NCBI RefSeq assembly: GCF_016908715.1
Contig: NZ_JAFBEK010000010.1
Location: 1-53,347, forward strand
Reading direction: 5' to 3'
DNA length: 53,347 bases
From: Leuconostoc rapi
Lineage (GTDB): Bacteria > Bacillota > Bacilli > Lactobacillales > Lactobacillaceae
The notes under the pieces were generated by a model that saw only the letters and a program-made list of their open reading frames with translations, was not told the origin of the DNA and searched no databases. The position numbers were made by a program, and so were the translations under genes. This document shows positions 1 through 53,347 of this stretch, piece after piece (positions within the stretch are counted from its first letter, which is position 1; each line of letters opens with the position of its first letter).

Positions 1-576
1 AGTGAATCCGTATCAGGCTCAGAATCAATTAGTACGAGTGAATCCGTATCAGGCTCAGAATCAATCAGTACGAGTGAATCCGTATCAGGCTCAGAGTCAA
101 TTAGTACGAGTGCGTCAATCTCAGGCTCAGAATCAGTAAGTACGAGTGCGTCAATCTCAGGATCAGAATCAATTAGTACAAGTGAATCCGTATCAGGCTC
201 AGAATCAATTAGTACGAGTGAATCAATCTCAGGCTCAGAATCAGTAAGTACGAGTGCGTCAATCTCAGGATCAGAATCAATTAGTACAAGTGAATCCGTA
301 TCAGGCTCAGAATCAATTAGTACGAGTGAATCCGTATCAGGCTCAGAATCAATCAGTACGAGTGAATCCGTATCAGGCTCAGAATCAATTAGTACGAGTG
401 AATCAATTTCAGGCTCAGAATCAATTAGTACGAGTGAATCCGTATCAGGCTCAGAGTCAGTAAGTACGAGTGAATCAATCTCAGGCTCAGAATCAATTAG
501 TACAAGTGAGTCAGTTTCAGGCTCAGAATCAATTAGTACGAGTGAATCCGTATCAGGCTCAGAATCAATTAGTACG
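1..576 (+). repeat. Sixteen tandem 36-bp units encoding Ser-rich repeats
   Basis: Units start at 1, 37, 73 and so on to 541 with no spacer, each coding 12 residues. Differences are mainly GAATCC/GCGTCA, GTATCA/ATCTCA and ATT/ATC/GTA swaps. A higher-order 108-bp block is visible: 109-216 and 217-324 differ at only two bases as I read them. A degenerate seventeenth unit begins at 577. Confidence 0.95.
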
Positions 577-777
577 AGTGAATCTGTATCTGGATCAGAG
601 TCAACGAGCGAATCATCATCAGAAAATGGATTTAAAAATCAAAAAGTTTCTAAAGATGCTGTATTACCAAATACAGGAAATTCAGAAAATATAACAACTA
701 ATGGTGCAGCATTAGTTGGGCTTGGACTATTAGCAACAACTGTAGTAGTTAAAAAATCAAAGAGAAATAAAAAGTAG
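1..777 (+). CDS. Serine-rich-repeat adhesin, C-terminal part (5' end outside window)
   Basis: The reading frame is open from base 1 and stops with TAG at 775-777, giving 258 codons of a longer protein. It reads as a 12-residue repeat [12 protein letters not shown] with small variants ([12 protein letters not shown] and similar) up to base 576. A short linker, an LPNTG sortase motif at 664-678, a hydrophobic segment ([16 protein letters not shown]) and a basic tail KKSKRNKK follow. This is the standard layout of serine-rich-repeat glycoproteins, which are O-glycosylated in the cytoplasm, exported by SecA2/SecY2 and anchored to the wall by sortase. The accessory Sec and glycosyltransferase genes directly downstream fit this client. 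The ligand-binding N-terminal region is not visible, so the binding target cannot be stated. The ORFs at 254-694 are the same repeats read in another frame. Confidence 0.93.
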
Positions 778-808
778 AAATTTATCCAAATTTCGATTTG
801 ACAGTGTT

Positions 809-839
809 AAAACAACGTGTGATCGATACACGCTGTTTT
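809..839. terminator. Hairpin between the adhesin gene and secY2
   Basis: Inverted repeat AAAACAACGTGT / ACACGCTGTTTT with a 7-base loop (one mismatch pair). The T run after it is only four bases, so it could be a weak terminator or an attenuator that separates high adhesin expression from the downstream export genes. It is nearly symmetric, so either strand could use it. Confidence 0.55.
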
Positions 840-880
840 GGCAGTACATATAGTAAATTTTGTAAAAATAGGAGCATATA

Positions 881-2149
881 TTGAAGGGGACAAGTGTCAA
901 CAATAACCAGTTATTACTAAAAAAAATATTGTGGACGAGTTTAATTATTTTTATATTTTTAATTGGAAGAAATATACTTATTCCGGGTGTAAACGTTAAC
1001 CAGGTAACAAGATTTTTAAATAATCAATATTTACTGAAAATTGTTAGTGGCACAACGGGTGGTGATTTGAGTCGTATGTCACTTTTTGCTTTAGGGTTGG
1101 GTCCATGGATGTCGGCGATGATTTTATGGCGTGTGCTCACCCTGATTAAAAAGTTTGATCTCAAGAAAATACCTATGGAACGCACCTACTTTTATAAAAT
1201 AAGCATAGCTATTAGTATCGCCTTTATACAATCGATTGCCATCATTAGTAACATTGACATTAATCCGAGAATAAGCATTTTCGCGCAAACAAAAACCGGT
1301 GCAATGGTTACAATCAGTCTGATTATGGTAACAGGATCGTTATTTCTAATCTGGTTATCAAATGTCAATGACATACTGGGAATCGGTGGACCTACAGTGT
1401 TGATTCTCGCAAGTCTGATAATTAATTGGCCCACAGAAGTGGGACGATATGTGATAGAAAATATACGTTCGGGTTTTGATGTTAATTCAGTAATTTTAAC
1501 TTTTGTTGTGATAATTGGCATTATATTTCTAGTGTTAATCACTGTGACCATGCAAAGAGCTCAACGTCAGATACCCGTGAGAAGAATTATGATCAATAAC
1601 AGTTTTTATCATCAATCATATTTACCAATTCAAATTAATCCAGCCGGGGGCATGCCGTTGATGTATAGTATGACGTTGTTGGTCTTACCACAGTATCTCT
1701 TACAAGCACTCAATTATTGGCTGCCAAATAATGGCATAGTTGAGGGTGTCTTACATAATATAGCAATTACTCAGCCTTTAGGTGTTACAGCATATATTGT
1801 CATTCTAATCGTATTGTCTATTGGTTTCGCGTTTATTAATATTAACCCAGATCAAATTGCTGAGGATTTGCAACAAAGTGGAGATTATATTGACCATGTT
1901 GAACCAGGTGACGCAACGAGAGTTTACATAACTAACGTTGTTTTACGCTTATCAAGCATTGGTGCACTATATATGAGTCTAATTGCTGGATTTCCCTTGT
2001 ATTTGGGTGCCATTGATGAGCAATATACGCAGTATGCACTTACAGCTGGTTCTGTCATTATTTTGGTCAGCTTAGTGATTAATGTCACTGATCAAATGAA
2101 GGCATTAATCACAAAAAATAACTACAGTGCGCTGTTTTTTGAAAAATAA
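881..2149 (+). CDS. secY2: Accessory Sec channel protein SecY2
   Basis: Predicted 422-residue polytopic membrane protein with about ten hydrophobic segments, related to SecY but shorter in the cytoplasmic loops, as usual for SecY2. It forms the membrane pore through which the glycosylated serine-rich adhesin is threaded by SecA2. The start is TTG at 881, set by AGGAG at 870-874 with a 6-base gap. Features of the SecY family seen here include the N-terminal segment LIGRNILIPGVNV, the MSLFALGLGPWMSA segment near residue 67 and the loop INPAGGMPLMYS around residue 253. It lies just after the adhesin gene and 32 bases before asp1, the normal order for these loci. An ordinary housekeeping SecY is very unlikely given the neighbours. 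Confidence 0.93.
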   Translation: MKGTSVNNNQLLLKKILWTSLIIFIFLIGRNILIPGVNVNQVTRFLNNQYLLKIVSGTTGGDLSRMSLFALGLGPWMSAMILWRVLTLIKKFDLKKIPMERTYFYKISIAISIAFIQSIAIISNIDINPRISIFAQTKTGAMVTISLIMVTGSLFLIWLSNVNDILGIGGPTVLILASLIINWPTEVGRYVIENIRSGFDVNSVILTFVVIIGIIFLVLITVTMQRAQRQIPVRRIMINNSFYHQSYLPIQINPAGGMPLMYSMTLLVLPQYLLQALNYWLPNNGIVEGVLHNIAITQPLGVTAYIVILIVLSIGFAFININPDQIAEDLQQSGDYIDHVEPGDATRVYITNVVLRLSSIGALYMSLIAGFPLYLGAIDEQYTQYALTAGSVIILVSLVINVTDQMKALITKNNYSALFFEK

Positions 2150-2181
2150 ATAATGATTTATTTAGAACTGAGGATTAAAGT

Positions 2182-3768
2182 ATGTTTTATTTTGTACCTT
2201 ATTGGTATGGTGAAAACAAGACAACGGCTTTTGATGATACGGTCAATCAAATCAGAATGTTTGAATCTGCCCATGAAAAGTCGGAAACAATTATTTGGGA
2301 TTATGCACCACAAATGAGGTGTTTTCTGCATCAACAAGGGTTGTCATTGGAAACATCTTGGTCAGTTTTTGATACGATACAAAATGTAACAGATATGTAT
2401 GCTAAAATAATTGATTTTAATGACTTAGATTGGCCAGCAGCAGCAGAGTTTGTCTACACACCATTCCGCATTAATGTGGTTGTTAAGGGGAAAATATATG
2501 CAGATGTGTCATTTGGTATAGAATCCCAATTATCAACTATTAATTATTTTGATAATGATCAAATAAGCAAGGCTTTGATTTTTGATGATAGAGGATTTTT
2601 GTCTAGTATTGTTCATTTTGAGATGGGTAAAAAAACTACTCAAGAATATCTAGACCGTGCTGGCTTATGGCAAATTCGGGTGACATATTTATCCGAAGGA
2701 GAAGCAGTGGTTGTGAACCCATTATTTTATGAACGATTTGATAAGCGTGGTTACCAAAATTTAAATAACTTGATTCAAGAGGTGATTAATGATCATTTTA
2801 ATAGTGCATCTGATTTAGGTCAGTCAACTTTAGTGATTGCAGCACATGAAAAATACAATCAAAAATTACTAAAATTAGCACATCGTCCTAAAAATTTAGT
2901 GCTTTCTTTTTTTAGAAATAGATACGATTATAAAAAAAACGACCAATTATTAATAGAAGAACTATCAGTAGCCAACTTTGCGATTACAGATACGCAAGGC
3001 CAATTAGAAGATATCAAACAAATTGTGTTGTCAAATAATAATAGTCAACTTGTGACTAAGTTACAGCACATATCACCCTATGATACTAGATTTCAGTTAG
3101 GCAATAGTCAGCAAGTTAAGGGGCTCAAAATTTTTTTGACTGTCCAAGAAATGCCAGAAAATCAAATTGTTTTTGTGTTAACAACCATACTAGCAGCTAT
3201 GACACATAATCCTTTAATTGAATTATGTATTGCCAGTTCAGAGAAAAATAATATCAAAAGCCTCGAAGTGTATCTAAAAAAAGCATTGGCTCAATATTTT
3301 CATTTAGAAATGAATGACGTGTTAACTGATATCCCACTAGATAGTGAAACTGGTGAAAATCAACTTGAGACATCTGAAAGCAATACGGATCAGAAATCTG
3401 AGGTAGTTGATTTGTACAAACGTGTTCGGATCGAAACCTTTGAAACGGAAAATGCTATTATTCAAGCGTTTAAAACCGTGCGTTTAATTATTGATGTGAG
3501 TAGGAGACCAAATATTTACATTCAAATAGCCGGAATTAGTGCGGGTATTCCACAAATTAACTTAACTACTTCACCCTACATTGTTGATAAGAAAAATGGG
3601 CTCATCCTACAAGAAATATCCGAATTAAATCAAGCAATTACCTATTATTTTAATGGGTTACGACATTGGAATGAATCACTCGTCTATTCAGTGCGGCAAA
3701 TTAGACAGTATACAGATGGCGCAATTGTTAATCAATGGCAACGTTTGCTAGGTGAACATAATGAATGA
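2182..3768 (+). CDS. asp1: Accessory Sec system protein Asp1
   Basis: Predicted 528-residue soluble protein beginning MFYFVPYWYGE, a typical Asp1 opening. In characterised systems Asp1 has a glycosyltransferase-B-like fold without known transferase activity and forms a complex with Asp2 and Asp3 that binds the adhesin and supports its hand-over to SecA2. Here the middle is variable and charged (residues about 395-415 are rich in Glu, Ser and Thr). The C-terminal segment GISAGIPQINLTTSPYIVD resembles the nucleotide-site end of GT-B folds. The start is ATG with GAGG about 8 bases upstream. The stop codon lies inside the asp2 start region (3761), suggesting translational coupling. Confidence 0.9.
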   Translation: MFYFVPYWYGENKTTAFDDTVNQIRMFESAHEKSETIIWDYAPQMRCFLHQQGLSLETSWSVFDTIQNVTDMYAKIIDFNDLDWPAAAEFVYTPFRINVVVKGKIYADVSFGIESQLSTINYFDNDQISKALIFDDRGFLSSIVHFEMGKKTTQEYLDRAGLWQIRVTYLSEGEAVVVNPLFYERFDKRGYQNLNNLIQEVINDHFNSASDLGQSTLVIAAHEKYNQKLLKLAHRPKNLVLSFFRNRYDYKKNDQLLIEELSVANFAITDTQGQLEDIKQIVLSNNNSQLVTKLQHISPYDTRFQLGNSQQVKGLKIFLTVQEMPENQIVFVLTTILAAMTHNPLIELCIASSEKNNIKSLEVYLKKALAQYFHLEMNDVLTDIPLDSETGENQLETSESNTDQKSEVVDLYKRVRIETFETENAIIQAFKTVRLIIDVSRRPNIYIQIAGISAGIPQINLTTSPYIVDKKNGLILQEISELNQAITYYFNGLRHWNESLVYSVRQIRQYTDGAIVNQWQRLLGEHNE

Positions 3769-5302
3769 TAAGATAATTCGTATTTTACAGGTTGGCGATT
3801 ATAACTGGTTAGATCAGGTCAAGTTAGCCGATCAATCAGTTGAGTGGCATTTTGTAACGAATGAAAATGTGTCTAACTATATCACACAATTGTTAAAAGA
3901 TGACAATGAAAAGCCTGAATTTGAAGCTATTTTATTGACTGAGAGTGACGGACTTAAAAATTATGAAGTTATTTTTAAAATAGCCGACCCCTATACGATT
4001 TTAATTGATGAAAATCAGATTGTGAAGGATTCACAGTTACTGAACTTATTAACGATATATCACGCACAAAAAATTGATATGAAAAATATTGATCAAGTAA
4101 TTTATGATTTAAGTAAATATTTTTTTGTTGGGCAATATGGTGAGAAACTTAATATTAGCCAAGTGCAAATATCACCCAATTATACTGGACAGGTTCAGTA
4201 TAATGGTAATACTAATTTACAATTAACCGGTAATTTCGGCAGGCAATTAATACCTATACTATCATGGCAGTATAACATTGCTGCAGATTCAAAATATAAT
4301 CATGAAATATGGTTGGAATATGAAGCGAGTAAGGATGCCATGATTGCGTTGAATGTACAAATGATTGCGGCAGGAACATCTCACATTTTAAAACAGTGGG
4401 AAGTACTAGAACATGACATGTACGCACCATTGTTGATTGAAAATCATGCTAACTCTGATTATTATTTGTCAGTGTCTTTAAAAATACAAGGAGAGGGATA
4501 TGTTAAAGTTGGAAATCTTCACAATCGTCTGGCTAGAAAAAATTACGGTCAATTACTTTTAGGTGGTAAACGATTAGTTGATAATCATCATGAAGAGATT
4601 ATGACTTATTTTCATCCTGGTGACATGCAACCACCACTCAACGTTTATTTTTCTGGTTATCGTTCTGCTGAAGGATTTGAAGGTTACTGGATGATGAAAA
4701 ACCTAGGCGCACCATTTTTACTGATAGCTGATCCACGTTTGGAAGGCGGCGCATTTTATGTAGGTAGTGCTGAACTGGAAAATGATGTGGTTGAAATTAT
4801 TCAGCAAAAAATAACTGAATTGGGATTTACAACAAAGCAATTGATTTTATCTGGGTTATCCATGGGTACGTTTGGTGCACTTTATTACGCAAACCAGTTA
4901 GAGCCCCGTGCCATTATTGTTGGTAAGCCGCTCGTAAACTTAGGAAATATTGCAGCGAATGAAAAATTAGTTCGTCCGAACGGTTTTCCAACTTCTTTAG
5001 ACCTACTATTATCAATGACAGGCGGTACGTCTATAGAACATGTTGATAGGTTAAATCAACGGTTTTGGGAACGATTTAATCATGCCAACTTGGATGAAAC
5101 TGTTCTGGCCATTGCGTACATGAAAGATGATGATTATGATGTGACAGCATATCATGATTTGTTAACGAGTTTAAGTCAGAGCCGTGCCATTGTCATTAGT
5201 AAGGGCATTGCAGGACGACATAACGACGACTCACCAGCAATTAATAAATGGTTTTTTGCGCAATATCAGAGAATATTGGCAGATAAATTTCCAAGAAAGT
5301 GA
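3761..5302 (+). CDS. asp2: Accessory Sec system protein Asp2, putative O-acetyltransferase/esterase fold
   Basis: Predicted 513-residue protein. I chose ATG 3761 because AGGTG at 3750-3754 sits 6 bases upstream; the in-frame GTG at 3752 lies inside that signal. The central part (about 140-280) is beta-rich and lectin-like. The C-terminal part (about 290-510) is an alpha/beta hydrolase-like domain with nucleophile elbow GLSMG (Ser367), an acidic DDD cluster (456-458) and a late His487 (GRHNDD). As I recall them, the catalytic residues of Streptococcus gordonii Asp2 are S362, E452 and H482; a constant offset of five maps these to S367, D457 and H487. Asp2 acetylates GlcNAc on the adhesin and is also needed for export. 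All three candidate residues are present, so this copy looks active. Confidence 0.92.
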   Translation: MNDKIIRILQVGDYNWLDQVKLADQSVEWHFVTNENVSNYITQLLKDDNEKPEFEAILLTESDGLKNYEVIFKIADPYTILIDENQIVKDSQLLNLLTIYHAQKIDMKNIDQVIYDLSKYFFVGQYGEKLNISQVQISPNYTGQVQYNGNTNLQLTGNFGRQLIPILSWQYNIAADSKYNHEIWLEYEASKDAMIALNVQMIAAGTSHILKQWEVLEHDMYAPLLIENHANSDYYLSVSLKIQGEGYVKVGNLHNRLARKNYGQLLLGGKRLVDNHHEEIMTYFHPGDMQPPLNVYFSGYRSAEGFEGYWMMKNLGAPFLLIADPRLEGGAFYVGSAELENDVVEIIQQKITELGFTTKQLILSGLSMGTFGALYYANQLEPRAIIVGKPLVNLGNIAANEKLVRPNGFPTSLDLLLSMTGGTSIEHVDRLNQRFWERFNHANLDETVLAIAYMKDDDYDVTAYHDLLTSLSQSRAIVISKGIAGRHNDDSPAINKWFFAQYQRILADKFPRK

Positions 5303-5309
5303 TCAAAAC

Positions 5310-5708
5310 ATGGTTAACCAGCACGCTGTTATCTATTGGCAATCAAACATTGGTAAGACATATATGTACGGATCAACAATAAATTATATAACCAAAGATC
5401 ATGTTATATTTCAAAATGATTTATTTTCCGTCGGGAGTATAGTACATTCTTGGCAATCATTAAGTCAATATCAAACGCAACGTTCGGGAAAACAGTTACC
5501 ACTACTATTAGCAGGTACCGAATACCAGTTAACACTTAACGCGTCAATTGTACCTGAAAAAGCCATGTATCTTCAACTTAAATTTTATGATCGCTATGAA
5601 AATATAATTGACAGAATAACTATCAAGGACAAGGTTGGAAAATTTAGGTATCCAGAGAACGCATACGCATATGACGTTGAGTTGATTAATGTGGGAGTAA
5701 AAAAATAG
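5310..5708 (+). CDS. asp3: Accessory Sec system protein Asp3, core domain truncated by a stop after an A7 run
   Basis: As written this encodes 132 residues from ATG 5310 (seven bases after asp2) to TAG 5706-5708. It shows the usual Asp3 start VIYWQSNIGKTYMYGSTI and the late conserved stretch YDVELINVG. The family domain normally ends a few residues later with a segment like FHSIEI. That segment appears here in the -1 frame (IVFHNIEI) directly after the stop, so the gene is cut short of its own domain end. The run at the junction is GTA AAA AAA TAG, a classical A AAA AAA heptamer. Either a one-base indel has broken the gene, or frameshifting or slippage restores a product of about 330 residues. 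Asp3 is a lectin-like beta protein of the Asp1-3 complex. The upstream in-frame extension to 5184 lies inside asp2 and is not the start. Confidence 0.85.
   Translation: MVNQHAVIYWQSNIGKTYMYGSTINYITKDHVIFQNDLFSVGSIVHSWQSLSQYQTQRSGKQLPLLLAGTEYQLTLNASIVPEKAMYLQLKFYDRYENIIDRITIKDKVGKFRYPENAYAYDVELINVGVKK
5699..5705 (+). other. A AAA AAA slippery heptamer at the asp3 stop
   Basis: Zero-frame codons are GTA AAA AAA TAG. A -1 shift on the heptamer gives codons ATA, GTT, TTC and rejoins the conserved Asp3 end VGVKK-IVFHNIEI. GGGAG at 5693-5697 lies only one base upstream, too close for the dnaX-type stimulatory spacing of roughly 10 bases. Transcriptional slippage, programmed frameshifting and a simple indel all remain possible. 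Confidence 0.6.
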
Positions 5709-6301
5709 TTTTCCATAATATTGAAATTAATGATGCAAAGTTTGATGAACAGCAGATCAGTAATGATCAAGGATTGCATGTATCTGATGTTTTGAATGAG
5801 ACCGTAGAATCACGTGATTTACACGTGATATTTACTGAACCAGCGATTGGTACAATTGCGACTGTTCCGGCTGACATATGCGATCAAATTCCTGATGTCA
5901 TCCAAATAACGAGTAGCCGGCTATACGGTCAATTTTATCTCAGTAAACAAATTGAAAAAGACATTATTTTAATGTTAGATCGATTACAAAAATTATATGA
6001 TATTGAAACCATTAATTTTATTGGCTATGGGCCAATTTCTAGTGCTGCGGCGCTATATTATTCAAACCAAATAGACTCGGGTTTTGCCTATGTTTCTTCG
6101 GATTATGGTCAGTTATCTGCATCAAGGAACATGATTTATACAGACGGCTATGAAAAATTTATAACGGCAAAAAAATCGTTTGATGAGACACCAAAGACAA
6201 TATATCATCATGTTGATCCGATGAGTTCAAGCTTACAAATTGTGGCTAATTTATTAGATAAATCATCACGTTTAAAAAGTTATATCAATACTATTAATTA
6301 G
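5705..6301 (+). CDS. Asp3 C-terminal extension in the -1 frame: degenerate Asp2-like hydrolase domain
   Basis: This frame is open from 5690 to TAG 6299-6301. The first canonical start (TTG 5774) has AAGGA touching it with no spacing, so independent initiation is poorly supported; reading through from asp3 fits better. The first residues, IVFHNIEI, complete the Asp3 domain. The rest parallels the end of Asp2: INFIGYGPISSAAALYYSNQ here against LILSGLSMGTFGALYYANQ in Asp2. The nucleophile elbow has lost its serine (GYGP instead of GLSMG), though a late His remains (YHHVDP). I infer a non-catalytic hydrolase-like domain fused to Asp3, giving the same lectin plus hydrolase order as Asp2. It lies directly before secA2. 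Its function is unknown. Confidence 0.7.
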   Translation: MVFHNIEINDAKFDEQQISNDQGLHVSDVLNETVESRDLHVIFTEPAIGTIATVPADICDQIPDVIQITSSRLYGQFYLSKQIEKDIILMLDRLQKLYDIETINFIGYGPISSAAALYYSNQIDSGFAYVSSDYGQLSASRNMIYTDGYEKFITAKKSFDETPKTIYHHVDPMSSSLQIVANLLDKSSRLKSYINTIN

Positions 6302-6316
6302 TGTTTGGAGGTTAGT

Positions 6317-8689
6317 ATGTTCAGTATAGATGGTATGCGTCTTAAAAAAATAAAAAAAATTTTGAGACAAGTCAATCATTGGACAGGTAAGATGTCTGAA
6401 ATGACAGATGTTGAACTCAAGCAACAGACAGGTTTGTTAAAGCAACAATTGCGTGAAGGCGTATCTTTAGACGATATGTTACCGCAGGCATTTGCGACAA
6501 TAAGAGAAGCAGATAAAAGAGTACTTGGAAAATTTCCTTATGATGTCCAAGTATTAGGGGCCATTGTTTTGCATCAAGGAAACATCGCTGAAATGAAAAC
6601 AGGCGAAGGAAAAACATTAACAGCCACGTTGCCCATTTATTTAAACGCTCTAACTGGTAAAGGGGTCATGTTGATTACAACGAATAGTTATTTAGCTAGT
6701 CGTGATGCCTATGAGCTCGGAAAAGTATATGAATGGTTGGGTCTAACCCTTGCGGTAGGTGTTAATGAGGATCCTAATTATCGTTATACTGTCGAAGAAA
6801 AAAAGGCAATATATCAAGCTGATATATTGTATACAACTAACGATGCAGTAGGATTTGATTATTTGCAAGAAAATTTAGTGGATAGCCAAGATAATCAATT
6901 TTTACGCCCCTTTAACTACGCTATTTTAGACGAAGTTGATGCTATCTTATTAGATTCTGCCCAAACGCCGTTGATTATTTCTGGATCGCCTCGTGTGCAG
7001 TCGAATCTGTTTCATGTTGTTAACCAATTTGTTTTAACGTTATCTGAAAATTCAGAGTATGATCTTGATGATGAAAGGAAACATGTTTGGTTAACAACTC
7101 AAGGTATCGAACAAGCAAAACGTTTTTTTGAAAAGTCTGACTTGTTTTCTGCGGATAATTACTTATTAATCAGACATATTGAACTGGCTTTGCAGGCAAA
7201 GGAATTATTTAAGATCAATCAAGATTATGTGATTAATGGCGACGAAATTAAATTATTGGACAGTAAGAACGGACGTGTGATGTCTGGTACAAAGTTACAG
7301 GCCGGATTACATCAGGCCATTGAAGCTAAAGAAGGGCTTACTATAACACAACAAACACGTGCCATGGCTTCAATCACTTATCAAAACTTATTTAGGATGT
7401 TCAAAAAATTAGCTGGTATGACGGGGACTGGTAAAACTAACGAAGAAGAATTTATTGAAACATATAACATGACAGTCATTGCTATTCCAACGCATCGTCC
7501 AATAATCAGAAAAGATTTACCAGATAAAATTTATGTCAGCTTACCTGAAAAGTTATATGCATCTATGGCTTTGGTTAAAGCATGCTATCGAAATAAGCAA
7601 CCTGTTTTGTTAGCGACAGGATCAGTAGAAATATCTGAAATTTATTCACAAATGTTGTTGCGTGAGGGTATTCCACATAATGTTTTAAATGCAAGAAACA
7701 TCGCTAAAGAGGCAGCAATTATTGCTGAAGCTGGGCAACTGGGGTCAGTGACTGTTGCTACTGCCATGGCTGGTAGAGGAACAGATATTAAGTTGGGGAA
7801 AGGTGTTGCGGAATTAGGTGGACTGGCTGTTATCGGTACTGAGCGTATGACAAGCATGCGAATTGATTTACAACTTCGTGGGCGTGCAGGTCGACAGGGG
7901 GATCCAGGATTTAGCCAGTTTTTTGTGAGTTTAGAGGATGATATTATAATTAAACGTGGTTCTGAACGGACGCACCGATACTATAAAAAATTTGCGGAAC
8001 AAATTGATTTGGAACATCTTCATGAGCTAACCCAGCAAAGGTTCAAAACCAGTGTGGACAAGGCGCAATTTTCCGAAGAAAGCCAAGGGCGTATAGCGAG
8101 GCTGAATGCCTTAGAGTTTGATGAAAGTATGAGAATACAGCGTACATTAGTCTATGAGGAACGTAATAAGTTACTCAGATTAAATCGCACATTAGAGAAA
8201 GAAGTTTTAGCTGCTTCGTATCGAGAAATCACTCTTTTTTTGCAACAGAACATGTCATTAACACCTAATTTGTTGAAAAGATACATTCTAGATCACATGA
8301 ATTATAATTTAAAACAAGACGATGATGTTCTAAATCCTAATCAATTTGATGATTTGTCATCGCAATTGTTAGGAATGGTAAGCGAGGAAATACAGAGAAA
8401 AAGAAAGATTTTAGAATCCACGACACAGACAGTCAATTTTCAGAGACTTTGTGTTTTAAAAGCAATTGATGTTGGTTGGGTTGAGCAAGTTGATAATTTA
8501 CAACAATTGCGTCAAGTTGTAACGGATAGAAAATTTTCACAACAAAATCCGCTCTTTGAGTATCAAAAAGAGGCTATTGCGTCATATCAAAAAATGTGTC
8601 AGCAAGTTGATCAACTGGTACTAAAAAATATCATGTTGAGTACAATTAAGCGAGAAAAAAGCGGTGAAATCATAGTTTCATTTCCATAA
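6317..8689 (+). CDS. secA2: Accessory Sec motor ATPase SecA2
   Basis: Predicted 790-residue DEAD-like ATPase, shorter than housekeeping SecA (about 800-900 with a zinc-binding tail). It has no C-terminal Cys-rich zinc motif, as is typical for accessory SecA2. The Walker A segment is TGEGKT at residues 95-100, Walker B is in AILDEVDAILLD, and the helicase motifs MAGRGTDI and QLRGRAGRQGD are present near residues 490-540. ATG 6317 is chosen because GGAGG ends five bases upstream; the TTG at 6305 lies before that signal. The protein drives export of the glycosylated adhesin through SecY2. It follows the asp3 extension with a 15-base gap and belongs to the same transcription unit. Confidence 0.95.
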   Translation: MFSIDGMRLKKIKKILRQVNHWTGKMSEMTDVELKQQTGLLKQQLREGVSLDDMLPQAFATIREADKRVLGKFPYDVQVLGAIVLHQGNIAEMKTGEGKTLTATLPIYLNALTGKGVMLITTNSYLASRDAYELGKVYEWLGLTLAVGVNEDPNYRYTVEEKKAIYQADILYTTNDAVGFDYLQENLVDSQDNQFLRPFNYAILDEVDAILLDSAQTPLIISGSPRVQSNLFHVVNQFVLTLSENSEYDLDDERKHVWLTTQGIEQAKRFFEKSDLFSADNYLLIRHIELALQAKELFKINQDYVINGDEIKLLDSKNGRVMSGTKLQAGLHQAIEAKEGLTITQQTRAMASITYQNLFRMFKKLAGMTGTGKTNEEEFIETYNMTVIAIPTHRPIIRKDLPDKIYVSLPEKLYASMALVKACYRNKQPVLLATGSVEISEIYSQMLLREGIPHNVLNARNIAKEAAIIAEAGQLGSVTVATAMAGRGTDIKLGKGVAELGGLAVIGTERMTSMRIDLQLRGRAGRQGDPGFSQFFVSLEDDIIIKRGSERTHRYYKKFAEQIDLEHLHELTQQRFKTSVDKAQFSEESQGRIARLNALEFDESMRIQRTLVYEERNKLLRLNRTLEKEVLAASYREITLFLQQNMSLTPNLLKRYILDHMNYNLKQDDDVLNPNQFDDLSSQLLGMVSEEIQRKRKILESTTQTVNFQRLCVLKAIDVGWVEQVDNLQQLRQVVTDRKFSQQNPLFEYQKEAIASYQKMCQQVDQLVLKNIMLSTIKREKSGEIIVSFP

Positions 8690-8714
8690 CCCTATGGTCA
8701 GAAAGGACAACATT

Positions 8715-9722
8715 TTGAGAACGCATATCACAAATATTTATGGGCAATCGCCCTCAAGTACGGCTATGATTGCACAAAATATGGTAACCGAGGTTGCTAA
8801 ATCAATTGGTTTTAATGAAATTGGCATCTATTCGTATCCAATTCATACCGATACGCCACAAGAAATTCGTAAGCGTATCGATGGTATGCTAGCCGGTGTT
8901 TCAAATCATGACATTGTTGTAGTCCAACTCCCTAGCTGGAATGGTATTGAGTTTGATGAGCTGCTTATTAATAAACTTTTAGGTTATTCAGATATTAAAA
9001 TCGCTGTTTTGATACATGATGTTGTGCCGTTAATGTTTGAAAATAATTACTATCTCATGCAGCGAACAATTGATTTATATAATAAAGCTGAATCGATTAT
9101 TGTGCCTTCAGATGAAATGCTTAAGACACTAAAACATGCTGGTTTAGTAGTCAATAGTATTGCCGTGCAACATGTTTGGGATCATGTTACAAATTTTGAT
9201 CCCAAACAACCAATTTTCGAGCCACTTATTAATTTTGCTGGATCCGCTGTACGTTTTCCATTTGTTCAAAATTGGCATAGTCAAACTAAACTTCAGGTGT
9301 TTTCACGATCCACGATAAGTAGCTTAAATGAGCAAGTAAGTTATCGAGGTTGGTTGCCAGACGATGACTTATTACGTCAATTAACAAGTGGTTTTGGTTT
9401 GGTATGGAGTGAAAATATTGATAACCAATCAGAACGTGCCTACTCACAGCGAAACATATCTTATAAATTAAGTACTTATTTAGCTGCGGGGTTACCAGTT
9501 ATTGTGAATAAAGGTATTTCGAACTAAAGCTTTATTACAGAAAATAATTTGGGCATGATTGTGTCATCATTGTCCGAGATAGATCAGCTTATTGCGCATA
9601 CTACAGAAGAACAGTATCAAGATATGGCTAATCATGTTAGACAAGTGGGTTATTTAATCCGGCAAGGTTATTTTACTAAAAAAGTATTAATTGATACAAT
9701 TCACCGATTATTGACATGCTAA
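8715..9722 (+). pseudogene. gtf3: Glycosyltransferase Gtf3 (Nss), interrupted by an in-frame TAA
   Basis: The protein from TTG 8715 begins MRTHITNIYGQSPSSTA and runs through IHDVVPLMFENNYYLM and KLSTYLAAGLPVIV, matching the Gtf3/Nss family that adds the second sugar (glucose on GlcNAc) to serine-rich adhesins. AAAGGA at 8702-8707 supports TTG 8715 over ATG 8694. A TAA at 9525-9527 stops the protein after KGISN. The same frame stays open behind it (SFITENNLGMIVSSLSEI, then RQGYFTKKVLIDTIHRL) to the true stop at 9720-9722, and that stretch matches the usual family C-terminus. The stop sits where related proteins have Gln, so one C-to-T change (CAA to TAA) explains it. The lost 65 residues include the end of the catalytic fold, so the product is probably inactive unless the stop is an artefact. 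Confidence 0.85.
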
Positions 9723-9737
9723 AGAGGGGAATAATAT

Positions 9738-11246
9738 ATGACAATTTATAATTTTAATTTAGGTATTGGTTGGGCAAGTAGTGGTGTTGAATACGCACAA
9801 TTGTATCGCGCACAAATTTTTAGAAAATTAAAACAAAGAGCTAAATTTGTGTTTTTAGACTTGATAACGGGCGACAATATTGAGCATTTAACACAAAACA
9901 TTGGATTTGTTGATGATGAGATTATTTGGATTTATCAATATTTTTCAGATATTAAAATCGAACCGACATCTTACACATTGACACAGTTAGAAACGAGCTT
10001 TAGTAAGGTGTTTGATCGTGTTGAGAAACATGAAGATTATGTAAGGTATATATTCGATAAAGACAATTTGATGATTACTGCCTATTTTGCAAAAAAAAAT
10101 AAAGCAGTTATCGAGCGAGCAGAGTATGCTTCTCGGGGTAAATTAATTCGCAAAGATTACTATACCCATACTAAGTTGTTTTCAGAGTACTATGCGCCCA
10201 GAGACAATCGAGCCTACGTGTATGAGAGACATTTCTTTAATCAAGATGAATCCATAGCTTTCGAAGAAATAGTTGATGGTAAGAGCACCATGTTTCGTTT
10301 TAAAGATCAGGTGATCTACGGCAAACAAGGCTTAATAGCTTATTTGTTACTATCTTTAAATCTGACAAAAGATGATATGATTATTTTAGACCGCGCGACT
10401 AATATTGGTAACACGATTTTTAAATATAGTTCACCGGCTAAATTAGGTGTTGTTGTTCATGCAGAGCATTTCAATGATAATCAAACTGACGCACAAAATA
10501 TTTTATGGAACAATTTTTATGAATATCAGTTTGATCAAGCTAAAAAAGTTGATTTCTTTATCACAGCAACAATAGCACAAAAAAAGTTACTGAGACAGCA
10601 TTTTGACCAATATACACAATATACACCGCGTATCGTTGCAATTCCTGTGGGTAACCTAGAAAAATTACGGTTACCTGTAAAGACAAGAAAACAACATGCA
10701 TTGATCACAGCTTCACGATTAGCAGATGAAAAACACGTTGATTGGTTAGTGAGTGCAGTGATTAAAGCAAAAAAAATTATACCAGACATCACATTTGATA
10801 TTTACGGTAGAGGTGGTGACGAACAAAAAATTCGGAAAATCATTAATGATAATGGTGCTCAAAATGATATAAAATTAATGGGACATATGGATTTAACGCA
10901 AGTTTATCAAGAATATGATGCTTACATTTCTGCTTCGACTAGCGAAGGTTTTGGACTAACTCTAATGGAGGCAGTTGGGTCAGGATTGCCAATTATGGGG
11001 TTTGATGTACGTTATGGTAATCAAACCTTTATTCAGAATGAACAGAATGGTTATTTAATAGCGTATGACAAGTCAGATGATGTGACAAGTAAAATTAACA
11101 AGTTAGCAGATCATATTGTTAAACTTTTTAAAAAGCATGAATTATCAGATTTTCAACAGCAATCTTATCAGATTGCACAAGATTATGTTGTCGGGGACGT
11201 ACAACAAAAATGGGACAACTTGATAAACGAGGTATTAAATGATTAA
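9738..11246 (+). CDS. gtfA: Adhesin O-GlcNAc transferase catalytic subunit GtfA
   Basis: Predicted 502-residue GT-B family 4 glycosyltransferase starting MTIYNFNLGIGWASSGVEYAQ, the characteristic GtfA opening in which the glycine-rich segment binds UDP-GlcNAc. The EX7E motif is E403-GFGLTLM-E411, followed by GSGLPIMGFDVRYGN. With GtfB it transfers the first GlcNAc to Ser/Thr of the serine-rich repeats in the cytoplasm. ATG 9738 has AGAGGGG about 10 bases upstream. The end overlaps the gtfB start by eight bases, consistent with coupled synthesis of the two subunits. Confidence 0.95.
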   Translation: MTIYNFNLGIGWASSGVEYAQLYRAQIFRKLKQRAKFVFLDLITGDNIEHLTQNIGFVDDEIIWIYQYFSDIKIEPTSYTLTQLETSFSKVFDRVEKHEDYVRYIFDKDNLMITAYFAKKNKAVIERAEYASRGKLIRKDYYTHTKLFSEYYAPRDNRAYVYERHFFNQDESIAFEEIVDGKSTMFRFKDQVIYGKQGLIAYLLLSLNLTKDDMIILDRATNIGNTIFKYSSPAKLGVVVHAEHFNDNQTDAQNILWNNFYEYQFDQAKKVDFFITATIAQKKLLRQHFDQYTQYTPRIVAIPVGNLEKLRLPVKTRKQHALITASRLADEKHVDWLVSAVIKAKKIIPDITFDIYGRGGDEQKIRKIINDNGAQNDIKLMGHMDLTQVYQEYDAYISASTSEGFGLTLMEAVGSGLPIMGFDVRYGNQTFIQNEQNGYLIAYDKSDDVTSKINKLADHIVKLFKKHELSDFQQQSYQIAQDYVVGDVQQKWDNLINEVLND

Positions 11247-12564
11247 TTTATTTGATGAATTTACACAAACAAGTCGAGATCTGTTCGATTCTTTACGAGC
11301 AGCTGATTTCATGCAACCAACTGTTGTTGTGACGGAAGATGGTTTTTTACCAGATCATGCTAATTCACCCTTTTCCTATTACACAAGAATGTATGAGCAA
11401 GACGGGCAACCGTTATATTTTAATCAAGTGCGTTGTCCTGAATTTTGGGAAATTCGTGGTAATAATAATAATGCGGCTATATATAATGAAAATAAAAAAA
11501 TGGCAAACATCATTTATGTACCAAGTATGGCTCATAGGCGGTATGTTCAAAAGGTTGAGTGGCTTGATTTGGCTGGCAATATTCGTAGTGTTGATCATTA
11601 TAGTAAAAATGGTTACAGATTTGCACATACGAATTATAATTTGATGAATCAGCCAACAATAACAACTTATTACAGTGTAGATAACCATGAAAAGATAGTT
11701 GAAAATCATGTGACAAAGGATATCATTTTAAATTTAAATGATCATGTTTACATGTTTAAATCACGTTCGGATTTTGTAATCTACTACTTACAGACTGTTT
11801 ATGGTCATATAGAACGTATTTTTTATAATTCATTATCTGTACCGTTCCTTGTCTCATATCAGTTAAATCAATCTGGAGATGATATCTTATTTTGGCAAGA
11901 ATCCTTAGGCGACGATGTTGATTTACCGGGGAATATGCTTAATTTGTTAGAAAATCAAGGTAGAACTAAAAAAGTAATCTTTCAAAGCAAAGCGGATTAT
12001 GAAAAAGTGCAAACAAAATATCCACGATTTGCTAACCAAATATCATATATTGGTTATATTTATCCAATTAAGACACATACACATCAACAAAACAATGCAC
12101 TTATATTAACCAACTCCGATAATATAGAACAAATCACACAGATGATTGAAAGTTTATCAAATATCCATTTTCATATTGGTGCACTGACTGAAATGTCAAG
12201 TAAGCTTATGCGTTTGATAGCTTATCAAAATGTGACTTTATATCCCAATATTAATTACAATACCATTAATGAGTTGTTCGCAACATGTGTCTTCTATTTA
12301 GATGTTAATCACGGTGTAGAAATCTTGTCTGCCGTGCGTCAAGCATTTTTGAACAACTTATTGGTTCTTTCTTTTGAAAATACTGCCCATAATAAAGACT
12401 TTACATTACCGGAATATGTTGTCGCGACAAATCATTCAACGCGCTTAATTAACGTTATGAAACAGTGTGTTGGTGATCGACAGTACTTATTGTCATTATT
12501 ACAACAACAACAACAGCATGCGAACCAAAGCAGTATTAGTGATTATAAAAGTGGTATTAATTAA
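11239..12564 (+). CDS. gtfB: GtfA-associated glycosylation stabilising subunit GtfB
   Basis: Predicted 441-residue GT-B-like protein that opens MINLFDEFTQTSRDLFDSL and contains VVVTEDGFLPDHANSPFSYY, both typical of GtfB. In known pairs GtfB has no catalytic EX7E motif and acts as the substrate-binding partner that holds unfolded serine-rich repeats for GtfA; I see no EX7E here. It overlaps gtfA by eight bases (GAGG precedes the ATG inside gtfA). The C-terminus carries a short Gln-rich stretch (LLQQQQQHANQ). Several smaller ORFs inside it on both strands are shadows. Confidence 0.93.
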   Translation: MINLFDEFTQTSRDLFDSLRAADFMQPTVVVTEDGFLPDHANSPFSYYTRMYEQDGQPLYFNQVRCPEFWEIRGNNNNAAIYNENKKMANIIYVPSMAHRRYVQKVEWLDLAGNIRSVDHYSKNGYRFAHTNYNLMNQPTITTYYSVDNHEKIVENHVTKDIILNLNDHVYMFKSRSDFVIYYLQTVYGHIERIFYNSLSVPFLVSYQLNQSGDDILFWQESLGDDVDLPGNMLNLLENQGRTKKVIFQSKADYEKVQTKYPRFANQISYIGYIYPIKTHTHQQNNALILTNSDNIEQITQMIESLSNIHFHIGALTEMSSKLMRLIAYQNVTLYPNINYNTINELFATCVFYLDVNHGVEILSAVRQAFLNNLLVLSFENTAHNKDFTLPEYVVATNHSTRLINVMKQCVGDRQYLLSLLQQQQQHANQSSISDYKSGIN

Positions 12565-12581
12565 GTAATATGGAGTGGTTT

Positions 12582-12791
12582 ATGAGTGACCAACAGGGTA
12601 GGAATAAGTATCAGAAAGATCCATTGCAGCATGAAATCGATGAGCGATTAGAGCAGGCACGTTATAAAGTTCCTCAACCAAAAAAAGTACGAAACCGCTA
12701 TGAAAAGCTGCAAACATTATTAGCTACGATTATGGCATTGGGTATCATTATTGGGTTAGTGGTTATTGTGATTCAGTTATTTGTTAAATAG
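12582..12791 (+). CDS. Small single-span membrane protein, Asp4/SecE-like
   Basis: Predicted 69 residues from ATG 12582, with GGAG at 12572-12575 as ribosome binding site; the ATG at 12570 lies before that signal. The first 45 residues are highly charged, and residues about 46-68 form one transmembrane helix (LATIMALGIIIGLVVIVIQL). Streptococcal loci carry small proteins Asp4 and Asp5 at this position, proposed to play SecE/SecG-like roles with SecY2. The position after gtfB and the cytoplasmic-amphipathic plus single-helix layout fit an Asp4-type role, but sequence recognition alone is weak. Only one such protein is present here. Confidence 0.6.
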   Translation: MSDQQGRNKYQKDPLQHEIDERLEQARYKVPQPKKVRNRYEKLQTLLATIMALGIIIGLVVIVIQLFVK

Positions 12792-12872
12792 ATGTCGATT
12801 AAATTAAATAACCTATTGCTATATACTTTATAGATATAACAGACTTAATCAATTAAGAGAGGCACCTTTAAA

Positions 12873-13730
12873 ATGAAAAAAGCTATTTTTTATACATATA
12901 GTGGCGATTATGAATGGTTAGTAGCCGTGTCAATAAAATCAATTATTGACCATTATATTTCTGAAGAAGGCATTGATATTTTAGTTTTCACAGATAAAAA
13001 ATTTGACGATCAGCAAGCAACAATCAAAAAGTTACCTAGTTTAAGCGGCAAAACGCAAATTAAGATTTCTTTTTGGCGATTTCCGGATTGGATTAATCGC
13101 ATCACTAATAATATCTCTAAACGATTTCCGGCGGTAACTTTTTTGCGATTGGGCATACCAATCGAATTTCAAGAATTTGACACGATGCTTTATTTAGACG
13201 CGGATACACTTATTTATACGGATATTCATGATGTTTTTAATCAGCTAAAATCTGAAACGATAGCTGGCGTGTTAGATATATTTCATTATTTGAATACATC
13301 AGACGCCAAAATACTGAAGCAGTATAATGAAACATATCATATTGCTGACTCCTCAAAGTATATTAATTCTGGTGTATTATTATATAATAATCAAAAATAT
13401 GCACAAAAATGGACAATTGAAGCGTTAGTGAATGATATTAACGATGGGCAATTTAAACATTTCCCTGATCAAGAATTGATTAATAAAAAATTTAATCCAA
13501 ATATTTTAATCCTAGCACATGAGTACAACTACCAAGAAAATAGTACTTTTTTGAATCATTGGCATGTACCAGAATATTATAAGAATACCTTGACGGCATC
13601 TGAAAAAAAGGTGAAAATTAAACATTTTTTACCGTTACCTAAACCATCGAGTCCATTAATTGGTTTTCGAGACCATTTTGATAGTGATTGGTGGCAAACA
13701 GCTACAGAATTAAAGAACTTACTATCCTAG
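12873..13730 (+). CDS. Family 8 glycosyltransferase
   Basis: Predicted 285-residue GT-A fold enzyme of family GT8. It opens AIFYTYSGDYEWLVAVSIKSI and has the metal-binding DxD motif D109-A-D111 in LYLDADTLIY. Further GT8 signs are INSGVLLYNN near residue 165 and FPDQELINKKF. GT8 enzymes at the end of SecA2/SecY2 loci extend the glycan on the adhesin after the first GlcNAc; the donor here cannot be told from sequence. The start has AGAGAGG about 10 bases upstream. It is the last + strand gene of the locus, ending before a bidirectional terminator. Confidence 0.88.
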   Translation: MKKAIFYTYSGDYEWLVAVSIKSIIDHYISEEGIDILVFTDKKFDDQQATIKKLPSLSGKTQIKISFWRFPDWINRITNNISKRFPAVTFLRLGIPIEFQEFDTMLYLDADTLIYTDIHDVFNQLKSETIAGVLDIFHYLNTSDAKILKQYNETYHIADSSKYINSGVLLYNNQKYAQKWTIEALVNDINDGQFKHFPDQELINKKFNPNILILAHEYNYQENSTFLNHWHVPEYYKNTLTASEKKVKIKHFLPLPKPSSPLIGFRDHFDSDWWQTATELKNLLS

Positions 13731-13763
13731 TGACTTGTTAAAAAGCAGATCTGCTAAATGAAT

Positions 13764-13809
13764 AAAAAGACGTAGCTCATATTTTTTATCTTTGTGCTAC
13801 GTCTTTTTT
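13764..13809. terminator. Bidirectional terminator between the GT8 gene and speG
   Basis: Perfect inverted repeat AAAAAGACGTAGC / GCTACGTCTTTTT with an approximately 19-base loop. A and T runs on both sides fit use by the converging genes. Confidence 0.88.
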
Positions 13810-13828
13810 ATAATTAAGTTTTTTCGTC

Positions 13829-14326
13829 TCAACCCATAAACTCATTAGCGAGCATCCCCATCATCATACTATCATGGTATTTACCTTCAGCGAAGAAATG
13901 ATCACGTAAGATACCTTCCTCAATGAAGCCCACTTTTTTGTAAATATGAATCGCTGCATCGTTATCTACATCGACATATAAATAAACTTTATGCATATTA
14001 AGTACTTTAAAAGCGTACTCGATGCCAGCTTTAATGGCCATCTGCGCATAACCATGACCTTGATGATCAGGATGAATAATAATTTGAATTTCGGTATGCC
14101 TATGAAGACCGTCGATATACATTAATTCAACGACACCGATAAATTGATTATCATCTTCAACAACAAAACGACGTTCAGTTTGATCGAGCACATGGCGGTC
14201 ATAGAGAAGTTCTAATTCATCAAAAGAAGTATAGGCTTCTTGAAACCACAACGCCATGACTTTACGTGAATTTTCTTGTTGATAGATGTAAGGTAAATCT
14301 CTTTTTTCAAGGGGTCTGATTTTCAT
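13829..14326 (-). CDS. speG: GNAT acetyltransferase, spermidine N-acetyltransferase SpeG-like
   Basis: Predicted 165 residues starting MKIRPLEKRDLPYIYQQEN. The segments MALWFQEAYTSFDELELLYDRH and QTERRFVVEDDN match SpeG-type enzymes closely, as does the acetyl-CoA loop (HPDHQGHGYAQMA, residues about 90-102). SpeG acetylates spermidine or spermine to relieve polyamine stress. The start at 14326 is chosen by family alignment; an in-frame GTG at 14365 overlaps the thyA stop but adds 13 residues with no family counterpart. It follows thyA on the same strand and may be cotranscribed. Confidence 0.8.
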   Translation of the reverse strand: MKIRPLEKRDLPYIYQQENSRKVMALWFQEAYTSFDELELLYDRHVLDQTERRFVVEDDNQFIGVVELMYIDGLHRHTEIQIIIHPDHQGHGYAQMAIKAGIEYAFKVLNMHKVYLYVDVDNDAAIHIYKKVGFIEEGILRDHFFAEGKYHDSMMMGMLANEFMG

Positions 14327-14361
14327 TTTTTGGCTTTCATTTTCTTGTGGTACGCATCGTA

Positions 14362-15330
14362 TCACACGGCAACGGGTGCTTTAATTCCTGGTTCACTATC
14401 GTAATCTAATATCTTAATATCGTCCATTGTATAGTCAAATAAAGATTTAACGTCAGGGTTTAGCCACAGTTTTGGCAGCTTGTGCATTGGACGTGAAAGT
14501 TGCTCGGATATTTGTTCGATATGGTTATTATAGATGTGTGTATCACCAATGGTATGGATAAAATCACCGACCTCGTAGCCGGTCTGAGCAGCTACCATAT
14601 GCAGTAGTAATGAATAAGATGCAATATTAAAAGGTACGCCGAGGAAAAAGTCACCAGACCGTTGGTATAGCTGGACGCTCAATTTGCCGTCAGCAACATA
14701 AAATTGACTAAGCACGTGACATGAAGGCAAAGGTGCCTGCGGTGTGGTTTCGGCATTCCAAGCTGTTAGAATGAGTCGTCTAGAATCAGGCGTTGTTTTA
14801 ATATCATGTACTAATCGAGTGACTTGATCAATTGTACCTGCATCAGCGTTTAGAGATGTTGTTTCCCAATTACGCCAAAGTTTACCATAAACATCACCGA
14901 CATAGCCAAATGTTTCCATAAAGTCGTCATCAGTTAGAATTTTATCAACGAAAATGGCTTTCTGGGCTTGATAAATGGCGGCAAATTCAGCATCTTCTTG
15001 GGCACGATGACCAAAATTGGTCATGTCGGGTCCAGTATATTGATCAGATTCAATCCAGTTTTTAAAGGCCCATTCATCCCAAATGTGGTTATTGTGCTGC
15101 AATAAAAAGCGAATATTATTATCGCCGCGGAGAAACCATAGTAATTCTGATTTAATCAGACCAAAATAAACTTTTTTGGTTGTCAGTAGTGGGAAACCTT
15201 CTTGCAAATCAAAACGCATCTGCGTTCCAAATAAAGAATGTGTCCCAGTGCCTGTTCGATCGCCTTTAATTGCGCCTTCGTTGAGGACTTTTTGTGCAAG
15301 GTCAAGATATTGTTGTTCATTTTTTGACAT
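14362..15330 (-). CDS. thyA: Thymidylate synthase
   Basis: Predicted 322 residues, the long Lactobacillus casei-type ThyA with the extra insertion near residues 90-140. It converts dUMP to dTMP using 5,10-methylene-tetrahydrofolate. The catalytic Cys204 is in [12 protein letters not shown]. Other family segments are [11 protein letters not shown] at the N-terminus, [26 protein letters not shown] and the C-terminal IKAPVAV. No Shine-Dalgarno lies before ATG 15330; a seven-codon reading frame with a good one ends just upstream (see findings). With dCMP deaminase upstream and folD across the divergence, the three genes form a local dTMP/folate group. Confidence 0.97.
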
Positions 15331-15337
15331 AGTATAG

Positions 15338-15361
15338 TTAGTACGTAAAATTAGCTTTCAC
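15338..15361 (-). other. Possible seven-codon leader ORF upstream of thyA
   Basis: GTG AAA GCT AAT TTT ACG TAC TAA on the - strand, with GAAAGG eight bases before the GTG. It ends seven bases before the thyA ATG, which itself lacks a ribosome binding site. The frame differs from thyA. This could allow reinitiation at thyA, but may be chance. Confidence 0.3.
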
Positions 15362-15394
15362 GTCATTCCTTTCAGAGTGTTCCTTACTATAAAT

Positions 15395-15423
15395 AGTAAC
15401 GAAAAGCTAGTTAATAATCAAGG
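15395..15423 (-). promoter_or_regulatory. Probable thyA promoter
   Basis: On the - strand TTGATT and TACTAT are separated by 17 bases, about 65 bases upstream of the thyA start. The rest of the 15331-15612 gap is AT-rich with no ORF I can support beyond the seven-codon leader. Confidence 0.4.
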
Positions 15424-15612
15424 TAAAAAAAATGACAAAACAAGGGGAATTTGATGATTATGCTGTCCATTTTTAAAATATTTTTATCGAACGATGGACT
15501 GTCTTATTATTCTGATGATATATTTTTGATATTCGTTTTCTAAAACAATAAACTGTGATAAAATAAAAATAGTTCGTTATTAACAGATATATACAGCAAT
15601 TCCTTTGTCGCA

Positions 15613-16095
15613 TTATTCATGTGTTATAAATTGTTTTAAATCAATTTGTTCGGCAGTTTGCTGTGAAAAAGGCACTTGTTGTAAAGTAACATGTTTTTGT
15701 GCCAACAGTTCTTCGGCAAACGGATCATTATGATAATCGCGCATAAAGTTTATTTTTACGATACCTGCCTGCAACAATAATTTTGTGCAATGGATGCAAG
15801 GCACATCGGTGACATAAACTTCAGCACCATCAACGCTAATTCCCATCTGCGCTGCCTGCATCAAGGCATTTTGTTCAGCATGAACAGCACGAATGCAGTG
15901 ACCGTCCACAATGAGATCGCCAACATCTGTACAGTGTGGCGTGCCCGATACGGCACCATTATAGCCACTTGTGATGATTCTGTTATTCTGGACAATCACA
16001 GCGCCGACGTGTAGTCGTGTGCAGGTTGAACGTGTTGATAAGATAGCTGCTTGCGCGATAAAATATTGATCCCAGCTGATACGATTTTGTGGCAT
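15613..16095 (-). CDS. comEB: dCMP deaminase (ComEB family)
   Basis: Predicted 160-residue zinc-dependent cytidine/deoxycytidylate deaminase. The zinc and catalytic residues are visible in HAEQNAL (residues about 71-77) and PCIHC (about 99-103). Upstream motifs HVGAVIVQNNRIITSGYNG and GTPHC are typical of dCMP deaminases, which turn dCMP into dUMP, the substrate of the thymidylate synthase encoded next on the same strand. The name comEB comes from the Bacillus competence operon, but the gene stands apart from competence genes here. The 282-base gap to thyA contains a likely thyA promoter and no further gene. Confidence 0.93.
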   Translation of the reverse strand: MPQNRISWDQYFIAQAAILSTRSTCTRLHVGAVIVQNNRIITSGYNGAVSGTPHCTDVGDLIVDGHCIRAVHAEQNALMQAAQMGISVDGAEVYVTDVPCIHCTKLLLQAGIVKINFMRDYHNDPFAEELLAQKHVTLQQVPFSQQTAEQIDLKQFITHE

Positions 16096-16168
16096 ATTGA
16101 ACTCCAGTTAATTTATTTTGTTAAGAAGAATATAACATAAATCTACGAGCAAACGAAGGAGCTTTTTA

Positions 16169-17014
16169 ATGACTGAAATACTTGACGGTGCTGCGGTGGC
16201 CAAAATGACCAATACCAAAACTGCTGAACGTGTGTCAAATTTGAAACAACCGGTGACGTTGGCGGTTGTCTATGATCCAGAAAATGATGGTAGCCGTTTG
16301 TATGTCAATATGAAATCCAAAAAAGCCGCTACAGTGGGTATTGCAACGATGGATATTCCAACAGATGCTACGGCAACAACAGAAAGTGTCATTAAGTTAA
16401 TTGAAAAATTGAACGCAGATGAACATATTACTGGTATTTTGGTTCAGAGTCCTTTAGCAAAAGGGGTAAAAGAACGTGAAGTCTTTTCTGCTGTTGCGCC
16501 TCATAAGGATGCAGATGGACTAGGCGCGACAGTGCAAGGCATGTTATTTGGTGATGCATTGCAAGACTATACGGTGGCTGCCACACCGCAAGGCGTCATG
16601 ACCTTGTTACAGCATTATGGGATTGATATTGCTGGGAAGAGTGCTTTGGTCATTGGCCGTTCACAATTATTTGGTCGACCAATGTTTGCACTATTAACCA
16701 ATGCTGATGCAACTGTCACACTAGCTCATCGTTATACGCCTGAAGCAGTTTTAAAGGCACAATTAAAAACAGCAGATATTGTTGTTGTTGGTGTTGGTCA
16801 ACCCAATTTTCTAAAGGGGTCTGATCTCAAATCGGGGGCAGTGGTAATAGACGTCGGCATGAACTATGTTGATGGCGTAGCAGTTGGGGATATTGATTTC
16901 AAGTCAGCCCAGGGCGTTGCTAGCTATATTACGCCAGTTCCAGGTGGTGTTGGACCAATGACAATCGCAACACTATTAGAAAATACAGTCACTTTAGCAG
17001 AAAATTATCAGTAA
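16169..17014 (+). CDS. folD: Bifunctional methylene-tetrahydrofolate dehydrogenase/cyclohydrolase FolD
   Basis: Predicted 281 residues (family about 280-300). FolD oxidises 5,10-methylene-THF to methenyl-THF with NADP and hydrolyses it to 10-formyl-THF, supplying one-carbon units. Key segments are the substrate-site YVNMKSKKAATVGI (tyrosine and lysine of the active site), ITGILVQSPLAKG, DADGLGA, the nucleotide loop GKSALVIGRSQLFGRPM, and VPGGVGPMTIATLLENT near the C-terminus. ATG 16169 has GAAGGAGC ten bases upstream. It is divergent from comEB and followed by its own terminator. Confidence 0.96.
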   Translation: MTEILDGAAVAKMTNTKTAERVSNLKQPVTLAVVYDPENDGSRLYVNMKSKKAATVGIATMDIPTDATATTESVIKLIEKLNADEHITGILVQSPLAKGVKEREVFSAVAPHKDADGLGATVQGMLFGDALQDYTVAATPQGVMTLLQHYGIDIAGKSALVIGRSQLFGRPMFALLTNADATVTLAHRYTPEAVLKAQLKTADIVVVGVGQPNFLKGSDLKSGAVVIDVGMNYVDGVAVGDIDFKSAQGVASYITPVPGGVGPMTIATLLENTVTLAENYQ

Positions 17015-17019
17015 TGTTT

Positions 17020-17062
17020 AAATAGCTACTAGCAAATATATTTTGTTAGTAGCTATTTTTTG
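17020..17062 (+). terminator. folD terminator
   Basis: Inverted repeat AATAGCTACTAGCAAA / TTTGTTAGTAGCTATT (one G-T pair) followed by a T run. Confidence 0.9.
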
Positions 17063-17076
17063 TATTTAATGATACT

Positions 17077-17379
17077 TTAACAAAAATAAATATCGTGGTG
17101 AAGGTGACATTTTGGATTAAAGGCGTGCAAGCAAGCGGGACATTTTTCTTGTCCTGCATAAGTATTACCGCTCATTTCAAAATGGCAAATGCCGCACATA
17201 ACGCTGATTTGTGATGTCGGCATTGGTTGGAAATCATGTGATGTTAAAGCGTCGTGGCAAAGATAACAGGCAAAATATTTTTGACAAATTTGGCACTTAT
17301 TAGCAATAATATCAACTGGTTGATGCCAGTGTTGACACCGACCCGCCTGATCGGTTAATAACCCAAAAATTTCAGGCAT
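17077..17379 (-). CDS. CHY zinc-finger protein
   Basis: Predicted 100 residues from ATG 17379 (TTG 17394 would add five). The protein is rich in Cys and His pairs: CQHWH, CQICQ, CYLCH, CGICH, CPAC and a final KCHLHHDIYFC. This ordered set of zinc ligands is that of the CHY zinc-finger family (PF05495). The molecular role of the bacterial single-domain members is not known to me. The start overlaps the bioY stop by eight bases, so it is translated as the second gene of the BirA-controlled unit. That suggests a link to biotin supply, but only through position. Confidence 0.85.
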   Translation of the reverse strand: MPEIFGLLTDQAGRCQHWHQPVDIIANKCQICQKYFACYLCHDALTSHDFQPMPTSQISVMCGICHFEMSGNTYAGQEKCPACLHAFNPKCHLHHDIYFC

Positions 17380-17917
17380 GACGAACCACTTCAAAACGAC
17401 GGCGTAATGTCATGGTAATGACGGTAGCAACTATGGCTTTGATCACGTCACCTGGGATAAATGTGAGTTGTAGTAACAGGGCTTTTGATAGTGGCATATG
17501 TGTGACAATGTTAAGACCAATTGCACCAGAAAAATAAATCAGTAACACACCAAAGAGTAAAATAGGCAACAAAATTGTGACAAAATTAATCTTATTGAAA
17601 CGGTCGAGTGTTGATACCGTTAGGCCTATTAGTAATGCAGCGAAGGGGTAAGACCAAATGTAACCTGCTGTGGCCCCAAAAAAAGCTGGGAATCCGCCAG
17701 CGCCACCAGTTAAAACTGGTAAACCAACGATTGCTAATAGTAACCAGACCACAATGGCTAAAAAGCCATGTCGCCAACCTAAGATTGTACCAGCTAACAT
17801 GATGCCAATGTTTTGAATCGTGATTGGTACTAAACTAAGTGGAATCGTTGGAATATACGCCATGACAACGATTACAGCAATAATGACCACTGTAAGTGTG
17901 AATTTTTGAGTTTTCAT
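17372..17917 (-). CDS. bioY: Biotin transporter substrate-binding subunit BioY
   Basis: Predicted 181-residue membrane protein with about six helices. Family segments include IPLSLVPITIQNIGIMLAGTILG, GLPVLTGGAGGFPAFFGATAGYIWSYPFAA and LQLTFIPGDVIKAIVA. BioY is the S-component of ECF biotin transporters and works with shared EcfA/EcfT proteins encoded elsewhere. No biotin synthesis genes lie nearby, in line with biotin uptake. A palindromic BirA-type operator overlaps the -10 region of its promoter. Confidence 0.95.
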   Translation of the reverse strand: MKTQKFTLTVVIIAVIVVMAYIPTIPLSLVPITIQNIGIMLAGTILGWRHGFLAIVVWLLLAIVGLPVLTGGAGGFPAFFGATAGYIWSYPFAALLIGLTVSTLDRFNKINFVTILLPILLFGVLLIYFSGAIGLNIVTHMPLSKALLLQLTFIPGDVIKAIVATVITMTLRRRFEVVRHA

Positions 17918-17928
17918 AACAACGCCTT

Positions 17929-17959
17929 TTGTAAACTTTTATTTTTTATAAGTTTACAA
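17929..17959. promoter_or_regulatory. BirA-type biotin operator upstream of bioY
   Basis: TTGTAAAC, 15 bases, GTTTACAA, the dyad layout known for BirA repressor sites. It ends just upstream of the bioY coding region and covers the -10 box, so biotin-loaded BirA would block transcription when biotin is plentiful. Confidence 0.85.
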
Positions 17960-17979
17960 TTTAAATTTACTGTTGTCAA
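17951..17979 (-). promoter_or_regulatory. bioY promoter
   Basis: On the - strand TTGACA (17979-17974) and TAAACT (17956-17951) are 17 bases apart. The -10 box lies inside the distal half of the BirA dyad. Confidence 0.75.
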
Positions 17980-18060
17980 TTAATATTATGATAGTGCGGC
18001 AAGATATGTTAATTAAAATTGAGCAGTCAGAGAACGATTGCACTCAGAAAATGACACACC

Positions 18061-18088
18061 AAAAAAAAGAAATGCTGTTTAACATTTC
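18061..18088 (-). terminator. busR terminator
   Basis: On the - strand GAAATG TTAAACAG CATTTC followed by a run of T (A run 18061-18068 on +). Confidence 0.85.
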
Positions 18089-18100
18089 AGGTGTGATTCA

Positions 18101-18721
18101 CTAATAATGGTAGAAAAAATTTTGCACAGCATTAACAGCCGTTTCTTTTCCGACAAAGTAGAGCGTATCCCCACGTTCAATCACTGCATAAGGTCCTGGA
18201 GAAATCACCAAATCATCATTGTGCATGAGTGCAACAATCGTGGCGCCGGTATTTTGCCAGAGGGTGAGGCTACCAATTGATTGTCCAAATTTAGGGCTTT
18301 CATCATTTAATTCAAGCTCATATGGGCTTAACGGGCTATGGCGTTGTACGCGTTGATTTTGTTCAAATAACAGTGCCAGGTTATTTTCTAATGCTTTAAT
18401 CTCTTCTTTTTGGTTAGTAATTAGGTGGTTAATTTGAGTATGAATTGTTTGTACATTTGAAGTTTCTTGCGCTTGGTTTAAAAATGTTTTCGCTTTTTCA
18501 CGTGATAACACTTCGACACCACTGCCGTGAATTGGTTTGACTATTTGAAGATCAGCCAAGACACTAACGGCCTTTCTTGCTGTTTCAGAAGACACACCAA
18601 AAGCGACTGATAACGTTGATCTAGCATGGAGTTTACTACCAACGGCGTATTCATTATCAGCGATTTTTTTTGCAATTTGATAAGCAATTTTACGGTATCT
18701 AGGCTCTCTAATGGTTTGCAT
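18101..18721 (-). CDS. busR: GntR/RCK_C repressor of glycine betaine uptake, BusR-like
   Basis: Predicted 206 residues. Residues 1-70 form a GntR-type winged helix-turn-helix (YRKIAYQIAKKIADNEY, SVAFGVSSETARKAVSVLADLQIV). A linker coiled coil follows (about 85-125), then an RCK_C/TrkA-C domain at about 135-206 (GATIVALMHNDDLVISPGPYAVIERGDTLYFVG). This combination is that of BusR, which binds c-di-AMP through the RCK_C domain and then represses busAA-busAB, the operon divergently transcribed here. Inverted GTGACAA-type sites lie in the shared intergenic region. The diadenylate cyclase gene cdaA is in the same window at 45.4 kb. Confidence 0.9.
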   Translation of the reverse strand: MQTIREPRYRKIAYQIAKKIADNEYAVGSKLHARSTLSVAFGVSSETARKAVSVLADLQIVKPIHGSGVEVLSREKAKTFLNQAQETSNVQTIHTQINHLITNQKEEIKALENNLALLFEQNQRVQRHSPLSPYELELNDESPKFGQSIGSLTLWQNTGATIVALMHNDDLVISPGPYAVIERGDTLYFVGKETAVNAVQNFFYHY

Positions 18722-18753
18722 AACATTCTCCGAAATCGTGTGTTAGTTTGACA

Positions 18754-18826
18754 AAAGTGACAACTTGTGACAAAATAGAAGACATCACTTAGTGGCAACC
18801 TATTTTTTGAAATGAGTTGTCACTTT
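18754..18826. promoter_or_regulatory. Probable BusR operator region
   Basis: Perfect 12-base inverted repeat AAAGTGACAACT (18754-18765) and AGTTGTCACTTT (18815-18826), centres 61 bases apart. A second GTGACAA follows the first by exactly 10 bases (18757 and 18767). The right arm lies inside the busAA promoter spacer; the left arms lie over the busR promoter region. BusR is the obvious candidate. Confidence 0.75.
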
Positions 18827-18836
18827 GAAGTATAAG
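18807..18836 (+). promoter_or_regulatory. busAA-busAB promoter
   Basis: TTGAAA (18807-18812), 18 bases, TATAAG (18831-18836). The spacer contains the right arm of the inverted repeat, so a repressor there would compete with RNA polymerase. Confidence 0.6.
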
Positions 18837-18904
18837 ATATATTACAAAAAGAGTCAATGGAGAATCATGTCAAATGCATGATTCTCAAAAAAATTGGAGG
18901 ATTC

Positions 18905-20095
18905 ATGGCTAAAGTAGAGATTAAACATCTCACGAAAATATTCGGTAAGCGACCTAAGGCCGCGCTGAAGATGGTGAAACAGAATAAAAGTAAGGACGAA
19001 ATTGTTGAAAAAACTGGTAGTACTGTTGGTGTTTACGACATTAGTATGAGTATTGACGAAGGTGAAATATTTGTCATTATGGGACTATCAGGTTCAGGAA
19101 AGTCTACTTTAATTCGATTGTTAAATCGATTGATTGAGCCGACTGAGGGACAGTTATTTATTGATGGTCAAGAAATAACGAAATTCAATAAAAAGCAAAT
19201 GTTAGATATTCGTCGTCAAAAGATGAGTATGGTATTTCAAAATTTTGGTCTTTTTCCACATCGGACATTATTAGAAAACACAGAATATGGATTGGAAATT
19301 CAGGGCGTCGAGAAGGAAGAGCGACGTAAGCGCGCGGAACAAGCCTTGGACAATGCTAAGTTGTTAAGTTATAAGGACCAATATCCTAGTCAGTTGTCAG
19401 GTGGTATGCAACAACGTGTTGGATTAGCACGCGCATTGACAAATGACCCTGATATTTTATTGATGGATGAGGCTTTCTCAGCTCTAGATCCACTAGTTCG
19501 TGGCGAAATGCAGGATGAATTGTTAGAGTTACAAGCCAACGTTCAAAAGACAATTATTTTTATTACCCACGATCTTAATGAAGCGCTCCATATTGGTGAT
19601 CATATTGCCATTATGAAAGATGGACAGCTACAACAAATAGGTACTGGTGAAGAAATTTTGACCAATCCAGCTAATGATTATGTGAAGACATTTATTGGTG
19701 GTGTTGATCGTTCGAAAGTTCTGACTGCCGAAAGTATTATGATTCCTTCACTAACAACGAATGTGGATGTTGATGGTCCGACTGTTGCATTACGTAAAAT
19801 GGCAGATGAGGAAGTCTCTGGGTTAGTTGCTGTTAATCGTAAACGAGAGTTACTTGGCTACTTGTCATCAGACGAGGCGGTTAAAGCACGTCGTAATCAA
19901 AAACCATTAACTCAAGCCGTGTCAACAATGCCAACTGTTGCCTTAGATACATTAGTCGCAGATATTATGCCTATTATTTATGATTCACAAACGCCTGTGG
20001 CTGTTGTTGACGCCAACAAACGTGTGCGTGGTGTCATTATTCGAGGCTCTGTTTTGGAAGCATTAGCCGATACGGAGGGAGAAGAGAATGCCTAA
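18905..20095 (+). CDS. busAA: Glycine betaine/proline ABC transporter ATPase with CBS domains (BusAA/OpuAA)
   Basis: Predicted 396 residues. ATG 18905 is preceded by TTGGAGGA; the longer in-frame start at 18857 has no such signal. The nucleotide-binding domain shows Walker [10 protein letters not shown], the signature [15 protein letters not shown] and Walker [15 protein letters not shown]. Residues about 275-390 form two tandem CBS domains, which in OpuA sense ionic strength and in some homologues bind c-di-AMP. The N-terminal region [19 protein letters not shown] is the usual OpuAA insert. It overlaps busAB by eight bases. Confidence 0.94.
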
Positions 20096-21794
20096 TTTAC
20101 CTAAGATACCGTTAGAAAGCTGGATTAGCAATATTGTCAGCTGGCTTACAACGCATCTATCAGGATTATTCGATTTGATGCAAAAGGGCGGTCAAAGCAT
20201 CATGGATGCCTTGACGAATGGCTTAACAGCCATTCCAATGCCATTAATGATCGCTGGTTTAACTTTTATTGCAATATTAACCACACATAAAAAATACGGT
20301 TTTCCAATTTTTACTTTCATTGGTTTAGCGTTAATCGCTAACCAAAATTTATGGTCTGACTTAATGAGTACGGTGACGCTTGTCATTATGGCATCCGTGA
20401 TATCACTTGTTATTGGTATTCCCTTGGGAATTTTAACTGCTAAATCACCTAAAACAGCAGCAGTTGTCAAGCCAATATTAGACTTTATGCAAACAATGCC
20501 TGGGTTCGTTTATTTGATACCAGCAGTTGCATTCTTTGGTATAGGTGTTGTGCCAGGTGTGTTTGCTTCAATTATCTTCGCACTACCACCAATGGTACGA
20601 ATGACTGATTTAGGTATTCGTCAGGTACCGATTGATTTGGTTGAGGCCGCTGATTCATTTGGATCAACGACTTGGCAAAAGTTAATCAAGCTCGAATTAC
20701 CGAATGCACGTAACACAATTTTGGCTGGTGCGAATCAAACTATTATGTTAGCCTTGTCAATGGTTGTTACAGCTTCTATGATTGGTGCACCTGGTCTGGG
20801 ACGTGGTGTCTTGTCTGCGGTTCAACGTGCCGACGTTGGTTCTGGTTTCGTTAACGGTCTTGGTTTAGTTATTTTGGCTATTATCATTGATCGTTTCACA
20901 CAAAAATTGAACACAAAACCTGGTCAAAAAGCAACTAGAAAACCTTGGCGACGTTGGGCAATCTTAGCAACGGTACTTGTTATGATTGGTGGCGGTGTTG
21001 TAAATGCCATGACATCTGAAAAAACAACTGGTCAAAAAGTAACATTAGGTTATGTTGCTTGGGATTCAGAAGTTGCTTCAACGACGGTTCTTGCGCAATC
21101 ATTACGTCAACATGGTTATGACGTTACCATGACACCACTTGATAACGCTGTATTGTGGCAGTCGTTGTCTAATGGTCAAGTTGATGCTTCTGTTAGTGCT
21201 TGGTTACCATATACACATAAAGCATTATATGCAAAGTATAAGAATGATATATCATTACTTGGTCCTAATTTACATGGTGCCAAGACAGGATTTGTTGTTC
21301 CTGATTATATGAAGGTTAATTCAATAGCTGATTTGAAAGATGAGGCGAATAAAACAGTGACTGGTATTGAACCTGGCGCGGGTGAGATGACAACAGCTAA
21401 GCAAACATTAGAGGCTTATCCTAATCTTAGCGGTTGGAATTTGTCATCATCATCGTCTGGTGCCATGACAACAGCGCTTGATAAAGCCTATAAGTCAAAG
21501 AAAGATATTATTGTGACTGGTTGGTCGCCTCATTGGATGTTTAGTAAATACAAGTTGAAGTATTTAGAAGATCCAAAGGGTACAATGGGTAAAAATGAAA
21601 CAATTAATACAATTACTCGTAAGAATTTGAAACAAGATAATCCTAAATTTGAAAAAGTGATGGATAAATTTAATTGGACGAAGGACGACATGGAAAGTGT
21701 CATGTTTGACATTCAAAAGGGTCAATCACCCGAACAAGCAGCAAATAAGTGGTTGAAGGCACATGCCAAACTTGCTGATAGTTGGTACAAGTAG
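20088..21794 (+). CDS. busAB: Glycine betaine ABC transporter permease fused to substrate-binding domain (BusAB)
   Basis: Predicted 568 residues. The first about 290 residues carry several transmembrane helices with the permease EAA-type loop [23 protein letters not shown]. After a further helix (about 298-315) comes an extracytoplasmic binding domain ([49 protein letters not shown]). Trp and Tyr residues of this type form the aromatic cage for quaternary amines. Permease-binding protein fusion is the lactococcal BusAB/OpuABC layout. The ATG overlaps the end of busAA. A terminator follows at 21820. Confidence 0.95.
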
Positions 21795-21819
21795 TATCAA
21801 TAACATCATTTTTCGAAGA

Positions 21820-21860
21820 AATCAAGGCAGCTCGTATCATCGAGATGTCTTGATTTTTTT
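21820..21860 (+). terminator. busAB terminator
   Basis: Imperfect inverted repeat AATCAAGGCAGCTCG / CGAGATGTCTTGATT with G-T pairs, then a T run. Confidence 0.82.
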
Positions 21861-22080
21861 ACTGTGACCACAATCAAAAAAATATCTTATCTGATTAAAC
21901 TATGTTAAACTTTAATTGTTAATTGGTATGTCTAAATGAAAAACTTTAAATGATTGTTATGTGTTTACACTTAAAAGTAACGCAAAAAAGCATGCTTTGA
22001 AATAGTGATTTGAGATTATTTTTGGCGTGACAGTAGCAATAATTTAACCTTTGATTATGATCAGGAGAGGTGATGATGAT

Positions 22081-23076
22081 ATGTATCAAGCAATCAATAA
22101 CCGTTATGAAAAAATGCTTTATAATCGTGTCGGACAAAGTGGCCTAAAAATTTCTGCGCTTGGGTTAGGGTTTTGGCACAATTTCGGTAGTGTAGACGCT
22201 TATGATAACCAAAAGCGCATTGTGCATCAGGCATTTGATTTAGGGATTACCTATTTTGACTTGGCGAATAATTATGGGCCAACACCGGGTAGCGCTGAAG
22301 CAAATTTTGGTCGTATGATGGCTAATGATATGAAACCTTATCGTGATGAAATGGTAATCACCAGTAAAGCGGGTTATGAGATGTGGGATGGACCCTATGG
22401 TAACTGGGGGTCACGTAAAAGTATTATTGCAAGTGCGAATCAGAGTTTGACACGGTTAGGGTTAGATTATGTCGATGTTTTTTATTCACATCGTCCGGAT
22501 CCCGAAACGCCAATTGAAGAAACAGCCTTGGCATTAGATGCATTGGTGCACGAAGGAAAAGCGTTATATATTGGTATTTCAAACTATGATGGCGCTCAAA
22601 CGGCGGCTATTAGTAAAATATTTACGTCACTGAGAACACCATTTATTGTTCATCAACCGCGATACAATATGTTCGATCGCCACATTGAAAATGATTTATT
22701 GCCTGTTTTGAGACAAGAAGGTAAATCGGCAGTGGTTTTCAGCCCGCTATCGCAAGGCTTATTGACGGATCGTTATCTTGAGGGTATTCCGACAGATTCT
22801 CGAGCCGCTAAGTCGTCAAGCCCATTTTTAAAAGTAGATCAGGTTGAAAAAACATTGCATACTGTTAAGCAATTGAACCAAGTTGCTAAGCGACGAGGAC
22901 AAACACTTGCTGAAATGGCCTTGGCTTGGGATCTACGTCAACCAGAAATAGTTAGTGTTTTGGTCGGTGCTAGTCGGCCAGAACAATTAATTGATAATGT
23001 TAAAGCGCTTGACACGCTAAAATTTACTCAAGTAGAAGAAAAAGAAATTGATGCTATTCTAAGTGGGGATGCCTAA
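22081..23076 (+). CDS. Aldo/keto reductase, L-glyceraldehyde 3-phosphate reductase (YghZ/Gpr)-like
   Basis: Predicted 331 residues from ATG 22081, supported by AGGAGAGG at 22063-22070. It is a TIM-barrel NADPH-dependent aldo/keto reductase with the tetrad in FDLANNYG (Asp, Tyr), TSKAGYEMW (Lys) and DVFYSHR (His). WHNFGSVDA, YGPTPGSAEANFGR and VLVGASRPEQLIDNV closely follow E. coli YghZ, which reduces L-glyceraldehyde 3-phosphate and methylglyoxal. The gene stands alone between two terminators. The physiological substrate here is not established by sequence. Confidence 0.9.
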   Translation: MYQAINNRYEKMLYNRVGQSGLKISALGLGFWHNFGSVDAYDNQKRIVHQAFDLGITYFDLANNYGPTPGSAEANFGRMMANDMKPYRDEMVITSKAGYEMWDGPYGNWGSRKSIIASANQSLTRLGLDYVDVFYSHRPDPETPIEETALALDALVHEGKALYIGISNYDGAQTAAISKIFTSLRTPFIVHQPRYNMFDRHIENDLLPVLRQEGKSAVVFSPLSQGLLTDRYLEGIPTDSRAAKSSSPFLKVDQVEKTLHTVKQLNQVAKRRGQTLAEMALAWDLRQPEIVSVLVGASRPEQLIDNVKALDTLKFTQVEEKEIDAILSGDA

Positions 23077-23097
23077 CATTGTTTTTGTAACGATTAA

Positions 23098-23146
23098 GAA
23101 AAGGCGTCACAATCGTTGGTTTTTCAACGACTGTGACGCCTTTTCT
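23098..23146. terminator. Bidirectional terminator between converging genes
   Basis: Inverted repeat AGAAAAGGCGTCACA / TGTGACGCCTTTTCT with an inner TCGTTG/CAACGA extension. It serves the aldo/keto reductase (+) and, just past its stop at 23145, the converging - strand gene. Confidence 0.9.
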
Positions 23147-23618
23147 AATTTAAAAGATTAAGTTTACTATCTTGGCCAATAACCCAAGTGTTCAGGTCAT
23201 CATCTTTTATTCTTGTGGTATGAGCTTTGAGAAATTTTCGATACAAGAAACCAATACGTTGATTAAAAATAAGCGTATTTGGTGCGTTTAAATCGTCACT
23301 GAGCAATTGGTATGACCGAATAGCATAACTGATAAACGTGAGTTCACGAGCGATTGCGGCATCATCTAATCCATGCGCTTCATGAAGCAAATGTTGTCGT
23401 GCAGCATACCCAAGTGCTTGTTGAAAGCGATTGATGTTTGTTGGGTCAATCATGGCATCTTGTCCAATTACCATCATCGTTTCCTTAAAACTCTTAATAG
23501 CTGTTGGTGTGGCTTTGTTAGTTAGTTCGAAACGTTGAAATGGCACACCGGTAGATGTTTGACGTTCTTCGTAAGTGTACCACTTACGGTTTGTTAAGAA
23601 GAAAGGGGTGTGATCCAT
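23145..23618 (-). CDS. Hypothetical protein, possibly cotranscribed with the natAB-like exporter
   Basis: Predicted 157-residue soluble, mostly helical protein (MDHTPFFLTNRKWYTYEE, then ALGYAARQHLLHEAHG and FISYAIRSYQLLSDDLN). I do not recognise the family and see no signal peptide or membrane helix. It starts 18 bases after the end of the ABC permease gene on the same strand and ends at the shared terminator, so it is probably the last gene of that unit. The start ATG 23618 is preceded by GGAGCGG in the gap. Confidence 0.75.
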   Translation of the reverse strand: MDHTPFFLTNRKWYTYEERQTSTGVPFQRFELTNKATPTAIKSFKETMMVIGQDAMIDPTNINRFQQALGYAARQHLLHEAHGLDDAAIARELTFISYAIRSYQLLSDDLNAPNTLIFNQRIGFLYRKFLKAHTTRIKDDDLNTWVIGQDSKLNLLN

Positions 23619-23636
23619 GTCTTTACCGCTCCAAAA

Positions 23637-24863
23637 TTAGTGTCTATTTTTAATATTTTTGATAAGTTGTGACATGATTTTGTCATCACTATAGGATAGC
23701 ACATTTTTAGCGTAAATACGCTTGCCAAACCAAGCGAGTGCAATGACGCTTACAAGAGAAATAAGTAATGCAACAATTGCTGCTGGCCACGTTTCAACCT
23801 TAGTGACCAAGCGAACGGGCATCATACTTTGTGAAATAAATGGGACATAACTTAATATTTTAATCGCTATATTGTTTGGCATGTTGGTCATCACAAAGCT
23901 GAACATATAGCCAATCATAGCTAAAAATGTGATCGGTTGAACAGCTTGTTGTACTTGTGCATTATCATTGATTAGAGACGCGATCATGGCTGTGAGGACG
24001 AGATACAAAGCAACAGCGACTAAAATGAACAAAACGGCGTAGATGGCAAATCCGATTGCGACATTTGAAAAGGTTTGTTTAATGCCACTTAATAAGGTAT
24101 TGTTTTGCAAAAATAAATAACCAATAGTGCCGGCAATAATGTAAATGATTAAGTGAGTGACGGCAAGCGCAAAGATGCCAAGCATTTTACCGAAATATTG
24201 GATACTAGCAGATGTTGCTGCTAAAAGTGTTTCCATGATACGTGATGATTTTTCGTTAGCGATTTCAGTAGCAATCATGGAAGTGTACCACATGACAATC
24301 ATTGTTGTCACGATACCAATTGCTACGGCAATACCATAGTTGGCCATATCAGAATTATCACCGTCTGTAGATTTATTATTTGTCTGTTGCACAACTGATT
24401 TCAAATTAAAAGGTTTGATTAAGGCTTGTGTTTGTTCTGTCGTTAGACCGTATTCTGATGCTTTTTGGCTACGAGACAAATTGCCTAGTACACTGATAAT
24501 GGCTTCTTTATTAATAGAATTACTTTTTGGTTGTGTTGTTAATGTGGCATTATCTGACTCAATGATTAAAATACCATCAATGTCTTTGGCGGTAAGCGCT
24601 TTATTAGCTGCCTTACCATCTGTTATTTTTGATACTTTGATGTCTAATGATTTTTCATCAACTTTAAATACTTTACGTACTTGAGGATCCCCAAGTACTG
24701 CAACTGTTGGCGTTGTATTACCTTGCATTTTAGCCATACCAAAGATAATACCGCCAATAACTACGGCAAAAATAATAGGTGATAACACGAGTAACCAATA
24801 CCCACGAGATTTGAAATGGGTACGGTAAGTTTGTTTGATAACAATAGCGAGTCCGTTATTCAT
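23637..24863 (-). CDS. ABC exporter permease, NatB/YhaP-like (ABC-2 type)
   Basis: Predicted 408 residues from ATG 24863, fixed by AGGAGG 12 bases upstream; the longer frame to 24995 lies inside the ATPase gene. One helix near residue 20-45 (GYWLLVLSPIIFAVVIGGIIFG) is followed by an extracytoplasmic region of about 130 residues and then five or six helices at about 165-390, the NatB/YhaP layout (ABC2 membrane PF12698). It contains EIANEKSSRIMETLLAATS, a conserved cytoplasmic loop of this family. Members export Na+ or act in stress resistance; the substrate here is unknown. It overlaps the ATPase gene by eight bases. Confidence 0.88.
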   Translation of the reverse strand: MNNGLAIVIKQTYRTHFKSRGYWLLVLSPIIFAVVIGGIIFGMAKMQGNTTPTVAVLGDPQVRKVFKVDEKSLDIKVSKITDGKAANKALTAKDIDGILIIESDNATLTTQPKSNSINKEAIISVLGNLSRSQKASEYGLTTEQTQALIKPFNLKSVVQQTNNKSTDGDNSDMANYGIAVAIGIVTTMIVMWYTSMIATEIANEKSSRIMETLLAATSASIQYFGKMLGIFALAVTHLIIYIIAGTIGYLFLQNNTLLSGIKQTFSNVAIGFAIYAVLFILVAVALYLVLTAMIASLINDNAQVQQAVQPITFLAMIGYMFSFVMTNMPNNIAIKILSYVPFISQSMMPVRLVTKVETWPAAIVALLISLVSVIALAWFGKRIYAKNVLSYSDDKIMSQLIKNIKNRH

Positions 24864-25749
24864 GGTAGGCGACCTCCTGGCGGAAAATATCATCGAGTGT
24901 AGGCGGTTGTTGTGAGAAAGCAGGAATATAGCCATGACGCGTAACGTAGTCAAATATTTGATGGCCAACAGTTTCGTTACTAATTGTGATATCAAATCCA
25001 GCGCCTTGTGGTTTGATATGCGTTACACCAGTAATATTGGCGAGCTCATCTATTGAAAAGGGTCCTTCAACATATACTTTTGTACGACCAAATTGCTCAC
25101 GTATGTCTTGTACACCACCTTGCAAGACAATTTTACCTTGTTTAAGCATAGTGAGATTGTCAGAAATTTTAGTGACGTTGTTCATATCGTGACTCGAGAA
25201 AATAATCATGGCACCATTGTCACGCATACGCACGATTTCAGCCATCATAATACTCGTATTAACTGGATCAAGACCTGAAAAAGGTTCATCAAGGATAATG
25301 AATTCAGGGTTGAAGATCAGAGACGCAATCATTTGAACTTTTTGAGCGTTTCCTTTAGATAAAGATTGCACTTTATCTGTTGCTTTACCAACGACATCTA
25401 ATCGTTTTAACCAATCTGCTAAAGCAATCTTAGCATCTGAGCGGGTCATACCATGTAGCTCAGAAAAATATAAGATTTGTTCTTCAATTGTTAGTTTTTG
25501 GTAAAGTCCGCGTTCTTCCGGCAAAAAACCGATCTTTTGTTTATCAGCCTGCGTAATCGGGTGACCGTTCCAAGTAATCGTACCTGAGGTTGGTGTAATA
25601 AAATTTAAGATCATCCGAAATGTGGTTGTTTTACCAGCACCATTTTGACCAATTAAACCCATCACTTTTCCAGGTTCTAGGGTCATGTTCATGTCGTTAA
25701 CGGCAATTTTATTGCCGAACTGCTTGTTAAGATTTGTGAGTTGAATCAT
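24856..25749 (-). CDS. ABC exporter ATPase, NatA/YhaQ-like
   Basis: Predicted 297 residues with Walker A GQNGAGKTTT, signature LSKGNAQKVQ, Walker B EFIILDEPFSGLDP and the His switch SSHD. The C-terminal 80 residues (VYVEGPFSIDELANITGV) are the extension found in NatA/YhaQ/EcsA-type exporters. It pairs with the overlapping permease gene. SD GGAG lies upstream of ATG 25749. The gene is preceded by a small membrane protein and an HTH regulator that together look like one regulated unit. Confidence 0.9.
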   Translation of the reverse strand: MIQLTNLNKQFGNKIAVNDMNMTLEPGKVMGLIGQNGAGKTTTFRMILNFITPTSGTITWNGHPITQADKQKIGFLPEERGLYQKLTIEEQILYFSELHGMTRSDAKIALADWLKRLDVVGKATDKVQSLSKGNAQKVQMIASLIFNPEFIILDEPFSGLDPVNTSIMMAEIVRMRDNGAMIIFSSHDMNNVTKISDNLTMLKQGKIVLQGGVQDIREQFGRTKVYVEGPFSIDELANITGVTHIKPQGAGFDITISNETVGHQIFDYVTRHGYIPAFSQQPPTLDDIFRQEVAYHE

Positions 25750-25759
25750 GTGTTACTCC

Positions 25760-26236
25760 TTATAGTAGTTTAGTCAATAACCAACGAAGACTAGGCTGTA
25801 GTATGAGAATCAAAATAAGTGGTGAAGCGAGGTACCAAAAATATTGTGTAAAATAACTTGCGCCTAAAATAAAGGCTAAGTAAGCAATAACAAGTAATAT
25901 TTTCAAAGTGAGTGCATCAGCACGTTGGCGAACTTGTTGCACACGTTCATCAATTTCCTTTATCTTTTTGCGATGTAATTCCTGTGGATTGGACAAATAG
26001 GTCATACTAGCCAATTTTGTACCAATGGCACCTCCGATTAGACCGCCGTATATACCAGATGTAAATGAACCGAGTTTATGGCCATAAAAGTAATACATTG
26101 GTATACTAGCTGCGAATAGAAAAATGGACAAAGTAATGAAAAGTATCGTGATAAAATTAGTCTGGTATCGTATTAAATCACCATATTCTTTATCACTCAT
26201 ACCAGCTTTTGGTGTTGCAAATAATTTTTTAAGCAT
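25760..26236 (-). CDS. Four-helix membrane protein of the HTH-ABC cassette
   Basis: Predicted 158 residues from ATG 26236, with GAGGAGG nine bases upstream; the longer frame to 26323 has no such signal. It has two pairs of membrane helices (about 25-75 and 110-155) with a charged loop between (ELHRKKIKEIDERVQQVRQ). Such proteins often lie between a YozG-like HTH regulator and an ABC exporter and may belong to the DUF3278 group; I cannot confirm the family. It overlaps the regulator gene by eight bases. Confidence 0.75.
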   Translation of the reverse strand: MLKKLFATPKAGMSDKEYGDLIRYQTNFITILFITLSIFLFAASIPMYYFYGHKLGSFTSGIYGGLIGGAIGTKLASMTYLSNPQELHRKKIKEIDERVQQVRQRADALTLKILLVIAYLAFILGASYFTQYFWYLASPLILILILQPSLRWLLTKLL

Positions 26237-26438
26237 CTGTTTTGTCCTCCTCAAAAATAAAAATGTCTTCAATTTTAAGTTGAAAAAGGGTTGCAATGTG
26301 ATGTGCGAGTAATAACGATGCATTATATTTGCCTTTTTCTAGAGATATGATTGTTTGGCGCGTGACTTCTAACTTATCAGCTAAATCAGCTTGTGTCATA
26401 TGTTGTGCCTTTCTGAGTTCCTGAATACGATTTTTCAA
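26229..26438 (-). CDS. Small HTH regulator, Xre/YozG-like
   Basis: Predicted 69 residues from TTG 26438, with GGAGG seven bases upstream. Nearly the whole protein is one helix-turn-helix (QHMTQADLADKLEVTRQTIISLEKGKYNASLLLAHHIATLF), the YozG/Cro-type short regulators. It is the first gene of the unit running through the membrane protein and ABC exporter. A 10-base inverted repeat just upstream overlaps its likely promoter and suggests autoregulation. Confidence 0.88.
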   Translation of the reverse strand: MKNRIQELRKAQHMTQADLADKLEVTRQTIISLEKGKYNASLLLAHHIATLFQLKIEDIFIFEEDKTDA

Positions 26439-26467
26439 TGGTCAACCTCCAAAAAATGTATATAACA

Positions 26468-26509
26468 CTTTACATTTATATTGTAGCAAAGTTTTTTAAA
26501 AATGTAAAG
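26468..26509. promoter_or_regulatory. Inverted repeat over the HTH regulator promoter
   Basis: CTTTACATTT (26468-26477) and AAATGTAAAG (26500-26509) form a perfect 10-base dyad with 22 bases between. On the - strand the space contains TACAAT and TATAAA, usable as -10 boxes. The small HTH protein encoded next is the likely binder. Confidence 0.6.
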
Positions 26510-26587
26510 CTTTCTATACATTTACAACAAACTTGCATTTTTGTTTAAAAAGAACTATAACAAGGGTATAGATAAGGGGGCCATAAA

Positions 26588-26797
26588 ATGGCAGACGAAA
26601 AGTATCAAACGTTAGATCTCGCAATGAACGAGGTATTCGATTGGAGTGAGGACAAAACCCCATTACGTGATGCACTGTGGAATCATTACATGGACGAAAG
26701 TAATAAAAACACATCATCAACATTGGCACACTTAAAAGCTTACAAAACCATGAGTGACAAGGAAATTAAGGCGGAAGCTGAGAAAGTTTTGAAGTGA
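26588..26797 (+). CDS. Small acidic/charged hypothetical protein
   Basis: Predicted 69-residue soluble helical protein (MADEKYQTLDLAMNEVFDWSED), no Cys and no membrane helix. AAGGGGG lies about eight bases upstream of the ATG, and a hairpin terminator follows, so it looks like a real single-gene unit. I do not recognise its function. Confidence 0.75.
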   Translation: MADEKYQTLDLAMNEVFDWSEDKTPLRDALWNHYMDESNKNTSSTLAHLKAYKTMSDKEIKAEAEKVLK

Positions 26798-26802
26798 AAA
26801 AG

Positions 26803-26837
26803 ATGGTCAACAACAATTAAGTTGTTGGCTCTTTTTG
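26803..26837 (+). terminator. Terminator of the small charged protein gene
   Basis: GTCAACAAC AATTAA GTTGTTGGC followed by TCTTTTT (one mismatch/G-T pair). Confidence 0.8.
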
Positions 26838-26905
26838 ATTAGGGTTGTTGGCGCAAAAAATAGTTGACGTGGCACTGTTTTTTCTGTATACTTATATCTT
26901 GTTAT

Positions 26906-26977
26906 GGCGCTATGGTCAAGTGGTTAAGACGTCGGCTTCTCAGGCCGAAATCGAGGGTTCGACTCCCTCTAGCGCTA
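26906..26977 (+). tRNA. tRNA-Glu (CTC)
   Basis: Full cloverleaf of 72 bases. Acceptor GGCGCTA pairs with TAGCGCT (first pair G-U) and the discriminator is A. The D stem is GTC/GAC, the anticodon stem TCGGC/GCCGA with loop TTCTCAG (anticodon CTC), and the T arm GAGGG-TTCGACT-CCCTC. CCA is not encoded. It appears as a single tRNA unit. Confidence 0.93.
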
Positions 26978-26985
26978 TTAGTATA

Positions 26986-27025
26986 TTTCATGGCGTTGCA
27001 TTGGGTTTCAAAAACCTTGATGTAG
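26986..27025 (+). terminator. Probable tRNA-Glu terminator
   Basis: Long imperfect hairpin from ATGGCGTTGCAT to GATGTAGCGCC, then TTTTC. It lies directly after the tRNA. Confidence 0.6.
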
Positions 27026-27111
27026 CGCCTTTTCTTATGAAAACGTGGCACTGTGTTTCATAATATGTCACACAAAATAGAAAAAATTTTAAATAGGCAA
27101 GTAAGCAGTAT

Positions 27112-27133
27112 AACGGTATTTAAGCCGTTTTTT
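27112..27133 (+). terminator. Orphan terminator-like hairpin
   Basis: AACGG, 8 bases, CCGTT followed by TTTT. No + strand gene precedes it within the 26978-27371 gap. In that gap I otherwise see only this and the flanking hairpins; the 65-codon - strand frame there lacks a ribosome binding site. Confidence 0.5.
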
Positions 27134-27247
27134 ATTTGCACAAAAGGTAAAAAATAGGATATAAGTAACAACGTGGTACATATTGATTTGTCTTTTGATA
27201 TAGCGATAATATCGAAGTGGCTGCCATAACATTTAAATAGACATAAC

Positions 27248-27283
27248 AAAACCACGTTCTAGCATTCAGTAGAGCGTGGTTTT
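27248..27283. terminator. Hairpin terminator downstream of the small membrane protein genes
   Basis: AAAACCACGTTCT / AGAGCGTGGTTTT (one mismatch). On the - strand it lies about 90 bases after the 50-residue gene ending at 27372, so it may end that transcript. Confidence 0.65.
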
Positions 27284-27371
27284 ATAATTTTATTGTTTCA
27301 ATTCAGCGTGTTCTTAATGTTGGGGGTGTGAGTGGATAAATTCGTTTGCGTCCCATCCTATAGTTGACTGT

Positions 27372-27524
27372 TTATTTATAGAAAAAGAACATCAAAACGT
27401 TAATAAAACTTGCCACTAACATCAGTATGCCTGCTACACGATAATTTTTATTTTTCGCATCTTTACTTAATCTTAAAAATGTTAGGCCACTTATAGCCAT
27501 TGGAAAAACTGTTAATAAGTACAT
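27372..27524 (-). CDS. 50-residue membrane protein
   Basis: ATG 27524 with AGGAG six bases upstream, ending TAA 27374-27372. The sequence begins MYLLTVFPMAISGLTFLRLS, has a short charged loop (KDAKNKNY) and a second hydrophobic segment (VAGILMLVASFINVLMFFF). This gives two membrane helices with a cytoplasmic loop. No known family is recognised. The clean ribosome binding site and codon structure make it more likely real than the overlapping 64-codon frame at 27463-27657. Confidence 0.6.
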   Translation of the reverse strand: MYLLTVFPMAISGLTFLRLSKDAKNKNYRVAGILMLVASFINVLMFFFYK

Positions 27525-27640
27525 AAAATACTCCTAAGTTGTATATCTTTAAAACGGCACGCTCAAGTGACATAGGTATATCAAAATACGCCATAAAGTC
27601 ATATAGATTGCTGTACCTATCTGTAAATTTTGGATTTAGC

Positions 27641-28231
27641 TTAATGATACTCAACAATATCTTGAGGTTTGATTAGTTTTAATCTAGCAAGTGACATTTC
27701 AAACCGATATGATGAACCATCTTCTGAAAATTTAATATTTTCTGCATTTACAGAGAAATCATTCAAAATATTTTCTTGTAGTTGTTCAGTAGTAATCATT
27801 ACTACAGGTGTGATTGCTACCGTAACGCCTGTTACCGTAAGTCTTGTTGAAATCACATCACTAGGGAATAGCTCTGTTAATTTGAATTTAACAATTAATC
27901 TGCACACATTAGAATAATGATCAAATCGGTTCCAATCTTTGATTTTGCTATAATCGTATGTACCGTTATACATAGACTGATATAAATCGTTGCTTTTACT
28001 CTTAACATAATTTACACGCGCGATAATTACAAAGACAAAAACTGCTATCTCTATTAGATAGACAAATAAGTTTGTAAAGTTTTGATTACCAAACATTACA
28101 TGAATTCCGGTATTAATCAAGAGAAACAAGGAGACGAATAATGCAATAATCGCAACTAGTGTACCAATATTTTGAGTTTTGGAACTATTATCATCAATGT
28201 ATTTTTGGAGTTTAGGGGATAAGGATTTCAT
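27641..28231 (-). CDS. Hypothetical protein with two membrane helices and a C-terminal soluble domain
   Basis: Predicted 196 residues. Helices lie at about 24-45 (VAIIALFVSLFLLINTGI) and 58-75 (LIEIAVFVFVIIARV), and the last 100 residues are soluble (VISTRLTVTGVTVAITPVVMITTEQLQENIL). The N-terminus is hydrophilic, so the ends are probably cytoplasmic. The ribosome binding site is weak (AAGAAAG). It lies in a run of short unrelated membrane proteins and I do not recognise a family. Low-GC accessory DNA with no mobile-element signature in the gene itself. Confidence 0.65.
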   Translation of the reverse strand: MKSLSPKLQKYIDDNSSKTQNIGTLVAIIALFVSLFLLINTGIHVMFGNQNFTNLFVYLIEIAVFVFVIIARVNYVKSKSNDLYQSMYNGTYDYSKIKDWNRFDHYSNVCRLIVKFKLTELFPSDVISTRLTVTGVTVAITPVVMITTEQLQENILNDFSVNAENIKFSEDGSSYRFEMSLARLKLIKPQDIVEYH

Positions 28232-28507
28232 GTTTTTTTCTTTCTTGACGACACTGACTTAGTTGTCGTAATTTTTTAAGGACTATATAAGGTTAATCTT
28301 ATCATATTTCATTCAATTTATTAAACGTTTGCTTTATTATGAATTTACGCTTGTAATGTGTCATGCCATCCATATATTTCTGTAGTTCTGAAATAGTGAA
28401 GTCTATTTCTGATAGTTAATTATTTCCCACTAAATTACAGAAAAAATATAAACAATTGTACATTTATAAGATTTTTACCGTATAATGTAATTCGGAGGTA
28501 ATATATT

Positions 28508-28756
28508 ATGATTGCATTACATGTTTTTTTTGGAATAATGATATTGATTGGGGTCATTATGACTGCAGTATCTTTTCAAGGCGACACTGACAAGTTGACA
28601 AACTTGCAAAAATTTTCTTTGATCTTCACAACATCAGCTATTGGCCTGACGGTAATTGCCGTTATAGCAATATCTAGTTCGATTTATATCGGAATTGTTA
28701 TGTTTATCGCTTTGGCACTTTATGAATATTTTGCATTTTTGCGTAAGGCCAATTAA
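28508..28756 (+). CDS. Small three-helix membrane protein
   Basis: Predicted 82 residues, with CGGAGG nine bases before ATG 28508. It has three hydrophobic stretches (LHVFFGIMILIGVIMTAV, FSLIFTTSAIGLTVIAVIAI, IYIGIVMFIALALYEYFAF) and a single short polar loop. It stands alone on the + strand among - strand genes. No family recognised. Confidence 0.7.
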   Translation: MIALHVFFGIMILIGVIMTAVSFQGDTDKLTNLQKFSLIFTTSAIGLTVIAVIAISSSIYIGIVMFIALALYEYFAFLRKAN

Positions 28757-28930
28757 AAATAAAATACTGCACAAAAACGACTAATTTATAGCTTACAACT
28801 TGTCTGTGGCACCTTATCATGAATATGGGGATGATACAAACCAACATGTTAGTAAAGTTTTACAATGGCTGATAATTAAGGTGCATAGACATTGATACGA
28901 TGAGTTTATAAATAACAGTCACGAAGTCAA

Positions 28931-28975
28931 AAAAGGTTACATACAACGTTGCAAAAATGTTGTACGTAACCTTTT
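28931..28975. terminator. Terminator after the ClbS/DfsB gene
   Basis: AAAAGGTTAC A TACAAC / GTTGTA C GTAACCTTTT with loop between. On the - strand it is followed by a run of six T, directly after the gene ending at 28982. Confidence 0.88.
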
Positions 28976-28981
28976 ATCTTT

Positions 28982-29530
28982 CTAATTGTCCAATCGTGTT
29001 GAACTTGATAAGTTGTCGCACGACATCACATGCTTCTTCCATTTACGAATTTTGGTTCTAAATGTTTTGAAAGGGGCTACAGAGTTAATGTGAATCCATT
29101 TCCAAATTGGCCATTGCGCATTTGTAGTTGCCCATTGCCGTTTATTTGGTTCGAACAAAACATCATTAGGCAATGATTCAACTAAATTGTCTAATTCTGC
29201 CACACGTGAGTTTAGCAACGTGATTAATGCTTCTAATGAATAACCACTGTAGGTCTCATAAAAAGAGTCATATAGTTCACCTAAATTGTTCCATTTGTAA
29301 CCCTTTGCGGGGACATAAAAGTCTTTACCAGCTTTTTCATTTGTTTCCCATTCTAACAGTGCAGTAAGCCATCCAAGTTGATAAGAAAGATTTTCGGCCG
29401 GTGTACGATCTACTTCTGAAATACGTTTGTCCTTTAAATTATTTGGAATATCTGTAAATTCAGTTATATATTTCTGATAACTCGTATTAATAGCCCTGAT
29501 TAGTTCGTCTTTGCTTGCATACGATTGCAT
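28982..29530 (-). CDS. ClbS/DfsB family four-helix bundle protein (DUF1706)
   Basis: Predicted 182 residues. The opening ASKDELIRAINTSYQKYITEF, the segment VDRTPAENLSYQLGWLTALLEWE, the Trp-rich part YKWNNLGELYDSFYETYSG and the end WKWIHINSVAPFKTFRTKIRKWKK fit the ClbS/DfsB family. ClbS itself is a cyclopropane hydrolase that protects producers against colibactin; most family members in Gram-positive bacteria have no tested role. No genotoxin genes are near. The last about 15 residues (MSCDNLSSSTRLDN) are extra to the usual domain. Confidence 0.85.
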   Translation of the reverse strand: MQSYASKDELIRAINTSYQKYITEFTDIPNNLKDKRISEVDRTPAENLSYQLGWLTALLEWETNEKAGKDFYVPAKGYKWNNLGELYDSFYETYSGYSLEALITLLNSRVAELDNLVESLPNDVLFEPNKRQWATTNAQWPIWKWIHINSVAPFKTFRTKIRKWKKHVMSCDNLSSSTRLDN

Positions 29531-29598
29531 TGTTAAACCCTTCTGTTTTGCTGCTTTTTTACTTGAGGCTACTCACCAGCTACGCCTAGCTTCAATGC

Positions 29599-29850
29599 TT
29601 ATTTAAATGCAAGCAATATGGCGATTAAAAGTAATATTAATACACCTATGAAAATCAAATGCCATACTAAGTATTTCTTAGAACGATTTTGTTGATATTG
29701 CTCAACAACAATAGCGCACAAGAAGGAAAAGAATAAGACAGTTTGTGTTATTTGTAAGAATAAATTATGCGTGTTAGTGATGAATTGATACAATAGTATG
29801 CCCAACATAACAAAGGTGATGACAATTCTAAATAGATTTGTTTTTGTCAT
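29599..29850 (-). CDS. Small three-helix membrane protein
   Basis: Predicted 83 residues from ATG 29850, with TTGGAGAT six bases upstream; the frame to 29877 is an overextension. Three membrane helices: LFRIVITFVMLGILLYQF, TQTVLFFSFLCAIVVEQY and WHLIFIGVLILLLIAILLAF. A basic NRSKK segment precedes the last one. Family not recognised. Confidence 0.7.
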   Translation of the reverse strand: MTKTNLFRIVITFVMLGILLYQFITNTHNLFLQITQTVLFFSFLCAIVVEQYQQNRSKKYLVWHLIFIGVLILLLIAILLAFK

Positions 29851-29928
29851 GATTATCTCCAACAATATGTTTTTCAAAAAATCTTTTTTTAACGATTCTT
29901 ATTGTACGTATGATCTGCGTGCGTTAAG

Positions 29929-30270
29929 TTAATAATGACTGTTATTTAGAACAGATGTGATAATAACGCCAATGAATAAAAAATATAAGGCAATAAAAGC
30001 GGCAGTGATAATAAAGTATACTAATCCTGCTCGGTTCCAAGTTGCTTGTACTGCCTTGAATGTCTCAATATCTTTATAATCACCATCTTGCCATGCCCAT
30101 TCATTACCTTTAAAACCACAAACAAACATTCAGATTAAGTTGAAAATGGGTATGAGGCATAGTAAGGGTAAATAGGTCTTATTACCAATACCCCACAAAA
30201 CATTAAAAATAAAGGCACCCCAGTTCCAACCTTTAACTTCTTCAGGAACATGTGTTGAATTGTCAGCCAT
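29929..30270 (-). pseudogene. Conserved lactic-acid-bacterial membrane protein, interrupted by TGA
   Basis: From ATG 30270 (AGGAGAG upstream) the frame reads MADNSTHVPEEVKGWNWGAF and continues IFNVLWGIGNKTYLPLL to FNLI, then a TGA at 30132-30130. It carries on in the same frame as MFVCGFKGNEWAWQDGDYKD to the stop at 29929. In related proteins I recall a Trp at this point (FNLIWMFVCG), so TGG to TGA explains the break. The family has a short conserved GWNWGAF opening, a GNEWAW motif and two or three membrane helices; function unknown. A separate start at ATG 30129 directly after the stop could give a 66-residue fragment, but without a ribosome binding site. Confidence 0.8.
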
Positions 30271-30324
30271 AATGTCTCTCCTTAATTCTCTTAACGTGAT
30301 TCAATGGTATGTTAATTACCTAGT

Positions 30325-30353
30325 AGTATACTTATGTACAGCATATCAGACAA
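30325..30353 (-). promoter_or_regulatory. Promoter of the TGA-interrupted gene
   Basis: On the - strand TTGTCT (30353-30348), 17 bases, TATACT (30330-30325). Confidence 0.65.
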
Positions 30354-30393
30354 GCCAAAAAATATAAAGGACAAGAAAGTAATTGTTTTTTTA

Positions 30394-30407
30394 TGTAAGC
30401 GCTTGCA
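30394..30407. promoter_or_regulatory. CcpA cre site
   Basis: TGTAAGCGCTTGCA agrees at every position with the cre consensus (TGWAARCGYTWNCW as I recall it). It overlaps the -35 box of the promoter that follows, so CcpA bound there would repress it when preferred sugars are present. Confidence 0.8.
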
Positions 30408-30431
30408 CGATTGACATATTAGTGTTATACT
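30403..30431 (+). promoter_or_regulatory. Promoter of the untranslated-looking transcript
   Basis: TTGCAC (30403-30408), 17 bases, TATACT (30426-30431), placing the start near 30438. The -35 box is shared with the cre site. Confidence 0.65.
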
Positions 30432-30437
30432 TTAGAC

Positions 30438-30655
30438 ATAGATTAGGAGGAAGTCCTAATAACAAGTTAAGTTGTTGAGGCCATCAAAAACGGTGGCGGG
30501 AATGGATTTCTTTCAATCCAGGACAGGTTACCCAATGTTTGAACTAGAAGTGATGGTCATGTTATGTGATCATGTATCGGAAAGTTTGAGCGCGCGGACG
30601 ATGTTACACAGATGAGAGTCTTGTAAATGAGCTGCGGGGTGAGCTGTTTTTTATT
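30438..30655 (+). ncRNA. Candidate structured RNA of about 215 bases, cre-controlled
   Basis: The stretch between the promoter and vanW has no convincing gene but several small hairpins: TTAGGA/TCCTAA at its 5' end, AACAA/TTGTT, GGATT/AATCC, and a longer pairing of GGCCATC (30479) with GATGGTC (30552). It ends in GAGCTG followed by six T (30647-30652). It does not match the cores of tmRNA, RNase P RNA, SRP RNA, T-box or the riboswitches I can recall; a 6S-type RNA cannot be excluded. It may also act as the vanW leader. A 37-codon frame inside (30502-30615) has poor initiation signals. Confidence 0.45.
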
Positions 30656-30757
30656 TGCTATGTGAGTAGCTTGTCAATTTTGTAAAAAATAGCGCAACTA
30701 GTCTTTTAAAATAATTACTATTGTGTTAAGATTGTCCTATATATTAGGAGAATAATA

Positions 30758-31576
30758 ATGACAAGAAAGCTGTTTTGTGAAATATCACCGTTGACCTATA
30801 AGATTTCATATGAGGCACATATTTTAAAACGACAGCTAACGGATAATTTAAAAAATAATTTAGCACATCATATACAAGAGGATAAACTTCCTTATTTGGT
30901 GTTTAGTCATCAATCATTAATGAGACGTGGGTTAAGAAAAGTGCCCGTACCAGTTGAAGAAGCCAAAGTGGCGAACCTGAAAATTGCGGCACCAAAAGTT
31001 AATGGCATTATCATTAAGCCAGGTGAGACATTTTCATTTTGGCGTTTGGTGGGTCGGTGTACAGCAGAACGAGGCTATCAAAATGGTCTGATGGTTGCTA
31101 ATGATGGGCAGCTTAAAAAGGGAACCGGTGGCGGACTTTGCCAATTCAGTAACTTAATTCATTGGATGGTTTTACATACACCTTTAGATGTGGTTGAAAA
31201 ATATCATCATGAACAAGTCGATATGTTCCCAGATGCTAACCGCGAAGTGCCATTTGGTAGTGGCACTTCTATAGTATATAATTACCTTGATTACCGATTT
31301 AAAAATAATACATCAACAACTTACCAATTAGTGACATATGTTGGCGATAAATATTTACACGGTGAACTATATGCGTCAGAACCGCAATCAGATCGCTATG
31401 ATGTTAAATGTGTTGGCGAGCATTTTTCTGAAGAAAATCATGTGGTTTATCGTTGTGGCGATATCTATCAATATCGTTATGATAAGTATGGTCAGCTACG
31501 CGATCAACAACTGATAAAAACGAATCATGCAAAGGTGGCATACGATACGAGCCAACTAGATGTAGTCAAAAATTAG
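30758..31576 (+). CDS. VanW family protein
   Basis: Predicted 272 residues, AGGAG eight bases before ATG 30758. The VanW domain (PF04294) is clear at about 90-215: IIIKPGETFSFWRLVGR, GYQNGLMVANDGQLKKGTGGGLCQFSNLIHWMVLHTPLDVVEKYHHE. VanW proteins were named from glycopeptide-resistance clusters, but most family members lie elsewhere and their biochemical role is unknown. No van genes are present here, so no resistance role can be inferred. No signal peptide is visible. Confidence 0.9.
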   Translation: MTRKLFCEISPLTYKISYEAHILKRQLTDNLKNNLAHHIQEDKLPYLVFSHQSLMRRGLRKVPVPVEEAKVANLKIAAPKVNGIIIKPGETFSFWRLVGRCTAERGYQNGLMVANDGQLKKGTGGGLCQFSNLIHWMVLHTPLDVVEKYHHEQVDMFPDANREVPFGSGTSIVYNYLDYRFKNNTSTTYQLVTYVGDKYLHGELYASEPQSDRYDVKCVGEHFSEENHVVYRCGDIYQYRYDKYGQLRDQQLIKTNHAKVAYDTSQLDVVKN

Positions 31577-31632
31577 CCTGAATAAGATGCCTACAGAATA
31601 CAGTTTATGAGAATGATGACCCAAAAGCGCTG

Positions 31633-31641
31633 TGGTATAAT
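31633..31641 (+). promoter_or_regulatory. Extended -10 promoter of the yagU-like gene
   Basis: TGGTATAAT, an extended -10 element 31 bases upstream of the ATG at 31672. Confidence 0.6.
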
Positions 31642-31671
31642 TAAACTACTTGATTTTAGGAGGGTTTATAT

Positions 31672-32145
31672 ATGATAGTAATGAATTTGCTTGTGGGGAT
31701 TGCTGCTGGTTTAATTTCTGGCATGGTGAAAATTGGTTGGGAAGCTATTTTGCCTCCAAGAAGTCAAGCGCGAGATGAGACGAATCCGCCTCAACAGTTA
31801 TTACAACAACTTGGGGTGTCTCGTCGTATCACCCATGCTTATGTGCAATATTCGAAAGACCAAAAGGTTTATTATGTAGCACTTATGATGCACTTTGCCT
31901 TTTCTATCTTCTTTGCAGTTGCTTTTGCACTGTTTTACCGTGCCTTGCCAATCATGAGTTTAGGACAAGGGAGTTTATATGGACTTGTAATCTGGTTTGC
32001 TTTTCACATTGTTATTATGCCATTATCAAAAACAGTTCCTTCTCCTGCAAAACAACCATTTGCTGAACATTTTTCAGAGATTTTAGGACATATCATTTGG
32101 GCATGGGCAATCTACCTTGTCGTTATTGCCTTAATGGGGCAATAA
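31672..32145 (+). CDS. YagU family inner membrane protein (DUF1440)
   Basis: Predicted 157 residues with about four helices. The opening LLVGIAAGLISGMVKIGWEAILPPRS is the YagU hallmark, followed by HFAFSIFFAVAFALFYRALP and HFSEILGHIIWAWAIYLV. E. coli YagU has been linked to acid resistance; the mechanism is unknown. AGGAGGG lies seven bases before the ATG. The gene has its own promoter and terminator. Confidence 0.88.
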   Translation: MIVMNLLVGIAAGLISGMVKIGWEAILPPRSQARDETNPPQQLLQQLGVSRRITHAYVQYSKDQKVYYVALMMHFAFSIFFAVAFALFYRALPIMSLGQGSLYGLVIWFAFHIVIMPLSKTVPSPAKQPFAEHFSEILGHIIWAWAIYLVVIALMGQ

Positions 32146-32182
32146 CTTTTAAAATATAGCCATTGCGTACACATTAATTCGC

Positions 32183-32214
32183 GCGTCTCAGTAAAATTTG
32201 AGGCGCTTTTTTGA
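32183..32214 (+). terminator. yagU-like gene terminator
   Basis: GCGTCTCA / TGAGGCGC with T run TTTTTT. Confidence 0.85.
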
Positions 32215-32316
32215 TGGGAAAATCACAAGTCAAATAGTGTTATTATCGTTATTCGAGTGTTATAGTAAATGGTTGTAAGTTATAGTTAATCGGTATTTCA
32301 AGAAAGGTTGGATAAA

Positions 32317-33723
32317 ATGAGTTATCAAACAGTTAATCCGTTCACAGATGAGATCATTAAGACATACGACAATCATGACGATGCCTATGTTGAAGAAGCG
32401 ATTAGTAAGGGACATGCGTTATATAAAAAATGGCGCAATGACCCCATTGTGAGTCGTGCCGATGCGTTAAATAAAGTAGCTAATTTGATTGAGTCAAAAA
32501 CTGACGAGCTTGCTAAAATTTTAACACTTGAGATGGGAAAACGTCTCATAGAAGCTAAAGGTGAGGTTGCAATTACGGTTGCGATTGCACGTTATTATGC
32601 AGAAAATGGTGCAGAATTTTTGAAACCACGTCAGATTCAATCATCCATTGGTCCAGCAGAAATCATTTCGCGACCAACTGGTGTGCTTATGATGGTAGAG
32701 CCATGGAACTTTCCATATTATCAAATTATGCGGGTCTTTGCGCCAAATTATATGGCAGGAAATCCGATGTTATTGAAGCATGCCAGTAATACACCAATGG
32801 CGGCTGATACCTTTGAAAGAATAGTTAAAGAAGCTGGTTTGCCAGAAGGTGCATTTACTAATTTATTTATAGATTACGATCAAGTTAATAAAGTTATTGC
32901 TGATGATCGCGTGCAAGGGGTTGCTTTGACAGGGTCAGAACGTGCCGGTCAGTTAGTAGCTGCTGAAGCTGGTAAGCATATGAAACAAAGTTCACTGGAA
33001 TTAGGTGGTAGTGATCCCTTTATCGTATTAGACGACGCAGATTTGTCGGAGATTAAAAAAATTATTGGTGGTGCGAGATTATATAATGCTGGTCAGGTTT
33101 GTTCATCGTCTAAACGTTTTATTGTTACTGAAAAGAATTATGATCAGATTCTTGACATGTTAAAGCAGGTTTTTGGAGAGGCAAAGTTGGGAGACCCATT
33201 ACGACCAGAAACAACTTTGGCACCATTAAGCACGACGAAAGCTAAGCGGAATTTAACGAAACAAGTTCGTCAAGCAGTGGACTCTGGTGCAACGCTTGTC
33301 TTTGGTAGTGTTGAACAAAACCAACCGGCAGCCTTATTTGAACCGGTTATCTTAACAGATATTACAAAAGAAAATCCCGCCTATTATCAAGAATTCTTTG
33401 GTCCAGTTGGTCAAGTGTTCAAAGTAAAGGATGAGGCAGAGGCCATCGCCGTGGCTAATGATTCAAATTATGGCTTGAGTGGCGTTGTTTTTGGAAAAGA
33501 TGCAAACCATGCTGCTGAAGTTGCTTCTCAAATTGAGACAGGTGTTGTGTTTGTCAATAGTTTTGGCGGCACGTTACCAGAATTGCCATTTGGTGGTGTC
33601 AAAAACTCTGGTTATGGACGTGAGTTGGGCGATCTTGGTATTGACACGTTTGTCAATAAGGAGACTATTGTCACAAAACATGAGCCAATTGATCTTGACG
33701 ATGCTTTTGGTGGCTTTGTATAA
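32317..33723 (+). CDS. NAD(P)-dependent succinate-semialdehyde dehydrogenase-like aldehyde dehydrogenase
   Basis: Predicted 468 residues from ATG 32317 (AGAAAGG upstream; the TTG at 32308 is inside the leader). It belongs to the ALDH superfamily. The Rossmann part has MMVEPWNFPYYQIMR and KHASNTPMAADTFE; the catalytic Glu is in LELGGSDPF and the catalytic Cys in NAGQVCSSSKRFIV; the end has LPFGGVKNSGYGREL. It is closest to the GabD/YneI-type succinate-semialdehyde dehydrogenases, but substrate preference cannot be read from sequence. It is a single-gene unit between terminators. Confidence 0.88.
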   Translation: MSYQTVNPFTDEIIKTYDNHDDAYVEEAISKGHALYKKWRNDPIVSRADALNKVANLIESKTDELAKILTLEMGKRLIEAKGEVAITVAIARYYAENGAEFLKPRQIQSSIGPAEIISRPTGVLMMVEPWNFPYYQIMRVFAPNYMAGNPMLLKHASNTPMAADTFERIVKEAGLPEGAFTNLFIDYDQVNKVIADDRVQGVALTGSERAGQLVAAEAGKHMKQSSLELGGSDPFIVLDDADLSEIKKIIGGARLYNAGQVCSSSKRFIVTEKNYDQILDMLKQVFGEAKLGDPLRPETTLAPLSTTKAKRNLTKQVRQAVDSGATLVFGSVEQNQPAALFEPVILTDITKENPAYYQEFFGPVGQVFKVKDEAEAIAVANDSNYGLSGVVFGKDANHAAEVASQIETGVVFVNSFGGTLPELPFGGVKNSGYGRELGDLGIDTFVNKETIVTKHEPIDLDDAFGGFV

Positions 33724-33731
33724 AATATTTT

Positions 33732-33773
33732 AAAAATGAAACCTTTTTCTTATTGGGAAAAGGTTTCATTTTT
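33732..33773. terminator. Bidirectional terminator
   Basis: AAAAATGAAACCTTTT / AAAAGGTTTCATTTTT with a short loop. It serves the aldehyde dehydrogenase gene (+) and overlaps the stop of the recombinase gene (-). Confidence 0.88.
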
Positions 33774-34335
33774 CGTAGGCATTTAGTTTCTTGATACGTC
33801 TTTTTAAAGTTGAAATACTGATACCAGTTTCTAGAGAAATACGATGATAAGCAACGCCGTTGCAATGTGTTTCATAGGCAGCAATAATTTCTTGATCAGT
33901 ATATTTCTCTTTTCGACCTTCTTTGAAATTAGGATTATTGAGACGGGCAAAGGCTTTGCCTTCTTGTGTTCTTGTCACAATAAGATCACGTTCAAATTGT
34001 GCAAACGCAGAAAAAATGGTAAAAATTAATTTTCCAGTTGGACTTTCATCTATCAAACCTAAGTTTAAGATATGAATAGCAATATGGCGATCGAATAATT
34101 CTTGCATCACTTCAAGTCCTTCATGTGTGTTTCTAGCAAAACGATCCAATTTAGTGACAACAAGCACATCTTTAGGTTTTAAAATTGTTAACATATGTTC
34201 AAAAATGGGTCGATTAACCGTTGTACCTGTATATGTTTCTTTATAAATTTTATCAACACCTGCTACTTGCAGTTCAGCGACTTGTCCTTCTAAATGTTGT
34301 CCAATTGTGCTCACACGAGCGTATCCGTATTTCAC
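33766..34335 (-). CDS. Serine recombinase (resolvase/invertase family)
   Basis: Predicted 189 residues. The N-terminal catalytic domain starts [10 protein letters not shown] (nucleophile Ser9) with KLDRFARNT and [19 protein letters not shown]; the C-terminal part is a helix-turn-helix ([22 protein letters not shown]). Size and layout are those of Tn3-type resolvases and plasmid resolvases or DNA invertases. No transposase, terminal inverted repeats or invertible segment is evident beside it, so it is either a relic of a mobile element or a domesticated recombinase. GGAG lies upstream of ATG 34335. Confidence 0.92.
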
Positions 34336-34406
34336 GTCTTTGTCTCCTTACTTTTCGAGTGTGAGTGTGTTTTTAAAATGTAAAGTGATATTACAAATTA
34401 AAAATA

Positions 34407-34436
34407 TTGAAATTGTAACACACTATTAAATAGAAT
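34407..34436 (+). promoter_or_regulatory. Possible promoter of the small RNA upstream of recG
   Basis: TTGAAA (34407-34412), 18 bases, TAGAAT (34431-34436). Confidence 0.45.
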
Positions 34437-34442
34437 AAAAGG

Positions 34443-34555
34443 CGCGCAGAAAAGGCGATGATTGATTAAAAAAGTATTTTAATTGAGGTGACCAGTCTTT
34501 AGGAGCGCTCTAATTTTTAGATGAGTCAAATGTGAGTGTCTGCCGCCTTTTTTTT
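34443..34555 (+). ncRNA. Candidate small RNA or attenuator upstream of recG
   Basis: The 5' end GGCGCGCAGA (34441-34450) can pair with TCTGCCGCC (34539-34547), which is followed by a run of eight T. A second AAAAGGCG copy at 34450-34457 could compete for the same 3' arm. A near-palindrome TAGGAGCGCTCTA lies in between. No ORF is present. Family not recognised. Confidence 0.4.
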
Positions 34556-34563
34556 GCCCAAAA

Positions 34564-34572
34564 TGTTACAAT
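34564..34572 (+). promoter_or_regulatory. Extended -10 promoter immediately before recG
   Basis: TGTTACAAT, with the A of the recG ATG seven bases beyond its end. No Shine-Dalgarno is present, which would suit a leaderless mRNA. Confidence 0.5.
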
Positions 34573-34578
34573 AATAGC

Positions 34579-36609
34579 ATGATAACACGCGTTGATAATG
34601 TCGATATTCTACCAGGTGTCGGGCCAAAACGACTTGATGCTTTACATGAACTCGGCATATTTACAATTGAAGATTTAATTGGTTATTTTCCATTTCGATA
34701 TGAAGACTTGGGTGAACGTTTGCCGTCTGAAACATTAGATGGTGAAAAAGTAACTTTTAAAGGTATTGTGAGCGCCCCAGCAGTTGTGACACGATTTGGT
34801 AAAAAAAATCAAACACGGTTTGGTTTATTAATTGAACATGAAAATATACGTGTGACTTTTTTTAACCAACCTTGGATAGCGCAAAACATTGATATTGGTC
34901 AAGAGGTTGCTGTTTATGGGACGTATAATGCTGCAAAAGCAGCATTGACTGGTATGAAGATGATTAATGCAAGCACCGATGCACTTGATCCAATATACCC
35001 GTCTTCAAAACAAATCACTGCTAAAACGATCCGTCATCTGATTGAACTCGCTTGGGCTGATGTACGGGGCACGCTTGAGTCATTAGTGCCGATAACGATT
35101 CGGGAGAAATATCGTTTGCTGGACCGTAACAGTCAAATTGAAGCGATGCACTTTCCAGTGGATATGCCGGCTGCAAAGGCTGCGCGTCGTAGTGCTGCTT
35201 TTGAAGAATTTTTTGTTTTTCAAATGCGGTTACAATTACTCAAACTCGCTGATCAAAATTTTGCTGGGGAAGGCATCAATTATGATACCTCTGCGCTTGA
35301 AAAGTTTGAAACAGGGTTACTGTTTGATTTAACATCTGCACAACAAAAAGTCATTTCAGAAATTTTGCAAGATCAAAAAAGACCACGCCATATGAATCGC
35401 TTATTGCAAGGTGATGTCGGATCGGGTAAAACTGTGGTTGCGGCCATGGCAATGTATGCTGTTGTTACAGCGGGGATGCAAGCTGCCATTATGGCACCAA
35501 CCGAAATTTTAGCCCAGCAACATGCGTTAAATTTAGCGCAATTGTTTGAAAATGCTGGCATATCTTTGCGCGTTGAGTTACTGACGAGTGGGCTTAAAGT
35601 TGCTGCTCGGCGACAATTATTGGAAGATTTAGAAAGTGGCGAAATTGACATTTTAGTTGGTACGCACGCGCTATTACAGCCAGACGTGGCATTTCATCAC
35701 CTTGGATTAGCTGTTATTGATGAGCAGCATCGATTTGGTGTTAATCAGCGTGCTGCATTACGCGAAAATGGTGTGAATCCTGATATTTTAGCGATGACGG
35801 CAACGCCGATTCCAAGAACGTTATCGATCACTGCGTATGGTGAAATGGATGTTTCGGTGATTGACCAATTACCAACTGGTCGTAAAGCCATCCAGACTAA
35901 ACGAATGAGTCATAATCAGTTGGACAACGCCATTGCGTTTGTAAAAAAGCAGATTGATGATGGCGCTCAGGCTTACGTTGTTACGCCACTAATTGAAGAA
36001 TCGGAGTCGCTTGATGTTCAAAATGCAACGGCGATGTATGAGGCCATGCAATTAGAATTTCCGCAATATACAGTTGGATTGCTGCATGGGCGGTTATCAA
36101 ATGATGAAAAAAAATCGTTAATGGCAGACTTTAAAGCAAATAAAATTCAACTATTAGTTGCAACAACTGTCATTGAAGTTGGTGTCGACGTACCCAATGC
36201 AACTGTGATGTTGATTTTAGACGCAGACCGTTTTGGTTTAGCGCAATTACATCAACTACGTGGCCGCGTTGGCCGTGGTCATCGCCAATCGTATACGATT
36301 TTAGTTGCTGATCCCAAAACGGATTATGGGACTGCGCGTTTAGATGCCATGGTTGAAACAACTAACGGCTTCATACTCGCACAACGCGATCTCGAATTAC
36401 GCGGATCTGGAGATATTTTAGGCACCAAGCAATCTGGTGTACCAGAGTTTGTTGTGGGTGATCCTATCAAAGATTTGACGATGATGGAATTTGCGCAACA
36501 AGAAGCCATTACGCTAGTCAGCCAGAAAAATTGGGACCGACAAGCAGATAATCACGCTTTAGTTGATTATTTGTCACGTACAATGGCACATTATCGTCAT
36601 TTTGACTAA
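34579..36609 (+). CDS. recG: ATP-dependent DNA helicase RecG
   Basis: Predicted 676 residues, the usual RecG length. The N-terminal wedge/OB domain (about 1-230) includes LPGVGPKRLDAL and VTFKGIVSAPAVV. The helicase core has Walker A GDVGSGKT, motif II DEQH in LAVIDEQHRFG, TATPIPRTL, and the C-terminal LHGRLSNDEK, EVGVDVPNATVM and QLRGRVGRG motifs. RecG remodels stalled replication forks and branched DNA. There is no ribosome binding site before ATG 34579, and a promoter-like element touches it. It precedes mutS by 40 bases. Confidence 0.96.
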   Translation: MITRVDNVDILPGVGPKRLDALHELGIFTIEDLIGYFPFRYEDLGERLPSETLDGEKVTFKGIVSAPAVVTRFGKKNQTRFGLLIEHENIRVTFFNQPWIAQNIDIGQEVAVYGTYNAAKAALTGMKMINASTDALDPIYPSSKQITAKTIRHLIELAWADVRGTLESLVPITIREKYRLLDRNSQIEAMHFPVDMPAAKAARRSAAFEEFFVFQMRLQLLKLADQNFAGEGINYDTSALEKFETGLLFDLTSAQQKVISEILQDQKRPRHMNRLLQGDVGSGKTVVAAMAMYAVVTAGMQAAIMAPTEILAQQHALNLAQLFENAGISLRVELLTSGLKVAARRQLLEDLESGEIDILVGTHALLQPDVAFHHLGLAVIDEQHRFGVNQRAALRENGVNPDILAMTATPIPRTLSITAYGEMDVSVIDQLPTGRKAIQTKRMSHNQLDNAIAFVKKQIDDGAQAYVVTPLIEESESLDVQNATAMYEAMQLEFPQYTVGLLHGRLSNDEKKSLMADFKANKIQLLVATTVIEVGVDVPNATVMLILDADRFGLAQLHQLRGRVGRGHRQSYTILVADPKTDYGTARLDAMVETTNGFILAQRDLELRGSGDILGTKQSGVPEFVVGDPIKDLTMMEFAQQEAITLVSQKNWDRQADNHALVDYLSRTMAHYRHFD

Positions 36610-36649
36610 AATGAGACAAAGATAAATTATATAAATGAGGAAGTTTTAG

Positions 36650-39244
36650 ATGGTCAAGCCTGTTGATACACCCATGATGGTGCAGTATCATGAAATTAAA
36701 TCGCAATACCCAGATGCCTTTGTTTTTTATCGCTTAGGCGATTTTTATGAACTTTTCGAAGAAGATGCTATTCTGGGTGCCAAGCTGCTCGAACTAACGC
36801 TGACCGCCCGTAATAAAAATTCTGAGAATCCGGTCCCTATGGCAGGTATTCCGCATCATGCTGCAAAAAATTATATTGATATCCTAGTTGATCAAGGTTA
36901 CAAAGTAGCCATTGTGGAGCAAATGGAGGACCCAGCCGTTGCCAAAGGCATGGTTAAACGTGATGTGGTGCAACTGATTACACCGGGCACTAAAATGTAT
37001 GATGGCGCGGAATCAGATAAGCAAAACAACTATTTAGCAGCTCTTTTACCAAATGGAGACAGTTGGGCTTTGGCGTATATTGATTTGTCAACGGGCGAAC
37101 TCAAAGCGACAACCATTCGTCGATTAGCGGATATTTTAGATGAATTGAGTTCATTAGAAGTGAAGGAAGTTGTCTTGCGTCAAAACGATGGTTTGACAAC
37201 ACAGCAACAGTTAGCCACTCAATTAGGTGAACGTGGTCTAGTCATTTCAACTCAAGTGGCTATTGAACCAAATGCAACAGTCAGTTTTTTGACGCAACCA
37301 TTATTGAAAATAGAAGAAACAAAAGCGACGGCTATGCTGTTAAATTATATTTTTGACACACAGCGACGCAACCTTGATCATATCGTTCCGGCTATTAGCT
37401 ATGAACGTTTAGCTTATTTAAAATTCAATCAAGATACACGTACCAATTTAGATTTAGTTGAAAATAATAGAACAAAAAAAAGAGCTGGATCATTGCTTGG
37501 TTTGATAGATGGCACGCACACGGCTATGGGCAGTCGATTGCTCAAACAGTGGGCGTTAAAACCATTGCGTGATCAAAATGACATTGAGGACCGGTTAGAC
37601 TTAGTTGATGCTTTTCGAGATGATTTCTTTACCCGTGGTGCGTTGCAAGACCAGCTAAAATCAGTCTATGATTTAGAGAAATTAGCTGCACGGGCAGCGA
37701 TGGGAACAATGAATGCTCGTGAATTAGTGCAATTAAAACGGTCATTATTAGCTATTCCAAGTATCAAGTCTGCTTTAGCGCAAACAACAAGTATTTTAAA
37801 AAATGCTAGTGACACACTAGATGATATGGTAGATGTAGCTGGGTTAATTGAAGAAGCAATCGTTGATGATCCGCCAATTAGTGTGCGTGAAGGGGATATT
37901 ATCAACGACGGCTTTGACGATAAAATTGACAGTTATCGTCGCGTTTTACAAGATAATCAAACTTGGTTGGCACAATTGGAAACAGATGAACGTGCAGCTA
38001 CTGGTATTCATTCTCTCAAAGTAGGCTATAATAAAAATTTTGGTTACTTTATTGAAGTAACCAAGGCAAATATTAGTAAATTAGAAGAAAATCGTTATGA
38101 ACGGCGTCAAACATTGACCAATGCTGAACGTTTTGTGACACCAGAGCTGAAAGCGCATGAGCGGTTAATTATTGAAGCGCAAGCTAAACGTACGCAACGT
38201 GAATATGAGTTGTTTGTGACGGTACGTGAACGTGTCAAAGCAAATATTAGTCGCGTGCAAAACTTAGCACAACAGATTGCACGTTTAGATGTGTTATCAA
38301 CATTGGCTGATGTTGCCGATAATCACCGTTTTGTTCGCCCAGAATTTACCACACATAATCGTGTTTTCGTTAAACAAGGTCGTCACCCTGTTGTCGAATC
38401 ATTACTAGAAGCAGGCGAATTTGTTGCCAATGACGTGTTGCTTGACGAAAATACCACGATGCAGTTAATTACTGGACCAAATATGGCCGGAAAATCAACT
38501 TATATGCGCGAGTTAGCGTTAATTGTCATTCTTGCTCAAATGGGTAGTTTTGTACCCGCAGATGCAGCAGAGTTGCCTATTTTTGATCAAATATTTACAC
38601 GTATTGGCGCTAATGATGATATGGCAATGGGCCAATCGACGTTTATGGTTGAAATGGCGGAAGCCAATCACGCATTACAAGAGGCAACGGCACATTCACT
38701 CATTTTATTTGATGAATTAGGTCGAGGAACGGCAACTTATGATGGTATGGCGTTGGCACAGGCAATCATTGAATTTTTAGATGCTCATGTGCATGCTAAA
38801 ACATTATTTTCAACGCATTATCACGAATTAACAGTTCTGGCAGATCAACACGATAGTATTGAAAATGTTCATGTTGGCGCTGTTGAGGATGAGTCGGGTC
38901 GATTGCATTTCTTGCACCAAATTAAAAAAGGCCCAGCGGACAAATCTTATGGTATTCATGTTGCGGCATTAGCTGGGTTACCTGAGACGCTAATTACGCA
39001 GGCTAAAGTTATTTTAACTGAACTGGAAGCGCAAAAATCAATCATTGTGACACATGATCAACCAGAATCACAACCAGCACAAAAAATGGATCAATTGTCT
39101 GAACAAGTCGCGTTATTTAATGTCGATACGATCAATCCAGAGGTGAAGACATTACTTGACACTTTGGATAACTTTGATATTTTAACGATGACACCAGTAG
39201 ATGCTATGAATGCTTTAAACACATTAAAAAAGCTGAGAAATTAG
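36650..39244 (+). CDS. mutS: DNA mismatch repair protein MutS
   Basis: Predicted 864 residues. The mismatch-reading Phe-x-Glu is in LGDFYELFEED (residues about 30-37). The ATPase domain has Walker A GPNMAGKSTYM, GANDDMAMGQSTFMVEM and Walker B LILFDELGRGTATYDG. The C-terminal tail ends in the tetramerisation-type segment. GAGGAAG precedes ATG 36650. The protein appears full length and intact, and its partner mutL follows in the same operon. Confidence 0.97.
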   Translation: MVKPVDTPMMVQYHEIKSQYPDAFVFYRLGDFYELFEEDAILGAKLLELTLTARNKNSENPVPMAGIPHHAAKNYIDILVDQGYKVAIVEQMEDPAVAKGMVKRDVVQLITPGTKMYDGAESDKQNNYLAALLPNGDSWALAYIDLSTGELKATTIRRLADILDELSSLEVKEVVLRQNDGLTTQQQLATQLGERGLVISTQVAIEPNATVSFLTQPLLKIEETKATAMLLNYIFDTQRRNLDHIVPAISYERLAYLKFNQDTRTNLDLVENNRTKKRAGSLLGLIDGTHTAMGSRLLKQWALKPLRDQNDIEDRLDLVDAFRDDFFTRGALQDQLKSVYDLEKLAARAAMGTMNARELVQLKRSLLAIPSIKSALAQTTSILKNASDTLDDMVDVAGLIEEAIVDDPPISVREGDIINDGFDDKIDSYRRVLQDNQTWLAQLETDERAATGIHSLKVGYNKNFGYFIEVTKANISKLEENRYERRQTLTNAERFVTPELKAHERLIIEAQAKRTQREYELFVTVRERVKANISRVQNLAQQIARLDVLSTLADVADNHRFVRPEFTTHNRVFVKQGRHPVVESLLEAGEFVANDVLLDENTTMQLITGPNMAGKSTYMRELALIVILAQMGSFVPADAAELPIFDQIFTRIGANDDMAMGQSTFMVEMAEANHALQEATAHSLILFDELGRGTATYDGMALAQAIIEFLDAHVHAKTLFSTHYHELTVLADQHDSIENVHVGAVEDESGRLHFLHQIKKGPADKSYGIHVAALAGLPETLITQAKVILTELEAQKSIIVTHDQPESQPAQKMDQLSEQVALFNVDTINPEVKTLLDTLDNFDILTMTPVDAMNALNTLKKLRN

Positions 39245-39249
39245 GAGGC

Positions 39250-39266
39250 AAGCGCTTGAGCGCGTT
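39250..39266 (+). other. Hairpin between the Shine-Dalgarno and start of mutL
   Basis: GCGC-TTGA-GCGC stem-loop. Folding would shorten the effective spacing between AGGAGG and ATG 39273 from 24 to about 12 bases. Confidence 0.35.
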
Positions 39267-39272
39267 GACAAT

Positions 39273-41246
39273 ATGGGAAAAATACATGAACTCTCAAATT
39301 TATTAGCTAACCAAATTGCTGCAGGTGAAGTGATCGAACGGCCGGCAAGTGTTGTTAAGGAACTGGTTGAAAATGCGATTGATTCAGGTGCAACCCAAAT
39401 TGAAGTGGTTGTTGAAGATGCTGGTGAAGCATTAATTCGCGTGGTTGATAATGGCGCGGGTATTGATCCTGAAGATGTTCCACTGGCATTTACGCGTCAT
39501 GCGACCAGTAAAATTGTCGATCGACATGATTTATTTAATATTGTGTCGCTTGGATTTCGAGGTGAAGCTTTGCCTTCAATTGCAGCCATTGCTGATGTGA
39601 CATTAAACACAACGACGCACGATGCACCGGAAGGCTTAATGTATCACATAAAAGGGGGAAAACAAGTCAGTGCGACACCGGCAAATGGTCGTTTTGGCAC
39701 TGTCGTATCCGTTCGTGATTTGTTTTATAATACGCCCGCACGCCTTAAATATCTTAAGCGACCACAAACTGAATTATCCAAAATTGCCGATATTATGAAT
39801 AGACTGGCTCTATCTTATACTAATATTGCTTTTACAGTTACTGCTGATGGGCGTGCATTGCTCAAAACAACTGGTAATGGTAATCAACAACAAGTTATTG
39901 CTGCAATTTATGGGCGTGAATCAGCACAAAAAATGTTGCCAATTACAGGTGAAGATGATGATTTTAATATTACGGGATACGTTTCATTACCAGAATTAAC
40001 ACGTGGATCACGTGAATATCTAACAATTTTAGTTAATGGTCGTTTTATTAAAAATTTTACGGTGTCTAATGCAGTTATTCATGGCTACGGGTCAAAGTTG
40101 ATGGTTGGACGTTTTCCGATGGGCGTGATTAATATCAGTACAGATCCACTTTTAATTGATGTCAATGTGCATCCACAGAAATCAGAAATACGTCTATCCA
40201 AAGAAACTGAACTTTCTGCGTTGATTGTTAAAACCATTCAAGAACGACTAGCTGAAGAAAATTTAATTCCTGATGCCTATGAGAATTTATACGGGAAAAC
40301 ACAAGCACCTCAGTCCATACGCCCAACACAAACAGCACCTTGGGTACCAAAAGATGTGCAATCAACAGTTAAAGACCGACCAAATGTGAGTACCAACACA
40401 GGTTCAGAAATTGATGGTATTAGCATCACAAAGCGTACGCAACTATCACAAAATTCGGTACAGACCTTTTTTAATAAATACACTCATGAAGCTACCCTAC
40501 CAGTCTTTAATGAACAAGAGACGACGCATGTCACAGAACCGGTGACGGCGTACCAATCATCTGCTCACGATGAGATTGTAGCGCAACAAGAAACATTAGA
40601 TGTTACGCCAGAAAGGCCAAGTGGTTTTCCGGATTTGTCATATATTGGGCAAATGCATGGCACGTTTTTATTTGCTCAAAGTGCGGATAGTCTATTTTTA
40701 ATTGACCAGCATGCTGCCCAAGAGCGCATTAATTATGAATACTATCGTCAAAAAATAGGGGAAGTCAGTGCTGATAAACAGCGACTTTTAGTACCGATTA
40801 CGATTAATTACACGGCTTCGGATATGCTGAAAATTGCAGATCATGAACAAGAATTAGCTGATGTTGGGTTAACGGTAACGCAATTTGGACCAACAACAGT
40901 GATTATCCGTGAACACCCAACTTGGTTTGAAAGTGGTCAAGAAGAAGCGATTATTCGTGAAATGATTGATTGGATACTACGTGATGGTTCGTTAACTGTT
41001 GCGGAATTTAGAGAACGAGCAGCAATTATGATGAGCTGTAAACGCGCAATAAAAGCAAATATGCATTTATCTGATATTCAAGCTAAAGCATTGCTGCAAC
41101 GTTTGGCGTTGGCTAAAAACCCTTATAACTGTCCACATGGTCGACCAGTATTGACACAGTTGACACTAACAGAGATGGAAAAAATGTTTAAACGCATTCA
41201 AGATGCTCATGAAAAATGGGAAACTTATGATAATCACCCTTATTAA
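39273..41246 (+). CDS. mutL: DNA mismatch repair protein MutL
   Basis: Predicted 657 residues. The N-terminal GHKL ATPase has ENAIDSGATQIEV, DNGAGIDPEDVP and LGFRGEALPSIAAI. After a variable linker (about 340-450) the C-terminal domain carries the endonuclease metal motif DQHAAQERINYEYYR and the CPHGRP segment, so this MutL is of the nicking type found where MutH is absent. The nearest AGGAGG (39243-39248) lies 24 bases before the ATG, with a small GC hairpin between them. Confidence 0.96.
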   Translation: MGKIHELSNLLANQIAAGEVIERPASVVKELVENAIDSGATQIEVVVEDAGEALIRVVDNGAGIDPEDVPLAFTRHATSKIVDRHDLFNIVSLGFRGEALPSIAAIADVTLNTTTHDAPEGLMYHIKGGKQVSATPANGRFGTVVSVRDLFYNTPARLKYLKRPQTELSKIADIMNRLALSYTNIAFTVTADGRALLKTTGNGNQQQVIAAIYGRESAQKMLPITGEDDDFNITGYVSLPELTRGSREYLTILVNGRFIKNFTVSNAVIHGYGSKLMVGRFPMGVINISTDPLLIDVNVHPQKSEIRLSKETELSALIVKTIQERLAEENLIPDAYENLYGKTQAPQSIRPTQTAPWVPKDVQSTVKDRPNVSTNTGSEIDGISITKRTQLSQNSVQTFFNKYTHEATLPVFNEQETTHVTEPVTAYQSSAHDEIVAQQETLDVTPERPSGFPDLSYIGQMHGTFLFAQSADSLFLIDQHAAQERINYEYYRQKIGEVSADKQRLLVPITINYTASDMLKIADHEQELADVGLTVTQFGPTTVIIREHPTWFESGQEEAIIREMIDWILRDGSLTVAEFRERAAIMMSCKRAIKANMHLSDIQAKALLQRLALAKNPYNCPHGRPVLTQLTLTEMEKMFKRIQDAHEKWETYDNHPY

Positions 41247-41288
41247 AAAAACGTTAGAAATGCTATTTTTTACACAGGAGATCAATAG

Positions 41289-41804
41289 ATGAACAACAAT
41301 GATATTATTATTCGCTTAAGGTACGCATTAAATATTCAGAATGAAGATATGCTTAAAATTTTTCAATTAGGTGGGGTGTCTATTGATGAGACACAACTTC
41401 ATACCTTGTCGACCAAACAAAATGATGAGAGTCCTCGTGATGAACAAGTCGACATGCATCAACTTGAATCATTTATGAATGGCTTGATTATTTCTCAACG
41501 TGGTCAAAAATTTGGGGCAGACTTAAAACCTGTACCACCAACATTTGATATGCATAAAGAAACAGACATTAATAATGTTGTCATGAAAAAACTCAAAATT
41601 GCGATGTCTTATACAAGTGATGATTACATGAGTTTTCTAAAATCAGCAGGTGTCGTGATTTCAAACAACGAGCTGAGTGCTGTGTTACGCCGACCAGATC
41701 ATCGTAATTATAAACCAGCAGGAGATCGCTATTTACGAAACATTCTAAAAGGAATGGCATTAGAATACCGGCCAGCCGATGTTAAAAAAACAGCTCGAAA
41801 ATAA
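41289..41804 (+). CDS. DUF1456 (YehS) family protein
   Basis: Predicted 171 residues. It holds two related halves, each with an NNDIIIRLRYALNIQNEDMLKIFQLGG-like segment (about 3-30 and 95-125: NNVVMKKLKIAMSYTSDDYM), the duplicated DUF1456 motif. The C-terminus ends DRYLRNILKGMALEYRP. No function is established for the family. AGGAGA lies ten bases before the ATG. It may be transcribed with recG-mutS-mutL. Confidence 0.9.
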   Translation: MNNNDIIIRLRYALNIQNEDMLKIFQLGGVSIDETQLHTLSTKQNDESPRDEQVDMHQLESFMNGLIISQRGQKFGADLKPVPPTFDMHKETDINNVVMKKLKIAMSYTSDDYMSFLKSAGVVISNNELSAVLRRPDHRNYKPAGDRYLRNILKGMALEYRPADVKKTARK

Positions 41805-41830
41805 GTCGAATCAGTGGCTTCATAATCATG

Positions 41831-41836
41831 TATAAT
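41831..41836 (+). promoter_or_regulatory. ndk promoter -10 box
   Basis: Perfect TATAAT 33 bases before the ndk start; a -35 element is not clear. Confidence 0.55.
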
Positions 41837-41868
41837 GAAGGTGTTAAGTGACTTTATTGGAGGACAAG

Positions 41869-42282
41869 ATGACCGAAAAGACATTAATGTTAATTAAGCC
41901 AGATGGTGTACAGCGCGCTAAAGTGGGCGAAATTATACAACGTATTGAAAATAAAGGGTACCAAATTGTAGATATGAAAATGCTCACGCCAACGAAAGCG
42001 TTGTTAGATGTGCATTATGCTGAACATGTTGGTAAACCTTATTACCCGTCACTTGTCGATTATATGACTTCAGGACCGGTTGTTGTGATGATTGGCGAAG
42101 GGACAAATATTGTAGCGGGATGGCGTACGTTGATGGGCGAAACGAATCCCACAAAAGCAGCTCCTGGTACAATTCGTGGTGATTTTGGACGTGAATGGCC
42201 TCAAGAAGCTATGATGAATGTGGTTCATGGGTCAGATAGCGTTGCATCAGCACAACGTGAAATCAGTCTGTGGTTTGATTAG
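41869..42282 (+). CDS. ndk: Nucleoside diphosphate kinase
   Basis: Predicted 137 residues from ATG 41869 (TTGGAGGA upstream; GTG 41848 lies before that signal). The opening TEKTLMLIKPDGVQR, the nucleotide-site GTIRGDFG and the active-site His in NVVHGSDS are all present. The enzyme passes phosphate from ATP to NDPs through the phospho-His intermediate, balancing nucleotide pools. A terminator follows. Confidence 0.97.
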   Translation: MTEKTLMLIKPDGVQRAKVGEIIQRIENKGYQIVDMKMLTPTKALLDVHYAEHVGKPYYPSLVDYMTSGPVVVMIGEGTNIVAGWRTLMGETNPTKAAPGTIRGDFGREWPQEAMMNVVHGSDSVASAQREISLWFD

Positions 42283-42292
42283 TTTTTTATTG

Positions 42293-42321
42293 GCTTGATT
42301 TCATAAAATCAAGCTTTTTTT
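42293..42321 (+). terminator. ndk terminator
   Basis: GCTTGATT, 6 bases, AATCAAGC followed by seven T. Confidence 0.92.
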
Positions 42322-42385
42322 GTGCAATTCAAGTGGTCTAGCTAAAAGTTTGGTAGAATAGTAACTATAGACTCGGAGCATAATA

Positions 42386-43264
42386 ATGAAATTAGATGAT
42401 ATAACGATATTTGAACAGACAGCTTTAGCACCTTATGCACACACGCAAGTCGGTGGCGTGGTAGAATATTTAGCCATACCAAAGACACTGTTGGCGCTAC
42501 AAAAGTTATTAGATTGGGCCAAATCAAATGGGCATGACATTCATATTTTTGGGCGCTTATCTAATTTAGTTGTACGCAATGGTGGCCTTAAAGGGTTATC
42601 AATCTTATTACATGAGTTACGCGATATTCACGTTGACCAAAATACGATAACTGCAGATGCAGGCGCTGACTTGATTTTAGTGGCTGAAGCCGCGATGGAA
42701 AATGACTTAACTGGACTTGAGTGGGCTGCAGGTATCCCTGGTTCTGTTGGTGGCGCAATTTTTATGAACGCGGGTGCCTATGGTGGTCAGGCCTCTATGG
42801 TGACAGCTTCAGCAACGGCTATCATGCCAAATGGTGAAGTCAAATCCTTTCCTGCAGACACATTAGACTTTGACTATCGCCAATCTGTTTTTCAAAAGAA
42901 TGGTGGGGTAATCGTTAGTGCAACCTTTGCCTTAGTACCAGATAACAAGCAAAGCATACAATCGCGTATGGACGATAATAATTTTCGACGTGCTAATAAG
43001 CAACCACTAAACTATCCTTCAAATGGCTCAGTATTTAAGCGGCCAGAAGGTTTCTTTGCTGGTAAACTCATTATGGATTCAAAATTACAAGGCGTTCGTA
43101 TTGGGGGTGTTGAAGTTTCCAAAAAACATGCTGGGTTTATGGTTAATATTGGCAACGGCACAGGAAATGATTATGAGGACTTGATTCATTTTGTACAAAA
43201 AACGGTCAAAATAAAATTTGGGGTCACACTAGAAACTGAAGTACGTATTATGGGGGAACGATAA
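42386..43264 (+). CDS. murB: UDP-N-acetylenolpyruvoylglucosamine reductase MurB
   Basis: Predicted 292 residues, type II MurB length. FAD-binding segments are THTQVGG-like (AHTQVGGVVEYLAIP), GRLSNLVV and GIPGSVGGAIFMNAGAYGGQ. The catalytic region has YRQSVF and PSNGSVFKRPEGFFAGKLI, with the late Glu in LETEVRIMGE. It reduces UDP-GlcNAc-enolpyruvate to UDP-MurNAc. One oddity: the usual Gly-Ser-Asn FAD loop reads GRLSNLV here. It starts a likely operon with the antiporter gene, four bases downstream. Confidence 0.95.
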   Translation: MKLDDITIFEQTALAPYAHTQVGGVVEYLAIPKTLLALQKLLDWAKSNGHDIHIFGRLSNLVVRNGGLKGLSILLHELRDIHVDQNTITADAGADLILVAEAAMENDLTGLEWAAGIPGSVGGAIFMNAGAYGGQASMVTASATAIMPNGEVKSFPADTLDFDYRQSVFQKNGGVIVSATFALVPDNKQSIQSRMDDNNFRRANKQPLNYPSNGSVFKRPEGFFAGKLIMDSKLQGVRIGGVEVSKKHAGFMVNIGNGTGNDYEDLIHFVQKTVKIKFGVTLETEVRIMGER

Positions 43265-43267
43265 TTT

Positions 43268-45361
43268 ATGTTTGTATTAGAATTAATCGTTATCTTAATC
43301 ATATCCGTTACGATATCAAATGTGTTGTCTCATTTTGTGCCAGATGTGCCGGTGAGTTTGTTTCAAATTGCAATCGGGTTAATATTATCACTCGCATTTG
43401 GTGTGTTTATTGAAATTGATTCACATTGGTTTATGTTGCTGTTCGTTGCGCCGTTGCTGTATAACGATGCTTGGCGATTTCCAAAACATGAGTTGTGGGA
43501 ATTACGTGGACCAATTCTAGGTAATGCCATTATCTTAGTGTTGTTGACAACGCTAGTTGGTGGATTTTTCATACATATATTAATTCCGCAGCTTCCTAAA
43601 TCAGTCGCGATCGCATTAGCAGCTGTTGTTTCACCAACAGATCCTGTTGCTGTGCAAGCAATTGCTAGGCGTGTTAAGTTGCCTACAAATGTGTTACATA
43701 TCGTTTCTGGGGAAAGCTTAATCAATGACGCCAGTGGTTTGGTGAGCTTCAATACTGCAATCAAAGCGACTGTTGCAGGGACTTTTTTGTTAGGAAATGC
43801 GATTGGTAACTTTTTTTGGATGACAATTATTGGCCTAATGGTTGGCTTGGTAGTTGGGAGCATTATTAATTGGCTACGAGATCTTTTTGACCGTTTCGGT
43901 CTAAACGATGTTGTCTTTCACACAGTTGTGACCCTGTTAGCGCCGTTCCTAATTTATTGGGTGGCAGAAGATGTATTTCATGCTTCTGGTGTTATTGCCG
44001 TTGTCGCTGGGGCTATTTTAACAAAAATACTCAATGATCAACATATCGATGCACGTAGTCCAGAAATATCAGTGACTTCAATTCGAACATGGGAAATATT
44101 TGTTTATTTGCTCAACGGTACGATCTTTGTATTATTAGGCATTGAATTACCACCAGCATTGGTTGCTGTTGTACAGAATTCACAAATGAACACGGGATAT
44201 GCTATTCTTTATGGTGTCGTAGTCTGGTTTATTGTGTTTGCGATACGAACCTTTTGGGCATATGGTAATCAGTTTGTTTTATATTTTAAAAATAAAACTG
44301 TTAAGCCATCGTTTAACACAGCTGTGACTTCTGGACTGACAGGTGTTAGAGGCGCTGTTACAATGGCTGCTGTGATGACTGTACCAACGATTATTGACGA
44401 TGGCACTGCTTTTCCGCAACGTGAATTGTTAGTTTTTGTAGCAGCAGTCGTGGTAATCATGAGTTTGCTTGTTGCTACAATTATGCTACCTATTATGACT
44501 AAAGAACGATCATCTCACGATTTTACACAACCACAAACATTAGATGCATCAGAAGATGATACGGATAATAAAAAGCCAAAAATGACAGAATCACAGGCGC
44601 GTATTTTTGCTATTCAGGTTGGTATTCAAACCCTAAGGGAACAACAGCGCACTGAAAATCGCGCAATTATTTATGAGTTGATTACAAGAAAACAAGGCAC
44701 AATTGCACATATTAAAAGACAATTGATTGGTGATACATCAGGGTATACACATGCTGATGATTCAGAATTAAGATTAATTGGTCTGGTTGCACAACGGGAA
44801 CGTTTGCAGCAGTTGTTGGTTGAAGAGAAAATTTCGCCGCTCACATTTTCATCACAATCACGTCGATTAGAACGCCTTGAAAATTTAATCAAGGAAGATG
44901 CACACTATCAATTTTCATCACAATGGTTTGCGATACTCATTCATCGTTTTTTCAGAAGTATTCGTATTTGGTTTTCTGATGAAACTAGTGAAAAAATTAA
45001 GGCTGAAACATCATTGTCTATTCGCGAAACTTCAAAAGCAGCAATTAATGCCTTGTCGGCTCATATGGAAAAGTATAATGGTGACACAATTACACATCGC
45101 GTCGAACGCCAAAATGCTTATAATTTAATAGTGACTTATCGGTATCGCATTGAGAATGAAAAGCATGCAGATACGCCGGAACAACGTGAGTTGGACGATA
45201 AATTAAGAATGGATTTAGAATTAAAAGCGTTAAATGCACAACGTGAGACAGTTCAAAATTTATATGAGCAAAAATTAATTACGCGACAAGCTGGTATTAA
45301 CATTAGGCAGTTTATTAACTTTTCTGAAACAGCTGCATTAGCCGGAAAAGATGAATCGTGA
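43268..45361 (+). CDS. CPA1 family Na+/H+ antiporter (NhaP-like)
   Basis: Predicted 697 residues. About 12 helices fill residues 1-415. The exchanger signature is visible in AVVSPTDPVAVQAI and SGESLINDASGLVSFNTA (Asp pairs that carry ions), plus SGLTGVRGAVTMAAV. The last about 270 residues are cytosolic, charged and helical, with no obvious RCK or CBS domain. CPA1 exchangers expel Na+ or K+ for protons. The gene sits between murB and cdaA, in a neighbourhood tied to wall synthesis and c-di-AMP, a second messenger that controls ion transporters. Confidence 0.92.
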   Translation: MFVLELIVILIISVTISNVLSHFVPDVPVSLFQIAIGLILSLAFGVFIEIDSHWFMLLFVAPLLYNDAWRFPKHELWELRGPILGNAIILVLLTTLVGGFFIHILIPQLPKSVAIALAAVVSPTDPVAVQAIARRVKLPTNVLHIVSGESLINDASGLVSFNTAIKATVAGTFLLGNAIGNFFWMTIIGLMVGLVVGSIINWLRDLFDRFGLNDVVFHTVVTLLAPFLIYWVAEDVFHASGVIAVVAGAILTKILNDQHIDARSPEISVTSIRTWEIFVYLLNGTIFVLLGIELPPALVAVVQNSQMNTGYAILYGVVVWFIVFAIRTFWAYGNQFVLYFKNKTVKPSFNTAVTSGLTGVRGAVTMAAVMTVPTIIDDGTAFPQRELLVFVAAVVVIMSLLVATIMLPIMTKERSSHDFTQPQTLDASEDDTDNKKPKMTESQARIFAIQVGIQTLREQQRTENRAIIYELITRKQGTIAHIKRQLIGDTSGYTHADDSELRLIGLVAQRERLQQLLVEEKISPLTFSSQSRRLERLENLIKEDAHYQFSSQWFAILIHRFFRSIRIWFSDETSEKIKAETSLSIRETSKAAINALSAHMEKYNGDTITHRVERQNAYNLIVTYRYRIENEKHADTPEQRELDDKLRMDLELKALNAQRETVQNLYEQKLITRQAGINIRQFINFSETAALAGKDES

Positions 45362-45436
45362 GCACAATATTGCTATTATTTTTTCGTTATACAGTTAAGC
45401 TCATTAATTGTTATGAAATGAGACAAAGGGGAAACT

Positions 45437-46252
45437 ATGTTATCGTATCTAACGACTAACAATTTAATGCATGCAGTGGATATTATCATTATTTGGTTTT
45501 TGCTGTATAAAATTATTCAATTCGTAGAAGGCACGCGTGCCCTACAAATCTTACTTGGTGTTGGCACAGTTATTTTAGTTAAAGTCGTCAGTTGGTACCT
45601 TGGATTAATCACATTGTCTTGGTTAATGGATCAATTAATCACTTGGGCGCCTATTGCACTAGTGGTGATTTTCCAGCAAGAAATTAGACGTGGCTTAGAA
45701 ACTGTTGGTAGACGCTTGACGATACGTCGTGCCCGTATTGACAATGCGCTTGAACACCAACTCATTAAAAGCTTGGATGATGCGTTACAATATATGTCAA
45801 AACGACGAATTGGGGCGTTAATTACCATCCAACGTGATGCTCAGCTAGATGAATACATCAAGACAGGCATTAAATTAGATGCTAATATTACGGGACAATT
45901 ATTAATCAACACGTTTATACCCAATACCCCTCTGCATGATGGCGCCGTCATTATTAGTAAGGGACGCGTGGCTGTCGCTGCAGCTTATCTCCCACTATCT
46001 GAAAGCACAAGAATACCAAAAGAGTTAGGAACCAGACACCGAGCGGCAGTTGGTATTTCTGAGGCTAGTGATGCCATTACAGTCGTCGTTTCTGAGGAAA
46101 CGGGTGAAATTTCAATCACTCAAAATGGTGATTTGCTCAGACATATGGATCAAGAGAGTTATCTCAACTTCTTTGATCGACAATTTTTGCCTGTACCAGC
46201 AACTAGTGTGGATAAAAATCATTGGTGGCGTAAAGGAGGGAGATTGCAATGA
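45437..46252 (+). CDS. cdaA: Diadenylate cyclase CdaA (c-di-AMP synthase)
   Basis: Predicted 271 residues. Three helices lie in the first about 85 residues, followed by the DAC domain. The catalytic motifs are D168-G-A in LHDGAVIISKGR and R200-H-R in GTRHRAAVG. It makes c-di-AMP from two ATP at the membrane. The ATG has AAAGGGG upstream. It overlaps cdaR by four bases (ATGA), and glmM follows, the conserved cdaA-cdaR-glmM order. Its product is the likely ligand of the BusR-like repressor encoded at 18.1 kb. Confidence 0.97.
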   Translation: MLSYLTTNNLMHAVDIIIIWFLLYKIIQFVEGTRALQILLGVGTVILVKVVSWYLGLITLSWLMDQLITWAPIALVVIFQQEIRRGLETVGRRLTIRRARIDNALEHQLIKSLDDALQYMSKRRIGALITIQRDAQLDEYIKTGIKLDANITGQLLINTFIPNTPLHDGAVIISKGRVAVAAAYLPLSESTRIPKELGTRHRAAVGISEASDAITVVVSEETGEISITQNGDLLRHMDQESYLNFFDRQFLPVPATSVDKNHWWRKGGRLQ

Positions 46253-47319
46253 AAAGAATAGGTCAATCAAAGATCGTCAATATTGCCATTTCATTCGTGA
46301 TTGCGATTTTGCTATCATCTTACGTATTAAGTACAAAATCAACAACGTCAACGACTAATAATTCTAATAACTTTACAACGCTAATACCAGAAAAAAAGGC
46401 GTCACTTAAGGTGGCACTCAATCTGCAATTTGACAATGATAAATATGTTGTGATTGGTGCACCAGCAACAGTTCAAGTGGATATCGAAGGTTCAGGTGCA
46501 TTGGTATCTGCTGCACAAAGTCGAAATGATATACAAGCAAGTGCAGATTTGCGTTCTCTAAAGCCTGGAAAACATGTTGTTACAGTTGCGTTACGAGGCG
46601 TCAATGCGTCGTTAACTTCAACTGTTAACCCACAAAAAGTGACAGTGACCATCGCTGAAAAAACAGCCACAACATTACCGGTGAGCGTCAGCTACGATAA
46701 AGATGAGATTGCTAAGGGCTACACAGCCAGTGATCCGACTGCTACGCCTAAGAGTGTTACAATTAGCGGTCCTAAAACAAACGTAGATGCAGTGACAACA
46801 GTTGCCGCACATATGTCGCTACCAAGTGGCGCTAAGTCGTCATTAACGCAAACCGTTAAATTAGTGCCATTGGATAAAAATGGTCGAGAAGTGGAGGTTA
46901 ATTTAGGACGTCAAAATGTTGATGCAACGATAACAATTGCGCCAGAAGACTCGAAAAAAGTCGCTTTATCTGCTAGTATAAAAAATGGTGATAGTAAAGA
47001 CTATCAAGTGACTTTTGATCCAAAAAATGTGACGGTATATGGCTCATCTGATATACTTAATGCTATGAATAGTATTAGTGTTACGGTAGATGTGAAAGAT
47101 ATTAAAGATAAAGCCAGTGTTCAACTTAAATTACCACAGATTGATGGTATTGTACGTTATGATACTGATACTGTGACGGCTACGGTGTCTCAAATAAACG
47201 CTAGCAGTAACAGCAGCAGTGCAAGTACGAGCGCTCCTTCAGAATCAGCAACAAGTGAAAGCGCTGAAAGTACAACCAGTAGCAGTAGTAGCGATACAGA
47301 AACTTCAAGTAGTCACTAA
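46249..47319 (+). CDS. cdaR: CdaA regulator CdaR (YbbR domains)
   Basis: Predicted 356 residues: one N-terminal helix (about 8-27, IVNIAISFVIAILLSSYVLS) then an extracytoplasmic part with at least three YbbR repeats (for example VSVSYDKDEIAKGYTASD followed by SVTISGPKTNVDAVTTVAAH). The last about 40 residues are Ser/Thr/Glu-rich and low complexity. CdaR anchors beside CdaA and changes its activity. The start overlaps cdaA (ATGA). Confidence 0.95.
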   Translation: MKRIGQSKIVNIAISFVIAILLSSYVLSTKSTTSTTNNSNNFTTLIPEKKASLKVALNLQFDNDKYVVIGAPATVQVDIEGSGALVSAAQSRNDIQASADLRSLKPGKHVVTVALRGVNASLTSTVNPQKVTVTIAEKTATTLPVSVSYDKDEIAKGYTASDPTATPKSVTISGPKTNVDAVTTVAAHMSLPSGAKSSLTQTVKLVPLDKNGREVEVNLGRQNVDATITIAPEDSKKVALSASIKNGDSKDYQVTFDPKNVTVYGSSDILNAMNSISVTVDVKDIKDKASVQLKLPQIDGIVRYDTDTVTATVSQINASSNSSSASTSAPSESATSESAESTTSSSSSDTETSSSH

Positions 47320-47337
47320 GGAAAGTAGGACGAAATC

Positions 47338-48702
47338 ATGTCAGACATTAAATTAAAATATTTTGGAACAGATGGTGTACGTGGTGTTGCCAATGAAACG
47401 TTAACGCCTGAACTAGCGTTTCGTCTAGGGCGAACAGGCGGCGCAATATTAACCCGGCATGCAGAAGAAGGTCAAAAACCAGTTGTTATTGTTGGTCGAG
47501 ACACCAGAATATCTGGTGAAATGTTGCAACAGGCAATTGTTGCTGGCTTTCTATCAGTTGGTATTGATGTTTTACGTTTAGGGGTGATCACAACGCCAGC
47601 CGTTGCATTTTTGGTACAAAATTTGGAAGCAGATTCTGGTGTACAAATTACTGCCTCACATAACCCGGCAGCAGATAATGGGATTAAGTTTTTTGGTAAG
47701 GATGGCTTGAAGTTATCCGATGAGCTTGAATATGAAATTGAGCAATTATTAGATTCACCAACAGATACGCTACCACGACCAAGTGCTGAAGGACTAGGCA
47801 CGGTTAATAACTATCCCGAAGGCGCCTTAAAATATATGGGTTTCTTACAAAAGACAATACCCACTGATCTAGATGGTATGCAAATTGCATTGGACGGTGC
47901 TAACGGCGCTACTAGTGGTTTATTGGCACGTTTATTTGCTGATTTAAATGCTGAATTTGTGACAATGGGAACGGAACCAAATGGTTTAAATATCAATGAT
48001 GGGGTGGGTTCAACGCATCCTGAAGCACTGGCTGAATTTGTGAAAGACAATGGGGTACAGGCAGGATTGGCCTTTGATGGTGATGGCGATCGATTAATTG
48101 CCGTTGATGAAAACGGCGAAATTGTTGACGGCGATAAAATTATGTTTATTGTCGGTAATTTTATGAATGAGCAAGGTCGATTAAAGCACAACACGATTGT
48201 TTCTACAGTCATGAGTAATATTGGCTTTTATAAGGCACTGTCAGAAAATGATATGACCAGCATCAAAACTGCTGTTGGTGATCGTTATGTGATGGAAGAA
48301 ATGTTGAAATCAGGGTATAATCTTGGTGGTGAACAATCGGGACATATCATTTTTCGTGATTGGGCGACAACGGGTGATGGTTTGTTAACAGCGCTACAGT
48401 TGTTATATGTTATGAAAGAGACCGGTAAGAAACTATCAGAATTAGCTGAAGCCGTTCAAATTTATCCACAAAAGCTCGTGAACATTAAAGTTGCTGATAA
48501 AATAGCAATTCAACATAATCAAGATGTTGTTGCAAAAATAGCAGAGGTTGAGGCATTAATGGCAGGTGATGGCCGTGTGCTTGTACGTCCTTCGGGCACA
48601 GAATCAATTTTGAGAGTAATGGCTGAGGCACCGACAAAAGAGTTAGTGGCGCAGTATGTTGAGATGATTGCTGAAGTTGTGCGTGAACAAGCAGATAAAT
48701 AA
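47338..48702 (+). CDS. glmM: Phosphoglucosamine mutase GlmM
   Basis: Predicted 454 residues. The active-site phosphoserine is S107 in [15 protein letters not shown]. The metal-binding loop DGDGDR is in [15 protein letters not shown], the sugar loop is GGEQSGHI, and the phosphate loop is RPSGTE near the C-terminus. It converts glucosamine-6-phosphate to glucosamine-1-phosphate for UDP-GlcNAc, the sugar used for wall building and for GtfA at the adhesin locus. In other Firmicutes GlmM binds and inhibits CdaA. Confidence 0.97.
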
Positions 48703-48707
48703 AGTGA

Positions 48708-48747
48708 AAGAAGTGCTAAGTTTAGTAAAAATCAGGCACTTTTTTTG
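48708..48747 (+). terminator. glmM terminator
   Basis: AAGTGC and GCACTT arms about 20 bases apart with a run of T after. It may be leaky towards rnc. Confidence 0.65.
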
Positions 48748-48754
48748 ATATAAT
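48746..48754 (+). promoter_or_regulatory. rnc promoter, extended -10
   Basis: TGATATAAT immediately after the terminator T run and 34 bases before the rnc GTG. Confidence 0.7.
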
Positions 48755-48788
48755 AGAGTATAAAACTATGATTTAAAAGGAAAAAATC

Positions 48789-49490
48789 GTGCCACAAGAC
48801 AGTTTTAAACAACATTTATTATCAGAATTCAATATTCAATTCCAAAATGAAGAATTATTACGAGAAGCTTTAACGCAACGTAACTATTTGAATGAACATC
48901 CAGATGAACCTGGACGTGATTATCAGCGTCTTGAATTTTTAGGTGATTCGGTCATGCAAGTGTCCGTTGCGGAGTATCTTTTCAAACGCTATCCCAGTTG
49001 GCATGAAGGCCAATTGACTGAAATGCGAATTGCAATGGTGCAAACACGTTCGTTTGCACATTTTTCACGTGTTGCACATTTGAACGAAGGGATTCGTTTG
49101 GGTAAGGGCGAGGAAATGTCTGGCGCGCGTGATCGTGATTCATTATTAGAGGATATTTGGGAAGCATTTATTGGTGCTTTATATTTAGATAAAGGCCCTG
49201 AGGCTGTACGAACTTTTTTGGATCAAACACTATTTGCTGCCATTGATACTGATTTCTTTGATCGCTTTATTGATTTTAAAAGTCGACTCCAGGAAAAATT
49301 GCAAAAAAACGGTGCTGTCGATATTGCCTATCGTACTGAAAGTGAGAAACAAATGGCTGGTAACGAACAATTATTTGAAGCCAGTGTTTCGGTAGATAAT
49401 CGTGAATTAACGCGTGGTACTGGTAAGTCTATTAAAGACGCCGAGAAAGCTGCAGCACGCGCAGCACTAAAATTATTGGAAGAAAAGTAA
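48789..49490 (+). CDS. rnc: Ribonuclease III
   Basis: Predicted 233 residues from GTG 48789 with AAAAGG upstream. The catalytic signature is RLEFLGDSVMQ, with a second acidic cluster in DSLLEDIWEAFIGALYLD. Residues about 155-230 are the double-stranded RNA binding domain (DFKSRLQEKLQKNG to KDAEKAAARAALKLLEEK). It cuts double-stranded RNA in rRNA maturation and regulation. It is followed at a 3-base gap by smc, the usual rnc-smc-ftsY order. Confidence 0.96.
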   Translation: MPQDSFKQHLLSEFNIQFQNEELLREALTQRNYLNEHPDEPGRDYQRLEFLGDSVMQVSVAEYLFKRYPSWHEGQLTEMRIAMVQTRSFAHFSRVAHLNEGIRLGKGEEMSGARDRDSLLEDIWEAFIGALYLDKGPEAVRTFLDQTLFAAIDTDFFDRFIDFKSRLQEKLQKNGAVDIAYRTESEKQMAGNEQLFEASVSVDNRELTRGTGKSIKDAEKAAARAALKLLEEK

Positions 49491-49493
49491 GTT

Positions 49494-52400
49494 ATGAAAC
49501 TTAAATCACTCGAAATCAGTGGCTTTAAGTCTTTTGCTGATAAAACAGTTATCGAATTCATGCCCGGTATGACTGGCATCGTTGGGCCAAACGGCTCAGG
49601 TAAATCAAATATTATTGAAGCCATACGTTGGGTTATGGGTGAACAAAGTGCTAAAGATCTGCGTGGCACGAAAATGGCAGATATTATTTTTGGTGGCACA
49701 AGCAAGCGTGGTGCTTTGAATCGTTCTGAGGTTTCAATGACTTTTGATAATTCGGATCATTATGTGAAATCAGATTTTAATGAAATTCGGATTACAAGAA
49801 AACTCTATCGATCTGGTGAAAGTGCTTATCAAATTAACGGTGTTGATAGCCGTTTAAGAGATATCCATGAACTATTTATGGACACAGGCCTTGGTAGGGA
49901 AAGTTTTTCGATCATTTCTCAAGGACGTGTGGAAGGTATTTTTAATGCTAAACCAGAAGACCGGCGCGGTATCATTGAAGAGGTCGCCGGTGTTTATAAA
50001 TATAAACAAAATAAAGAACGTGCGCAAAAAGAATTATTACAAACGAGTGATAATTTAGCACGCGTTGCTGATATTATTCATGAAATAAAAGGTCGTATTC
50101 AACCTCTTGCTGAGCAATCGGCCCAAGCAACGGATTATATTGCGCAAAAAGAACGCTTTAATACGTTGGATAAGGCTCGATTAGCCCTAACGTACCGCGA
50201 TTTGGAAATTCAGATTAAAAATACGACAATTCAGGTTGAATTACAAGATAAGCGCGTGAACCAGACAAAAGTTGGTCTCGATAAGCTCAATAAAGTGTTA
50301 TCTGAAAAACGACAAGAGCGCGTTAGTACACAATTAAAACGTGACGAATTACAACAAGATATTTTACAGTTAACGCAATCACGTGAACGTTTAATTGGGG
50401 CTAAAAATTTAAGTGCGCAACAAATTGAAACATTAGAACAAAATTTGCGCCAAAAAGAAGCACAAGTGACTGACTGGCTATCGCGTTTGGAGCGAATCAA
50501 AACAACAATTAATCAGTTAACTGACGATAAGAAGGTGTTTCAGGCACAAGAAAAAGTGTTGCAACAAGAGATGGCGGTGTATGATAAGGTCAGCCAAGAC
50601 GCGTTACAACAGACATTACAGCAAAAAATAGAAGACAATCGACATGCTTATATTCAAACCATGCAAACGATTGCGGCATTACATAATACGATTAAAAATG
50701 ACGAGAAGACAAAACGGTTATTATTGAGTCAAATGTCAAATTTGACTCAAAAATTGATAGCTGCCCAACAAAAATTAACAAACAGTCAAGCTGATGTACC
50801 TGACGAAACGTTAGAGCAGGGGCAGACTGGAAATATTGATGCGTTACAAATAGAGGTTGACCATGCGCAGCGACAGGTTGATCAAGCTGCACAACAGTAC
50901 CAAGCTGATGAAAAAAAATGGTACCACGCTCTAGATGATTTAAACAAAGCGCGTAGTCAACGTGACGCACTAACATCATTGGATGACTATGCTGGCTTTT
51001 ACCAAGGTGTGCGTGCTTTGATGCAAAAGCAGATCAGACAAGAATTAACGGGAATTAAAGGTGTTGTTGCAGAGTTAATGATTGTTCCGAATCACTACAC
51101 ACAAGCAATCGAAACAGTGTTAGGCGCCGCACTTCAACAGGTCGTGGTTGACACAACAACAACAGCTAAGCAAGCAATTAGTTATTTGACGAAAAAGCGG
51201 GCAGGACGCGTGACAATATTGCCAGTTGATACGATCAAGCCAAGGCATTTAACAGGCGTTGAAACTTTGAGAACACTTGATGGATTTGTGGGTATTGCAG
51301 CTGAGTTGGTAGAAATGTCACCAGAGATGGATGGGATTAAATTTAATTTGCTAGGCAGTACAGTGATTGCTGATAATCTTAATGCTGCGACGCAAATTGC
51401 TCGCGCTGGTCACTATCGCTTTCGGGTTGTCAGTTTAGATGGGCAAGTGGTTAATGCTGGTGGTTCAATGACAGGTGGTGCTAATCAGAAATCAGGAAGT
51501 ACAATACTGAGACGACAAACTGAGGTCCACGCGTTAAATGAACGCGTGGATAGTTTAACGGTATTCGCTAAAAATTTAGAGCACACATTACAAACTCAAC
51601 GTGGACAAACCGATAATTTGCGTGAGGCGCTACAAAAATCTCAAGCGGCCTTGTCGACGGCAAAGAATGCTTCCGCTCAGGTAGATTATGAGTTATCACG
51701 TAAACAAGATGCTGTTAGGCAACAAGCACGCGTGGTAAAGTCGCTACAGTTTGAAAGCCAAGATATAAATCAACAATTAGACGACCTTGACAAACAATTA
51801 GAAATAAATAATCAAGCACTTGCAACATCGCAACGCAAGCAGCAAGAACAAGAATTTGATGCAGAACGCTTCAAGCAAGAATTGCAGGCTATATCAATTC
51901 AAGCACAAACTAGCCAAGATGAGCGTTCGCGTGTGCAGGCTGGGTATGCAACAGTTCAGGCTAAAATTGATAGTTTGCTTGAGCAGCTTAAATTATTAAA
52001 AGGGCAGCGTGATGATGCGCAAAAACAATTAAATGATGCGCAAGCGTCAGTTTCACAATTCAAAACGCAATTAGCTACAGCCAAAAATACAACCAATAAT
52101 GATGCGCAAGTCAATGTCATGACAACTAAATTGGAAACAGCCCAAACACAATTTGATGAACATACCCAACAAGTTAAGGTGCTATCTGAACGCGTCATGG
52201 CATTAGAAGGTCAATTTGCAGTGCAGCAGGAAACGCTACGTCTTAATGTTAGTTCACAAAGTCAAACTGCTGCACAACTAGCGCGATTAGAAACACAATT
52301 GGATAATGTACAAACACAATTATTGACACAGTATGATATTGTGGATATAACAGATATTGTAGCAAAACATGATATGTCGGAACGTGAACAAATTGTATCA

Positions 52401-53048
52401 CAATTGCATTTATTAGAGAAAAGTTTGGCTGAAATTGGTTCGGTTAATCTGGATGCCATTACAGAATATGAGGAAGTTAAAATACGTTTTGACTTTCTTA
52501 CACAACAACGTGATGATTTGAATCAGGCACGTGATACATTATTGCAAACAATTGATGAAATGGATCAAGAAGTGCAAACACGATTCAAGTCAACATTTGA
52601 TGCCGTTGCAACCCGGTTTTCTGATGTTTTTGCCCAAATGTTTGGTGGCGGTCGAGCAGAAATCTATTTAACAGATCCCAAACATTTGTTAACGACGGGT
52701 ATTGATATTACGGCACAGCCACCGGGTAAAAAATTCCAGCAAATGAGTCTCTTATCAGGTGGAGAAAAGGCGCTAACTGCGATTACCTTATTGTTTGCTA
52801 TTCTGCATGTACGACCAGTACCGTTTGTGGTACTTGATGAAGCAGAAGCGGCTTTGGATGAGGCAAACGTCGATCGTTTTGCTAAGTATCTTTACCATTT
52901 TTCTGGTGATACACAGTTCATTGTGATTACACATCGCAAAGGAACAATGATAAAAGCTAACTTGCTTTATGGTGTGACAATGCAGGAAGCTGGCGTTTCA
53001 AAAATGATTGCGATTGATTTGGATAAAGCAACAGAAAGTGTGGAGTGA
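49494..53048 (+). CDS. smc: Chromosome segregation protein SMC
   Basis: Predicted 1184 residues, full length. The N-terminal head has Walker A GPNGSGKSNIIEAIRW and R-loop-type GTKMADIIFGG. Long coiled coils lie at about 170-500 and 670-1000. The hinge is at about 510-660 (GFYQGVRALM to GGSMTGGANQKSG). The C-terminal head has the signature LSGGEKALTAITLL and Walker B PFVVLDEAEAALDEAN. It acts as the condensin core with ScpA and ScpB. Its TGA is separated from ftsY by one base. Confidence 0.97.
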   Translation: MKLKSLEISGFKSFADKTVIEFMPGMTGIVGPNGSGKSNIIEAIRWVMGEQSAKDLRGTKMADIIFGGTSKRGALNRSEVSMTFDNSDHYVKSDFNEIRITRKLYRSGESAYQINGVDSRLRDIHELFMDTGLGRESFSIISQGRVEGIFNAKPEDRRGIIEEVAGVYKYKQNKERAQKELLQTSDNLARVADIIHEIKGRIQPLAEQSAQATDYIAQKERFNTLDKARLALTYRDLEIQIKNTTIQVELQDKRVNQTKVGLDKLNKVLSEKRQERVSTQLKRDELQQDILQLTQSRERLIGAKNLSAQQIETLEQNLRQKEAQVTDWLSRLERIKTTINQLTDDKKVFQAQEKVLQQEMAVYDKVSQDALQQTLQQKIEDNRHAYIQTMQTIAALHNTIKNDEKTKRLLLSQMSNLTQKLIAAQQKLTNSQADVPDETLEQGQTGNIDALQIEVDHAQRQVDQAAQQYQADEKKWYHALDDLNKARSQRDALTSLDDYAGFYQGVRALMQKQIRQELTGIKGVVAELMIVPNHYTQAIETVLGAALQQVVVDTTTTAKQAISYLTKKRAGRVTILPVDTIKPRHLTGVETLRTLDGFVGIAAELVEMSPEMDGIKFNLLGSTVIADNLNAATQIARAGHYRFRVVSLDGQVVNAGGSMTGGANQKSGSTILRRQTEVHALNERVDSLTVFAKNLEHTLQTQRGQTDNLREALQKSQAALSTAKNASAQVDYELSRKQDAVRQQARVVKSLQFESQDINQQLDDLDKQLEINNQALATSQRKQQEQEFDAERFKQELQAISIQAQTSQDERSRVQAGYATVQAKIDSLLEQLKLLKGQRDDAQKQLNDAQASVSQFKTQLATAKNTTNNDAQVNVMTTKLETAQTQFDEHTQQVKVLSERVMALEGQFAVQQETLRLNVSSQSQTAAQLARLETQLDNVQTQLLTQYDIVDITDIVAKHDMSEREQIVSQLHLLEKSLAEIGSVNLDAITEYEEVKIRFDFLTQQRDDLNQARDTLLQTIDEMDQEVQTRFKSTFDAVATRFSDVFAQMFGGGRAEIYLTDPKHLLTTGIDITAQPPGKKFQQMSLLSGGEKALTAITLLFAILHVRPVPFVVLDEAEAALDEANVDRFAKYLYHFSGDTQFIVITHRKGTMIKANLLYGVTMQEAGVSKMIAIDLDKATESVE

Positions 53049-53049
53049 T

Positions 53050-53347
53050 ATGGGATTATTTGATATTTTTCGAAAAAAGAAAGCAGACGTAACCAGCGAA
53101 ACACCAGAAACAACGACTAATACACGACCAGATGAGAGCGAGTCAGAAACGGTGTTGTCTGAGACTGATTCTGAAGTAGCAGAATCCCCGTCAGTTTATT
53201 CAGATAAAACAGAAGAAGTTGTTGACAAAATATCTGAGCACAATACACAATTAACAGAAACAGAAACAGAAACAGAAACAGAAACAGAAACAGAAACAGA
53301 AACAGAAACAGAAACAGAAACAGAAACAGAAACAGAAACAGAAACAG
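53050..53347 (+). CDS. ftsY: Signal recognition particle receptor FtsY, N-terminal part (cut by window end)
   Basis: ATG 53050 with TGGAG upstream. The start MGLFDIFRKKKADVTSE is the membrane-binding N-terminus of Gram-positive FtsY, followed by an acidic, low-complexity A domain. Only about 99 codons are in the window; the NG GTPase domain is not visible, so the call rests on this start and on the conserved rnc-smc-ftsY order. From 53254 the A domain becomes a pure Thr-Glu repeat. Confidence 0.88.
   Translation, partial: MGLFDIFRKKKADVTSETPETTTNTRPDESESETVLSETDSEVAESPSVYSDKTEEVVDKISEHNTQLTETETETETETETETETETETETETETETET
53254..53347 (+). repeat. Hexanucleotide repeat ACAGAA encoding (Thr-Glu)n
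   Basis: At least 15 perfect copies of ACAGAA run to the window edge, in frame with ftsY. Because the unit is six bases, copy changes alter the length of the acidic linker without shifting the frame. Confidence 0.95.

Follow-up and report, generated by a model that had tools for sequence, protein, structure and literature searches.

The window, by which we mean the whole stretch of 53,347 nucleotides analysed from Leuconostoc rapi, carries a locus for an accessory Sec system, which couples the glycosylation, O-acetylation and export of a serine-rich adhesin. The locus opens with the last part of a serine-rich adhesin gene and continues with genes for SecY2, Asp1, Asp2, Asp3 and SecA2 and then with glycosyltransferase genes. 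The adhesin gene (window 1-775) is incomplete because the contig begins inside its serine-rich repeats; the end of its frame carries an LPNTG motif. Searches with an Asp3 query gave 21 named loci, 20 of them in Leuconostoc or Fructobacillus records and one in a MAG labelled uncultured Lactobacillus. A plasmid search for a further copy of the locus returned 41 records, of which the best row covered 24% of the query. The features relevant to this report are listed below.

3752..5302, + strand: Asp2, accessory Sec O-acetyltransferase family, with a GLSMG elbow (PF16929, 640.7 bits; TIGR03712, 607.7 bits; 6lnw_B, 3.2e-127)
5310..5708, + strand: Asp3 core frame, 132 codons plus TAG (PF15432, 123 bits, profile positions 1-115 of 126)
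5699..5705, + strand: A7 run at the junction of the two frames, with codons GTA AAA AAA TAG (junction DNA of 114 loci compared)
5705..6301, + strand: extension in the -1 frame, a predicted Asp2-like pseudo-hydrolase domain in which GYGPISS replaces GxSxG
6305..8689, + strand: SecA2, intact, start codon uncertain (TIGR03714, 1120 bits)
8694..9716, + strand: glycosyltransferase gene with an in-frame TAA at 9525-9527 and homology to an intact relative up to 9716

The glycosyltransferase gene following SecA2 is likewise split in one other locus (L118), over two overlapping frames.

The Asp3 frame starts with ATG at 5310 and belongs to the Asp3 family by both curated models (PF15432, 123 bits against a cut-off of 27; TIGR03711, 131.9 bits against 67.25). 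Its last residues, LINVGVKK, are followed by a stop codon at 5706-5708 that falls within the last strand of the Asp3 core, where relatives continue (for example LVFHHVEI), and thus the core is incomplete. The natural short Asp3 proteins examined keep this strand, which makes the short frame of the window unlike any of them. The extension consists of 198 codons plus a stop, begins with ATA at 5705 and ends with TAG at 6299-6301. Its frame is -1 relative to that of Asp3, is open from 5690 and offers TTG at 5774 as the earliest possible start. The original prediction read this gene as a fusion of Asp3 and a hydrolase domain totalling 330 residues. However, no one-ORF protein of that kind is encoded in the window, since the Asp3 frame stops and the extension lies in the -1 frame. 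Instead, the intact Asp3 of a relative (G005) aligns by tblastn in two pieces, one at 5283-5705 in frame 3 (64.5% identity) and the other at 5690-6295 in frame 2 (54.5% identity). Core and extension, which share one open frame in long Asp3 proteins of the Gap3 type, are separated here by a one-base offset at the A7 run within the last core strand, and neither frame alone gives a complete Asp3.

The extension holds INFIGYGPISSAAALYYSNQ. Its counterpart in the adjacent Asp2 is LILSGLSMGTFGALYYANQ, and the match between the two exceeds chance. Comparison of an extension profile of 47 rows with a profile of the Asp2 C-terminal domain, built from 114 rows without any Asp3, gave a probability of 89.5, a P value of 2e-6 and a score of 42.7. 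In the controls, the reversed profile scored 14.9, the best of 100 column shuffles reached 21.3, and none of six other proteins of the locus exceeded 19.2, such that the predicted link to Asp2 was indeed recovered by this comparison. The alignment covers the first hydrolase strand, the strand and helix that precede the elbow, and the elbow itself. When searched against 5,027 ORFs, the Asp2 profile matched one Asp3 (that of L021, identical to the L125 protein) at about 4e-5; only this protein, counted twice, fell under 1e-3 among 137 Asp3 entries, and reversed sequences gave no match to the Asp2 profile. In the opposite direction, the extension profile reached three Asp2 ORFs at 0.016-0.020. 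No match to the extension was obtained with the curated Asp2 models PF16929 and TIGR03712 at E values up to 1, or over the cut-offs of Pfam and NCBIfam. The Asp3 core in turn matches the middle domain of Asp2 (P 2.5e-4; score 27.1 against 19.1 for the best of 100 shuffles), whereas the crossed pairs score 14.1 (core with the Asp2 C-terminal domain) and 9.1 (extension with the Asp2 middle domain). We regard it as very unlikely that the likeness to Asp2 is convergent and the domain an unrelated one of Rossmann-like type. That reading would suit a profile probability of 89.5 that is not near 100, and also the Foldseek list for the extension model, which is broad and mostly composed of alpha/beta hydrolases.

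The catalytic triad of Asp2 in Streptococcus gordonii is Ser362-Asp452-His482 according to an excerpt of PMC5578698, in which the strain table writes E452A, and the same excerpt calls the triad uniformly conserved. The elbow serine is present in 109 of our 114 Asp2 rows; the five rows with another residue are contrary to that description. In contrast, the shorter domain represented by the extension profile carries GYGP[IV]S[SN]. The column corresponding to the nucleophile is P in 38 of the 47 rows and S in just one, and there is no GxSxG elbow, in agreement with the predicted loss of the nucleophile serine. By motif, therefore, the extension is not an acetyltransferase of the Asp2 type. This predicted dead copy has a signature of its own in the 47-row profile, EP and GxGxxS: the first-strand residues E and P are each found in 47 of 47 rows, and within GYGPIS the first G is conserved in 46 rows and the second G and the final S in 47 each. 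The signature is not universal, as 6oyc_C has AYGTQGN and one other locus (L157) has SYGPKGN.

Two structure models have middling pLDDT values of 65.8 and 68.7. At the level of these models the extension has an alpha/beta-hydrolase-type fold, as anticipated, but its model alone gave no Foldseek match with an E value under 1e-3. Among its closest counterparts is Gap3 of the Gap123 complex of Streptococcus agalactiae (6oyc chain C, 330 residues), in which an Asp3 core is followed by the same C-terminal domain. The window extension matches this chain weakly by sequence (E 0.3) and at 1.8e-3 by Foldseek, and homology to the second domain of Gap3 was established through the intact relative, whose top structural match is 6oyc_C. 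An Asp3 from the orphan module described below aligns with 6oyc_C through the motif at 1.4e-12, an alignment that contains INVIAYGTQGNFAALYYAKKF, and the full-length L117 model matches this chain at 4e-21. The two proteins differ in that Gap3 is one chain whereas the window Asp3 is frame-split, and in the motif, which is AYGTQGN in 6oyc_C and GYGPISS in the window. Asp2 and Gap2 (PF16929, TIGR03712; 6oyc_B, 6lnw_B) have in common with long Asp3 a jelly-roll followed by a hydrolase domain, with a homologous C-terminal fold. Consistent with the predicted repetition of this lectin-like plus hydrolase layout, the full-length model of the intact relative aligns with 6oyc_B over 289 columns, in addition to the profile match between the Asp3 core and the Asp2 middle domain. 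The structure match lists show one chain per entry, and for this reason 6oyc_B is missing from one list and 6oyc_C from another.

In the original prediction, a pseudo-acetyltransferase partner in this complex was not known to be described. However, a structure from 2020 already includes the region, because the 6oyc entry holds the 330-residue Gap3. The open-access literature searched yielded no account of this second domain, although one may exist elsewhere in print. Short Asp3 proteins (5vae_B, S. pneumoniae 6lnw_C and S. parasanguinis Gap3) share the core fold and match PF15432, and they lack the second domain. The last core strand, missing from the window frame, is kept in the natural short forms examined. 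We take 5vae_B, a chain of 159 residues, to be from S. gordonii. A fusion of S. parasanguinis Gap3 to GFP runs at 48 kDa and GFP at 27 kDa, according to an excerpt of PMC2335109.

Within the genus, 27 of 28 Asp3 matches each occupy one uninterrupted frame of 297-406 codons; the exception is that of the window, at 177. The family sample contains Asp3 in 117 of 397 genomes. The 28 matches of the genus, together with 86 more match rows from the family sample, make up 114 loci, of which 105 have at least 100 in-frame residues behind the core, eight are short and one, the window, is split. Order and class samples add 40 loci, giving 118 long and 35 short forms besides the window. Tail length alone is not proof of the domain. 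An iterated profile built from the window extension reaches 46 of the 105 long tails in the 114-locus set and 8 of 13 in the order and class set (one of these, L182, over 10 columns only), leaving 59 of 105, and 64 of 118 overall, without a sequence link to the domain. Many of the 59 look different by eye and may be reduced or unrelated. A GxSxG motif was found in one of the 118 tails, far behind the domain. Seven loci (L071, L085, L086, L094, L099, L102 and L105) have very long tails of 306-545 residues behind the core, and the Asp3 frames of four named Fructobacillus loci (L119-L122) have 437-480 codons.

Long and short forms were also tallied by family code. The rows of code f4, which represent a single genus that is by inference Streptococcus, comprise 4 long and 27 short forms; those of f17, by inference staphylococcal, include 10 with 275-310 and 5 with 163-214; and the nine rows of f3 and f5 are open frames of 292-365. 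Of these codes, f4, f5 and f17 are represented among the loci read, and each includes loci in which the extension profile detects the domain. On a core tree (FastTree, few columns, unrooted; 149 different rows from 154 loci after merging identical cores), the long or short label, assigned by tail length, needs at least nine changes, three of which are forced by well supported branches. The scattered placement of short forms suits the suggestion that they lost the second domain; since the tree is unrooted, repeated loss is the simplest reading rather than a proven one.

The break in the window was seen in one assembly of the species. Relative to the nearest relative, dN/dS is near 0.25 for the extension and 0.06 for the core, with dS near saturation, and the neighbouring genes give 0.14 (Asp2), 0.20 (Asp1) and 0.07 (SecA2). 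The extension therefore still shows purifying selection, which implies that the break is either recent or not real. It is possible, if doubtful, that the break is an artefact of sequencing or assembly at a homopolymer, in which case the Asp3 of the organism would be a normal long one. The position of the break in an A7 run, the purifying selection and the single long frame of the other 27 genus matches would all fit such an error. Two Leuconostoc assemblies (L115 and L117; L. inhae KCTC 3774 and L. fallax KCTC 3537) have several locus genes split over neighbouring frames, probably through sequencing errors, and towards its end the Asp3 tail of L005/L115 leaves the frame used by the near-twin L004; publicly available Leuconostoc genomes thus probably contain such errors. 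Against this, an excerpt of PMC4895993 reports an A-insertion frameshift in a Leuconostoc adhesin that Sanger sequencing confirmed as real. Furthermore, when 20 sense genes at window positions 878-24995, leaving out the repeat-rich adhesin, were compared with the relative's stretches, 18 were free of frame changes and internal stops. Only asp3 and the glycosyltransferase gene are broken, and the in-frame TAA of the latter does not stem from an error in homopolymer length.

It is improbable that slippage at A_AAA_AAA, whether during translation or transcription, allows one gene to yield a short as well as a long Asp3. The A7 run does conform to the rule for a classical -1 slippery heptamer, being in phase and directly 5ˊ of the TAG, and the extension occupies the -1 frame. 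Yet folding of two downstream stretches gave z values of +0.76 and +1.31 relative to shuffles, which is no structure beyond chance. The split is not conserved: within the reach of profile searches and three-frame reading, none was seen in the other 113 loci, where no second-frame match to the extension profile (which misses some tails) was obtained and where three-frame reading of the eight short loci revealed no second-frame extension. The zero-frame product would also lack the last core strand that the short Asp3 proteins of those eight loci keep. Programmed frameshifting was rejected as the main reading on the grounds that no relative was seen to share the split within this reach and that the two folded stretches show no structure beyond that of shuffles.

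It is very unlikely indeed that translation from TTG 5774 gives the extension as a separate protein able to complement the short Asp3 in trans. The 175-codon ORF from this start retains the hydrolase-like strands, but no well-spaced ribosome-binding site is apparent by eye, and both products would lack the last core strand, which precedes the TTG. An independent gene was rejected as the main reading given this earliest start.

A second, orphan module of Asp1, Asp2 and Asp3 is present in the window's own genome (L002) and in named loci L119-L135. Asp1 and Asp2 stand with Asp3 in all 17 named loci, and phmmer searches at 1e-8 found no SecA2, SecY2, GtfA or GtfB in flanks of up to 4 kb in any of the 17. 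All 19 genomes of the genus have Asp3, while SecA2 exceeds its cut-off in 8 (plus one in pieces) and SecY2 is found in 7 (plus two broken), and from these counts 10 of the 19 genomes with Asp3 seem to have only housekeeping-type SecA and SecY. Some orphan Asp2 proteins lack the nucleophile, with GYGMG in the window's genome (L002 1925-3358, - strand), GSAMG in L. miyukkimchii and GCGMG in L. fallax (L123, L129); their orthologs keep it.

Overall, we judge the following account of structure, history and role about two-thirds probable. The asp3 gene of the window is of a long, two-domain type split at the A7 run. Sequence profiles and models show a jelly-roll core resembling carbohydrate-binding domains and, behind it, an alpha/beta-hydrolase-fold domain that is homologous to the acetyltransferase domain of Asp2 but lacks its nucleophile. 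Long Asp3 and Asp2 may have arisen from one two-domain ancestor, with Asp3 becoming the catalytically dead partner and some Asp3 proteins probably losing the second domain later, more than once. The originally suggested origin of Asp3 by an Asp2-type duplication stands as the simplest reading, tempered by a weak link between the Asp3 core and the Asp2 middle domain, the unrooted tree and the 64 of 118 tails that are unlinked.

In intact systems the dead domain most likely serves the Asp1-2-3 complex as a scaffold without catalytic activity or as a surface for glycan binding, and would help bring the glycosylated adhesin to Asp2 and SecA2. According to an excerpt of PMC5578698, Asp3 of S. gordonii interacts with both Asp1 and Asp2, and the adhesin is bound by Asp2 and Asp3. 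Asp3 of that species is short and nevertheless binds these partners, so the second domain is dispensable for binding in some species.

More broadly and more tentatively, Asp2 and long Asp3 could be an ancient pair of enzyme and pseudoenzyme that arose by duplication of a lectin-plus-hydrolase protein. The dead copy would then be the ancestral Asp3, and its loss in the much-studied streptococci would explain why its role has escaped attention; this role may be binding of the adhesin glycan or control of O-acetylation. Should long Asp3 be a dead paralogue of Asp2, the need for three Asp proteins becomes testable by removal of a single domain, and several well-studied streptococcal Asp3 proteins would be reduced forms.
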